A stretch of DNA of 48,609 nt from Oligoflexia bacterium (GTDB lineage: Bacteria; Bdellovibrionota; UBA1018): assembly GCA_903898645.1 (NCBI GenBank), contig CAIUGE010000109.1, positions 1 through 48,609 of the forward strand, given 5' to 3'. The notes under the pieces are model-generated. The model made no database searches and was not told where the DNA came from. It worked only from the letters and a program-made list of their open reading frames with translations. Shown here piece after piece: positions 1 through 48,609 of this stretch; position 1 is the first letter of the stretch; every line of letters begins with the position of its first letter. The position numbers and the translations under genes are program-made.

Positions 1-35
1 GATGCATTAAGTTCTTCATTTTTGCCTAATTCCAT
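1..35 (-). CDS. Possible 5' end of a gene running off the window
   Basis: On the minus strand an ATG at 35 is preceded by a GGAGGG purine run about 9 nt upstream and opens a reading frame (MELGKNEELNA) that is still open at the window edge. Only 11 codons are visible, so no family can be named. If real, it is transcribed divergently from ung. The call rests only on the Shine-Dalgarno-like sequence and the open frame and could be chance. Confidence 0.25.
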   Translation of the reverse strand, partial: MELGKNEELNA

Positions 36-385
36 GGCACAGAACCCTCCGTTTAGGTGAATCTGGGCCAGGCGAGCAAGGATTGCAACCCCAAGGCCTA
101 AATTAAAAATTTTCTAAAAACTTCAGGGGGGAATGTGGGTTATACAATAAGGCTGCCTATTATTCATCAATTCAAGCCTATTCCCAGTCACTTCTCTACA
201 GAGCTTCAAATATCTTGATGTACTTGCGACAAACTAACGCTCACCTTGTATTTTTATAGAAGCAGTCGCTCTCACCCTACAATCCTTTTCTTACCCCCTC
301 AGACTCCTCACTAGGCCTGTGAAAAAGCTGATCAAAACTGAATTTTCCTACTCATGCCCGAAGAAAAAATGCTAGAAATGCCCCT
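36..385. other. Intergenic region upstream of ung
   Basis: About 350 bp without a convincing gene. It has an AT-rich patch (roughly 100-120, AATTAAAAATTTT) and a stretch of pyrimidine-rich sequence before ung. I found no -35/-10 pair of good quality on the plus strand. Two short overlapping ATG frames at 354 and 386 compete for the start of ung; only the second encodes UNG. This region may hold divergent promoters for ung and for the possible minus-strand gene at the window edge. Confidence 0.4.
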
Positions 386-1075
386 ATGCATCCACAATGG
401 CAAAGCCATCTGCAACCTTGGCTTGATGGACCAGAAGGCAAAGCGCTTCGAAGTTTTTTGGCCCACGAATTGCGAGCGAAGAAAACCATCTACCCACCTA
501 TGCCGTTGGTCTTCCATGCTCTTGAACTCACAAGCCTCAGCGATACGCGTGTTGTCATTTTAGGCCAAGACCCTTACCATGGTCCTGGCCAGGCACATGG
601 ACTCTCCTTCTCAGTCCCTTGCGATCAAGCGTGGCCCCCTTCGCTACGTAACATATTTCAAGAACTCCACACATACTACCCATTAGAAAGAAAACCCCAC
701 GGCGATCTTTCCTCATGGGCAAAACAAGGCGTCCTACTCCTTAATACCATCCTGACAGTCGAACATAAAAAGCCTGCCAGCCACCATAAGCAGGGATGGG
801 AACAATTCACCCTCAAAGTCATACAACTCCTCTCTGAACGCAAGGAACCGCTTGTATTTTGCTTATGGGGCGCACATGCCCAATCGTACAAAAAATGGAT
901 TGCGCCTCACCATTTTTGTATTGAGTCAGCGCACCCATCTCCACTATCAGCGTATCGCGGTTTTTTTGGCTCCAACCCTTTTGGTAAAATTAACAGCTTT
1001 TTAAAAAAACAAAAAAAGCCCCCTATCGATTGGAGAGATCTTGCGTACACTGATCATCTGTTCCGTATGGCCTGA
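386..1075 (+). CDS. ung: Uracil-DNA glycosylase (family 1, UNG)
   Basis: Removes uracil from DNA as the first step of base-excision repair in the cytoplasm. The 229-aa length equals that of the Escherichia coli enzyme. The water-activating motif GQDPYHGPGQAHG lies at residues 60-72 with the catalytic Asp at 62. The uracil-binding FSV follows. The DNA-intercalating loop HPSPLSAYRGFFG is at 183-195. Three ATGs cluster upstream; only 386 opens the UNG frame, and its ribosome binding site is weak. The 3' end overlaps the next gene by 35 bp, so the two are probably co-transcribed. Identification is essentially certain; the exact start less so. Confidence 0.97.
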   Translation: MHPQWQSHLQPWLDGPEGKALRSFLAHELRAKKTIYPPMPLVFHALELTSLSDTRVVILGQDPYHGPGQAHGLSFSVPCDQAWPPSLRNIFQELHTYYPLERKPHGDLSSWAKQGVLLLNTILTVEHKKPASHHKQGWEQFTLKVIQLLSERKEPLVFCLWGAHAQSYKKWIAPHHFCIESAHPSPLSAYRGFFGSNPFGKINSFLKKQKKPPIDWRDLAYTDHLFRMA

Positions 1076-2183
1076 AGAAAACGCCTCGGCTGCAGGTGTT
1101 CGCACGATGCAGATCGCCCGCACTTGCAAGAATGTTACGCTTGCCTCACATGCCAAGAACCAAAAAAACCTTGAGTTTCCTACCATTGAAATCGGCACTG
1201 ATTTTCAACAAAAGCTCATCGACTTTGACCTTGTCATCTTTGATCGCTTTATTATGGAAGAGTATTATGGCTGGATGGTCAGAGAAGCTCTCCCTGAGGC
1301 TCTTCAGATCCTCGATATGCAAGATGTACACTTCTTGAGACGCGCGCGCCAAGAAACGCCTTCCATTGACCCGAAAACCATCCGATCTGACACCTTGTTG
1401 CGAGAACTGGGCTCTATCTACCGCGTAGACGGGACACTCGTGATCTCAAGCTACGAATATGCACTGCTTCAAGATTTCGGCATACCTCAAAACCTTCTCT
1501 GCCACTACCCTATGTATGCAGAAAAAATGCAATCTGTCCCAGCCTTCGATGCCCGCGCTGGCTTTTCCTTCCTAGGTAATTTTCGGCATGCACCCAATCT
1601 TGATGCAGCACTTTATCTCCTCAGCATCTGGCCTCGGGTACTAGAAAAAATCCCTCACGCGACCCTCCACCTCTTTGGTGCCTATCCAGTGAAGAGTATA
1701 AGTGATAAGGTGCGCTCAGCCAAGGGAGTGAAGCTCCATGCACATGTGCCTGACGCCAAGGAGTCGCTCGCATCTACGCTTGTTCAGATTGTGCCCCTAC
1801 GTTTCGGCGCTGGCATCAAAGGCAAGATCTTAAGTAGCTGGATGGCTGGTACTCCTGTTGTAACAAGCTCTATTGGCGCCGAGGGGATGCATGATGGTGA
1901 GCATTTTGGTGGGTCCATTGTAGACGATGAAGCAATCTTTATCGAGGAAGCTCTAAGACTCGCAACCCATGAGTCGGCCTGGAAGAAGGCACAGAATCAG
2001 GGCGCACTGCTCCTCGAGACACTATTTAACCGCGCTCTTTTGGAAGAAAAATTAATGCAGTTTATTGAAACAAGGCGCATGGAAGAACAAAACCTCATTG
2101 GATCAATTTTACGGCATGACACTTGTGCACGCACTCGGTATTTCTCCAAGTGGCTTGCACTTAAAAAGGAATTTTTGGCATGA
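1041..2183 (+). CDS. GT4-type glycosyltransferase (group 1)
   Basis: A 380-aa cytoplasmic or membrane-associated sugar transferase of the GT-B fold. The C-terminal half carries typical group-1 features: FLGNFRHAPNLDAALYLL near 190-207, the nucleotide-sugar-binding stretch VPLRFGAGIKGKI, and the nearby GTPVVTSSIGAEG. The N-terminal half is a Rossmann-like acceptor domain without a signal peptide. The start is TTG at 1041: it has a GGAGAG ribosome binding site about 5 nt upstream and gives a normal N-terminus (MRTLIICSVWP), although it lies inside the end of ung. The stop overlaps the helicase start by 4 nt (ATGA), which suggests translational coupling. Donor and acceptor cannot be read from the sequence. 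Confidence 0.85.
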   Translation: MRTLIICSVWPEENASAAGVRTMQIARTCKNVTLASHAKNQKNLEFPTIEIGTDFQQKLIDFDLVIFDRFIMEEYYGWMVREALPEALQILDMQDVHFLRRARQETPSIDPKTIRSDTLLRELGSIYRVDGTLVISSYEYALLQDFGIPQNLLCHYPMYAEKMQSVPAFDARAGFSFLGNFRHAPNLDAALYLLSIWPRVLEKIPHATLHLFGAYPVKSISDKVRSAKGVKLHAHVPDAKESLASTLVQIVPLRFGAGIKGKILSSWMAGTPVVTSSIGAEGMHDGEHFGGSIVDDEAIFIEEALRLATHESAWKKAQNQGALLLETLFNRALLEEKLMQFIETRRMEEQNLIGSILRHDTCARTRYFSKWLALKKEFLA

Positions 2184-3766
2184 TAAAAAAATCTCCGTCT
2201 TTTCAAAACTCATTGATCTTAGATCCAGGTGAGTACCGCGATCAATTCCCCAAGGCACGTGCGCTACGTCGCACCCATACGCTTTTTGTAGGCCCAACCA
2301 ATAGTGGCAAAACGCACCGCGCACTTGAGCTTTTAAAAAAAGCAGAGCAGGGTGCCTACCTCTCCCCTCTTCGCCTTCTGGCTCTTGAAGTCCAAGAAAC
2401 ACTTTTAGCCGAAAATAAAACGACCTCTCTTATCACAGGCGAGGAAACAGACATACGACCAGATGCATCCATTATTTCCTCTACCATTGAAATGATGGAT
2501 CTTGAAAAAACCATCGACCTTGCCGTTATTGACGAGGTCCAGATGATTTTCGATACAGCACGAGGCTGGGCCTGGACACAGGCGCTTGTCGGCATGCCGG
2601 CACGCCATATCTGTATGACAGGAGCCCCTGAGTGCATCCCCCTCATTAAGAAACTTGTACGCACCTACCTGGGTGAAGAGCTCAAAATTGTAGAACTCAA
2701 ACGTCATGGAGCGCTTGTCGTTGACACAAGACCTATGACCTTCGAAAAAGTACCGGCACAGTCAGCTATTATCGCTTTCTCAAGACGTGAAGTTCTATCA
2801 CTTAAGGCAGAATACGAGCGACGAGGCAGAAAAGTCGCTGTGCTCTATGGAGCTCTGGGCCCAAGCGTGAGACGCGCTGAAGCTGAGAGATTTATTGCTG
2901 AAGAAGCTGGCATCCTCATTGCAACTGACTGTATTGGCATGGGTCTTAACCTCCCCATCAAGCAGGTCTTTTTCTATGCAACCGATAAATTTGATGGCAC
3001 CAGAACTCGCCCCCTCCATGCAGGAGAAGTACGCCAGATAGGCGGCCGCGCTGGGCGCTACCAGCAATTTGAGCAAGGAACGATTGGCGCATTTCGTAAA
3101 AAGGATCTCCTTTTTATTGCGCGTGCTCTGGAAAAGAAAATCGCCCCCGATAAGGATGCGAAAGCTTTCATTGCACCAACTGAAACAGAAATAGCCAGAA
3201 TTCTCAAACTCCTCCATAATCCACGAGCGATTTCCATGGCACTGCATCTTTTCGGGATGCGTCAGGTCAATACCTTTTTTACCTCAGCACGTCTCTTGGA
3301 TCAAATCACCTTAGCCCGCTCCCTTGAGCCAATCAAGTCGCTTTCAGGAGATGATATCTATAGTTTCTCCTTTGCAACGATCGATATCAAGAATACAAAA
3401 GTACTTGATTATTTCCTCTCCCTTGCTCGTCGTTATGGATCTCAAACACCTATTACTTTTGCTGAGGAAAAAGAAACGATTGAAAGAACATCAGGTTCAT
3501 TAGGACGCAAAAAAACAATCACCATGGACGATCTCGCTATTGTGGAAACCCGTCTCAAAATGGCCCATGCCTATTATTGGATGAGCAGAAAATCTCCAGC
3601 TTTTTTCCCAGACCGCCAAGAAGTCGCAGCTTATAAAGATGAGCTCGACACCATCATTGCCTCTTTATTGCGCTCCCGCTTGACAAAAAGATGCCGCTCC
3701 TGTGGACGCGAAATGACCAATAACCTCCATACCATGCAGCTCTGCACATCATGTCAAGACGGCTAA
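2180..3766 (+). CDS. SUV3-like DExH-box RNA helicase with C-terminal zinc ribbon
   Basis: A 528-aa superfamily 2 helicase resembling mitochondrial SUV3, which unwinds RNA with a degradosome in mitochondria. Visible motifs are Walker A GPTNSGKT at 38-45, motif II DEVQM at 118-122 (DE-V/I-Q is typical of SUV3), and motif VI QIGGRAGRY at 286-294. The last 25 residues form a C4 zinc ribbon with pairs C505/C508 and C522/C525, which I do not recall as standard for SUV3. It starts on the ATGA of the glycosyltransferase stop and overlaps the GtrA-like gene by 16 bp. A role in RNA processing or turnover is inferred from the family; its link to the sugar genes may be only operonic. Confidence 0.88.
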   Translation: MIKKSPSFQNSLILDPGEYRDQFPKARALRRTHTLFVGPTNSGKTHRALELLKKAEQGAYLSPLRLLALEVQETLLAENKTTSLITGEETDIRPDASIISSTIEMMDLEKTIDLAVIDEVQMIFDTARGWAWTQALVGMPARHICMTGAPECIPLIKKLVRTYLGEELKIVELKRHGALVVDTRPMTFEKVPAQSAIIAFSRREVLSLKAEYERRGRKVAVLYGALGPSVRRAEAERFIAEEAGILIATDCIGMGLNLPIKQVFFYATDKFDGTRTRPLHAGEVRQIGGRAGRYQQFEQGTIGAFRKKDLLFIARALEKKIAPDKDAKAFIAPTETEIARILKLLHNPRAISMALHLFGMRQVNTFFTSARLLDQITLARSLEPIKSLSGDDIYSFSFATIDIKNTKVLDYFLSLARRYGSQTPITFAEEKETIERTSGSLGRKKTITMDDLAIVETRLKMAHAYYWMSRKSPAFFPDRQEVAAYKDELDTIIASLLRSRLTKRCRSCGREMTNNLHTMQLCTSCQDG

Positions 3767-4146
3767 TCCGCATTATCCTCGTAGGACTATGTGCAACATT
3801 GATGGATCTAGGCACCCTCCATCTGATGCACAGTATGTCAACGCATCTTGCAAACATTATCTCCCTCATAGTCGGGGCGCATATCCAATTTCTTGGGAAT
3901 CGTTATATCGTCTACCCAGAATCACAACACCGCTCATTCTGGAGACAGCTTATTGCCTTTTTCTTCGCTGAATCATTTGCACTTTTGTGTAATGCAGCTC
4001 TTTTTGAAGGACTCGTGCACTTCACTAGCCCGGCTATTGCGCGTCTATGTGGGTCTTTTCTGGTGTTTCTCGCTGTGAATCTACCACTTTGGTATCTGAT
4101 TTTTCATCCAAAGGCACAAGCTCCTCAACAAAGGGATGCACCTTGA
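3751..4146 (+). CDS. GtrA-like small membrane protein
   Basis: A 131-aa protein with about four hydrophobic segments, beginning RLIRIILVGLCATLMDLGTL and containing the family-like FLGNRYIVY in the second loop. GtrA-family proteins are thought to move polyprenyl-linked sugars across the inner membrane for cell-surface glycosylation. It overlaps the helicase by 16 bp and is the last gene of the plus-strand run. Its last 113 bp are also the 3' end of the opposing SRPBCC gene. The fourth hydrophobic segment (CGSFLVFLAVNLPLWYLIF) falls in that shared stretch, so the overlap appears real rather than a mis-called stop. Confidence 0.8.
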   Translation: MSRRLIRIILVGLCATLMDLGTLHLMHSMSTHLANIISLIVGAHIQFLGNRYIVYPESQHRSFWRQLIAFFFAESFALLCNAALFEGLVHFTSPAIARLCGSFLVFLAVNLPLWYLIFHPKAQAPQQRDAP

Positions 4147-4774
4147 GTTCAGATGCAATTGTCCCTTGTTGCTCAATGGCAATTTTCATCGCAATATCCG
4201 ACACATAGGCTTCTTGGAGCGCATTATACCAGATTGTTTTAGGAGCAAAAGCCCCCAACAAGCCCCATTCTGCATCAAAAAAATCAACACAGTACATGTC
4301 TGTGTATGCACCATGCGCTTCCAGCATAATGCCCCCTTCAATTGAGCGCACAGAAGAGCTTGTGCCTGTCAAAGAGTAGCGTGTCAACACTTTTACTGCA
4401 TCAGCAAAGAGTCTTTTATAAGCAATTGTGTAACGGATATTGGATAGAAAAAAAACTGGCGCCCTGCGCTCCCATGCAATCGTCCATGCATTCTCAGATT
4501 GGACCTCCTGCTTGACACTCACAACATTTGGAAGCACAAGAGGGTACCTTGGCACATCCGCCAAGACTGCACGCACCTTCTCCAAAGGAGCATGGATGCG
4601 AATCATCCGCATGGATCCAATATGAAGTTTATCTTTAATTGGCATAGTGCGCATCGACGCATACTCATGCTGAGGCAATCGCGCAAAAAGCGCACCTTGA
4701 TTACTCATCACACGATCGACAACCAGAGCACCTTCATTTGCAAACGCAAGAGTCACGAATAAAATTTTAAACAT
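4034..4774 (-). CDS. Secreted SRPBCC/START-like domain protein
   Basis: A 246-aa protein with a short hydrophobic N-terminus (MFKILFVTLAFA) that may be a signal peptide. Residues about 55-200 look like a polyketide-cyclase/START (SRPBCC) fold: IRIHAPLEKVRAVLADVPRY is the typical opening strand and helix. This fold binds hydrophobic ligands in a deep cavity. It starts 8 bp inside the RND transporter gene, so translation is probably coupled, which suggests a periplasmic lipid-binding partner for that exporter. The low-complexity tail (about 30 residues rich in D, E, K and S) overlaps the convergent GtrA-like gene. Function beyond the fold is inferred. Confidence 0.7.
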   Translation of the reverse strand: MFKILFVTLAFANEGALVVDRVMSNQGALFARLPQHEYASMRTMPIKDKLHIGSMRMIRIHAPLEKVRAVLADVPRYPLVLPNVVSVKQEVQSENAWTIAWERRAPVFFLSNIRYTIAYKRLFADAVKVLTRYSLTGTSSSVRSIEGGIMLEAHGAYTDMYCVDFFDAEWGLLGAFAPKTIWYNALQEAYVSDIAMKIAIEQQGTIASELKVHPFVEELVPLDEKSDTKVVDSQRETPEKTHIDAQ

Positions 4775-7193
4775 ATTTTTTATACAGCACTATGCATGCC
4801 GGCAACGCGATAACAGCTGCAAACACACACGTCACTTCTCCCAAAACTGCAAGTTTTCCAAAACTAACAAACGCTTGATTACCAGCCAAAAGAAGTGATC
4901 CATACCCCGTTACTGTCGTAAAACTCGATAAGATAACAGCTCCACCAGTCGAACGCACAACCTCGAGGATATTTTTCTCTTCCCTATACCGGTGGAAGAT
5001 ATTGAACGCATAATCCACACCGATACCAAATGTTATCGGCAATGCAATGAAATTTAAGAAGTTAATCTTCACATCAAAAAACATCAGTCCTGCAATCATC
5101 AGCAGAACGCCATAAAATAGACTCCCAAGAACAAAGAAACTTGATATAACTGTCCGCCAAAAAAGCACCCCCACCAAAAGGCTCACACTAAGAAACGCTA
5201 CCAGTGTTGCTTTTGGCCCATCCTCTAAAATAGCCTGAAACATGTCATAACTGATAGGCAGATCGCCTGCAACAGGCGCCCCCGGCTCAACACTATCCGC
5301 AATCCTTCTTCCAGTTGTGACAAACTGCGCTATAGCAAAGGCATCATCCGTGCCATCTCGAGAAAAAGCCTTATCGACCAAGACCATATGACCAAGCGCA
5401 CCACTTTTCTCACGAAAACGCCTCAGCAAAAGATCCGGCATTTCATGCATAACAAATGGCTTCATTGCTGTATCAGACAAAAGCTCATGCACCATCTCTT
5501 GATCAGTCTGCGACAACCGCGCCAATAATCGCTCAGGAAGCAAGCCTCTAATACTCTTTAAGATACGAATCTTCTCAAGCTGATCCTGAGGCACAAAATC
5601 ATCCAGCATGGAGATATCCCCAATATTTGTCGTTTTTTCTTTCTCTTTGCGCAATAAAAGTGCCACTTGTTTTTGGTGCTCATCAGTCTTCAGCATAATG
5701 ACCATAGGTGAAAAGGAATGCTTAAATATATCATCAATATAGTGATAAAGTGCACCCGACCCCTTCTTCATACACCTTGTGTCACGCAATTTTGATAGAT
5801 CTGTCTCGATATGCGCCCATGCAGTCTCTAAAACACTGCCCTTCATATGCTGCTTAATACAGACACATGACAGCACCAAAGCAAGACCTGCACAACCTGC
5901 AATCAAAAATGGAAACTTCTCAAGAATAAATGCCGAAAACCTAGAAAAAAATGGTGTCCGAACTTGGCATGGCACCCACTCTGGCCGCAACCTCACAAAG
6001 AGCGTCAGGTATGCTGGCAAAAGAGTTACAGACGATAACCAACAGAGCCCCATACCTAAAAGTCCTATAACCCCAAACTGACTGAAACCACGGAAATGAG
6101 TCAGCATCAGCGAACCATAAGAAAAGCCCGCTGCAAGGGCAGCTCCGGCCGTTGCAAGCACGGACCCATGGAGAGCCTGATAGACCGACTCCTCATGCAC
6201 TTTGCCCTTTCGGCGCTCCTCAAGGTACCGCGCAACAATAATAATTCCAAAATTAATCCCATTACCAATCACAATGCTTGCTAAAAAGGCGGTATTGGCA
6301 TTCAAGTACCCAACCAAGAACCTGGCCACGCCAAAGGTCCAGAACGTCCCCATAAAAAGTGACCCAACAAGCGCAAAGGTTGCAAACAAAGAGCGAAAGA
6401 AAAGAAGCATAGCACCTGTGACTATCACCACTACAATACCAGTTGATAACTCCAAATCTTCAACAAGAGCCGCGCTCTCTTCAATCATATTCTGAGCATT
6501 ACCTGTGAATTTTACATCACACCCAGGATGCCCCAACGCCTTGATTGCCTCATCGACATAAGCACGCGTCTTCAGGGCTGCATCTAGTCCCTTCCCACCC
6601 AAAAAAACCACCATGGCACGCACTTTTTTATCAGCTGTCGCATAGTACCCATCAGGAAAATGAGTATAGTTTGAAACCTTGCTCTCATACTTATGACGCA
6701 TTGCGTCTATATCAAAAGCAGGCTCATCTCTTGAATCACTGGAAAAAATTGTTAATGGATTATAAAGCTCTGTCTCATAATCGATCTTTTCACGCACAAA
6801 AGATCTCACCCGCTTTAAATCCTGGATATCTATATACAGACTCTGCCGCTGCTTAAAAAAAGTGACTTCTTGGTCAATGCGGTACTCTATTGCAGCAATA
6901 ATATCCTTAGGTGCAGCCGAGAGTCTTCCAGCCAATGCCTCAACAAAACGCTGGCTCGCCTGAGTATCTTCCGAAAAGACCAAAACAACCATGTTGTCCA
7001 AGACCTGAAGACGCTGACGCACATGGTTAATGTCCTGCACACTCCGAGCTGATTCTGGCAAAAGCTCTTCAATATCAGTGCGCAAATGCTGGTATAAAAA
7101 AACCGACATCCATGCACCAAAAAAACCAATACTCGAACCCACAACCGAGACAGCACCTGCATACCGACAAATCCACTGACTGAATGATCGCAT
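4767..7193 (-). CDS. RND/MMPL family exporter
   Basis: An 808-aa inner-membrane protein with the MMPL/HpnN-like RND layout: a first TM segment near the N-terminus, a large periplasmic loop, a block of five TM segments (about residues 225-395), then a repeat of TM, loop and TM block to the end. Polar residues typical of the proton path lie in the blocks (GNGINFGIIIVARYLEERRK and GIGVDYAFNIFHRYREEK). This family exports lipids such as hopanoids or lipid-linked compounds. A small inverted repeat GGCTA-GTT-TAGCC (7196-7208) sits just upstream of the start. It lies 29 bp after the thioesterase gene and overlaps the SRPBCC gene. The substrate is unknown. Confidence 0.85.
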   Translation of the reverse strand: MRSFSQWICRYAGAVSVVGSSIGFFGAWMSVFLYQHLRTDIEELLPESARSVQDINHVRQRLQVLDNMVVLVFSEDTQASQRFVEALAGRLSAAPKDIIAAIEYRIDQEVTFFKQRQSLYIDIQDLKRVRSFVREKIDYETELYNPLTIFSSDSRDEPAFDIDAMRHKYESKVSNYTHFPDGYYATADKKVRAMVVFLGGKGLDAALKTRAYVDEAIKALGHPGCDVKFTGNAQNMIEESAALVEDLELSTGIVVVIVTGAMLLFFRSLFATFALVGSLFMGTFWTFGVARFLVGYLNANTAFLASIVIGNGINFGIIIVARYLEERRKGKVHEESVYQALHGSVLATAGAALAAGFSYGSLMLTHFRGFSQFGVIGLLGMGLCWLSSVTLLPAYLTLFVRLRPEWVPCQVRTPFFSRFSAFILEKFPFLIAGCAGLALVLSCVCIKQHMKGSVLETAWAHIETDLSKLRDTRCMKKGSGALYHYIDDIFKHSFSPMVIMLKTDEHQKQVALLLRKEKEKTTNIGDISMLDDFVPQDQLEKIRILKSIRGLLPERLLARLSQTDQEMVHELLSDTAMKPFVMHEMPDLLLRRFREKSGALGHMVLVDKAFSRDGTDDAFAIAQFVTTGRRIADSVEPGAPVAGDLPISYDMFQAILEDGPKATLVAFLSVSLLVGVLFWRTVISSFFVLGSLFYGVLLMIAGLMFFDVKINFLNFIALPITFGIGVDYAFNIFHRYREEKNILEVVRSTGGAVILSSFTTVTGYGSLLLAGNQAFVSFGKLAVLGEVTCVFAAVIALPACIVLYKKYV

Positions 7194-7222
7194 AGGGCTA
7201 GTTTAGCCTGACTACCTACCCC

Positions 7223-7678
7223 TTACCAGCGATGAAATGCAGGATGTCCTTCTTTCACCTGAACAAACTCTCCTTGGAGCTTGGCGCAAAGCATTTGCTC
7301 TACAAAAAGCTCCGCTTCCATCACAGCCCTCCTGCCTTTGAGCTCAATGGGTCTTGCAAAAAGACGCAGCAGCTGACCACTGGGAGTCGGTGCATATAAG
7401 GTTAACGTGAATGACGCTGTCACGGTGCAAGGCGGCACACTCTCTTGCCCATGCAAAAACATAGCCGCGCCCCAATTTGCATGACAATCGAGAATAGAGG
7501 CGACAATGCCTCCTGCAACAACACCGTCAAACGCTTCGTGTTGCGACTTTCCCACCCACTCAGCTTCAAGCTGCCGACCGCGCATAAAACTTCGTACGCG
7601 CAGTCCATGAGCATTTGAGGGTCCGCAGCCAAAACAATGACTTTTTAGCGCATACTGCTCTTGCAGACAGTCACTCAT
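7223..7678 (-). CDS. Hotdog-fold thioesterase (PaaI-like)
   Basis: A 151-aa protein of the acyl-CoA thioesterase superfamily. The N-terminal signature HCFGCGPSNAHGLRV and the central-helix sequence FDGVVAGGIVASILDCH match single-domain hotdog thioesterases, which hydrolyse acyl-CoA or acyl-ACP in the cytoplasm. The ATG overlaps the end of a 55-aa gene by 8 nt, and the RND exporter follows after 29 bp, so it likely belongs to a lipid-related operon with the exporter and the SRPBCC protein. Which acyl chain it acts on cannot be told. Confidence 0.85.
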   Translation of the reverse strand: MSDCLQEQYALKSHCFGCGPSNAHGLRVRSFMRGRQLEAEWVGKSQHEAFDGVVAGGIVASILDCHANWGAAMFLHGQESVPPCTVTASFTLTLYAPTPSGQLLRLFARPIELKGRRAVMEAELFVEQMLCAKLQGEFVQVKEGHPAFHRW

Positions 7679-7838
7679 GACTTGGGAGTGCAGGCACTGG
7701 TAATTCTACAGAAAAAGCTGCCTTTTGCACTCGGGATTCCTTCACCGCCGTTACAACAGCAAGGACAAAAACAACCACTATTCCCGAAGCACACCCAACT
7801 ACAACTCGCTGCATTATTTTTAACTTTTCTATCGACAT
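7671..7838 (-). CDS. Small single-pass membrane protein (55 aa)
   Basis: The frame runs from ATG at 7838 to TGA at 7671-7673. The product has a basic start (MSIEKLKIMQR), one strongly hydrophobic stretch (VVVGCASGIVVVFVLAVVTAV, about residues 12-32) and a short tail ending PVPALPSHE. It fills the gap between the giant repeat lipoprotein (32 bp upstream) and the thioesterase, whose start codon it overlaps by 8 nt. The overlap and the membrane-protein composition argue that it is real. The ribosome binding site is weak (a TAGG about a dozen bases upstream). No family is recognised. Confidence 0.55.
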   Translation of the reverse strand: MSIEKLKIMQRVVVGCASGIVVVFVLAVVTAVKESRVQKAAFSVELPVPALPSHE

Positions 7839-7870
7839 GCATCAAGGCCTACATGAGTTCCTGCCACAAC

Positions 7871-10800
7871 TCAAGGACCAAACTGTGGCGTATAGGTTGT
7901 ATCAGCCCAACAATCAAAACCATCACAAGAACCAGCTGATGACCAGTTTGGAGCACTCACAGTCCCAGTCCACGTACATCCAGCTGATGACTGCCCTGTA
8001 GCATTATACCCCGTAAAGCCTATCACTGCAGTTGCAGTGAAAACTGATGGCGAAAAGCTTATCGATTTCCCTGCAAGAGTAAAAACCCCTCCCGAGAACG
8101 AAGCCCCTATCGCCGCTGCTGCAGCCGCAGTTGTAGTCGTACCCACAGTCGTTCCGCTCACAGCGTACGTTGTAACAGTGTACGTCGAGACGTATGACGA
8201 AGTAATTGTGGACGTTGTCGTATACCCGGCTGTCACCGTTGTCGACACAGAAGGGCACGTAACTAAAGGCGCCTGCTGATTGATCCTCATGGATATTGTT
8301 GGAGACGCTCCTGTACTCGATCCATTAGTAACACTCACAGTTACACTGTACGGCGTAACACTATACGAGCTTGGACTTCCTGTAATCACGCCAGTCGCTA
8401 CATCAACAGTCAATCCTGCAGGCAATGACCCAGAACTCACTGTAAAGCTACATTCATTCACTACCCCGCAGCCTGTCAAAGCAGGAGTCATCGGGGTTAT
8501 AGTAGCCGCTGTCGTGAATGTCACTGACGCTGGCGTATAACTTATTGTTGGAGGTATATCTTTGACAGTAATCGTCAGATTTCCCGACACTGATCCGCCG
8601 CTATTAGAAGCTGAGATCGTGTAGACAAATGCTGTTGTCACTGAATACTCTCCTGGCGTTCCAGTAAACGATAAGACATTCCCTGCAGCTGACTGTGCCA
8701 TGCCCAAGATACCAAAAGCAGGAGACACTGAGAACACGGTTGCACTACTTGCAGCGGTATTCGTTATCGTCAATGTATATGCTGTCCCAGTTGTATACGT
8801 ATACGAACTAAAAGCAGACAGAACTGGGAGAGTGTCATTCACAGTCATCGTAAAGGTGTAGGCCGCAGGAGTTGGATTAGAATTCGATGCGGTTACCGTC
8901 AGCACACTTGTCATGGTAACTGATGGCGTTCCAGTAAATACACCAGTAGCTGTAGAAAAGGCGAGACCCCCAGGCAATGATCCTGAGTACGTATATGATA
9001 CTGGTGTCCCACCTGTACTACTTGGACCAGCACTGGTCATGGCAGTACCCTTAACAAGTGCTGGAATTGTATATGATAAATTTTGTATATGCGCATCAAC
9101 AAGTGTCACCGTCAAGGTCGTACTCACTGGCGAACCAGCAGAATCGTGAGCCGTCACAGTAAAAGTCGTTGCTGTAAAGTTACTTGACACCGCAGGCACA
9201 GCCAAGACCCCTGAAATAACACCTGTCGTTGCCCCGAAACTCAGTCCTGTCACGCTAAAGTTGGTCGAAATAGAATAACTTGTTGCTGTACCACCAGTTG
9301 TTGCTGGCGTATTTGGCGTAATTGTTACTCCATTCGTGTACGCTACAGGATTTGGACTATAGGTAACACTCGCAACAGCTGCATCAAGTACATTCATATT
9401 CAATGTATAGTTTGTTATCCCGCCTGTATTGTAGGCAGTCACAACATAAGGCGTCAATGCCCCAGTAAATGTCGTTGCTGTCCCTGATATCTGTCCTGTT
9501 GAACTCCAACTTAACCCAGTAGGCAAGCTTGGTGAAATGGAGTAACCAAGAGACGTCCCACCTACACCACTTGCAGTCAATGTCATGGTAGACATAGCCG
9601 TACCTTTGGTAATGGTAAAGCTGCTAGGAGTATACGAGAAGGCCTGAGGAGACAGATCAATAACACTGATACCAATAACTGAGTCCGTTGATCCTCCTGA
9701 GTCATAGGCTGTAACAGTATAACTCGTTAAACCTGACAGTGCTCCTGGCGTTCCTGTAATAGCACCGGTTGCGCTCACTACGCCCAGGCCAGCAGGCAAG
9801 GACGTTGTTGAGTAGCTTGTTGCAGCACCCGTAACCGCACCTGTCAAAATAACCGCATTAGGCGTACCGATAGCAACACTTTTTGTATAGGTAACCGGAT
9901 TGCTTGTGTAGGTAAATGTCTGAGGAGGCTGATCAACAACAGCGACAGACACTATGTAGGTTGTCGCCCCACCTGAATCGAGTGCCGTCACTGTATAAGG
10001 CACAGCAGTTCCTCCAGTAAATGTGGTTGCCGTACCAGAAATCGCGCCCGTACTCGTATTAAAAGTCAACGTTGTAGCAGTAAAGTTTGCTGAGATCGAA
10101 TAGCTCGTAGCCGTTCCTCCAGGACCACTGCTGACAGGCGTATTGGAAGCCATGGTTGTACCACGTGTCACAGTAAAAACCTGTGGCGTATACGTGAACG
10201 CCTGAGGCGCTAGATCAACAACATCAATAGTGACAGCGAAGCTTGTTGATCCACCTGTATTATAGGCAGTCACAGTATAAGGCGTCAGTGCCGCTGTAAA
10301 TACCGACGGTGATCCTGTTATCGCGCCTGTTGTGTTATTAATGACTAAGCCAGCTGGAAGAGAACTGATCGAGTAACTCACTGCAGCTCCCAACACACCA
10401 CCAGAAACGATCGGTGTATTTGCCGTAATAGTCGTATTCTTCGTGTACGTCACCGTACTATTTGAGTAGGTGAACGCGCTTGGAGCCAAATCAACAACGT
10501 CAATTGACAATGTATACGATGTTGACCCCCCTGAATTGTACGCAGTCACAGTATAAGGCGTAAACGACCCTGTAAACACTGAAGGTGCACCGGTTATAGC
10601 ACCTGTTGTATTATTTATACTCAATCCTGCTGGCAGAGTTGATATCGAATAACTTGTTGCGATACCTGTTCCACCGCCACTAAGAATAGGCGTATTAGGC
10701 GTAATCGTCATAGTTCTCGTATAGGTCACAGGTCCATTCGAATACACGAAATTCTGGGGAGCAACATCCACAACATTAATAGATATCGTAAACGATTTGC

Positions 10801-13800
10801 TACCACCAGTATTGGATGCCGTCACTGTATAGGGCGTCAAAGAAGCCGTAAATGTTGTCGCCGTTCCTGACAAGACACCTGTTGTAGTATTAAAACTAAG
10901 TCCTGTTGCAGTATAACCTGAAGTTATCGAGTAGCTTGTTGCTGTTCCGCCTGCAGCACCATAGAACTGAGGTGTAAGTGCCGTAATAGCGCTATTTTTT
11001 GTATACGTAATCGTGCTACTTGTGTAACTAAATGTCTGAGGAGCCATGTCATCAAGCGTGATTGTTACAGTTTGTATTACAGGAATGCCAGACGAGTTCG
11101 ATGCAGTCACTGTATAAACAACTGGAGTGCCATAGGACGATGGGGTAGGCGTACCAGTAATAGCAGCAGTAGTTGTATTAAACGTCAATCCAGTAGTTGC
11201 AGTAAAATTAGATGATATGGAATAACTTGTGGCAGTCCCTCCTGCTGGAGCAAGAGTGATCGTATTTGCAGTAATAGCAGAATTCTTTGTGTAGGTAGCA
11301 TTAGGAACAGTGTACGTAAACGCCTTAGGCGCAATATCGTTCACTGTCAGATTCAGAACGCGCGAGACCACAGTCAGACCCCCTGCAGTACAATCAATCG
11401 ATGCCCCAATGGTGTAATTCTGACTCGCTGACACAACACTCGGAGTCCCCGTCAAAGATCCTGTCATCGTGCTCCCTGTTGTCGTATAAATTGATAACCC
11501 AGCAGGCAAAGCCGAACTAACAGAAAATGCTGTCATCGTACAGCCAGAGAATCCACCCACCACCATAACAATCTGATTTGAAGTAATAGCAGATCCTACA
11601 GTATAAACAGGAGCAGGCGTCTGATAATAGAATGCTGGCGAAGGCAAAGCCGCGACCGTCATAGTAATATTAGATGTTGATTGTCCACCCGTATTTGTAG
11701 CAGTTACAGTAAACACAGTCGACCCTTGAGTTATGACTGTACCACCACTCAAAACACCGGTTGTGGTACTAAAAAGCATACCTGCAGGGAGCCCCGAGGA
11801 AACAGAATAGGATATAACCGCACCTCCGCCTCCTGCAAAAACGGGCGAATTCGCTACAATAGGTAAACCCTGTGTATACGTCACTGACGCTGCCGTATAC
11901 GTAAAGTTTGCAGGCGCCTTATCGTTCACAGTAATCGTAAGACTAACTGACTGTGAACCACCCCCACTACTAAATGCTGTCACTGAATAAGCTGTAGCAG
12001 CAGTCACCACACTTGGAGTGCCCGTAATAACGCCCGCTGCAGTCAATGCGAGTCCTGCAGGTAAAGAAGGAGTAATACTGTACGCTGTCGGAGCACCACC
12101 ACCACCTAAGACCGGAGTATTGTTAGTAATTTGAGTACCAACAGTATAAACAGGAAGCGGCACAAGATAACCAGAAAAACCTGGCGCTGCGTCGTTCACA
12201 ATGATCGATATCGTATAACTACCTGATCCACCACTATTAATTGCAGTTACTGTATAGTTCACCGAAACAGTTGACACAAAGACCGATGGCGTCCCCGTAA
12301 TCACACCTGCACTTGTGATACCTAATCCAACTGGAAGAGATGATACTGAGAAACTGACAGGCGCGCCACCTGAAAGACTAGGCGAATTATTTGTAATCAA
12401 TGACCCAACAGTATACGTTGCAGACTGCACTTGATAAGAATTAATAACTGGAGCAATATCATTCACCGTCATAGTGACAGCAGCCGTGATCGACCCACCA
12501 GTATTAGATGCCGTCACCGTATAAACACTAGGAGTCGAAGAAAAGACAGTTGGAGTACCAGCTATAACACCGCTTGTAGCATCGAGAGATAACCCAACAG
12601 GAAGCGATGTGGCCGTGTAGCTGACATGAAGCCCAGTAACAGATGGGGTATTGTTTCCAATTGTACTATTTTTAGTGTACGTAACATTTGCACTCGCATA
12701 ACTAAATCCTGTTGGGACGACATCATTGACTGTGATTGTCACAAGACCTTGAGCAGATCCAGACGGATTCGTCCCAGTCACTGTATAGACAGCCTGAGGA
12801 AGTTGAACCGTCGGCGTTCCACTCATCACACCGGTACTACTATCGATAGCAAGACCAGTAGGAAGACCTGAAGCAGTATAACTCGTAGGCGTCCCACCCG
12901 TCACACTTGGCGTATGATGAGCAATCGCTGTACCTACAGTATAGTTCATTGACCCATAGCTGATAGCAGTAGGCGCAATATCGTTAACGCGAATAGAGAG
13001 CACCGCTTGTGCAGAACCTCCAGAATTCAACCCAGTGATTGTGTAATTTGCTGCAGCATTCGTCGCTACACTTGGCGTCCCCGTCAGCACACCACCTGCT
13101 GTAAGTCCTAACCCAGCAGGCAACGATGTCACACTATAACTTGTCATAGCCCCACCTGCGTTTGATGGAGAATCTGGAGCAATAGCAGAATTCTTTGTAT
13201 ACGTTACTGTCTGAGAAGCATAAACAAGACTCGATGGCGCCTGATCGAAGAGCGTCATTGTAATAGAAGTCGTCAATGAACCACCACTATTAGTTGCCGT
13301 GACCGTATACACAACAGGAGAACTGGATGTAAATGCAGTTGGGGTACCACTCAAAATACCGCTTACACTCCCCAAAGTAAGACCAGTAGGCAACGCAGGA
13401 CTCACACTGTAGGCGACGACAGTCCCAGTGACACTTGGCGTATTACTTGGAATTGTGGTCTGTTTTGTATAGGTAACATTGGCTGATGCATACGAAAATA
13501 ACGATGGAGCAACATCATTAATATCAATGACAAGCGCATGTGTCGTCGTTCCACCAGGACCCGTTGCAGTCACAGTCACCGTATACACCTGCATCACTCC
13601 AGCAGATACAATTGTCGGCGTCCCACTCAGCACACCTGTCGAACTATTAATAACAAGCCCTGTAGGCAGAGCAGTCGAGGAGTATGATGTCACAACCCCA
13701 CTCACAGTAGGTGCATCCGGAGTACCAGCAGCTAAGCGGGTAAAAATAGCAGGTTCAATTGCATAGAGCAAATTCGATGGCGCTGCGGGAGCTGCAACTG

Positions 13801-14761
13801 ATAAATCAATAACAAAAATCGAATACCCAGTACTACCAGCTGCAGTCACTGTTAGACTCTGCGTTATATTGGATGTTGGTGTTCCGCTCAACGTACATGT
13901 TGAAGCGCCCAGAGAAAGACCCGAAGGCAACGATGTGCTTGAAGTACAGCTCGTTATCACGCCGCCGTAATTAGTAAAAGCAGTACTTGAAGAAATGTTT
14001 GAAGACATGTTGACGCTTTGTGTATAAGCAGCTGTAGATGACAAGCTTGGCGTCCCATAATGAAAATTGTTCGCACTCCCAATCGCAGGAGGAGCCACTT
14101 CAACAACAATAGTAATCGAGACAATAGAAGTACCCGACACATTGGATGCGATGATATTATACTGCGTCGCACTTGACACAGCGGTTGGCGTCCCAGTTAT
14201 TTCACATGTCGTAGCATTCAAAGACAAGCCAGTAGGCAACGCTGGAACTGACGAACACGACGTAATTGCATTACCGCTATTCGTAAAGACAATCGGACCA
14301 CCAGAAAGTCCAATATTCTGACCCTGAGCAAAGGTAAATGATGTGACTGCAGCCGCCAATGACGGACTACCAGCTGTAACAACAATGTTAAATTTTACAA
14401 GAACATCCTGTGAAGGACCAGACACAGTCAATGTGTAATTCACAGCTGCCTGAGCTAGCACTGGCGTCCCAGTGATACCACACGTCGTAGCATCAAGCGA
14501 AAGCCCCTCAGGTAAGGCGGGAGAAATAACACAGTTCTTAATGGAACCGTTATTCTTAGCCGGCGTCACATTCACAGGGACACCAACCAGGTACACCTGA
14601 TCAGGAATCGTTATAGCTGCCGTCTCCGTCTCTGATGCGATAACGCGATTAAGAGCATCGGTATTATTTGCCTTGATCTTACAGCCCTGAGCTATGAGGA
14701 GCGCGCCGCAAAAAACAAGTTTAGTTATAACTCTATTATTTAAAATATTTTTCTTAAGCAT
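7871..14761 (-). CDS. Giant He_PIG-repeat surface lipoprotein (2296 aa)
   Basis: The N-terminus is basic then hydrophobic and reaches Cys27 in IAQGC, a slightly irregular lipobox, so it is probably lipid-anchored and secreted. The rest is about 23 copies of a roughly 80-90-residue Ig-like unit of the putative-Ig (He_PIG) type, each with a core like LPAGLSINNTTGAITGTP and a Y-T-V-T-A-N-S-G-G strand. Composition is very rich in Ser, Thr, Ala, Val and Gly. Repeats 1-3 carry a Cys pair around the LP-x-GL core; nearly all later ones lack Cys, and Cys returns at the C-terminus (SCDGFDCW). The start has a GAGGAG ribosome binding site 6 nt upstream and its own promoter. It resembles an adhesin or stalk protein; ligand unknown. 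Confidence 0.85.
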   Translation of the reverse strand: MLKKNILNNRVITKLVFCGALLIAQGCKIKANNTDALNRVIASETETAAITIPDQVYLVGVPVNVTPAKNNGSIKNCVISPALPEGLSLDATTCGITGTPVLAQAAVNYTLTVSGPSQDVLVKFNIVVTAGSPSLAAAVTSFTFAQGQNIGLSGGPIVFTNSGNAITSCSSVPALPTGLSLNATTCEITGTPTAVSSATQYNIIASNVSGTSIVSITIVVEVAPPAIGSANNFHYGTPSLSSTAAYTQSVNMSSNISSSTAFTNYGGVITSCTSSTSLPSGLSLGASTCTLSGTPTSNITQSLTVTAAGSTGYSIFVIDLSVAAPAAPSNLLYAIEPAIFTRLAAGTPDAPTVSGVVTSYSSTALPTGLVINSSTGVLSGTPTIVSAGVMQVYTVTVTATGPGGTTTHALVIDINDVAPSLFSYASANVTYTKQTTIPSNTPSVTGTVVAYSVSPALPTGLTLGSVSGILSGTPTAFTSSSPVVYTVTATNSGGSLTTSITMTLFDQAPSSLVYASQTVTYTKNSAIAPDSPSNAGGAMTSYSVTSLPAGLGLTAGGVLTGTPSVATNAAANYTITGLNSGGSAQAVLSIRVNDIAPTAISYGSMNYTVGTAIAHHTPSVTGGTPTSYTASGLPTGLAIDSSTGVMSGTPTVQLPQAVYTVTGTNPSGSAQGLVTITVNDVVPTGFSYASANVTYTKNSTIGNNTPSVTGLHVSYTATSLPVGLSLDATSGVIAGTPTVFSSTPSVYTVTASNTGGSITAAVTMTVNDIAPVINSYQVQSATYTVGSLITNNSPSLSGGAPVSFSVSSLPVGLGITSAGVITGTPSVFVSTVSVNYTVTAINSGGSGSYTISIIVNDAAPGFSGYLVPLPVYTVGTQITNNTPVLGGGGAPTAYSITPSLPAGLALTAAGVITGTPSVVTAATAYSVTAFSSGGGSQSVSLTITVNDKAPANFTYTAASVTYTQGLPIVANSPVFAGGGGAVISYSVSSGLPAGMLFSTTTGVLSGGTVITQGSTVFTVTATNTGGQSTSNITMTVAALPSPAFYYQTPAPVYTVGSAITSNQIVMVVGGFSGCTMTAFSVSSALPAGLSIYTTTGSTMTGSLTGTPSVVSASQNYTIGASIDCTAGGLTVVSRVLNLTVNDIAPKAFTYTVPNATYTKNSAITANTITLAPAGGTATSYSISSNFTATTGLTFNTTTAAITGTPTPSSYGTPVVYTVTASNSSGIPVIQTVTITLDDMAPQTFSYTSSTITYTKNSAITALTPQFYGAAGGTATSYSITSGYTATGLSFNTTTGVLSGTATTFTASLTPYTVTASNTGGSKSFTISINVVDVAPQNFVYSNGPVTYTRTMTITPNTPILSGGGTGIATSYSISTLPAGLSINNTTGAITGAPSVFTGSFTPYTVTAYNSGGSTSYTLSIDVVDLAPSAFTYSNSTVTYTKNTTITANTPIVSGGVLGAAVSYSISSLPAGLVINNTTGAITGSPSVFTAALTPYTVTAYNTGGSTSFAVTIDVVDLAPQAFTYTPQVFTVTRGTTMASNTPVSSGPGGTATSYSISANFTATTLTFNTSTGAISGTATTFTGGTAVPYTVTALDSGGATTYIVSVAVVDQPPQTFTYTSNPVTYTKSVAIGTPNAVILTGAVTGAATSYSTTSLPAGLGVVSATGAITGTPGALSGLTSYTVTAYDSGGSTDSVIGISVIDLSPQAFSYTPSSFTITKGTAMSTMTLTASGVGGTSLGYSISPSLPTGLSWSSTGQISGTATTFTGALTPYVVTAYNTGGITNYTLNMNVLDAAVASVTYSPNPVAYTNGVTITPNTPATTGGTATSYSISTNFSVTGLSFGATTGVISGVLAVPAVSSNFTATTFTVTAHDSAGSPVSTTLTVTLVDAHIQNLSYTIPALVKGTAMTSAGPSSTGGTPVSYTYSGSLPGGLAFSTATGVFTGTPSVTMTSVLTVTASNSNPTPAAYTFTMTVNDTLPVLSAFSSYTYTTGTAYTLTITNTAASSATVFSVSPAFGILGMAQSAAGNVLSFTGTPGEYSVTTAFVYTISASNSGGSVSGNLTITVKDIPPTISYTPASVTFTTAATITPMTPALTGCGVVNECSFTVSSGSLPAGLTVDVATGVITGSPSSYSVTPYSVTVSVTNGSSTGASPTISMRINQQAPLVTCPSVSTTVTAGYTTTSTITSSYVSTYTVTTYAVSGTTVGTTTTAAAAAAIGASFSGGVFTLAGKSISFSPSVFTATAVIGFTGYNATGQSSAGCTWTGTVSAPNWSSAGSCDGFDCWADTTYTPQFGP
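8280..14600 (-). repeat. Array of about 23 protein-level Ig-like (He_PIG) repeats
   Basis: Within the giant lipoprotein gene I counted 23 occurrences of the pattern S-x-LP-x-GL (or a decayed form such as NFTATTGL) followed 8-14 residues later by G-x-I/L-x-G-T-P/A. Units are joined by a linker ending in DIAP or DLAP and restart with a Y-T-x-x-x-V-T-Y-T-K-N pattern. Copies differ enough that the DNA is not simply tandem, yet neighbouring units 14-17 are closest to one another, suggesting repeated duplication and drift. The count is by eye. Confidence 0.75.
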
Positions 14762-14791
14762 AAATTACTCCTCAATAACGTTCCACTACTT

Positions 14792-14820
14792 ATCGTACGA
14801 ATACTCATTTTTCTTGTCAA
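14792..14820 (-). promoter_or_regulatory. Sigma-70-type promoter for the giant lipoprotein gene
   Basis: Minus strand: a perfect -35 box TTGACA at 14820-14815, a 17-nt spacer, and a -10 box TACGAT (4 of 6) at 14797-14792. It lies in the 96-bp gap after the NHL lipoprotein gene and about 30 nt before the start codon, leaving room for the GAGGAG ribosome binding site. The giant gene can therefore be transcribed on its own. Confidence 0.6.
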
Positions 14821-14857
14821 CTATTTGAACGAATGTCGCATTTTACTACATATGTCA

Positions 14858-17857
14858 TTACGGACTCAGTCGCACGATACGATTATTTGCAGGATCTGCA
14901 ATAAGAAGAACCTGACTATTACTTAAAGTCGGATCAAAACCAAGAATCATGCCTGCCGGCGTGTTAAAATTGACATCAAGCTGACCAGGTGCAGCAGAAC
15001 CTGACGTCAACCATGTTTTAGTTCCAAAACTATCTGCGTAACAATTCGCACCAGAAGTCGCACACTTCCCTTGCCACCCATTCACTGCGCCATTTGTTGC
15101 AGCACGCACAATACGCGAATTACCAGTGTCTGCAATATACAAAGTCGTATCATTCATATCAACAGCAAGAGCGCTTGGTCCATAAAATCGGCCCACAACT
15201 GTCGAAGCTGCGCAGGAAGTAAGGCTAGCGGTACTCCATCCAGCAGTATTCACATTATTTGTACCAATATAGCCCTCATATGAATACCCATTAGCTATGG
15301 AAAATTTTTGAATAATATTACATAATCCATCAGTAATATAAATATAAGAATTATTTAAAGCAATTCCAATCGGCTTGTAAAGCACCACCTGTGGCAATAC
15401 CCCTGTCCTTTTTTCTCCAGGATAGAAAGAAAACTGCGATCCCGTCAATGTAACGCCAAACGATTGGTATGCATAATTTGAATTTGTCGAACAAAATCCA
15501 GAACAGTAACTCACACCGCTTGATTGCGACACCGAACCCGCTCCAATCCAGCCAGTATGAGTAATACTACTATTTATTGTGACCGAGTATACTTGCACTG
15601 CAGCCAAACCACCATCAACGACATACAGTAAACCATTCAGATAACGAATAGCAGTTGGCTTGTTTAACCCTCCCGTTGCAGCAGACGTGGTCGTTGTATA
15701 AACTAAAGAAACCATACTCCATCCTGTCGTGACACCGCTAGGATAGAGAGCGCCATAAGAACCAGCGTAGATACCCGTCGAAGCATTGATCCGCACAATA
15801 GTATTGCTTCCCTGATCAATAGCATAAAGATAGGCAGCACCATCGTTTGTGATACTTACAAGATTCTTATATGCACCAGAAATCGAATAAGCAGACTGAA
15901 TAAGACTACTTTCAGTCCAGCCTGTTGTTACACCAGCCCCAGTCACTCCGACTGATCCAGCATAATTTCCATTTAAAAATCTTGTCACCCCATAAGGCGT
16001 GACCGCATAAAGATACTCGCCCAAGATTGTAATATCCTTAGGCGAAAAAGACGATACCGAACCCCCCGCCGTCGTTGCAATCGCATAGCCCCCCGTACAC
16101 CATCCACTCGATAGCGAAAAGGTACTCAGTAATGTACACAAACTACCTGCAATACTACTACTTGTTGCCAATCCCAACCAGCTTGCCTGCAGAAACCCAA
16201 GCCTCACTGTTGTCGTAACTGCAACAACTTGATTCCCTTGCTTAAATAGTACAGAAACACTATACACGCTCGGCGAAGACGCCTGCGTTGCAACACCAGA
16301 TATAGCTCCACTTGATGCAGTTATACTCAGCCCTGCAGGCAACCCTCCAGGAACCGAAAACACTTTACTAGTAACAGAAAAAGATGCACTTATTGATGGC
16401 ATCAGATAAAATGGTGCACCCACCAAAGAATTCGACACACTATATGTCACCAATGGCGGCTGCAAGTACTGCGGCACACTCACCCCAGTACTATAGTTGA
16501 TCACTGTTGATGTGTTTGAAGCAATCACTGGGGCATTTAAACCTGCCGCACTCTGCAACTGCGCTCCATAACCACTCATCGATGATGCATCCATTGCATT
16601 TGCAGCCGATTGCGCTATGTTTTGTGCATTTGATGGATTTGCTGCAACCGCTGCAGCCGTTACAGAGCACGAAAGATTGACCAGAGACCCTGAAACGCTC
16701 GAAATATTCCCCAAGCCCATCACCGCGCCAGCTGCCACCTGACCACTCATTGACGCATTGGCTCCAATAAGACTATTTGTGATGGTTCCAGAAAAAAGCG
16801 CAGCACTTGCACTATCTGTCACCACGCTGCTTGTCCCCGAAACAAGCCCTGCAGCCAAAGATTGCGTCAAAGCAGAGTGCTGAGCAGACGGCGCCGAAAC
16901 CATCATCATCCCCATAGCATTTGATGCAACACTACTTGCAATACTTGCCTGCTGATTTTGAGACAATGAACCAAAATACCCCAACGAGCCTGACACCCCT
17001 GTACCAACAGCCTGCACAAAATACGGAGCATTGCCTGATGGCACCATACTAAAAACGGTCTGCAAGCAATTACTTGTAATACTCGATGTCACTGCAGCAA
17101 TAGACGCCAAAGAAATCGACGGCACATTTGCCAAAGCGGCTGTTACCATCAGAGACTGTCCCCCTAGGATGGAAGCTGCAATAGACGACGAAACAGGCAA
17201 AGCAACGGCTGCATAGGCGCCTCCTGATGCAATAGCAGGCAAATAGGTAGCCGCTGACCCAGGAGCTTGAGCGACAGCACTATTCGCAACAGCCGCACTC
17301 ATGCTCATCACTCCTGATGCATAAGAAGCAGAAGTTAATCCCGTCATCGTGACACTTGCAGTTGCTGTATAATTGATAGCAGCAAGCGCGCTGACATGCT
17401 GTGATTCACTCAAAGCAGCTATCGCGGGTACCGTTTGATCAAAACTCAAGTCTCCAAGTGCACCCGCAACAACTCCCATAACTAACAAGCGAGACGCATC
17501 ATCAACAAGACCAAGACTCCCAATCGCCTGAAAAGCGCCCCCTGCCATAGCAGGCAGGATCGACGAGACTGTAAGAGCATGGCGAATTTTTGGCTGAACC
17601 AGCACCTGATGCATAGCATTGAGAGTAAAACCGGATTCGTTACCAGAACTTGACTCAGCACTACTAGCAATAATCGCAGCCTGTGACTGCGTTAACCCAC
17701 CTGTCAAAAGTCTTGCCTGTAAATTACTCCCCAAGGTTGATGTGAGATCAAGGCTCAAGGTCCCTGACGTCCCTGCTGACTGGGAAGAAACAGATGTTTG
17801 CGTTTTTGACGTCAAACATCCAGTGAGCAATACAATGGCAGATAAAAATAGTTTCAT
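14858..17857 (-). CDS. NHL-repeat lipoprotein with one He_PIG domain (999 aa)
   Basis: The start is ATG at 17857, seven nt after an AGAGG ribosome binding site; an ATG six codons earlier would contain that site and is rejected. MKLFLSAIVLLTGC ends in a clean lipobox (LTGC), so it is a lipoprotein. Residues about 20-470 are an Ala/Ser/Gly-rich helical region without a known domain. One He_PIG unit follows (GLPAGLSITASSGAISG). The last 400 residues hold five or six NHL-type beta-propeller strands such as PTAIRYLNGLLYVVD, ALAVDMNDTTLYIADTGNSR and LIADPANNRIVRLSP, each separated by a segment containing GW. It precedes the giant He_PIG lipoprotein and shares its Ig-like module, which suggests a joint envelope role. 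Ligand unknown. Confidence 0.82.
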   Translation of the reverse strand: MKLFLSAIVLLTGCLTSKTQTSVSSQSAGTSGTLSLDLTSTLGSNLQARLLTGGLTQSQAAIIASSAESSSGNESGFTLNAMHQVLVQPKIRHALTVSSILPAMAGGAFQAIGSLGLVDDASRLLVMGVVAGALGDLSFDQTVPAIAALSESQHVSALAAINYTATASVTMTGLTSASYASGVMSMSAAVANSAVAQAPGSAATYLPAIASGGAYAAVALPVSSSIAASILGGQSLMVTAALANVPSISLASIAAVTSSITSNCLQTVFSMVPSGNAPYFVQAVGTGVSGSLGYFGSLSQNQQASIASSVASNAMGMMMVSAPSAQHSALTQSLAAGLVSGTSSVVTDSASAALFSGTITNSLIGANASMSGQVAAGAVMGLGNISSVSGSLVNLSCSVTAAAVAANPSNAQNIAQSAANAMDASSMSGYGAQLQSAAGLNAPVIASNTSTVINYSTGVSVPQYLQPPLVTYSVSNSLVGAPFYLMPSISASFSVTSKVFSVPGGLPAGLSITASSGAISGVATQASSPSVYSVSVLFKQGNQVVAVTTTVRLGFLQASWLGLATSSSIAGSLCTLLSTFSLSSGWCTGGYAIATTAGGSVSSFSPKDITILGEYLYAVTPYGVTRFLNGNYAGSVGVTGAGVTTGWTESSLIQSAYSISGAYKNLVSITNDGAAYLYAIDQGSNTIVRINASTGIYAGSYGALYPSGVTTGWSMVSLVYTTTTSAATGGLNKPTAIRYLNGLLYVVDGGLAAVQVYSVTINSSITHTGWIGAGSVSQSSGVSYCSGFCSTNSNYAYQSFGVTLTGSQFSFYPGEKRTGVLPQVVLYKPIGIALNNSYIYITDGLCNIIQKFSIANGYSYEGYIGTNNVNTAGWSTASLTSCAASTVVGRFYGPSALAVDMNDTTLYIADTGNSRIVRAATNGAVNGWQGKCATSGANCYADSFGTKTWLTSGSAAPGQLDVNFNTPAGMILGFDPTLSNSQVLLIADPANNRIVRLSP

Positions 17858-17868
17858 ACATGCGCCTC

Positions 17869-17897
17869 TGCACATAGAATAGTCGATTGTTTATATT
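17869..17897 (+). promoter_or_regulatory. Candidate promoter for the pilin-like genes
   Basis: Plus strand: TGCACA (4 of 6) at 17869-17874, a 17-nt spacer, and TATATT (5 of 6) at 17892-17897, about 75 nt before the first pilin-like gene. On the opposite strand of the same AT-rich gap a perfect TTGACA (17912-17907) could be the -35 of the NHL lipoprotein gene, but its best -10 (AACAAT, 15-nt spacer) is poorly spaced. Confidence 0.3.
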
Positions 17898-17971
17898 TTA
17901 AAAATGTGTCAATACTACCACACAGGAAAATTACCCCTCAGGCGTTCCCCTTCCCGCACCGAGAGAAGAAC

Positions 17972-18229
17972 ATGAATCAGCAAGGGCAGGCAGTCGTTGA
18001 ATATATGCTCATGATTGCTGTCATAACTGGATTTTTTGTCACCATGACAACACTTATATCCAAAAGCGGTATATCAGCACACCTGATGCAGAGCATCAAT
18101 AAGAAGTTTGCTACGGTCTACCGATATGGCAAAAGTGACGTACTTGGATTTGACGACCCAAATGGTCCGAAAGACCACCCCCGCATCACCCAATCGGGCA
18201 ATTTTCGTATCTTCCTTGTCGTGCACTAA
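17972..18229 (+). CDS. Small type IV pilin-like protein
   Basis: An 85-aa protein starting MNQQG, then QAVVEYMLMIAVITGFFV. This is a short leader ending in Gly, a Glu at position 5 of the mature part and a hydrophobic helix: the features cut by prepilin peptidase in Flp/TadE-type (type IVb) pilins. The ATG at 17972 follows GAGAGAAG and is preferred over an ATG 22 codons upstream because it gives the normal short leader. The rest (about 55 residues) is hydrophilic. It precedes a second protein with the same leader style, overlapping by 14 nt. No prepilin peptidase or Tad ATPase is in the window. It could be a structural pilin or a pseudopilin. Confidence 0.6.
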   Translation: MNQQGQAVVEYMLMIAVITGFFVTMTTLISKSGISAHLMQSINKKFATVYRYGKSDVLGFDDPNGPKDHPRITQSGNFRIFLVVH

Positions 18230-18737
18230 GGGTCAAAGCCTCCTTGAGTTCCTCCTGACCTTGCCTCTTTTGATCTGTTTTACTAGGATGCTACTATTCG
18301 TCAATAGCGCGATACAAACAAGCATCGTGAATCAGCAGTATACCCGCGCGCAGATACTCATGCTGACCTACAATAGCCCCTACTATCCGGAACTCTCAAA
18401 GCAGAGGGCGTTCAAAACTCCCATGAATGTCTTTAGCCTTGGTACCTCAGACAGTCTCACTACTGACACTGAAAATGAAATTGCAAGCATGATCCCCACT
18501 GCAACGATCCAAGATATTTCTCCAGGCGCTAGAAATGCCGGCGGATCAAATGACGCCTCAAGTTCACCATCATCCAGATCCCGCGTGAGGATACGAAACT
18601 CTATAAGCATGTGTACTGCAAACTACTACTTGAATCAAGGCAGCATCAATATCCATAGCATAGCGCCAAATGAAGGCAACACGATGAACTATATGTGTGG
18701 TGCCGGCAATCACTTTGTCGAAGCAGAAGACTCATAA
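18216..18737 (+). CDS. TadE-like pseudopilin
   Basis: The core feature is KG followed by QSLLEFLLTLPLLICF, matching a TadE/pilin signal with Glu at position 5 and a single hydrophobic helix. The remaining 130 or so residues are polar, with two Cys near the C-terminus. The frame is open back to an ATG at 18108, but that would put 40 extra residues before the signal; a TTG at 18216 gives a six-residue leader (MSCTKG) like the preceding gene, so I choose it. No start has a good ribosome binding site, and translation may depend on the upstream gene, which it overlaps. The last 28 bp overlap the convergent GlfT2-like gene. Confidence 0.55.
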   Translation: MSCTKGQSLLEFLLTLPLLICFTRMLLFVNSAIQTSIVNQQYTRAQILMLTYNSPYYPELSKQRAFKTPMNVFSLGTSDSLTTDTENEIASMIPTATIQDISPGARNAGGSNDASSSPSSRSRVRIRNSISMCTANYYLNQGSINIHSIAPNEGNTMNYMCGAGNHFVEAEDS

Positions 18738-20401
18738 CGATACCTTTTTTTTCTGAATGGGTAGACAAAAAAGAGAATGCTAAAGATAACTAAAAGACGC
18801 AAAAAACCTTCCAGAAATTTTTTTCTATCCCATACAAAAATACTCATTTTTTCTTCCCACGAGTAAACAACAATGTGATTTTTCGCATTCTCTCCAGGAA
18901 GATCATTGGGATACATGTATCCAGAGCATCCTTCTGGAGGGTCGATAACTATGTTTTTAATTATGTTTTTAACTAAAACAAGAATACTTACTTTTTTTTG
19001 CATACACCCTACAAAAAGATCCCACTCAAGAGGCACTTTATCCTCTTTATAGCGAGACAAGATCTTCTTGTGAAACTGATGACTATCATATTTTTTATGT
19101 AAAGAAGTATATCCTAAAAAATCAGTACATGCATCTAAAATGGCCGATAGCTGTGTATAATTATGAAAATAAAGCGACTTCAGTGCATCTCGCATTTGTG
19201 CCAGTGTATTTTTAATGACTGATTTTTTATAAATCTCTGAAACAATTAGCTCATTTCTTACAGAATAATATCTCATCCATATGGCTGATTTTGTATAAAA
19301 CGGCTCATGCCAAAGACCTCCGCTTGGCAGAGAAAGAATCTTCTTTCCCCTTTTTTTAAAACGAAGACCTATTTCAATGTCGTCAGCTCGAATAAAAAGT
19401 GGCAGTGGCAAATCATTCTCAGCACGAGTCCATTCGGTTGGATACGCATAAAACCACCATGCCCCATAATCTGCATGACAAGACAAAAGAACCCCAGCTA
19501 CCATCATACTATCAACAGGAACTTGAGGCATATTATACACCAAGGGCCGGCACAGACCGTCAAATCTTGCCCCTAACTCAAAAATACTATACTTTCTTTT
19601 TGAATCGAACATTGCGCCCGACAGTGAGCAGTCCGCATGTAAAACAGCAAACCATCTTGCAACTCGCCTGACAACCTCCGAGAGGAAGAATACATCGTCA
19701 TCCATCAGCACAGTGTGCGTTATCGTAGAATCTTGATGCACTTCCTGCATACCTCGCCCAAATCCGCCTGATCCTCCAGTATTTTCCTGAGAAAAAAGAC
19801 GCACCCCTTCGGGAAAATCTTGTGCGCCCAACGTTTGACCATTATCAACAACGAACACTTGACTGCAGATATCTGACAATTCTGTACAGAGAAGAGAAAC
19901 ATTACGCTTCACGTCAATTTCTTTTTTATAGGTACACGCCACTATACCAAGCTTCACATCTCTGACAACAGCATCTTTATGAACGCCAAATGCTGCTTCA
20001 AAAAAAATCGATCCAGGCACAAGTGCCTCAAGTTCAAAATAAATAATACCAGGCATCGAAGAAACAGGCAATTCATACAACGCTGCTGCTTCAACAACCA
20101 CATCAAGCACTATTTCATCTGCTCGGTACGCCATGGACCGCATCAGTCGCAAACGAAAAGAACCTTGCACATGAATGGAGAAGTAAAAAAAATCTACTTT
20201 TTTTTCTAAATATTTTAGATGGATTTCAGAAAAACTATTCAAATAGTTCGAAAAAGACGCAGCCCCTGCTTCATAAAAAAAGAGCGATTTTTTATCATTT
20301 TCAACGACTCGCGCATGAACAAGACTATGCACAAGAGGCAACAGATCCTTCTCTCCCTGAATAATAGTGTTTGATAGAGCATAAAAAGAATCTTTATTCA
20401 T
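18710..20401 (-). CDS. GlfT2-like galactofuranosyltransferase (GT2)
   Basis: A 563-aa protein with the architecture of mycobacterial GlfT2: an N-terminal beta-rich domain (about 1-145), a GT-A domain opening VKLGIVACTYKKE, and a C-terminal helical part. In the GT-A domain are the metal-binding MDDDV at 233-237, the catalytic DD-x-E segment ADDIEIGLRFKKRG at 339-352, and the metal/acceptor motif WHEPF at 364-368. These enzymes transfer galactofuranose from UDP-Galf to a growing lipid-linked glycan on the inner face of the membrane. The last 30 residues include a hydrophobic stretch (FLRLLVIFSILFFVYPF) followed by basic residues, a likely anchor. Its start overlaps the neighbouring GT2 gene by 8 bp, and Glf is two genes upstream. 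Confidence 0.8.
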   Translation of the reverse strand: MNKDSFYALSNTIIQGEKDLLPLVHSLVHARVVENDKKSLFFYEAGAASFSNYLNSFSEIHLKYLEKKVDFFYFSIHVQGSFRLRLMRSMAYRADEIVLDVVVEAAALYELPVSSMPGIIYFELEALVPGSIFFEAAFGVHKDAVVRDVKLGIVACTYKKEIDVKRNVSLLCTELSDICSQVFVVDNGQTLGAQDFPEGVRLFSQENTGGSGGFGRGMQEVHQDSTITHTVLMDDDVFFLSEVVRRVARWFAVLHADCSLSGAMFDSKRKYSIFELGARFDGLCRPLVYNMPQVPVDSMMVAGVLLSCHADYGAWWFYAYPTEWTRAENDLPLPLFIRADDIEIGLRFKKRGKKILSLPSGGLWHEPFYTKSAIWMRYYSVRNELIVSEIYKKSVIKNTLAQMRDALKSLYFHNYTQLSAILDACTDFLGYTSLHKKYDSHQFHKKILSRYKEDKVPLEWDLFVGCMQKKVSILVLVKNIIKNIVIDPPEGCSGYMYPNDLPGENAKNHIVVYSWEEKMSIFVWDRKKFLEGFLRLLVIFSILFFVYPFRKKRYRYESSASTK

Positions 20402-21224
20402 GGCTTCTCCCTAAAAATTCACGGACAAGTACCAGAGCATCACGCCCTCTCCCCAATTGCCACAAAAGAAAGACATGCTTTAATGTTTTCAGCATCAGCA
20501 CACCGTACCCAATAGGACTGGCAATTTTTTTGTAGAATTTAATACGATTTTTTAACCCCAGAAGATGCTTCGGATGCGCACTTGAAACAGCATACATAGT
20601 ATCTTTATGGTACATAAGTGCCTTGTCCACAAAACGCCCCGATTGATACAAACGTGTTATCCGGTACGTATACTCTGTATCATCAAACCACAGAAAAAAT
20701 GAAGCATCCGGAAAACCTACCGCCTTGACCGCATCACGAGGGATCAAAACACCCACAAAAGCATTCGCCTCAAGACGCACCCCATGCTCCAGATACCTCT
20801 CACGAATAAGAAGACGATCAATACGGGCCTTATGGTGGTACGATTGCCTGACCCCTGAAGACTTATGGATAACACACGGCGCATAAAATCCAGCACTCTG
20901 CTGCTGAGCATCGCCACAAAGCGTCTGCAAGCAGCATGGATCAGGCTCGGCGTCATCATCCATAAGCCACAACCAATCAAAGCCTAACTCATACGCACGC
21001 CTCACTCCTTCAGCAAAGCCCCCAGCCCCTCCAGTATTACGCTCCATGCGCACGACATGGATCCCAGGATAGCTCAACAGAAAATCTGCAGTGCCATCAG
21101 TTGATGCATTATCAATCACAAGCACACCATCAGGCACTTGCACCTGCGCATAGAGAGCATCAAGACACTCAGCCAGCATCTTCTGGCGGTTATAAGTCAC
21201 GACAATCGCACAAACACGCATCAC
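20394..21224 (-). CDS. GT2 glycosyltransferase, GlfT1/rhamnosyltransferase-like
   Basis: A 276-aa GT-A enzyme. CAIVVTYNRQKMLAECLDAL is the classical GT2 opening. NTGGAGGFAEGVRRA at about 63-77 and the DDD at 89-91 (LMDDDAEPD) match the group that holds GlfT1-type galactofuranosyl and rhamnosyl transferases. Two adjacent ATGs are possible starts; an AAGG sequence lies about 11 nt upstream. It lies between glf (73 bp upstream) and the GlfT2-like gene (8-bp overlap), so a role in starting the galactofuranose chain is a reasonable inference. The exact acceptor is unknown. Confidence 0.78.
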   Translation of the reverse strand: MMRVCAIVVTYNRQKMLAECLDALYAQVQVPDGVLVIDNASTDGTADFLLSYPGIHVVRMERNTGGAGGFAEGVRRAYELGFDWLWLMDDDAEPDPCCLQTLCGDAQQQSAGFYAPCVIHKSSGVRQSYHHKARIDRLLIRERYLEHGVRLEANAFVGVLIPRDAVKAVGFPDASFFLWFDDTEYTYRITRLYQSGRFVDKALMYHKDTMYAVSSAHPKHLLGLKNRIKFYKKIASPIGYGVLMLKTLKHVFLLWQLGRGRDALVLVREFLGRSHE

Positions 21225-21297
21225 GTTTTCACCTTTACAGCCTTTTAATAAACCAAAAAATCCGGAGCAAACTACCCCTACATACTTTCAAATGACG

Positions 21298-22485
21298 TCA
21301 TAGTACAGGAAGAACAGACGACGGCCTCACCCAGGCCTCACCTGTCACACGGGGCTTAATCTCTCTTTCATACATTACAAGAGCCGCGCCAATTGCCTGA
21401 TGCATATCAAGGTACTTATAGCTCCCTAAACGTCCACCAAAATAGACGTTTTGCTCCTTCTCTTTGAGATCCATGTAGGCTGCAAGAATCTTTTTGTCAA
21501 ATTCTTGATTAATAGGGTAATACGGCTCATCTCCATTTTGGGCAAATCGCGAGTACTCTCGAAAGATCAATGTCTTCTCTTGCTGGTACCGCCGCTCTGG
21601 ATGAAAATGCCGAAACTCATGGATCCGCGTAAATGGAACCTCTTTATCTGCATAGTTCATAACACTTGTGCCTTGGTAGTCAGGCACCATGGCAACATCT
21701 CTTTTGAGGTCAATCGTACGCCAACTAAGCTTTCCTGCCACATCATTAAAATAGCGATCAATAGGGCCCGTATAGACAATAAGACAGTCTTGTGGTAAAA
21801 GCGCACGAATATCAAAAAAATCTACCCCCAACTGGATATCAATCAGCGGATGCGACAGCATTCTTCTAAATAACGATCCATATCCATCAAGCGGAATCCC
21901 CTGATAGGGGTCTCCAAAATACCTTCCATCATAATCAAATCTCACAGGAAGTCGTGTTATAATTGACGCAGGCAGCAACTTCGGATCAGTCTCCCACTGC
22001 TTAGCAGTATACCCCGCTATAAAGGCGTCATAAAGAGGCCTCCCTATAAGACTTACGGCTTGCTCCTCAAGATTCTGAGGCTGAGCAATGGCATCTCGAG
22101 CAATTTCTAAAGCCAAAAACTCCCTCGCCTCACTGGGCGAGAAGCTCTTCTTATAAAAAAGATTCATCGTCGCAAGATGTATTGGCATAGGGTACACCTG
22201 ACCCTGCGTCGTTGTCCACACATGATGCATATAGCTGTTAAATGTTGAAAAGCGATTCACGTACCGCCAGATAGACTCATTCTGTGTATGAAAAATATGG
22301 GACCCATATGCATGGAACTCAATACCTGTCTCAGGATCTACCTCTGAGTACGAGTTTCCGCCAATGTGAGCCCTGCGATCAAGAAGCAAAACCTGCTTAC
22401 CTAAGTCCCCTGCAATCCTCTCTGCTACGGTAGAGCCAAAAAAACCAGCACCAACGACAACGAATTTGATATTTGAAAAATCCAC
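21298..22485 (-). CDS. glf: UDP-galactopyranose mutase
   Basis: An FAD enzyme that interconverts UDP-galactopyranose and UDP-galactofuranose in the cytoplasm, supplying donors for the two galactofuranosyltransferases downstream. From the GTG start the protein is 395 aa, the usual size. The Rossmann motif VVVGAGFFGSTVAE is at about 9-22, followed by HIGGNSY and the substrate-site stretch FHAYGSHIFHT. The C-terminal GRLGSYKYLDMHQAIGAAL is also characteristic. The frame extends to a TTG at 22521, but that triplet lies inside the likely -35 box, so GTG at 22485 is the better start. The predicted transcript would begin at or next to this GTG. Confidence 0.95.
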   Translation of the reverse strand: MDFSNIKFVVVGAGFFGSTVAERIAGDLGKQVLLLDRRAHIGGNSYSEVDPETGIEFHAYGSHIFHTQNESIWRYVNRFSTFNSYMHHVWTTTQGQVYPMPIHLATMNLFYKKSFSPSEAREFLALEIARDAIAQPQNLEEQAVSLIGRPLYDAFIAGYTAKQWETDPKLLPASIITRLPVRFDYDGRYFGDPYQGIPLDGYGSLFRRMLSHPLIDIQLGVDFFDIRALLPQDCLIVYTGPIDRYFNDVAGKLSWRTIDLKRDVAMVPDYQGTSVMNYADKEVPFTRIHEFRHFHPERRYQQEKTLIFREYSRFAQNGDEPYYPINQEFDKKILAAYMDLKEKEQNVYFGGRLGSYKYLDMHQAIGAALVMYEREIKPRVTGEAWVRPSSVLPVL

Positions 22486-22491
22486 AAAAAT

Positions 22492-22521
22492 TTTATACCA
22501 GATTTTAAGAACTCGCGTCAA
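22492..22521 (-). promoter_or_regulatory. Promoter for the galactofuranose operon
   Basis: Minus strand: -35 TTGACG (5 of 6) at 22521-22516, an 18-nt spacer, and -10 TATAAA (5 of 6) at 22497-22492 with an extended TGG just before it. The expected transcription start falls about 7 nt downstream, near 22485, on the GTG of glf, so the mRNA may have almost no leader. Confidence 0.55.
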
Positions 22522-22579
22522 GCATCGCGCTCTTCCAGAGCTTTTTTTAAATAATTAAAGAATATAACATTCAAAATCT

Positions 22580-24394
22580 CTATTGCGTTTTGTCACAAAA
22601 AACATTGGTTGCACCAGGCGAACGAAGACTCAGCAGGAGGCGCTTGTCATCCTCATATTCATTGTGAGCAAGATGTGTCGCCAGAAGGGCCGCATCCAAC
22701 GCAACGAGCTCTGCAGCCGTATAGGCAGACTTTTCAATAAGGACTCCATCAAACCCGAGACACAAAAAGTTCTTCGCGATCAACTTTGTCGGCTGAGCCT
22801 CACTAGCGCGCTGCAATACACCAAACTGCGGATCATGAGACATCAAGCCATAACTCCAACTTGTCCGGCAAGGGAGTGTGTCATAGATATAAGGAAGGAG
22901 ATGGTCATACGGATCAAAGTTGAGCTGTTTAGCTGCCTCCGGCCATGGCGCAATTGGCAACTGAACGATCTGCTTCAACCCCCTATCATGAATTGCATTC
23001 AGCACACTTTGCAGACTTTGTGTCTCTTTCTGGTACATAGCGTTTTCCAACAGCTGACGCTGATGCTGACTATAAAAGCCCAAACATGGCCAACCGTTGA
23101 CGGTCGTCAGCAACAGAAGAACGAATGCTATTTTTATTTCTGCTTTCACGCCAGGAGAATCGACGTCACCATGGGGACTAAAAATCCACCTCAACTGGTA
23201 TCCAAAAACGATGATCGCTCCGAATGCAAAAAATGGACTGATCCGCGCTTGCGATCGAATGGCTGAAGTAACAAGAACATTAAATATGAGCCCAATCCCA
23301 TACGGCATGGTAAAAAGGAGCGCAAAGGTCATGAAAACAAGAACTGCCTTAATGCTTTTTTCCGTGCTGCTCCTCGAACGATCCTTCCACCAAAGAGGAT
23401 AAAAAATAATATTTAAAAGTGCCACAACAGAGAGCACAATCCCTGGCCAAAAGTCAAATCCCTCGCCTACTCGCTGCGCCATGTATCCATCAATGCTTCG
23501 ACTACTCGGCAGATAGAGCGATGCAGTCCACAAAAGATCAGCTATCTTTGTTCCAACAATTATCTGCTCCATAAACCCTCTTTGAGGGAGATGGAGATGA
23601 TGTTGCTTAAGAAAATGAAGCGACGGGTACAGAGCAAGAGAAAAGAAACCTAAGCAAAGAAGGATCACACTGCCACATTTCAGCAATAAACGAGATGGCA
23701 ATTTCGATTGCTGAGTCAGCTCAGTCACAGCAATGACAAGAGAATAGATACAAAGAAGAATCAGCGAAAAAGCGAGATAATAGACACCCGAAAATCCGAT
23801 AATAACAGACCCTAGAAGCACCTCCCACTTTCCTAGGAACGAAAGAAGCTCCCGAAAGCACGAAACTGGTTTCCCATCCACACTTTGAGCTATCTCTCTA
23901 CAAACGATATAAGCCCAAGGTGCAGCATAGTATGCCGCAAGATAATCATGCCCAGTAGATCGACAAGCCAAGTAAGGAACAAAAAGAAAAAGCCACCCCC
24001 CAATCAACGAAAGAGCAACACTCCGAAGAAACTTCCACAAAGCAAAAAATGCAGACCAATACGTAAAAAGAATAACAAGTACATAGTAATAATTACTCGC
24101 CCTAAAAGGATTACTCGTCACAAGCGTACATAACCGAAGAATGGCATGCTGCGATAAGTCAGGAAGAGGGAATGCATACATGGAAAAAACCCCAGGTCGA
24201 CCCAAGTCAACATTGCTCCAAAGCAAACCATGACTCATCATATTTTTTGCTACTATAAGCAAGAACGTATGATCCCCCCAGAGAGTCTTTGGCAGCGAGA
24301 AGTCAAGTGATGCAAATCCTGCAACAATAAGCGCAAAAACTCCCCCAATGACAGGCCAAAAAAATCTCAACAAAGGTGTCGCACTTTTTCTCAT
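22580..24394 (-). CDS. Multipass membrane protein, GT-C-like (short paralogue)
   Basis: A 604-aa inner-membrane protein with around ten to twelve hydrophobic segments. The first extracytoplasmic loop holds LPKTLWGDHTFLL, an acidic motif where GT-C enzymes keep a catalytic Asp. GT-C proteins transfer sugars from polyprenyl-phosphate donors in the periplasm. It is clearly homologous to the protein at 40030-42327 (for example identical STGHDYLAAYY and PKTLWGDHTFLLI) but ends where that protein continues with an extra beta-rich domain. A GAGAGAGGGG ribosome binding site precedes the ATG. It lies upstream of glf in the same direction but glf has its own promoter. Enzyme activity is an inference. 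Confidence 0.6.
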   Translation of the reverse strand: MRKSATPLLRFFWPVIGGVFALIVAGFASLDFSLPKTLWGDHTFLLIVAKNMMSHGLLWSNVDLGRPGVFSMYAFPLPDLSQHAILRLCTLVTSNPFRASNYYYVLVILFTYWSAFFALWKFLRSVALSLIGGWLFLFVPYLACRSTGHDYLAAYYAAPWAYIVCREIAQSVDGKPVSCFRELLSFLGKWEVLLGSVIIGFSGVYYLAFSLILLCIYSLVIAVTELTQQSKLPSRLLLKCGSVILLCLGFFSLALYPSLHFLKQHHLHLPQRGFMEQIIVGTKIADLLWTASLYLPSSRSIDGYMAQRVGEGFDFWPGIVLSVVALLNIIFYPLWWKDRSRSSTEKSIKAVLVFMTFALLFTMPYGIGLIFNVLVTSAIRSQARISPFFAFGAIIVFGYQLRWIFSPHGDVDSPGVKAEIKIAFVLLLLTTVNGWPCLGFYSQHQRQLLENAMYQKETQSLQSVLNAIHDRGLKQIVQLPIAPWPEAAKQLNFDPYDHLLPYIYDTLPCRTSWSYGLMSHDPQFGVLQRASEAQPTKLIAKNFLCLGFDGVLIEKSAYTAAELVALDAALLATHLAHNEYEDDKRLLLSLRSPGATNVFCDKTQ

Positions 24395-24663
24395 CTAGAA
24401 CCCCTCTCTCGGATGGCAGACTGAAGCAGTATAGGCGCTCTTGAACCTAACTCGTCTCACAGGATGCGTCAATTTTAAATTCGTAGAGGAAAAAGAAGCA
24501 TAGAAGAGAACCAACGCATTCGCTTCGCATTGCGACAGCACCCACATGGACCTGCACTCAATAACGAACGCCTCATCCCTCCTTTGACAAAATGAGGCAT
24601 ACGATCCCACCCAGAAGGACTCCCGTCCAACTTTCATCAAAGCTCCAATCCTTTGCGCAAAGC
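24395..24663. other. Intergenic region between broken protease gene and GT-C-like gene
   Basis: About 270 bp. On the minus strand it holds a possible promoter for the membrane protein gene (TTGACG, a 17-nt spacer, then TAGGTT, only 3 of 6). An 81-codon open frame here has no protein-like character. Nothing else stands out. Confidence 0.3.
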
Positions 24664-25616
24664 TTAGTCCTTAGTTTCTTCACGCGCAGCCAGAATTTGA
24701 TATATCCATTTTTGATGCATAAAAATTGGCTCCCAGGAACTCAGGAGAGAATAAACCGTCTTGGTAAAAAACCGCATTGGTTCATCAAGCCTCGTGCTGC
24801 GTGCGATACCAGCAAGCTCTAAGCGCCCCGTTAGACCTTCAAACACCAAAGGCCCCCACTATCACCATCGACAACCATACTTTGCTCTGGATGCATTTTG
24901 ACCCCAGGCATTTCGATCATTATATTGTGGTACGCAGGACGCATCACATCGAAGTGCTGATTGACTGCCGGCGGTATATCAAAACGATTTGTTATATGAG
25001 GGATTCGAGACACAAATAACGGAACCCCCCCAGAACTCGCCCGGAACTGCACCCACGTTTTTCCTGCATGAACCTGTCTCAGATCAAGGAGATTTGTCCT
25101 ATTTGTTCCAAAAGACCCATAGCCTGCAATCTGTCCCTCAACAAAGCCATCAGGCTCATACCTATCTCGAGCACTCAGGGAAATTGGCGTTATCTTCTGA
25201 TCCAAACCACTTACCTCAAACTCAAGAATAGCAATATCATAAGCAGAACGAGCATTTGAGGCATCAAATTGAGGATGTAGATACACGCGCAACACCGGAA
25301 TTCTTTGATTCTCTTGAATACTGGGACGAAACGAAAGCCATATACTTCTAGAGTTTCTCTGAATACGACGAGCGCTCGTCAAAACGAATCCTAGTCCATC
25401 ACGTTCATGAATAAAAATACCAGTACAAAAATTGTTCCCACGAGATGTGCCAAGGATGATCGCACAAATACCAGAAATCTCGAGTGCCTTGCGATGCGCC
25501 ACCTCTGCTGCCCTACGTGCATCATAATCACCTCCACGACCACTCTGAACAGGATGGACGACAACAAGCGCAGTAGCCATAGGTATAAAAATCACAAAAA
25601 AAAGCACCTGACGCAT
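24664..25616 (-). pseudogene. Frameshifted trypsin-like serine protease homologue
   Basis: The frame from ATG 25616 has a signal peptide (MRQVLFFVIFIPMATALVVV), then a trypsin fold: CTGIFIHERDGLGFVLTSARRI, the Asp segment YDIAILEFE, and DGDSGG with the catalytic Ser. It then stops after LWCLKV at 24831. The other frame continues exactly as a trypsin should (PLVFEGLTGRLELAGIARST through to 24664). Adding one G to the five-G run at 24857-24853 restores GDSGGP and a protein of about 317 aa. In addition the catalytic His is gone: the usual TAAHC is TSARRI here. So it is either a decaying gene, a non-catalytic protease homologue with a phase-variable G run, or a sequencing error on top of a pseudoprotease. 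Confidence 0.75.
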
Positions 25617-25784
25617 AACAAAACCCTCAAAGGGTCCTCCATGAGGATACCGTCATTCAACGCACATGAACAGATACAACTACGCAATCCACCCACAGGC
25701 TCGGCGCCTACCACATTGCTAATAAACAAGACTCTCCCTCAATGCACCGACTGAATACAGCCGACACATTCGAACGATTTGCAA

Positions 25785-26462
25785 CTAATTTTGAGATCGT
25801 AACGCATCCGGCAGATGACTAAGAGCAGTCAAAGTGCGTACACGAAGAGGGTTATTCTGCGACTTCTGGCAAAACTCATAGGTAATAAAGGACCGAAAAC
25901 CGAGAGCATGAGATGGACCAATGTCAGTTTGGTAATTGTCACCAATAAAAGCGCATCGAGATGCAGGAAGAAGCAAAAGACGTAACACTTCTTCAAAGAT
26001 CCTTGGGTTTGGCTTTTCGATACCAACTTCTTCTGAAGTCACCACATAAGGAAAGAACCTCCCGTCTGGATCTATGGCAAGCAGCTTTAAAAGCTGCGTT
26101 CTTGTATTTTCATTTGTTACAATAGCGAGCTGGTATCGTGAAGCCAAATCCTCAAAGAGGGCGTCCCTCTTCAGTGCACGCCACTGCTCACGTACCTCGT
26201 GTATGAGAGCATCCTCATAAGCCGCCATCAAGGTGATGACTTTTTTTGGCGAGAACTGCTTGTGCGCTTCCAAGTAGCACTTAAGATACAAAAGTCTATT
26301 GCGCCCACTTGGGTGCCCACGACCTAACCTAGCCTTGACGCGCTGGCGTGACGCATCAAGCTGGTCAGAAGAAATACCTATGCGCGTCAAAGCAGCAACG
26401 TATGCCTTGTCTGCATCATACAGCGTATTATCAAGATCAAAGACAAGGCCTTGAATACTCAT
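25785..26462 (-). CDS. HAD-family phosphatase (subfamily IA)
   Basis: A 225-aa cytoplasmic hydrolase. HAD motif I is VFDLDNTLYD (nucleophile Asp at 9, acid/base Asp at 11), motif II is AIVTNEN, motif III is the Lys in GIEKPNPRIF, and motif IV is IGDNYQTDIGPS. Such enzymes remove phosphate from sugar phosphates or nucleotides. The ATG at 26462 follows AGAAGG by 6 nt; an ATG 12 codons upstream is less likely because that site lies inside it. It is divergent from the split transketolase genes, which suggests a sugar-phosphate substrate, but it lacks the features of the heptose phosphatase GmhB. Confidence 0.82.
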   Translation of the reverse strand: MSIQGLVFDLDNTLYDADKAYVAALTRIGISSDQLDASRQRVKARLGRGHPSGRNRLLYLKCYLEAHKQFSPKKVITLMAAYEDALIHEVREQWRALKRDALFEDLASRYQLAIVTNENTRTQLLKLLAIDPDGRFFPYVVTSEEVGIEKPNPRIFEEVLRLLLLPASRCAFIGDNYQTDIGPSHALGFRSFITYEFCQKSQNNPLRVRTLTALSHLPDALRSQN

Positions 26463-26491
26463 GCAATGCCTTCTATCTAATAGATGAACCA

Positions 26492-26520
26492 TTGTCACGA
26501 AGTCCGGTTTTTCATAGAAC
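26492..26520 (+). promoter_or_regulatory. Candidate promoter for transketolase-rfbH genes
   Basis: TTGTCA (5 of 6) at 26492-26497, a 17-nt spacer, and TAGAAC (4 of 6) at 26515-26520. It lies in the 112-bp gap between divergent genes, about 55 nt before the transketolase start, giving a leader of roughly 48 nt. Confidence 0.4.
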
Positions 26521-26574
26521 TATTCAGTGCATTCAAGCGAAGAGTGCGTTAATTTCCTCTTTAGGTGCAAGTCT

Positions 26575-27360
26575 ATGAACTTTGATCCAAAATTACTCAG
26601 ACGACATGTTCTCAATATGGCCTACAATGGCGGGTCCGTGCATATCGGCTGCGCTTTCTCACTCATTGAGATCATGAGCCTCCTCTATGCCGAAATCCTG
26701 ACTTTTGACCCTCAAAATCCCAAATCAGAGAACCGGGACTATCTCGTGCTCTCCAAAGGCCACGGGGTCATGGCGCAGTACGCATGCTTCAGAGAGATCG
26801 GATGGCTTACAGACGAGCACCTACGCTCCTACTTGAGTGACGGATCCTTACTCCATGGTCTTTCTGAATCTCATACAGTTGGATGCGAGGTGTCGTCTGG
26901 CTCACTCGGCCACGGCCTACCCATTGCTGTAGGCATTGCGCTAGGACTCAAGATGCGCGGCAACCAAAAAAGGGTCTTCTGCATTGTCGGGGATGGAGAA
27001 CTCAACGAGGGCCCCAATTGGGAGGCTCTTGCCTTTGCAAGCCATCACCAACTTTCAAACCTTTGGGTCATTGTTGACGCAAATGCATTTCAAGCCATGG
27101 GAAGATCCCAAGATGTTCTGAATATGGAACCCATGGTTGATAAGTTTCGCGCCTTCGGTCTGGCATCAGAAGAGTGCTCTGGCCATGATATGGGTGCCCT
27201 AAGAAAAACCATCACACATCTCGAACAAGAAAAACCTAAAGCTTTGGTAGCCAGAACTGTCAAAGGAAAGGGGATTACGTTCATGGAAAACGACAATCAA
27301 TGGCACTATACAAGGCTTGATAAAAATCTTCTGGATGCATGCCTGAAGGAGTTAGCGTGA
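26575..27360 (+). CDS. Split transketolase, N-terminal (thiamine-diphosphate-binding) subunit
   Basis: A 261-aa protein equal to the PP domain of transketolase. It carries SKGHG at 60-64, SSGSLGHGL at 108-115 and the ThDP/metal motif GDG at 139-141 with its partner Asn at 170 (GDGELNEG...VDAN). ATG 26575 is chosen over 26527 because the protein then begins like the family (MNFDPKLLRRHVLNMAYN); an AGG lies 9 nt upstream. The C-terminal subunit follows with a 4-nt overlap. Two-gene transketolases are known in archaea and bacteria and often sit in sugar-biosynthesis clusters. Together they would transfer two-carbon ketol units; the acceptor here could be a pentose phosphate or a nucleotide sugar. 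Confidence 0.9.
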   Translation: MNFDPKLLRRHVLNMAYNGGSVHIGCAFSLIEIMSLLYAEILTFDPQNPKSENRDYLVLSKGHGVMAQYACFREIGWLTDEHLRSYLSDGSLLHGLSESHTVGCEVSSGSLGHGLPIAVGIALGLKMRGNQKRVFCIVGDGELNEGPNWEALAFASHHQLSNLWVIVDANAFQAMGRSQDVLNMEPMVDKFRAFGLASEECSGHDMGALRKTITHLEQEKPKALVARTVKGKGITFMENDNQWHYTRLDKNLLDACLKELA

Positions 27361-28271
27361 GAACGCTCCTTTCTGAAAGAATAGTCGCCTCTGCCATCTC
27401 GAACCCTCAATTTGTAGTCCTTTCTGGCGACCATGGGTACGCTCTGTTTGACGCACTTCGTGCACAACGACCAAACCAGTTTCTTAATGTCGGTATAGCA
27501 GAGCAAGCAATGGTCGGGTATGCTGCTGGACTTGCAAAGACAGGTTTTAGACCCCTCGTCTATGGTCTTTCAGCATTTGTACCTCTTCGTGTCTTAGAGC
27601 AAATAAAACTCGATGTCTGCTACCCCGCCCTTCCTGTTATTTTTCTCGGAGACGGGGCCGGCCTTGTATACTCAACCTTAGGGTCATCCCATCAATGCGG
27701 AGAAGATATCGCATGCCTCAGACCACTCCCAAATATAGCAATTTATAGCCCCTGCGATGCCTATGAGCTTGCCACATGCTTTGATGAAGCGCTGCATTCA
27801 AAAACTGCATCCTATATAAGAATAGGGAAGAGCGACCGTCCAGCAGTAAACCTCATGCCACCTTCTACCACGGAACCCTATTTCACCCACGAGAGCAGCT
27901 CCACCAAGCTATGCGTTATTTCTTCTGGCTCTCTGGTTTCCGTGGCAAAAGACCTTGGCGAAAAACTCGATATACCAACAATGTCTGTCCCACGGATCCA
28001 ACCCTTTCCCCAGCAGCTAGCGAAGAGCCTTTTACGTTTTCAATTTCTCGTGATCCTTGAAGAACACAGTCGATTTGGTGGACTTTTTTCAAGCCTTGCT
28101 GAAACAATGAGCGAAATGGAAGCAAAAGATCGTCCTCGGTTTTTTTCGCTCTCGCTCAAGAACCAATTTGCAGAAAAATGCGGCTCCTACCAGTACGCAC
28201 TGGCTGAGCATGCACTTTCTGACAGAGATATTGAGAGACGATTGCTCGAAATAATACATTCAATCGCATAA
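27357..28271 (+). CDS. Split transketolase, C-terminal (pyrimidine-binding) subunit
   Basis: A 304-aa protein holding the Pyr and C-terminal domains of transketolase. The key motif is NVGIAEQAMVGYAAGLA with the cofactor-activating Glu at about 49. The start is GTG at 27357, which overlaps the stop of the N-terminal subunit (GTGA) and has a strong GGAG ribosome binding site 5 nt upstream; the ATG at 27339 has none. Stoichiometric translation with its partner is therefore likely. rfbH begins 21 bp downstream. DXS-like or acetoin-dehydrogenase-like chemistry cannot be ruled out from sequence alone. Confidence 0.9.
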   Translation: MRTLLSERIVASAISNPQFVVLSGDHGYALFDALRAQRPNQFLNVGIAEQAMVGYAAGLAKTGFRPLVYGLSAFVPLRVLEQIKLDVCYPALPVIFLGDGAGLVYSTLGSSHQCGEDIACLRPLPNIAIYSPCDAYELATCFDEALHSKTASYIRIGKSDRPAVNLMPPSTTEPYFTHESSSTKLCVISSGSLVSVAKDLGEKLDIPTMSVPRIQPFPQQLAKSLLRFQFLVILEEHSRFGGLFSSLAETMSEMEAKDRPRFFSLSLKNQFAEKCGSYQYALAEHALSDRDIERRLLEIIHSIA

Positions 28272-28292
28272 GATTGTGATAAATCTCAACGT

Positions 28293-29618
28293 ATGCAACA
28301 AGCGTCTGAATTACGATCCCAGATTTTAGAACTCTCTTCACAGTACTTTGATGCAGCCATGACAAAAGAACCCTTTGTCGCCGGGAAGACCTACATCCCA
28401 GTAAGCACCAAGGTGCTTGATGCATCTGATCTTAGGCACCTCATGGAAGCCTCGCTTGATCTTTGGCTAACAGCTGGTCGATTTGCCAGAGAGTTCGAAA
28501 AAAGGCTTCCAACATTTTTTTCTCGCTCAACAGGCGCACTCCTGGTCAATAGCGGCTCAAGCGCAAATCTCGTTGCTATAAGTGCCCTAGGCGCCCAGAT
28601 GCTCCCGAGCCTGAAACTCAAACCTCTCCAAGCAGGTGATGAGGTCATTACTGCAGCAGCAGGCTTTCCGACAACGGTGAATCCCATCATTCAAAATGGC
28701 TGGACACCAGTTTTTATCGATGTTGACCCGCATACTTTAAATCCAACACTTGAGGCGGTCCAAGAGGCCCGCTCTCCGCGAACACGCGCAGTCGTATTAG
28801 CTCACACCTTAGGCAACACGTACCGTGCCGATCTTATTGCAGAATGGTGCCGTAAAGAAGGACTCTATCTTATCGAGGATTGTTGCGATGCATTCGGCGC
28901 TACTATAGGAGATCAACCCGTAGGCTCTTTTGGTGATCTAGCCACCTTAAGCTTCTACCCTGCACATCACATCACCATGGGAGAAGGAGGCGCAGTCCTT
29001 CCATCAAATGGACGATGGAAGCGCGTAGCCGAAAGTATCCGCGACTGGGGTAGAGACTGCTGGTGCGAACCTGGAGTCGACAATACGTGCGGCAAAAGAT
29101 TCGAATGGCAATTAGGGACATTACCGTGCGGCTATGACCACAAATACACATATTCGAATATCGGTTATAATCTCAAGGCGACAGATATGCAGGCCGCTTT
29201 AGGCCTTTCGCAGCTTGATAAGGTTCATGGTTTCATTAGCGCAAGACGCAAGAATTTTCAAAAGCTTGCAGACGGAATCCAATCCTCGGACGTCCTGCGG
29301 CGCTCCTTCGCTCCAGCAGCTCCAACTGCAGGCACCAATCCGAGCTGGTTCGGCCTTCCCCTTACCTGTCTCCCTGGCGTCAATCGCGACAAAGTAGTCC
29401 AAGCTCTAGAAAAAGCCAGAATAGGTACTCGTTTGGTATTTGCAGGAAACCTCACAAAACAACCTGCCTATCAATCAGCACAATTCAGGATCTCAGGCGA
29501 CCTCAAATGGACTGACCAATTGATGGCAAGTACATTTTGGATAGGGGTTCACCCTGCACTGGACGATGCAAGGATCACCTATATGCTCTCGCAGCTCGAA
29601 ACTATTGCAAAAGCCTAA
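28293..29618 (+). CDS. rfbH: CDP-4-keto-6-deoxyglucose 3-dehydrase (E1)
   Basis: A 441-aa PMP-dependent enzyme of the DegT/AHBA fold that removes the C-3 hydroxyl of CDP-4-keto-6-deoxy-D-glucose, the committed step to CDP-3,6-dideoxyhexoses. The hallmark His replaces the usual PLP-binding Lys in FYPAHHITMGEGG (His225). The [2Fe-2S] cysteines are present with the spacing known for E1: C198, then 57 residues, C256, one residue, C258, seven residues, C266 (DCWCEPGVDNTC). The reaction needs an E3-type reductase (RfbI/AscD), which is not in this window. It forms one plus-strand unit with the split transketolase and overlaps rfbG tail to tail by 17 bp. Confidence 0.95.
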   Translation: MQQASELRSQILELSSQYFDAAMTKEPFVAGKTYIPVSTKVLDASDLRHLMEASLDLWLTAGRFAREFEKRLPTFFSRSTGALLVNSGSSANLVAISALGAQMLPSLKLKPLQAGDEVITAAAGFPTTVNPIIQNGWTPVFIDVDPHTLNPTLEAVQEARSPRTRAVVLAHTLGNTYRADLIAEWCRKEGLYLIEDCCDAFGATIGDQPVGSFGDLATLSFYPAHHITMGEGGAVLPSNGRWKRVAESIRDWGRDCWCEPGVDNTCGKRFEWQLGTLPCGYDHKYTYSNIGYNLKATDMQAALGLSQLDKVHGFISARRKNFQKLADGIQSSDVLRRSFAPAAPTAGTNPSWFGLPLTCLPGVNRDKVVQALEKARIGTRLVFAGNLTKQPAYQSAQFRISGDLKWTDQLMASTFWIGVHPALDDARITYMLSQLETIAKA

Positions 29619-30648
29619 GATACTGCCGAATTTGAGATTGCGTCAACATAAGCGCAGACTGCCCAGCGCTCTGATCGCGGTACCATTGCACGACCCATTC
29701 GAGACATTGCGTAAGATTCAGACGAGGGCGCCAACCCAAACGAGCAGCTGCAAGTGAGCAGTCCAGCTTAAGGTAGTGCGCCTCATGCAGAGGAGAACTC
29801 TCATCCTTCCAACGAGCAGAACCACCCCAGCTTTGCACCATTTTGTCTGCAATCCAGCGCACAGGCTTTGCATCGTCCTGAGCTGGGCCAAAATTCCACC
29901 CCTCTGAATACTCTGCCGGGGATTCCCAGAGCTTTTGAGCGAGAAGAAGATATCCACTGAGAGGCTCCAAAACATGCTGCCATGGTCTGATAGCATCAGG
30001 GTTACGAATCAGTACAGGCTCGGAGCGACTGAGCTGCCTGATACAATCAGGCACAAGACGGTCCTTTGCCCAATCTCCTCCACCAATAACGTTTCCTGCT
30101 CGGGCTGTCGCAATACCAATTCCTGTAAAAAATGATCGTCGGTAGGCTGCACTTACCAACTCCGCACAGCCTTTACTACTACTGTAAGGATCATACCCAC
30201 CCATCGCCTCATTTTCACGATAACCCCAGGACCATTCACGATTTTCATAGCACTTATCGCTTGTCACATTCACAAGGACTTTTGTCTGCGCAGATTGACG
30301 AAGCGCTTCAAAAACATTAACAGTCCCCATAACATTTGTTGCATACGTTCCTACAGGATCTTCATAGGAGGAGCGCACTAATGCTTGAGCTGCTAAATGA
30401 AAAAAAATGTCCGGTTTCGCGCGACTCACCTCCCGCTTCAGCATCTCAAGATCCCTAATGTCCCCAATAATAGAAGTCATCTGCTCTGAAAGATGAGCAA
30501 GCCCAAAAAGACTAGGAGAACTAGGAGGGAGTAATGAGTAGCCTGTTACCTCTGCACCAAGCTCCAAAAGAGAGAGTGAAAGCCAACTCCCTTTAAAACC
30601 TGTGTGTCCGGTCAAAAAAACACGCTTACCCTTCCAGAACTGATTCAC
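29602..30648 (-). CDS. rfbG: CDP-glucose 4,6-dehydratase
   Basis: A 348-aa extended short-chain dehydrogenase that converts CDP-D-glucose to CDP-4-keto-6-deoxy-D-glucose using bound NAD. It has the nucleotide-binding GHTGFKGSW at 14-22, the catalytic VTSDKCY segment and the YxxxK motif in DPYSSSKG. FGPAQDDAKPV and the C-terminal LGWRPRL are also typical of this subgroup. It overlaps rfbF by 4 nt (ATGA) and follows it in the pathway as well as in the operon; its product is the substrate of RfbH, encoded on the opposite strand. Confidence 0.95.
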   Translation of the reverse strand: MNQFWKGKRVFLTGHTGFKGSWLSLSLLELGAEVTGYSLLPPSSPSLFGLAHLSEQMTSIIGDIRDLEMLKREVSRAKPDIFFHLAAQALVRSSYEDPVGTYATNVMGTVNVFEALRQSAQTKVLVNVTSDKCYENREWSWGYRENEAMGGYDPYSSSKGCAELVSAAYRRSFFTGIGIATARAGNVIGGGDWAKDRLVPDCIRQLSRSEPVLIRNPDAIRPWQHVLEPLSGYLLLAQKLWESPAEYSEGWNFGPAQDDAKPVRWIADKMVQSWGGSARWKDESSPLHEAHYLKLDCSLAAARLGWRPRLNLTQCLEWVVQWYRDQSAGQSALMLTQSQIRQYLRLLQ

Positions 30649-31472
30649 GAAACTTCTCCCTTAAGCCACGGCGCTGCACCAGAATCCCATAGATCCTGTA
30701 AAAAGACCTTGTCTCGCAAGGTATCCATCGGATGCCAAAATCCATCAAAGTTAAAAGAAACAAGCTCCCGATCCTGACTCAGCTTCTCCAGCGGCGCTCT
30801 CTCTAGGATACATGAAGCAGCAGAACCTAAGTACTGCCTAAAACTTCTTTGAAAGAAAAAGAAACCTCCATTAACCCGGCCCTGCTTCGATTCAGGCTTC
30901 TCAAGAAATCCATTAACAACGCCATCTGTACCAATCTGAAGTTCTCCAAAGCGCGCAGAAGGCACAACACTCAGGACCGTTCCGAGCTTCTTATGCGACC
31001 TGTGGAATTGGTACTCCTCATCTATATTCACACTCCCAAGTCCGTCACCATAAGTGACTGCAAAGGTCTCAAAAGAGTCTTTTTGTATGAAATCTAAAGC
31101 CCTCGCAATACGTCCGCCGGTCATGGTTTCAAGACCAGTGTCAACGACACGAACTCTCCATTTTTCATTATTGGTCGCTTCACCGATGGTGCTAAAAGGA
31201 GCCGAGGAGTTAACCCGGTGATCAATTTCAATCGAATTGCAACGCGCCTGATAATCTAAAAAAAACTCTTTGATAGACCAAGCCCGATAGCCTGCACAGA
31301 TCACGAAATCATTGAAGCCATAAGCATAGTAGTGACGCATGATATGAATCAGGATCGGAAGACCCCCTATCTCGACCATGGGCTTTGGTTTCGAATGTGT
31401 CTCTTCGCTGAGGCGCGTCCCAAGCCCGCCTGCCAATATCAGTACTGGAACATTTTTGATATGGTTATGCAT
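30645..31472 (-). CDS. rfbF: Glucose-1-phosphate cytidylyltransferase
   Basis: A 275-aa nucleotidyltransferase making CDP-D-glucose from CTP and glucose 1-phosphate, the entry step to CDP-dideoxy sugars. The signature VLILAGGLGTRLSEETHSKP is at about 10-29, followed by KPMVEIGGLPILIHIM. The metal-binding YGDGLG (residues about 139-144) and the C-terminal FWHPMDTLRDK also match RfbF. A GAGAG sequence lies about 8 nt before the ATG. It follows gmhA after 80 bp and is translationally coupled to rfbG. Confidence 0.95.
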   Translation of the reverse strand: MHNHIKNVPVLILAGGLGTRLSEETHSKPKPMVEIGGLPILIHIMRHYYAYGFNDFVICAGYRAWSIKEFFLDYQARCNSIEIDHRVNSSAPFSTIGEATNNEKWRVRVVDTGLETMTGGRIARALDFIQKDSFETFAVTYGDGLGSVNIDEEYQFHRSHKKLGTVLSVVPSARFGELQIGTDGVVNGFLEKPESKQGRVNGGFFFFQRSFRQYLGSAASCILERAPLEKLSQDRELVSFNFDGFWHPMDTLRDKVFLQDLWDSGAAPWLKGEVS

Positions 31473-31552
31473 CTCATCACTCTCACAAAAATTAGACTAA
31501 ATAGAAACCAAAATTCTTGCTTCATATACAAATTGACACAGGGCGTCTATCT

Positions 31553-32158
31553 TCATTGCTTCAAACGCTCCATGGTCAATGGGTCGAATAGCAACTGTTC
31601 AACTGCTTCTATCACTGTATGGATGATCTTGATATGCGCCTCTTGAACTCTTGCAGTCTGAGATGCATCAACAATAAGAGCAACATCAACAATGTTTTTG
31701 ATACTTCCACCATCTTTTCCCAGAAGGCCTACCGTTTTAAGTCCTTTAACCCTGGCAGCCTCAAGAGCAAGCGCAACATTCTTTGAATTACCACTCGTTG
31801 AAATACCAACCAGCACATCCCCCGGACGCCCAAGCGCACGAATTTGACGCTCAAAAATATGATCAAACCCAAAGTCATTCCCTACACAGGTCATGTGACT
31901 TGGGTCACCAAGAGCCAATGCCCCGAGAGGCTCCCTATCTTTCTTAAATCTCCCTGTAAACTCTTCTGCAAAATGCATAGCGTCGCAATGCGACCCACCA
32001 TTTCCACAGACAAAGACGGTGCCATTTCTCTCAAAGAGATCAACTAACATATGGACAAATGTATGAAAAGAGCTCAACAAAAGTTTATTTCTTCGTAGTG
32101 CGTTACAGATTTGTTCAGCATCTTCAAAATTTCTTACCCAAATTTCATCTATTTGCAT
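31553..32158 (-). CDS. gmhA: Sedoheptulose 7-phosphate isomerase (GmhA-like)
   Basis: A 201-aa SIS-domain protein that converts sedoheptulose 7-phosphate to D-glycero-D-manno-heptose 7-phosphate, the first step of ADP- or GDP-heptose synthesis. Matching motifs are CGNGGSHCDAMHFAEEFTG, the CVGNDFG segment, the phosphate-binding GISTSGNS, and AHIKIIHTVIEAVEQLLF near the C-terminus. A GAGG ribosome binding site is 5 nt before the ATG. The following steps (kinase HldA/HldE, phosphatase GmhB) are not in the window. Its substrate is a normal product of transketolase, which is encoded 3.3 kb away. Confidence 0.9.
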   Translation of the reverse strand: MQIDEIWVRNFEDAEQICNALRRNKLLLSSFHTFVHMLVDLFERNGTVFVCGNGGSHCDAMHFAEEFTGRFKKDREPLGALALGDPSHMTCVGNDFGFDHIFERQIRALGRPGDVLVGISTSGNSKNVALALEAARVKGLKTVGLLGKDGGSIKNIVDVALIVDASQTARVQEAHIKIIHTVIEAVEQLLFDPLTMERLKQ

Positions 32159-32192
32159 ATTTTCCTCTTATTTTGAAACCTAGAATGGTTCA

Positions 32193-33374
32193 TTAACAAA
32201 GCTCACCCCGAGACGGTTTTTTAGCTCTCCACATCCCAGGAAACAATCTTAACAGAATGTTCTTACCAACTCGGATAGGGCACGTCATCAGACGCCCTAT
32301 TCTCCATGAGGGACCTCTTTTGATTGCCTGCAGCTCATGATAGCTTGAGAAAATGCGAGGCATCGACAAAGTCATAACCCTCTTGCGCATTTCGTCTGGC
32401 GCTTGAAATGGATCCTTTATATTCCTCTTTTCAAATGAACTCATATGAAAAAATACCCGACGATCCTTCCGGCAGACATACCCTCCATTTGCATAAAACC
32501 CAAAAGAATACTGAGTAGAATAGGGCTGTAACATTTTTTCTACTCTTACTACTTTTTCTTGATGCAGGCGAAGAATGCGACTCATAGCACCACCGGACTT
32601 AAAAGGCCTTACAAAAGCACCACGAGGGAGAAAAAAATCTTGTAAATCCTCCTGTCCCTGAAAGTGCATAGAAACCAAAGGTCCATGCGAAGTGACAAAA
32701 GTATTCCCAGTATAAGACAGCTCTCTCTGCGAAGCATTCCAGATCGAAAAATGAAAAGAATCAAGATGCACTATTTTAACAGAATCAACAAAACTCGTAA
32801 TTCCTGAAAAAATCAATTGCCCCTGCATCCATTTTTCTTCAAAATCAGCACCCGCCAATCCACACACCACTTCCTCTTTCCAGTATTGTATAAAAACACG
32901 CAAAGAGTACGAAGAACGTGCTGCAAAAAATCCACTATGGAAAAGGCCAGCCCGCAAAACCGTCCCGTTATCAGGAAGGAGGCCATCATAAGGCAATGGG
33001 GCTGTCACAGCTGGCGCAACGACAGCTTCATAATCCTGCACCCACGAAAAAATATCCGTCAAACTAGAGAAAATTTCAACTTCGGGATCGAAATATACCA
33101 CTGACTCATAATCTTTGAGAAAATACTCCAAAGCCCACGGCTTAAGAGCCTCTTGAAACTCTTCAGAATCATATTGAAAAGCAAGCCTCATTGGAACCTG
33201 TAATTGCTCAAGATCAAGAATGTCATGGCCATAATTCTGAAGAGTCTGAGATCTCCTTTCAGCAATGACAAGAAACGTCTTTATATCATTATGCTGGACC
33301 TTCACAGAATCAAGGAGCACACGAGCTTGCGCCAGCTTCTTGTAGGACGCTATTGAAAAAACGACTCTCTTCAT
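32193..33374 (-). CDS. Glycosyltransferase-like protein (second copy of duplicated pair)
   Basis: A 393-aa protein starting VVFSIASYKKLAQARVLLDS, with a DxD-like metal site in VVYFDPEVEIFSSL (about 88-102). This looks like a GT-A nucleotide-sugar transferase of the GT8/GT24-like type. A conserved block FHMSSFEKRNIKDPF lies in the C-terminal third. It is a paralogue of the gene at 34870-35964 (shared LVSMHFxG, RxxRRxFFHMSSFEKRN, and GPSWxIGR near the end). It overlaps the preceding GT9-like gene by 4 nt (ATGA). In this copy the acidic motif FDPE is intact. Donor and acceptor unknown. Confidence 0.65.
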   Translation of the reverse strand: MKRVVFSIASYKKLAQARVLLDSVKVQHNDIKTFLVIAERRSQTLQNYGHDILDLEQLQVPMRLAFQYDSEEFQEALKPWALEYFLKDYESVVYFDPEVEIFSSLTDIFSWVQDYEAVVAPAVTAPLPYDGLLPDNGTVLRAGLFHSGFFAARSSYSLRVFIQYWKEEVVCGLAGADFEEKWMQGQLIFSGITSFVDSVKIVHLDSFHFSIWNASQRELSYTGNTFVTSHGPLVSMHFQGQEDLQDFFLPRGAFVRPFKSGGAMSRILRLHQEKVVRVEKMLQPYSTQYSFGFYANGGYVCRKDRRVFFHMSSFEKRNIKDPFQAPDEMRKRVMTLSMPRIFSSYHELQAIKRGPSWRIGRLMTCPIRVGKNILLRLFPGMWRAKKPSRGELC

Positions 33375-34870
33375 ATGCTTTTTCCTTCATAATAAGCTTG
33401 GAACATGGTATCAACTGCAACCAACACATCCTCAGGTGAAGAAAAATTCTTACAAAAATTGTTCGAAAATGTATCACAATTTTCATGCATGGTACATGGT
33501 GAGCATGGCAATCCCTTATTCATATAGCGATACCCAGAGAAAACGGAAGCGTTAGAATTCGCTGGCCTTGTCGATGAAAAAAGACAAATCGAAGGGTGTA
33601 GTAGCACATGGGTCGCAAAATGCACTGGAAAAGAATCCATTCCTACAAAAATCGCATGAGATAAAATATCAGCCTCAAGCGCAGCAACGCTGCGAAAAGG
33701 CACCGTATGTACGCTATAGGCCAAAGCCTTACTTGTCAAAACAGATACACGGTACCCTTGGGCACGAAGAAGATCGACAAGGACCCTCTGCTGCTCCTGA
33801 GGATAGATTTTCAATAGCCATCCACCGTCAAAATGCAAGAGGACACTCTTGTCATTGCTTGGAGCATGAGAGAGACACCTTAATTCGCCAGCCGTACTAC
33901 CCAAACGATCATTACTCAACGAGTTTATCCATTGATCTATCATATGACTATTTGCAAAAGCATAATCTTTTGACATACGGAACCAATAAAACAGCGCTCC
34001 AGGCGGTATATATTTATATATAACATGATGAAAAAAAAGAATCTCATCATTCTTGTGGCTCGTCAGTGCACTGTCAGCATACGCGCCTCGTCCAACACTA
34101 TTTTCTTTCACAAGAATAAGCTCAAGATCGGGTGCTATTTTTTTCACTATAGGCGCAAACTCTTCATGCACAATAAGCGCATTAAATGGATGCTCCGCAC
34201 GACAAAACGCTTTCATAAAAAATAGTACATCCCCAGCATGGTAGGGCATAACAGCAATACGGTACCGAGGCAAGCCCTGAGGCAATGAACGAAACGCTGC
34301 CAGTGCATGAAACGTTACAAGAGGATAAAGACTTTGAAAACCTTGAGACAGAATCCAGCCATCAGCACAATCACTGACACTTATCTTCTGTACAGAGAGC
34401 TGCACATCCCGCTGAAGAGCAACACTTAGATATTCTCGATCAAGAAGAGCCGAGACACTCGATAAAAACCGCAAACGAAACAGCATGCTCTCAGACGGCA
34501 CGACTTCTGCCCCAAAAAAATATGCTAAAGGACAATCATTATAAGAAGAAATAACTGCTACGGCACCTGCATGGATACCACCAGCAAAAGCAATCACACT
34601 ATTATAAAGCTCACTATAAAATTGCACCTTTGGATTAAGGACTAACAAACTTCCTTTGACACCAACAGCAAGAGCGCGCACGATAAGCATCTCAACATAG
34701 CGCGCAGGAGTTGAAGCAAGCGAATAAGCAAGATGTAGATCAGATTCTGGCTCAGCTGCATAAGAAATGGGAAAATCAATAAACTCAACACCACGCTGGA
34801 GAGACGCATCGAAGCATACTCTTGCATCAGAGTGCGGATTGGCATGCAGCACGGAAAGTTTTTTCTGCAT
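33371..34870 (-). CDS. GT9-like (heptosyltransferase-type) protein (second copy)
   Basis: A 499-aa protein. The C-terminal half has the layout of GT9 ADP-heptose:LPS heptosyltransferases: LLHFDGGWLLKIYPQ, then the donor-site block IFVGMDSFPVHFATH and the following CLFSSTRP. Cysteines cluster near the end (CSPCTMHENCD, FCKNF). The N-terminal part is not recognised. The start ATG at 34870 shares one nt with the stop of the upstream gene (TGATG), so translation is coupled; the frame extends 22 codons further but without support. It is a close paralogue of the gene at 35964-37454. The presence of gmhA downstream agrees with a heptose donor. Confidence 0.68.
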   Translation of the reverse strand: MQKKLSVLHANPHSDARVCFDASLQRGVEFIDFPISYAAEPESDLHLAYSLASTPARYVEMLIVRALAVGVKGSLLVLNPKVQFYSELYNSVIAFAGGIHAGAVAVISSYNDCPLAYFFGAEVVPSESMLFRLRFLSSVSALLDREYLSVALQRDVQLSVQKISVSDCADGWILSQGFQSLYPLVTFHALAAFRSLPQGLPRYRIAVMPYHAGDVLFFMKAFCRAEHPFNALIVHEEFAPIVKKIAPDLELILVKENSVGRGAYADSALTSHKNDEILFFHHVIYKYIPPGALFYWFRMSKDYAFANSHMIDQWINSLSNDRLGSTAGELRCLSHAPSNDKSVLLHFDGGWLLKIYPQEQQRVLVDLLRAQGYRVSVLTSKALAYSVHTVPFRSVAALEADILSHAIFVGMDSFPVHFATHVLLHPSICLFSSTRPANSNASVFSGYRYMNKGLPCSPCTMHENCDTFSNNFCKNFSSPEDVLVAVDTMFQAYYEGKSI

Positions 34871-35964
34871 CAACGCTTCCCCATATATGCCCTTGCATGT
34901 CGTAATGGCCACGTGATGGCTCTCCCTATTTTCCATGAAGGGCCTTTTTTTATCGCCACCAGCTCACGTACACTTTCCACATCAAGCAAAGCTGACACAA
35001 TATACCTTTTACGCATTTCATCCTGGGCCCGAAATGGATCCTGCAAGTTCCTTTTTTCAAAGGAACTCATATGAAAAAATGCTCGTCGATCGCTACGCCA
35101 GATAAGCTCACCATTCATGTAACAGCCAAATGAATACCCCGGGAATGGCCTCAATGCTTGAGCCACCTTGAGGGCATGCGCAGCCAATAGCTGATGCACC
35201 CCATCTGGAGACACAAAAGGCCGAGTATGGACTCCACCACCAAATCCACGAAAATGGACGCTGACTAAAGGCCCATCAGCGGTCATCCATTGACCAGCGG
35301 CACACGAAAGACTCCTCTGAGACGCGCTCCATGAAGAAAAATGAACCGACCTGCTCCGAACAATCTTCAAAGAGCCTACATAGCTCCCAATACTAGAAAA
35401 GATTGCACCATTCCCTGTCCATTGCTCCAGCGGATCCCATCCTACTAAGCCCTGACACACGGCCTCTTTCCAATACTGAATAAAAGCATCCACCTCACTA
35501 GATGCCCGCATAGCGAAAAATCCAGCATGGAACAATCCAGTACGTAGCACATCGCTATTACCTGGCAACAATCCATCATCGGGTAACGGAGCGAGTACAT
35601 TTGGGACCACAACTGCTTCATAGTCGTTCATCCAAGAAGCAAGACCCGTGAGAGGGGAAAAAAATTCTCCTTCCGGATCACAGAAAAGCACTGAGCCAAA
35701 ATTGCGAAGAAAATATGCTAGAGCCCATGGCTTGAGCGCTTCCTGTAACTCCTCAGCCTCATACTGAAAAGCAAGCGCCTCAGGGACATCCAGCTGCTCA
35801 AGTTTAACAAATTCATGACCATAACCTTCAATATCTTGAGCATGACGCTCAACTATCACAAGGAATGTTCTTATTTCATTATGCTGGGCCTTGAGAGAAT
35901 CAAGTAAAACGCGAGCATGCGCCACCTTGCTATATGGCGCTAAAGAAAATGCTACCATACCCAT
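34870..35964 (-). CDS. Glycosyltransferase-like protein (first copy of duplicated pair)
   Basis: A 364-aa paralogue of the protein at 32193-33374. The N-terminus is MGMVAFSLAPYSKVAHARVL; the metal-site region reads VLFCDPEGEFFSPL, so the D-x-E acidic pair is kept. The block FHMSSFEKRNLQDPF is nearly identical to the other copy. The start ATG at 35964 overlaps the stop of the GT9-like gene by 1 nt (TGATG), and a GAGGGGG purine run lies about 10 nt upstream; an in-frame TTG at 35967 is possible but less likely. It is about 30 residues shorter than its paralogue, mostly at the C-terminus. Confidence 0.65.
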   Translation of the reverse strand: MGMVAFSLAPYSKVAHARVLLDSLKAQHNEIRTFLVIVERHAQDIEGYGHEFVKLEQLDVPEALAFQYEAEELQEALKPWALAYFLRNFGSVLFCDPEGEFFSPLTGLASWMNDYEAVVVPNVLAPLPDDGLLPGNSDVLRTGLFHAGFFAMRASSEVDAFIQYWKEAVCQGLVGWDPLEQWTGNGAIFSSIGSYVGSLKIVRSRSVHFSSWSASQRSLSCAAGQWMTADGPLVSVHFRGFGGGVHTRPFVSPDGVHQLLAAHALKVAQALRPFPGYSFGCYMNGELIWRSDRRAFFHMSSFEKRNLQDPFRAQDEMRKRYIVSALLDVESVRELVAIKKGPSWKIGRAITWPLRHARAYMGKR

Positions 35965-37454
35965 CAATGCACTTCCCCCTCATAACAAAGTTGAAACATC
36001 TCATCAATTGCAATGACAACAGCCTCAGGGGCAGCAAAGTTCTTACAAAAAAAAGCATTGTATTTATCACACTTACTCTTCATATTGCACGGCGAACATC
36101 GTAATCCGGACTGCAAAAATCGGTACCCAGAGAAGATCGAAGCATCGGAATTCTCTGGTTTTGTTGATGAAAAAAGACAAATCGAAGGATGCGTCAAAAT
36201 ATGAGTCGCAAAATGAACAGGAAATGAGTCCATACCAACAAAAATTGCATGTGATCTAATATCTTCTTCCAAAAGAGCAAGACTACGAAAAGGACGAACC
36301 TGAACACGACAATAATCAACGGGCTTATTAGTCACAACTGACACCCGGTACCCACGTGCTTGTAAAAGTTCAATAAGTACCCTCTGCTGCTTCTGCGGAT
36401 ACACCTTCATGAGCCAGCCCCCATCAAAATGCAGAAGAACACTTTTATCCATCTTGGACAGAGCGAGTTTTCTGGACTCCTGACTCACACATCTCCCACA
36501 CTGATGACTCAGCGCATGCCGCCATTGATCCACCATATGCCCCTTCGAACAGCTGTAGTCTTTTGACATACGGAACCAATAGAAAAGAGCCCCCTGAGGA
36601 ATATACGGGTACAGAACTTGATGAAAAAATAGGTCCTCACGGTTCCTATGCGCTGTCAGCAGGCCATCACTATTAGGCCCACGCTCCGGGCACCCTTCCT
36701 TCACAAGGATCAACTCAAAGTCAGGCGCCACTCGCCTCACAATGTCTGCAAACTCCTCATGAACAAGAAGCGTCGTAAATTGATGCGGAACACTCAAGGC
36801 GGCTTTGAGAAAAAAAAGCACATCCCCAGCATGGTAGGGCATAACAGCAATACGCTGCTTCGGTTCTGATTCTCTCCAAGCAGACAGCGCATGCAATGTG
36901 GTGAGCGAATAAAGACCCTGCAGACTATCAGGCGCCAACCAGCCACCAGCGTAGTCGGTGTCCGAGACATGAGTCACACGCAATTCAACATTTTGCTGGA
37001 TTGCCACACGCAAATATTCTGCATCAAGTGCAGCCGAGACACTCGACAAGAATCGCAAGCGAAAGAGTTTTGCCGTTTCAAATACCTCAGAATCCTTGCC
37101 AAAAAAATACGCCAAGGGGCAATTATCACTCGAAGCAATGACGGCCACTTGAGTATTTTGCATATCCAGTGCAGCTTTGACCACAAGAGCATACATTTCA
37201 TGACGAAAGTACGTGCGAGGATTGAGGACTAAAAAGCTTCCCTGAGCACCAAGAGCACTTGCTCGCGCCACGAGAAGCTCAACGTAACGCGCAGGAGTCC
37301 CTGCCAATGAATGCATAATATGAAGATCAGACTCTGGCTCTCTTTCATAAGAGATAGGAAAATCAATAAATTCAACGCCGTGATTTTTCGCTGCGTCAAA
37401 GCACACCCTTTTGCGAGGACGTGGATTCAAATGTAAAACAGAAAGCCTCTTCAT
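35964..37454 (-). CDS. GT9-like (heptosyltransferase-type) protein (first copy)
   Basis: A 496-aa paralogue of the protein at 33371-34870, with the same VLLHFDGGWLMKVYPQ, IFVGMDSFPVHFATH and C-terminal Cys cluster (CSPCNMKSKCD, FCKNF). Start choice: the frame is open back through the tRNA gene, which cannot be coding. ATG at 37454 gives an N-terminus (MKRLSVLHLNPR) that aligns with the other copy (MQKKLSVLHANPH), so I choose it over ATG 37487; neither has a clear ribosome binding site. It is the first protein gene after tRNA-Asp on the minus strand. Confidence 0.68.
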   Translation of the reverse strand: MKRLSVLHLNPRPRKRVCFDAAKNHGVEFIDFPISYEREPESDLHIMHSLAGTPARYVELLVARASALGAQGSFLVLNPRTYFRHEMYALVVKAALDMQNTQVAVIASSDNCPLAYFFGKDSEVFETAKLFRLRFLSSVSAALDAEYLRVAIQQNVELRVTHVSDTDYAGGWLAPDSLQGLYSLTTLHALSAWRESEPKQRIAVMPYHAGDVLFFLKAALSVPHQFTTLLVHEEFADIVRRVAPDFELILVKEGCPERGPNSDGLLTAHRNREDLFFHQVLYPYIPQGALFYWFRMSKDYSCSKGHMVDQWRHALSHQCGRCVSQESRKLALSKMDKSVLLHFDGGWLMKVYPQKQQRVLIELLQARGYRVSVVTNKPVDYCRVQVRPFRSLALLEEDIRSHAIFVGMDSFPVHFATHILTHPSICLFSSTKPENSDASIFSGYRFLQSGLRCSPCNMKSKCDKYNAFFCKNFAAPEAVVIAIDEMFQLCYEGEVH

Positions 37455-37506
37455 TGAAGCGGAAGGATAGTGGAGTGAGCTATTCATTGCAAGATTTTTA
37501 TATATC

Positions 37507-37530
37507 CCACCGGCGTCACGGAACCGGTGG
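37507..37530 (-). terminator. Hairpin downstream of tRNA-Asp
   Basis: A 7-bp perfect stem (CCACCGG/CCGGTGG) with a 10-nt loop, starting 13 nt after the tRNA 3' end. It is followed on the minus strand by an AT-rich run without a clean U tract. It could be a weak terminator or a processing signal between the tRNA and the glycosyltransferase genes. Confidence 0.4.
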
Positions 37531-37543
37531 AGAATACACATAT

Positions 37544-37620
37544 TGGCGGGAGCGATGGGACTCGAACCCACGACCTTCGCCGTGACAGGGCGACGTTGTA
37601 ACCAACTCAACTACGCCCCC
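37544..37620 (-). tRNA. tRNA-Asp (anticodon GTC)
   Basis: A 77-nt cloverleaf: acceptor GGGGGCG pairing with CGCTCCC, D stem GTTG/CAAC, anticodon stem TCGCC/GGCGA around the loop CTGTCAC (anticodon GTC), T stem GTGGG/CCCAT with TTCGAGT loop, discriminator G and an encoded CCA. It closely matches bacterial tRNA-Asp. No integrase or duplicated 3' end is seen nearby, so it does not act as an obvious attachment site here. Confidence 0.97.
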
Positions 37621-37639
37621 GCTTAACGGTTGAAGCCAG

Positions 37640-37668
37640 ACACTACCTGCATCACGATCCAAAGACAA
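37640..37668 (-). promoter_or_regulatory. Candidate promoter for tRNA-Asp
   Basis: Minus strand: TTGTCT (4 of 6) at 37668-37663, a 17-nt spacer, and TAGTGT (3 of 6) at 37645-37640, ending 20 nt before the tRNA 5' end. Position and spacing fit a tRNA promoter. It lies in the 55-bp gap after the acyltransferase gene. Confidence 0.4.
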
Positions 37669-37675
37669 TAGTTTT

Positions 37676-38551
37676 TTATCCAAAAATTGGCAAAAGTCTC
37701 TCAGCATATCCCTGAGACAACGTGCTCTGCATGCTCGCCACGATTTCGTCGTAGATTCGCTGGACATTACCCTCACGGCTAAGCGTACTCCTATAGCGCG
37801 CATGAAGATCAACACAAGGAAGAAGCTCAAAATGCATCTTTGTAGGTAATGGCACCAGCATACTGAGAGCAAGTGGCGGCACAAGAAAAGGGAAAAGAAG
37901 CAAAAGACCACTCGCAAAGAGCCCAAGAAAGAAAAAAGAACCTAATGTCAAAGGCACCCCATGCAACCGAAACCTCTTCCTCAAACCCAAACGCTCAGCC
38001 AACATCTCGCCGCGGTGCATAATAACATAACTCTCATGAGCTCCAATACTCACAATAGGCACTATAGGTACATGAGCCTCCAGGGCTAAACGAATAAAAC
38101 CCTTGCGTTCAAAAAAATCGATCTTTTTACGCTCTTTGTAAGTACGAAATGCCTCTTTCTCGCCTCCAGGAAATACCAGAAGGGAGTACCCACGCTCAAA
38201 TGCATCAAGCGCCATTTGTTTATCTGCTGGTATTGCCCCAAGCCTGGGCACCAACGCTGGATCAACAGGAAGATGAAACATCCCCTCATGCGCTAAGCCA
38301 AGCGCTGGACGCTGCATCCCAAATCGTTGATGCCACGCATGGTACATCATGGGCACTTCCCAGGTAATAAGCCCATTGTGATTACCGACAAAAAGCACCT
38401 TGCCATCTGGCACACGCTCCCACCCAGCAAACGAGCATCTAAAGTAGTACTTTGAAACCCACTCTAAAAATGGCTCAAGCTTTTCCACTAATCTCCGAGA
38501 ACGCGGATCTTCCACCGCACGAAAATACGCCTGCCTTGTTTCATCATCCAT
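37676..38551 (-). CDS. PlsC/DGAT-like phospholipid/glycerol acyltransferase
   Basis: A 291-aa protein of the lysophospholipid acyltransferase superfamily. VLFVGNHNGLITWEVPMM contains the catalytic NH of block I, although the usual HxxxxD acid is not in the standard place (Glu is 7 after His). SLLVFPGGEKEAF is the substrate-binding FPGG block, as in DGAT-like members. AHVPIVPIVSIGAHESY follows. Two adjacent hydrophobic stretches (about 203-235) would hold it to the membrane. It likely acylates a glycerol- or lysophospholipid. It starts 1 bp after prfB, so it is co-transcribed and probably translationally coupled. Confidence 0.82.
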   Translation of the reverse strand: MDDETRQAYFRAVEDPRSRRLVEKLEPFLEWVSKYYFRCSFAGWERVPDGKVLFVGNHNGLITWEVPMMYHAWHQRFGMQRPALGLAHEGMFHLPVDPALVPRLGAIPADKQMALDAFERGYSLLVFPGGEKEAFRTYKERKKIDFFERKGFIRLALEAHVPIVPIVSIGAHESYVIMHRGEMLAERLGLRKRFRLHGVPLTLGSFFFLGLFASGLLLLFPFLVPPLALSMLVPLPTKMHFELLPCVDLHARYRSTLSREGNVQRIYDEIVASMQSTLSQGYAERLLPIFG

Positions 38552-38552
38552 C

Positions 38553-39684
38553 TCAATCTAACTCATCGGTAGATCTCGCCCATTGCCCAATTAAACGGCA
38601 ACGTAAAAATGCATGCATGAACATATCAAGGTCACCATCCAGAACTTTTTCTGCAGTTCCAGTCACAGCCCCCGTCCTATGGTCCTTCACCATCTTGTAA
38701 GGGTGCAGTACATAGGAACGAATCTGACTCCCCCACGCAATGTCCTTCTTGGTATCTTCAAGAATCGCCTGCTTCTGCTTCTCTTCTTCCAGGTGGCGGT
38801 CATAGAGCCTTGATCTCAGGACCTTCATCGCTATGTCCTTGTTCTTGATCTGCGATCGCTCCTGCTGGCAACACACAACAATCCCCGATGGCATATGTGT
38901 TATACGCACCGCAGAATCAGTCGTATTGACTCCCTGCCCACCTTTACCGCCTGAACGATAGACATCAATACGAAGATCAGTTGGAATAATGACAACCTCA
39001 AAGTCATCCTCAATTTCAGCGCTGACATAGACGCTACTAAACGAAGTATGGCGCCTTGCGTTAGAATCAAAAGGCGAAATACGCACTAAGCGATGCACCC
39101 CTGCTTCCGACTTCAGGTACCCATAAGCCCAATCGCCAGCAACTGTCATAGTGACACTTTTGATGCCAGCTTCATCTCCTGCCTGAATATCTAACACACT
39201 CACACGATACCCTTTATCTGCAGCCCACCTCTGGTACATACGAAGCAGCATCATAGCCCAATCCTGCGACTCAGTACCTCCCGCACCAGCATTAATTGTA
39301 ACAATAGCATGACGTACATCAAGAGCATCTGAGAGCAACTGCCCTAACTCCAGTTTCTCAACACACCCACGCAAGGAAACAAGGAGTGCTTCGAGTTCCT
39401 GCGCAAGCGACATGTCGTGCGACTCATTCCAAAGCTCTTCTAACGCACAAGCATCATCATAACCCGCCTCCAAAGCAAGGAAGTCATCCAGTGCACTTTG
39501 CAAACGAGCCTTGTGTTGCAAGAATGTCCTCGCCCGTGTTGCATCACTCCAAAAATCAGGCTGTTGCTCTTGATCTGCGTATTCTGCTAGTTGCGCTTTT
39601 TTACGAGCGACGTCAAAGAGAGTCTCGAAGGAAAAGGATTTTGTGATCAAGATACGTCAATCGTTCACGGATATCGTCTAACAT
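38553..39684 (-). CDS. prfB: Peptide chain release factor 2 (with programmed +1 frameshift)
   Basis: RF2 ends translation at UGA and UAA. It has the GGQ peptidyl-hydrolysis motif (SGGKGGQGVNTTDSA) and the UGA-recognising SPF motif in RISPFDSNARRHTSF, so it is RF2, not RF1. The long frame seems to begin at 39650, but the real start is ATG 39684: 23 codons (MLDDIRERLTYLDHKI...) reach CTT TGA C, where the ribosome slips +1 and continues as DVARKKAQLAEYADQ. The full product is about 376 aa. RF2 thus controls its own synthesis at the in-frame UGA. The ribosome binding site of the start is weak. Confidence 0.95.
39612..39618 (-). promoter_or_regulatory. Programmed +1 frameshift site of prfB (CTTTGAC)
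   Basis: CTT (39618-39616) is codon 23 of the zero frame, followed by the UGA stop (39615-39613) and C. This is the universal RF2 slip site. The internal Shine-Dalgarno that stimulates it in E. coli (AGGGGG) is replaced here by CGAGAC, so stimulation may be weaker or differ. Confidence 0.92.
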
Positions 39685-39842
39685 CCAGCCAGGATACACG
39701 CTCCAGCCGAAAGCATCAAGTACCTCCAGCTCCCTCGCTTCACATTTTTATTGAAACTCAAGATCCCTCTTGGTACTGCTCTGGCAGTGACGCCAACAAT
39801 TCTCAACATGAAGCAACACTCCTCTGGACACATTTGCTTCAA

Positions 39843-39864
39843 ATTGACAGCACAGAAAGTCAAT
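39843..39864. promoter_or_regulatory. Inverted repeat ATTGAC-N10-GTCAAT
   Basis: A perfect 6-bp inverted repeat with a 10-nt spacer. Each arm holds TTGAC, so it also offers a -35-like box on both strands. It could be an operator for the divergent genes. No paired -10 boxes were convincing. Confidence 0.25.
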
Positions 39865-39878
39865 AAAAAAGGAGGAAT

Positions 39879-39971
39879 ATGAATATAAGAAATTTTTCAA
39901 TACCTCGGCCATTAAGATACAATCTTTTTATACACAAATCCCCACAATGGATACCATGCACGGATTCTTAA
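39879..39971 (+). CDS. Possible 30-aa leader or small protein
   Basis: ATG at 39879 follows a perfect GGAGG by 3 nt, opening 30 codons (MNIRNFSIPRPLRYNLF...) that end at 39971, 58 nt before the GT-C-like gene. The product is basic and not clearly membrane-bound. Spacing to the ribosome binding site is short. It could be a small protein, a leader peptide, or chance. Confidence 0.3.
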   Translation: MNIRNFSIPRPLRYNLFIHKSPQWIPCTDS

Positions 39972-40029
39972 TAAAGAAATCAAAAATTTTTGCTTACAAA
40001 ACAACAACATCTACCAGAAGGAATCCGTT

Positions 40030-42327
40030 ATGAAAAAAACAAAATCATCATGGACATTCATGGTTCTTTTTTTCCCCCTAGCTGGAGGACTCCTCACATT
40101 CATGCTTGCTGGATTTGCGTCGATTCATTTTTCAGAACCAAAAACTCTTTGGGGAGACCATACTTTTTTACTCATACAAGCAAAGAACATCCTGAGTCAT
40201 GGCTTCCTTTGGAGAAATAGCGACCTTGGTCGACCAGGCGAGTTCTTCATGTACGCTTTTCCACTTCCCGATATATCACAACAAGCTATTCTCTGGCTCT
40301 GTACATGCGCAACAAAAAACCCCTTCATTGCAACTAACGCCTACTACGTAATTATTATTCTTTTTTCCTATTGGTCCGCATTTTTCGCCTTATGGAAATT
40401 CTTTCGCAGTGTCGCCATTCCGCTGATTGGAGGCGTGCTATTTGTTTTTGTCCCCTATTTAGCAGTCCGATCTACCGGGCACGACTACCTTGCCGCCTAC
40501 TACTCCGCGCCCTGGGCATACATCATATGTATAACAATGGCTCAAAGCCAACCGTTACATAAGCTTGAAAAAAAATCCGTCATGCGGCACCTCGTATCGT
40601 TCATAGGAAAATGGGAAGTGCTTCTTGGCTCCGCGATCATTGGGTTATCAGGCGTATATTATCTTGCATTTGCACTGCTATTTTTTTGCATCTATTCTGT
40701 CGCTCTTGCTGGCACCGCACTTATGAAGCGCTCTCAATCATGGTTTATCCCAATACTACAAGGCGGCATGACAAGCGCCCTATGCTTAGGTTTTTTCTGC
40801 ACTGCCATGTACCCATCGTTTCAATTTCTCCAACACCAACATATCTCTCTCCCCCAAAGACTTGCGAGAGAACAACCAATCGTTGGAACCAAGATAGCAG
40901 ACCTATTGTGGACTATGGCACAGCACACTTCGCCAAGCAAAAAAATTACTGACTATATTACGTACCGATCAATCGCTGAGGGGTTTGATTTTTGGCCAGG
41001 AATTCTCCTTTCTATCTTTGCACTTGTAAGTATTATTTTCTATCCTCTCTGGTTTCAAGAACGTTCTGGTAGCGACAAAGAACAAAGCATCAAGGCAGTC
41101 GTAATTTTTATGATTTTTTCAATACTTTTTTCAACTCCACATGGGCTCGGACTTATTTTTAATACACTCATTACTCCAGCTATACGATCACAAGCACGAA
41201 TAAGTCCTTTTTTTACATTCGGCTCAATTTTAATCTTAGGGTATCAGCTGAGATGCATTTTCCATTTCTCTGATTGGAATGCTGGAAAGTCTCCTTTCAT
41301 TATAAGCAAAGAAGAACTAAAAGTAACATCTATTCTGCTTCTTTTTACACTGATAAATGCGTGGCCATATTTTGGATTTTACAAAGTGCACCAGCAGCAA
41401 CTTTTACGTAACGCAACCTACAAACAAGAAACTCGCAGTCTTCACAAGATGCTAGAAAAAATCCACGATAAAAAACTCCATCAGATCGCACAACTACCAA
41501 TTGCTCCCTGGCCAGAACCACCTCAGCAACTTCAGTTTGAACCATATGACCACTTCCTCCCTTACATCTATGATACGCTCCCGAGTCAAATAAGCTGGAG
41601 CTATGGATTAATGGCTCATGATACTCAATTTGCCGTCTTAAAACGCGCTAGCGACACCAAACAGCTCCCCCTATTGGCAGAAAACTTTTTGTGCTTAGGT
41701 TTTGATGGTTTACTTATCCAAAAAGCCGCCTACACTACTCCAGAACTCAACGCACTGAATGCCGCTTTTACAAAATCACATTTTGCTGACAATACATACG
41801 AAGACGACAACCGCCTTCTATTCTCCCTCCATCAAAGTACTGAGAGCAAAACATCGTGCATCACAAAACCAACAACGCTTAGAACGTGGCTACCAACCAA
41901 TAAAGACGGCTTGGGAGCAAACCTTTTATTCACTGGATGGGATGCACCCGAAGACTGGGGAACCTGGGGCATTGGACAAAAACAAAGTATCGCTATCTCT
42001 TTAGCATCAGAAAACCCCACCGATTTTGAGCTAGAAATAGATTTTTATATTATTGCAACACCCAAAGCGAAGCAAAGAAATATTACTCTATTGGCTTCAG
42101 GAAACCAAATAGGTCAATGGAAAATAGACCCCACTCATCCGGACGGAGTAAGAAGTGTCATCATCCCTCAGAGTGCCTTTCCAAAAAAGAATGGCCTCTT
42201 AATCATAGATCTTCTGAGTAACAAAACCATCTCACCTGCTGAAGCAGGAACGAATGCGGGCGATTTCAGACAACTCAGCATTGGTATCCGGCGCATCTGC
42301 ATTCGGCCTCAACTGACAAAGGCTTGA
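40030..42327 (+). CDS. Multipass membrane protein, GT-C-like, with C-terminal beta domain (long paralogue)
   Basis: A 765-aa protein. Residues 1-600 parallel the 604-aa protein at 22580-24394, including EPKTLWGDHTFLLI in the first periplasmic loop and STGHDYLAAYY. Residues from about 610 on add a domain absent from the paralogue: FTGWDAPEDWGTWGIG, then beta-strand-rich sequence ending SIGIRRICIRP. Short W-x-x-PE-x-WG-x-W motifs of this kind occur in jelly-roll-like modules attached to envelope glycosyltransferases. A GT-C role, periplasmic transfer from a polyprenyl-phosphate sugar, is inferred. The AAGGA ribosome binding site is 7 nt upstream. It lies on the plus strand, divergent from prfB. 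Confidence 0.62.
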   Translation: MKKTKSSWTFMVLFFPLAGGLLTFMLAGFASIHFSEPKTLWGDHTFLLIQAKNILSHGFLWRNSDLGRPGEFFMYAFPLPDISQQAILWLCTCATKNPFIATNAYYVIIILFSYWSAFFALWKFFRSVAIPLIGGVLFVFVPYLAVRSTGHDYLAAYYSAPWAYIICITMAQSQPLHKLEKKSVMRHLVSFIGKWEVLLGSAIIGLSGVYYLAFALLFFCIYSVALAGTALMKRSQSWFIPILQGGMTSALCLGFFCTAMYPSFQFLQHQHISLPQRLAREQPIVGTKIADLLWTMAQHTSPSKKITDYITYRSIAEGFDFWPGILLSIFALVSIIFYPLWFQERSGSDKEQSIKAVVIFMIFSILFSTPHGLGLIFNTLITPAIRSQARISPFFTFGSILILGYQLRCIFHFSDWNAGKSPFIISKEELKVTSILLLFTLINAWPYFGFYKVHQQQLLRNATYKQETRSLHKMLEKIHDKKLHQIAQLPIAPWPEPPQQLQFEPYDHFLPYIYDTLPSQISWSYGLMAHDTQFAVLKRASDTKQLPLLAENFLCLGFDGLLIQKAAYTTPELNALNAAFTKSHFADNTYEDDNRLLFSLHQSTESKTSCITKPTTLRTWLPTNKDGLGANLLFTGWDAPEDWGTWGIGQKQSIAISLASENPTDFELEIDFYIIATPKAKQRNITLLASGNQIGQWKIDPTHPDGVRSVIIPQSAFPKKNGLLIIDLLSNKTISPAEAGTNAGDFRQLSIGIRRICIRPQLTKA

Positions 42328-42601
42328 GCGCAACATGCTGGCTGTTCAAACAGTTTCTTCAGGTCACAACCCATTGCATTGCAAGAACGATGACGTGCAC
42401 CGTGCACTGCACCATTCTCTCGACCTACCAAGCAAACCCAGCCGAAGAACTTCATTCCCCTTCCTTAGAAACAAGAACCATGATAACTAAACCTTAAGAT
42501 TGTTAGGGTGCCTCTACTATTTGAAGACAGGACAGAAAATAAGTCATATCAATGCTTGAACGTGCTTTTGTCAGTCTACGCCAACAAAAAGAAAGTTTTA
42601 A
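42328..42601. other. Intergenic region before second GT-C-like gene
   Basis: 274 bp without a credible gene. It has two adjacent GTGCAC palindromes (42395-42400 and 42402-42407) followed by another GCAC, and a poor promoter-like pair (TTGAAG, 17 nt, TCATAT) about 60 nt before the next gene. Confidence 0.3.
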
Positions 42602-44281
42602 ATGAATATGCAAAATACAAAAAAAGAAGCCCCATGGAGCAAAACCCTAAAAATCATCGCTCTATGCGCACTAGCTCTAGCGTTTTTCTATCTCATGATG
42701 AGACCCTATTTGTTGTGCGGCTTTTATGATGACGATGCTCCAAATAGCTCGCAGGCAGCCTATCTCCGCCTGAATAAGATATCGTCTCTAGAATTTTTCC
42801 TGCACCACAACAGAGACTGGCTGAATCACTCCGGCAGAATATACCCAATAGCCCTTTTACAAGACATTTTCTTCAAGAACCTGAATTCACTCCGATTGTA
42901 CCGTGACGCTCACGTTTTCATGGTTTTTGTTAATCTGGCCTGTTTTTTTCTGACACTGAAGCAATGGGGCAGGAATATCTATTTTTCACTACTCGCAACA
43001 ATACTTGTCCTCACTCTCTTTCAAGCCAGAACCTACCACGACCCTATAACCTCATTTTGCGCACTCTTGCAAACAGTTTTTTTATTTGGGGCACTTTCGA
43101 TATATTATACCAATAAGTTTATTTCTAAAAATTCCATATGGTCCCTGTCGGCCTCAGCTTTATGCTACGCCTTTGTGCTCTTAACCTACGAAGTAGGCCT
43201 AAGCTTTCTGCCGGTTATTCTTGCAATACTCTATTTAAACACTACATCAAAAAAAGAATGCTTCTATGCATCATCTCCGTTTATTGTTATCACAGCCGCG
43301 TATTTAGGGGCCACGAAGTACTTTAGATTGCATTCAGGAATGAGTTACGACGCGATACAGCTTGGCTCTATAGCAAGATTTTTTAGCACTTTTAAATGCC
43401 AGGTTTTTGCGGCACTGCCATTAAATTTTTTCTTCAACATGAAGAACGAGCACTGGTTTAACTGGAAATCTTTCTCAGCGGACCTGGTCCACGGCAGAAG
43501 TATTGCTCTTTTTATAATTGGTTTTTGCCTGTTCTTTTTCGTTATCAACAAATTGCAACGTTCGTCACGAATTCCTAGCCAAGTTATCATGATATTTTCA
43601 GCGCTCATGCTTCTTATCCCTTCTATGTTTCCGGCCATCAGCAGAAAGTACCAGGTAGAACTCCGACCTGGACTAGGCTACCATCCCGTGTATCTAGCGT
43701 ATTTCGGCGTAGCAGCATTCATCGCATTACTAGTCTACATATGCATTCGACTTCTTGCGCATAGCAAGAACACCACTATCAACAAGATGATATGCTGCAT
43801 CTTTGCCGCTCTTTTCTCAGTAGTTGCTGTCATCAACGTCAATGTCAACTACATGGTTGTACGCGCCCAGAATCTTGGATGGATGGCAGAGCGCGTTGCA
43901 CTCGAGAAAGCCCTCCACAAGGGCCTGTTCTCCGAGATTAAGGACGATAGCATCATTATTTCAGATACGTCTTTTTATTGGCTAAATTCGGCATTCATAT
44001 TCGGCATAACAGGAAAGAGGCTGTATGTTATTGCAGAAAAAAGCAGCATCTTCCCGTTGCCGACAGGGCTAGCTGCGAACAAGCCTGACAACATAAACCC
44101 TTTAACAAATGCGCAATTTGAAAGTCCTTTTGAAATTCATTTCCAAAAAGGAAACGTATTTTTATTAGCTTTTAACAACCCAGAAACACAGACTCGATCG
44201 ATCTCTGTGTGCCCAATTACCAAAATGTCCCCTCAGTCTACATTTGAGACAGGCCCAAAGTGTTATGTTGCTTCAGATTAG
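42602..44281 (+). CDS. Multipass membrane protein, possible GT-C glycosyltransferase
   Basis: A 559-aa protein with a first hydrophobic helix (about 15-35) followed at once by FYDDDAPNSS in the first extracytoplasmic loop, the place of the catalytic acidic residue in GT-C enzymes. About nine or ten further hydrophobic segments follow, then a C-terminal soluble part of about 120 residues (from GWMAERVALEKALHKG). It is not closely similar to the other two GT-C-like proteins here. The ATG at 42602 has a weak ribosome binding site (GAAAG). A role in O-antigen or lipid glycosylation is inferred only from topology and neighbours. Confidence 0.5.
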   Translation: MNMQNTKKEAPWSKTLKIIALCALALAFFYLMMRPYLLCGFYDDDAPNSSQAAYLRLNKISSLEFFLHHNRDWLNHSGRIYPIALLQDIFFKNLNSLRLYRDAHVFMVFVNLACFFLTLKQWGRNIYFSLLATILVLTLFQARTYHDPITSFCALLQTVFLFGALSIYYTNKFISKNSIWSLSASALCYAFVLLTYEVGLSFLPVILAILYLNTTSKKECFYASSPFIVITAAYLGATKYFRLHSGMSYDAIQLGSIARFFSTFKCQVFAALPLNFFFNMKNEHWFNWKSFSADLVHGRSIALFIIGFCLFFFVINKLQRSSRIPSQVIMIFSALMLLIPSMFPAISRKYQVELRPGLGYHPVYLAYFGVAAFIALLVYICIRLLAHSKNTTINKMICCIFAALFSVVAVINVNVNYMVVRAQNLGWMAERVALEKALHKGLFSEIKDDSIIISDTSFYWLNSAFIFGITGKRLYVIAEKSSIFPLPTGLAANKPDNINPLTNAQFESPFEIHFQKGNVFLLAFNNPETQTRSISVCPITKMSPQSTFETGPKCYVASD

Positions 44282-44316
44282 AGATGCACTCAAAGACTCC
44301 TGCAGACCAAGAGGGA

Positions 44317-44742
44317 TCACTCCACAAAACGACCGATCAAACCCTCTCCCACGAGCTTCTGCTCCCATCCTCGCATGACTCGAGCTTCCTTGAACCCCAG
44401 CTCATGATCAAATCCCAATAAGTGCAATATGCCATGCACTAAGAGGACATCCAGCTCCTGACGCACAGTATGGTGCTTCGCCTGTCTCACAAGCACCGTG
44501 TTACAAATTGCAAGCGACCCCAAAATCCCAAATGCCGACGGAAAGCTCAGCACATCCGTTGGCTGATCCTTGTTCCGCCATGTCCGGTTTAGTGTCTGCA
44601 TGCGGCGTGACCCAACAATGATCACATCAACAATCCATGGCCCTTGATACAAACACCCCAAAGCAGGGTAAGCCTGCATCTTTTTTACCCAGAAAATGAT
44701 TCTTTTTTCAGCGACTTGCTGCAGATCTTTACATAGATACAT
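44317..44742 (-). CDS. ybeY: Endoribonuclease YbeY
   Basis: A 141-aa zinc-dependent RNase needed for 16S rRNA 3' end maturation and ribosome quality control. The metal site is HGILHLLGFDHE, the HxxxHxxxxxH motif of the family; TDVLSFPSAFGILGSLAIC is the other typical block. Start ATG 44742 has a GAGGAG ribosome binding site 6 nt upstream, while the frame's further extension to 44856 overlaps the coding start of the divergent mazG-coaE and is rejected. It ends 35 bp from the convergent membrane gene. Its promoter must lie within the mazG end of the divergent neighbour. Confidence 0.92.
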   Translation of the reverse strand: MYLCKDLQQVAEKRIIFWVKKMQAYPALGCLYQGPWIVDVIIVGSRRMQTLNRTWRNKDQPTDVLSFPSAFGILGSLAICNTVLVRQAKHHTVRQELDVLLVHGILHLLGFDHELGFKEARVMRGWEQKLVGEGLIGRFVE

Positions 44743-44758
44743 GGCATACTCCTCGGCA

Positions 44759-46045
44759 ATGGAACATAGTCTTTTAAAAACAATTGCACAACTCCGTGCA
44801 CCAGGCGGATGCCCTTGGGACCGAAAACAAACCCATGCATCCTTACGTCCATACATTATTGAAGAAGCCTACGAGCTCCTCGATGTGCTCGATGAGGAAG
44901 CGCAAGGAAGACGCAACGATGAAGCCCTCCAAGAAGAGCTCGGTGACGTCCTCATGCAGGTACTCCTGCATGCCGCTATAGCCGAAGAAGAAGGTCGTTT
45001 CTCTTTCCTGGATATTGCCCGCACATTGAACGAAAAACTCATCCGGCGCCATCCTCACGTCTTTGGCGAGCTCAAAGCGACAAATGCTGACGAGGTAGGC
45101 GAGATCTGGGAAAAACAAAAAAAAGCGGAAAAAAAAACGACACTCGCAACTTCTCTGTCAGGCGTACCACGTCATCTACCAGCACTTCTTCGTGCCGGCC
45201 GTATGCTTGAAAAAACTGCACATGCAGGCTACATGCCCCCATCCGATTCACTCATGAAAATTGAAGAAGAACTCGGCGAGGTTCGTGCAGAACTCGCTCA
45301 AAACAATCATGCTGGCCTCACGCATGAAATTGGAGACCTCCTCTTCAGTGTCTGCAACCTCGCCCACGCAGTCAAAGTGCCCCCCGAAGATGCTCTTCGT
45401 CAAACACTGGCACGCTTCCATAAACGTATGACTCATATAGAGCGCGTCAAAGATCAACAAAATGCATGGGAAATATGGAAAAAGATCGAAAAACTGACTA
45501 TCTGGGGTATCACAGGCCCCATAGCTTCAGGCAAATCCCACTTCAGTAGCTGGCTTACACGCGATGGCTACCAAGTACTTCGAGCTGATTCAATTGGTCA
45601 CGATCTCCTCGCGCAACCTGAGCAGCAAGACTTTCTGATGCAGCATTTTGGCACTCAGGATCGCAGCATACTCCGTGAACGCATCGCCCACGACCCTCAA
45701 GCACGCAGCCTCCTCGAATCATGGATGCATCCACGTATTTATACAGAAACTACCCGCCGCTTAGCAGAACTTACAGGCGTAGTCTTCTATGAAAGCGCCC
45801 TTTTACCCTATGTACCCGACTTACTCCCTTTTGCCGGCATTATTCTGATGACAGCAACTCCTGAGATCCGCAAAAAAAGACTTATTGCACGTGATGGCTC
45901 AGCCTCTCAAGCTCTTTTTGACGCACAGCCATCAAGTGAAGCCTATGCACGCATTGCACATACCACAATTGACACATCTGCAGAACTACAAGAATCCCAC
46001 TATAAGGCTTTTCTTGACTCGTGCATTGTATCTCGATTGCAATAA
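44759..46045 (+). CDS. MazG-CoaE fusion: nucleotide pyrophosphohydrolase and dephospho-CoA kinase
   Basis: One uninterrupted 428-aa frame joins two enzymes. Residues 1-245 are a full two-repeat MazG: LRAPGGCPWDRKQTHASL, metal-binding EEAYE at 35-39 and EELGD at 59-63, second repeat EEELGE and HEIGD at about 169-193. MazG hydrolyses nucleoside triphosphates to monophosphates. Right after NAWEIWKKIEKL begins a dephospho-CoA kinase with P-loop GPIASGKS at 253-260, RADSIGHDLL, ILRERIAHDP, MHPRIY and the RKKRLIARDG lid region. CoaE makes CoA, the last step of its synthesis. ATG 44759 is chosen because it matches the MazG N-terminus; ATG 44741 is possible. No clear ribosome binding site. It is divergent from ybeY, 16 bp apart. 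Confidence 0.88.
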   Translation: MEHSLLKTIAQLRAPGGCPWDRKQTHASLRPYIIEEAYELLDVLDEEAQGRRNDEALQEELGDVLMQVLLHAAIAEEEGRFSFLDIARTLNEKLIRRHPHVFGELKATNADEVGEIWEKQKKAEKKTTLATSLSGVPRHLPALLRAGRMLEKTAHAGYMPPSDSLMKIEEELGEVRAELAQNNHAGLTHEIGDLLFSVCNLAHAVKVPPEDALRQTLARFHKRMTHIERVKDQQNAWEIWKKIEKLTIWGITGPIASGKSHFSSWLTRDGYQVLRADSIGHDLLAQPEQQDFLMQHFGTQDRSILRERIAHDPQARSLLESWMHPRIYTETTRRLAELTGVVFYESALLPYVPDLLPFAGIILMTATPEIRKKRLIARDGSASQALFDAQPSSEAYARIAHTTIDTSAELQESHYKAFLDSCIVSRLQ

Positions 46046-46070
46046 TGCTACATCCCCAACAGGAGATCTC

Positions 46071-46868
46071 ATGTTCTTACTACTCATACTGCTCACAGGA
46101 TGCAATCTCACAGGCTTCATCGATCAGCCCTCAAATAATGACCAGTATCTATCAAAGGCTCAAGCATGTATCGATGCTGGCAATTTAGCCTGCGCAACAC
46201 ACTACTACGGAATAGCATCGACAACAGACAACATCATCATGGGACGCATATATACGGCACTTGCTACAGTAGGCATCACAGAATATGCATTCCTCGAAGC
46301 AACAATGAATCATGGAAATAGCATAGGGAGCCTCATCACAAACCTTGCTAACACTATAGGCTCAAAAGGCACTGCAACAACACGACTCAACCTCGTAAAA
46401 ACCTACTCCCAGTATACCAAAATATCTAATCAAACCCGCGAAGGTTTTGCTCGCTTCATCATGGCTCTTGGCATACTCAGTAACCTTTTAGCAGAAATCT
46501 CATCATCGCCTGGCAATCTGAAACAATCAGATCTTGTCACCAACCCCTCTTTATGCCTCACAGCACTGAACGCACTCAATGCTATAAACATCAATAGCTA
46601 CTGCGCAGGTCCATCTCACAGCAACCTCATCGTAGGCACATCTATCACAAGTATATCGACTAGCGAATTTCAAGGAGTTCCAACACTGTTTATGATCAAT
46701 ACCGCAATTACTGAACTTGAAATTGCCCTGAGCATTATTGGCTCATTCGGATCCCTCGGCTCTCAAAGCACAAGCTTTGTCAACATTTTGTCCACAGCTG
46801 CATCATCCATAACAACCGATGACGCAACCTATCGCGGCGCACTCATTAAAAACGGGATAGGCATATGA
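46071..46868 (+). CDS. Predicted lipoprotein (265 aa), TPR-like start
   Basis: MFLLLILLTGCNLTG gives a very short signal with a clean lipobox (LTGC). The ATG at 46071 follows AGGAGA by 4 nt; the frame runs back into coaE but that extension is not needed. After the Cys, residues YLSKAQACIDAGNLACATHYYG look like one TPR-type helix pair. The remainder is a helical Ala/Ile/Ser-rich sequence without a recognised family. It ends with a 4-nt ATGA overlap with the outer-membrane protein gene, so the two are probably made together. Confidence 0.75.
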   Translation: MFLLLILLTGCNLTGFIDQPSNNDQYLSKAQACIDAGNLACATHYYGIASTTDNIIMGRIYTALATVGITEYAFLEATMNHGNSIGSLITNLANTIGSKGTATTRLNLVKTYSQYTKISNQTREGFARFIMALGILSNLLAEISSSPGNLKQSDLVTNPSLCLTALNALNAININSYCAGPSHSNLIVGTSITSISTSEFQGVPTLFMINTAITELEIALSIIGSFGSLGSQSTSFVNILSTAASSITTDDATYRGALIKNGIGI

Positions 46869-47902
46869 TTCTTTTCCTTATAACTATTGCCCAAGCAGAA
46901 ATTTTGCGTCCCTTCAGCAGTGCTCGTAGCGCTGGCCAAGGGAGCGTCATCATCACAACTGGCCTCTATGAAGAAAACTTCTATTATAATCCAGCGCGCG
47001 TCCTTGCAAACCCAGAATCACGCTTCACCCTCATACAAATTGCGCCTGACATCTCAACAACAACACTCACAGATAGTCATGCTATCTCAGGCTCCCCTTC
47101 ACCCAAAACAATCCTCTCGTTGCTCGGCCACTACGAGCATGCTCGTATACAGACAACATTACCAAGCTACTACTATGTAGGCGAACAATGGGCCATGGCA
47201 ATCGGGCTCCTCGCAAGTGGCGAAGTTAACGGATCACTGCACAATTCTTATGCAATTGATGGCGTTGGCCTTGGGGATGCCGCTTTCGCATTGAGCTTTG
47301 CGCATAAACTCCTTCACGACCAGGCAAGACTTGGAGTCAACATCAGGTATAACGGTCGTATGCTTTTTTCCGATAAAGTCGAGGCAACCGATTATTTCAG
47401 CGGCCAATCACTCAGTGCCCTTGGCTCAAAAACCTTTACTGGACTCCTTGATGCAGATATCGGAGCCACTGCTATCATCACCTCCTTCAACGACTGGGAA
47501 TTGACAGGAGCCCTCGTCCTATCCGACATCCTTGCACCACCCCTCAACAAATCACTTCCTACAAGTCAACCTTTTTCTACCAGCATGGGAGTCGCCTTGC
47601 GCCATGAACCAACACTTATCCGCGCCCTTCATGCCACCACCTTCGCAGTTGAACTACGCGATATCGGCAACAACGGCTCAGGCAGCTTCTTTCGGCTCCT
47701 TCATTTCGGAGCAGAGACGCATGTCTGGAATAAGCATATTGCATTCCGAGCTGGCATCAATCAAGGCTACCTCACAGCAGGCATCGGCCTTTCACTCTTG
47801 CCCTTGACTATTGACATCGCGACCTATGGTGAAGAAATAGCACTCAATACCGGCACCCAAGAAGACAGGCGCATTATGTTCAGTCTCGGTCTCCATATTT
47901 AA
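46865..47902 (+). CDS. Predicted outer-membrane beta-barrel protein
   Basis: A 345-aa protein with a short N-terminal signal (MILFLITIAQA, cleaved near AQA). YEENFYYNPARVLANPESRF carries the YNPA motif seen near the start of PorV/TraF-like and FadL-like barrels. The rest alternates short amphipathic strands with turns and ends in an aromatic/hydrophobic strand (RRIMFSLGLHI), as barrels do for insertion by BamA. It overlaps the lipoprotein gene by 4 nt and is followed after 44 bp by another lipoprotein. A transport or secretion-accessory role is inferred only. Confidence 0.7.
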   Translation: MILFLITIAQAEILRPFSSARSAGQGSVIITTGLYEENFYYNPARVLANPESRFTLIQIAPDISTTTLTDSHAISGSPSPKTILSLLGHYEHARIQTTLPSYYYVGEQWAMAIGLLASGEVNGSLHNSYAIDGVGLGDAAFALSFAHKLLHDQARLGVNIRYNGRMLFSDKVEATDYFSGQSLSALGSKTFTGLLDADIGATAIITSFNDWELTGALVLSDILAPPLNKSLPTSQPFSTSMGVALRHEPTLIRALHATTFAVELRDIGNNGSGSFFRLLHFGAETHVWNKHIAFRAGINQGYLTAGIGLSLLPLTIDIATYGEEIALNTGTQEDRRIMFSLGLHI

Positions 47903-47946
47903 AACTGGAACAGTTCGTGCACAAGTCTCCTCCGGAGGCTTTGTTT

Positions 47947-48432
47947 ATGAAAACTTTTCTCGCTCTTACATTTCTTACTGCATGCGGATCGGCACCTGCA
48001 CCAGCAGTACCTCAATCTACTATAAATGCAGCTACAACCACAGCTGCTACGACGCAAACAGTCCTTAATGGCGTGTGGCACCTCAATACTTTCTATTGCC
48101 CAAACGATAGCAGCCAGCCATTGACAGTATCTATCTCAACAACTGGCTCAAAAATAATGACTATCAATGGTGCAACCGGAACCATCACGCGCCAAACAAC
48201 AAAATGCACGCAAACCTACCCTATCAAGGTAGCTACACCTACAACAGGCTATGCCTTCATAGCACAAACCACCATTCAATCAGACACCCCTCCCCAATGC
48301 TCGATTGATAAAGATCTAGTCAATATACCGCTCCAGTACCTCTACACAATCAATGGAAATACACTCACCATGATCGGACAGGACCCTAACGTTTGCGGAG
48401 GCGTATCAGCAAAACTTATATTCTCTAAATGA
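47947..48432 (+). CDS. Small predicted lipoprotein (161 aa)
   Basis: MKTFLALTFLTACGSAPAP has a lipobox (LTAC), then a Pro/Ala/Thr-rich linker to about residue 37, then a compact beta-rich domain starting NGVWHLNTFYC, with five Cys that could form disulfides. The GGAGG ribosome binding site is 8 nt upstream of ATG 47947; the frame's 10-codon extension to 47917 is rejected. The lipocalin-like opening (G-x-W) is suggestive but not enough to name a family. It is the last gene of the plus-strand run. Confidence 0.75.
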   Translation: MKTFLALTFLTACGSAPAPAVPQSTINAATTTAATTQTVLNGVWHLNTFYCPNDSSQPLTVSISTTGSKIMTINGATGTITRQTTKCTQTYPIKVATPTTGYAFIAQTTIQSDTPPQCSIDKDLVNIPLQYLYTINGNTLTMIGQDPNVCGGVSAKLIFSK

Positions 48433-48525
48433 GAAAACTGCACAATTATCGCAATCCTTCTTCCTCGAGGAGCATGTCCCATTTTTAGTTGATGCTAAGT
48501 TTTATAGTAGCTCCCACATCCATAT

Positions 48526-48609
48526 TCATGCGGCCAAAGAGACCCATTCCTGATTCTGTCTTTCTCTCTCCAGCTCGATATTTTCGATCACCTCTTTGAT
48601 TTGTCGGAA
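48526..48609 (-). CDS. Possible 3' end of a gene entering from the right edge
   Basis: On the minus strand the frame from the window edge to TGA at 48528-48526 encodes 27 residues (FRQIKEVIENIELERERQNQ, then EWVSLAA), a charged, helix-forming, coiled-coil-like sequence. It is too short to identify. The region between it and the lipoprotein gene (48433-48525) shows no other feature. Confidence 0.3.
   Translation of the reverse strand, partial: FRQIKEVIENIELERERQNQEWVSLAA

Follow-up and report, generated by a model that had tools for sequence, protein, structure and literature searches.

Does the open frame in which MazG runs directly into the dephospho-CoA kinase CoaE (DPCK) encode a real fusion protein, and if it does, how did the fusion arise and what might it be for? 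The gene lies in a window of 48,609 nucleotides from an Oligoflexia bacterium, by which is meant the whole stretch of DNA that was analysed. The genome to which it belongs, G000, comprises 2.02 Mb in 118 contigs and is 97.6% complete.

One frame, two enzyme domains

The gene is read as a single stop-free frame from its ATG to the end of its stop codon, and an in-frame ATG further upstream offers a longer alternative protein (Table 1). A Pfam scan of the shorter form finds MazG twice and then CoaE. The score for PF03819 is 116.6 bits (E 5.9e-34; cut-off 22), and that for PF01121 is 68.3 bits over residues 248-411 (E 9e-19; cut-off 27). These results confirm what had been proposed in the sequence-only reading, namely that MazG and CoaE share one frame. 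The MazG half also exceeds the NCBIfam cut-offs of TIGR00444 (224.4 against 148.3) and PRK09562 (244.3 against 208). The CoaE half, which the same reading called complete-looking, is indeed of full length but is very divergent, given that it scores 58.7 bits with the TIGR00152 equivalog model, under the cut-off of 65.55; the same model gives 109-144 bits with four fused relatives. In a profile search of the whole genome, no CoaE or MazG match was found outside the fusion frame, such that both genes are present as single copies and no second intact copy of either casts doubt on the fused one. A sigma-70 scan detected no promoter-like site near the gene.

Table 1. Coordinates of the fused gene, its parts and its divergent neighbour in the window
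Feature	Position	Strand	Evidence
mazG-coaE fusion gene, 428 aa (449 aa with the ATG at 44696)	44759..46045	+	open frame; Pfam domains; eight fused relatives
First MazG repeat, metal-site motif EE35-36..E39...EE59-60..D63	44828..45064	+	PF03819 1.7e-26; residues invariant in nine fused proteins
Second MazG repeat, EE170-171..E174...E190..D193 kept	45257..45436	+	PF03819 8.1e-8; alignment of nine fused proteins
Last MazG helix, residues 233-244, invariant W237 and K241	45455..45490	+	AlphaFold secondary structure; invariant columns
Two-residue MazG/CoaE linker, residues 245-246	45491..45496	+	AlphaFold model; same in relative G026
CoaE domain, residues 247-428	45497..46042	+	Pfam; alignments of relatives
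ybeY, divergent neighbour	44317..44742	-	TIGR00043 93.2 bits; conserved beside mazG-coaE in relatives examined

The metal-site pattern ExxE...ExxD is present in both MazG repeats, and its residues (E36, E39, E60 and D63 in the first, E171, E174, E190 and D193 in the second) are invariant among the nine fused proteins. Twelve of the 75 near-invariant MazG positions are changed in G000. Several of these precede the second repeat, where near-invariant columns 153-164 are altered and a VGFQW-like motif is replaced by AGYMPPSD.

The fused protein is predicted by AlphaFold (73 rows) with a pLDDT of 93.4 and a pTM of 0.81. In the model, two residues lie between the end of the last MazG helix and the opening strand of CoaE (residues 247-252), in keeping with the earlier remark that there is almost no linker. 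The fused protein of the relative G026 is predicted with the same layout, at a pLDDT of 94.8 and a pTM of 0.83, and Foldseek places E. coli MazG (3cra) and many solved dephospho-CoA kinases among its best matches. Judged from pTM alone, the models suggest a near-rigid junction with a defined orientation of the two domains.

Distribution and origin of the fusion

The search was extended to the order, for which 55 genomes including G000 were used, and a stop-free mazG-coaE fusion is present in nine of them. Eight belong to one family (G000, G010, G011, G012, G016, G017, G026 and G034) and the ninth, G037, to another. Where else the architecture might occur had been left to later work, and these eight further genomes of the same order now provide the list. 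In 35 other members of the order, mazG and coaE are separate but adjacent on one strand, and 23 of the 35 pairs have a possible CoaE start in a 4-nt overlap with the MazG stop, either ATGA or GTGA. The two genes lie on opposite strands only in G040 and G044. In G025, G030, G032 and G049 (loci L014, L019, L011 and L017, respectively), mazG and coaE share a reading frame and are divided by one stop, and these four genomes are candidate stages before or after fusion.

Beyond the order, the 4-nt overlap is also found in three genomes (G064, G071 and G078) of f15, another family of the phylum. A search of 369 genomes of the phylum gave, among the matches listed, stop-free full-length ones in this order only, together with a full-length match interrupted by a single TAA in G210, which lies outside the order. 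No other MazG-CoaE frame was present among the best 80 relatives from GTDB species genomes, a ranking led by similarity to MazG.

Could an assembly or sequencing error have merged two neighbouring genes? The adjacency of separate mazG and coaE genes in most relatives would be in its favour. However, an uninterrupted fusion of the same kind, 39-44% identical in sequence, is present in eight other genomes that were assembled independently, which rules out a read-level frame error as well as a chance overlap. In addition, the usual MazG tail and the start Met of CoaE are both missing, which is beyond what a mere frameshift would cause. The chance of an artefact is negligible.

The neighbourhood of the gene is well conserved. 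Among 23 loci examined, ybeY is found beside mazG-coaE in all 23 and prfB in 22, both in divergent orientation, and prfB lies near ybeY in the relatives examined. Members of two further gene families occur nearby in 18 of the 23, mostly directly downstream. As the fused gene sits at this ancestral position, its origin is most simply explained by joining in situ. Moreover, with 35 adjacent separate pairs in the order, 23 of which may overlap, the evidence points to an ancestral, mostly overlapping mazG-coaE pair that became a fusion in some lineages. This is a simpler account than the purpose that the sequence-only reading put forward as a possibility, in which clean-up of (p)ppGpp or damaged NTPs would be tied to CoA synthesis.

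Whether this happened once or several times was addressed with phylogenies. When fusion is mapped onto the RpoB tree, five changes are required, and the AU test rejects a tree in which all fused genomes form one clade (p 0.0005). The gene trees give a weaker verdict: with the full MazG plus CoaE tree, a short alignment, a single fused clade is not rejected (p 0.17), and with the long branches removed it is borderline (p 0.042). In the latter tree, the fused G017 clusters with the unfused G005 (96/92). A single vertical origin is therefore disfavoured. Repeated fusion within the order is favoured, and a single fusion event with later transfer or splitting is a less favoured alternative. In seven of the nine fusions, exactly four residues separate the last E-K/R of MazG from the G-L/I-T-G of CoaE. 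The shortest native CoaE starts (e.g. MKRI-GLTGG) are equally long, such that uniform junctions are as expected from the joining of minimal forms.

CoA pathway and possible roles of the fusion

Profile searches of G000 did not find CoaD (TIGR01510), which is present in 53 of the 54 other members of the order and absent only from G022, a genome that is 71% complete. CoaB (PF04127) and the type III pantothenate kinase CoaX (PF03309) were likewise not found in G000, type III being the pantothenate kinase that the search covered; several relatives that have CoaD are also without CoaB and CoaX matches. A broad search with PF01467 returned three proteins from G000, to which NCBIfam gives the names HldE-type, NadD and RibF. 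The HldE-type match is a 183-aa frame (L264, positions 1342-1893 of contig C80) that corresponds to just the adenylyltransferase half of HldE (TIGR02199, 198 bits). CoaE thus seems to be the sole CoA biosynthesis enzyme found in G000, with CoaX, CoaBC and CoaD not found, although their absence could be an assembly gap, given the 118 contigs and the completeness of 97.6%.

Loss of CoaX and CoaB was considered as a correlate of fusion, and no clear link emerges, since both states occur among fused genomes: both genes are kept in G010, G011, G017, G026 and G034 and lacking in G000, G012, G016 and G037. Across the order as a whole, CoaX and CoaB are patchily missing and CoaD is nearly universal, which suggests repeated phosphopantetheine salvage, for example in G012, G016 and G037. 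Genomes with DPCK as the only enzyme of the pathway, for which salvage of dephospho-CoA has been proposed, are described from mycoplasmas, Rickettsia, Chlamydia and Holospora (PMC8721197, PMC5911502). A bacterial importer of dephospho-CoA is described as not yet identified (PMC8721197).

The explanation that we prefer, and regard as fairly probable, is that an adjacent, overlapping mazG-coaE pair was joined in frame, probably repeatedly in this order of the Bdellovibrionota, to give a bifunctional MazG-CoaE salvage enzyme. Going by family membership, the two-repeat MazG half would convert NTPs to NMP and PPi, and the CoaE half would phosphorylate dephospho-CoA. Joining would fix the two activities at a 1:1 ratio and place CoaE on the MazG dimer, presumably with no channelling of a shared intermediate. 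As CoaX, CoaBC and CoaD are not found in G000, CoaE may act as a salvage step on dephospho-CoA from outside, be it from prey, host or neighbours, which suggests an organism that lives on a scavenged CoA precursor.

How well the kinase half is preserved bears directly on this proposal. CoaE of G000 retains a P-loop, GPIASGKS, that fits GxxxxGK[ST], with K259 and S260, as well as the catalytic D277, H324-P325, R374, R378 and Q390, the Arg and Gln of the lid among them. Nevertheless, only 26 of 38 near-invariant positions are kept and 12 are lost, whereas the other members of the order that were examined keep at least 32 of the 38, with the next lowest having lost 6. The changes include DAD to RAD, by which DXD loses its first Asp, LLVETGR to LLPYVPD, and a shortened lid. 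The Arg of DADQISRE aligns with a His, such that the DXD motif with its following Arg is not intact. For CoaE of Mycobacterium tuberculosis, roles in catalysis and phosphate binding are ascribed to Arg36 and the DXD motif (PMC2765170). Given the number of positions lost and the score below the TIGR00152 cut-off, the kinase activity of this half may be weak, changed or lost.

The fusion could accordingly be real and its CoaE half decaying, in a cell for which CoA itself or some other source suffices, from which the upstream genes are gone and in which MazG alone works. We hold this to be rather unlikely. In addition to the lost motifs, the sub-threshold score and the missing CoaX, CoaBC and CoaD, it is consistent with how far this CoaE has diverged: its mean identity is the lowest among the family members compared, and its loss of near-invariant positions is the greatest in the order. 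However, placed on the RpoB topology, the branch to G000 is 3.2 times the median tip for RpoB, 5.0 times for MazG and 4.7 times for CoaE; because MazG is affected to a similar degree, part of the divergence reflects a generally fast rate. The 188 CoaE codons contain neither a stop nor a frameshift, whereas about 24 stops would be expected at 2.3 replacements per site, on the assumption that the entire branch was unselected. The open frame over so long a branch, together with the retained catalytic core, argues against long neutral decay, and the AlphaFold model of the protein folds with high confidence.

A somewhat better prospect, though still short of the bifunctional enzyme, is that an operon pair was joined neutrally, with halves that act independently and gain nothing from their union. 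This alternative is compatible with the bifunctional salvage enzyme as to origin and activities and differs from it in the effect ascribed to joining. A single indel suffices to fuse overlapping stop/start pairs, fused members lie dispersed on the RpoB tree among unfused sisters, and the two reactions have no direct metabolite in common. The minimal, uniform joint speaks against it, as does the high pTM of both models, which suggests a defined orientation. At the other extreme, coupling could be regulatory, with the quality or supply of NTPs as sensed by MazG setting the formation of CoA from scavenged dephospho-CoA once the other CoA steps were lost. The route would be the MazG helix with W237 and K241, which runs straight into the first CoaE strand and the P-loop. 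By our own count, these two residues align with what we take to be nucleotide contacts of E. coli MazG. We consider such coupling improbable, more so than decay of CoaE.

Known parallels and neighbouring genes

The nearest known parallel to MazG-CoaE is the HAD-DPCK protein of mycoplasmas, which likewise consists of an N-terminal hydrolase and a C-terminal DPCK in about 445 aa; it occurs mostly in genomes with DPCK as the only CoA enzyme, and salvage of dephospho-CoA has been proposed for it (PMC8721197). It differs in having a Cof-type HAD hydrolase as partner, in place of MazG, and in coming from unrelated bacteria. CoaE of mycobacteria also shares its chain with another domain (PMC2765170; PDB 6n39), but this UPF0157 domain is C-terminal and helps CoaE to fold, whereas the MazG partner is N-terminal and has catalytic residues of its own. 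In eukaryotic COASY (2f6r), DPCK is similarly the C-terminal part of a bifunctional protein, with the difference that its partner PPAT, which has CoaD activity, catalyses the step just before it in CoA synthesis. E. coli MazG (3cra) has the same two repeats and stands alone. The two-repeat MazG of YabN (NF052436) is also joined to another enzyme, in that case an N-terminal methyltransferase rather than a C-terminal kinase.

No description of a MazG-CoaE fusion was found in the literature searched, a scope that leaves out most subscription journals and makes this weak evidence of novelty; the sequence-only reading did not know the pairing from established annotation, and nothing met in that search contradicts it. 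The match that names both 'dephospho-CoA kinase' and MazG is a study of gene transfer agents. MazG-CoaE is a real and apparently undescribed domain fusion, to be placed beside HAD-DPCK and CoaE-UPF0157. MazG would then be a second hydrolase joined to DPCK where DPCK seems to be the sole CoA enzyme. In addition, the order offers a natural series of overlapping genes, in-frame neighbours with one stop and full fusions. If salvage of dephospho-CoA is true, the organism would be a good place to seek the bacterial importer, and the presence of CoaE with the remaining pathway not found may outweigh the fusion itself in importance.

Two membrane-protein-like frames without Pfam matches, at 40030-42327 and 42602-44281 (+), lie between prfB and ybeY in the window and were probably inserted locally in this lineage. 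Just 3' of the fusion are two frames at 45987-46868 and 46865-47902 (+), also without Pfam matches, whose homologues are those found in 18 of the 23 loci, mostly right behind mazG-coaE; the second has a signal-peptide-like stretch at its start.
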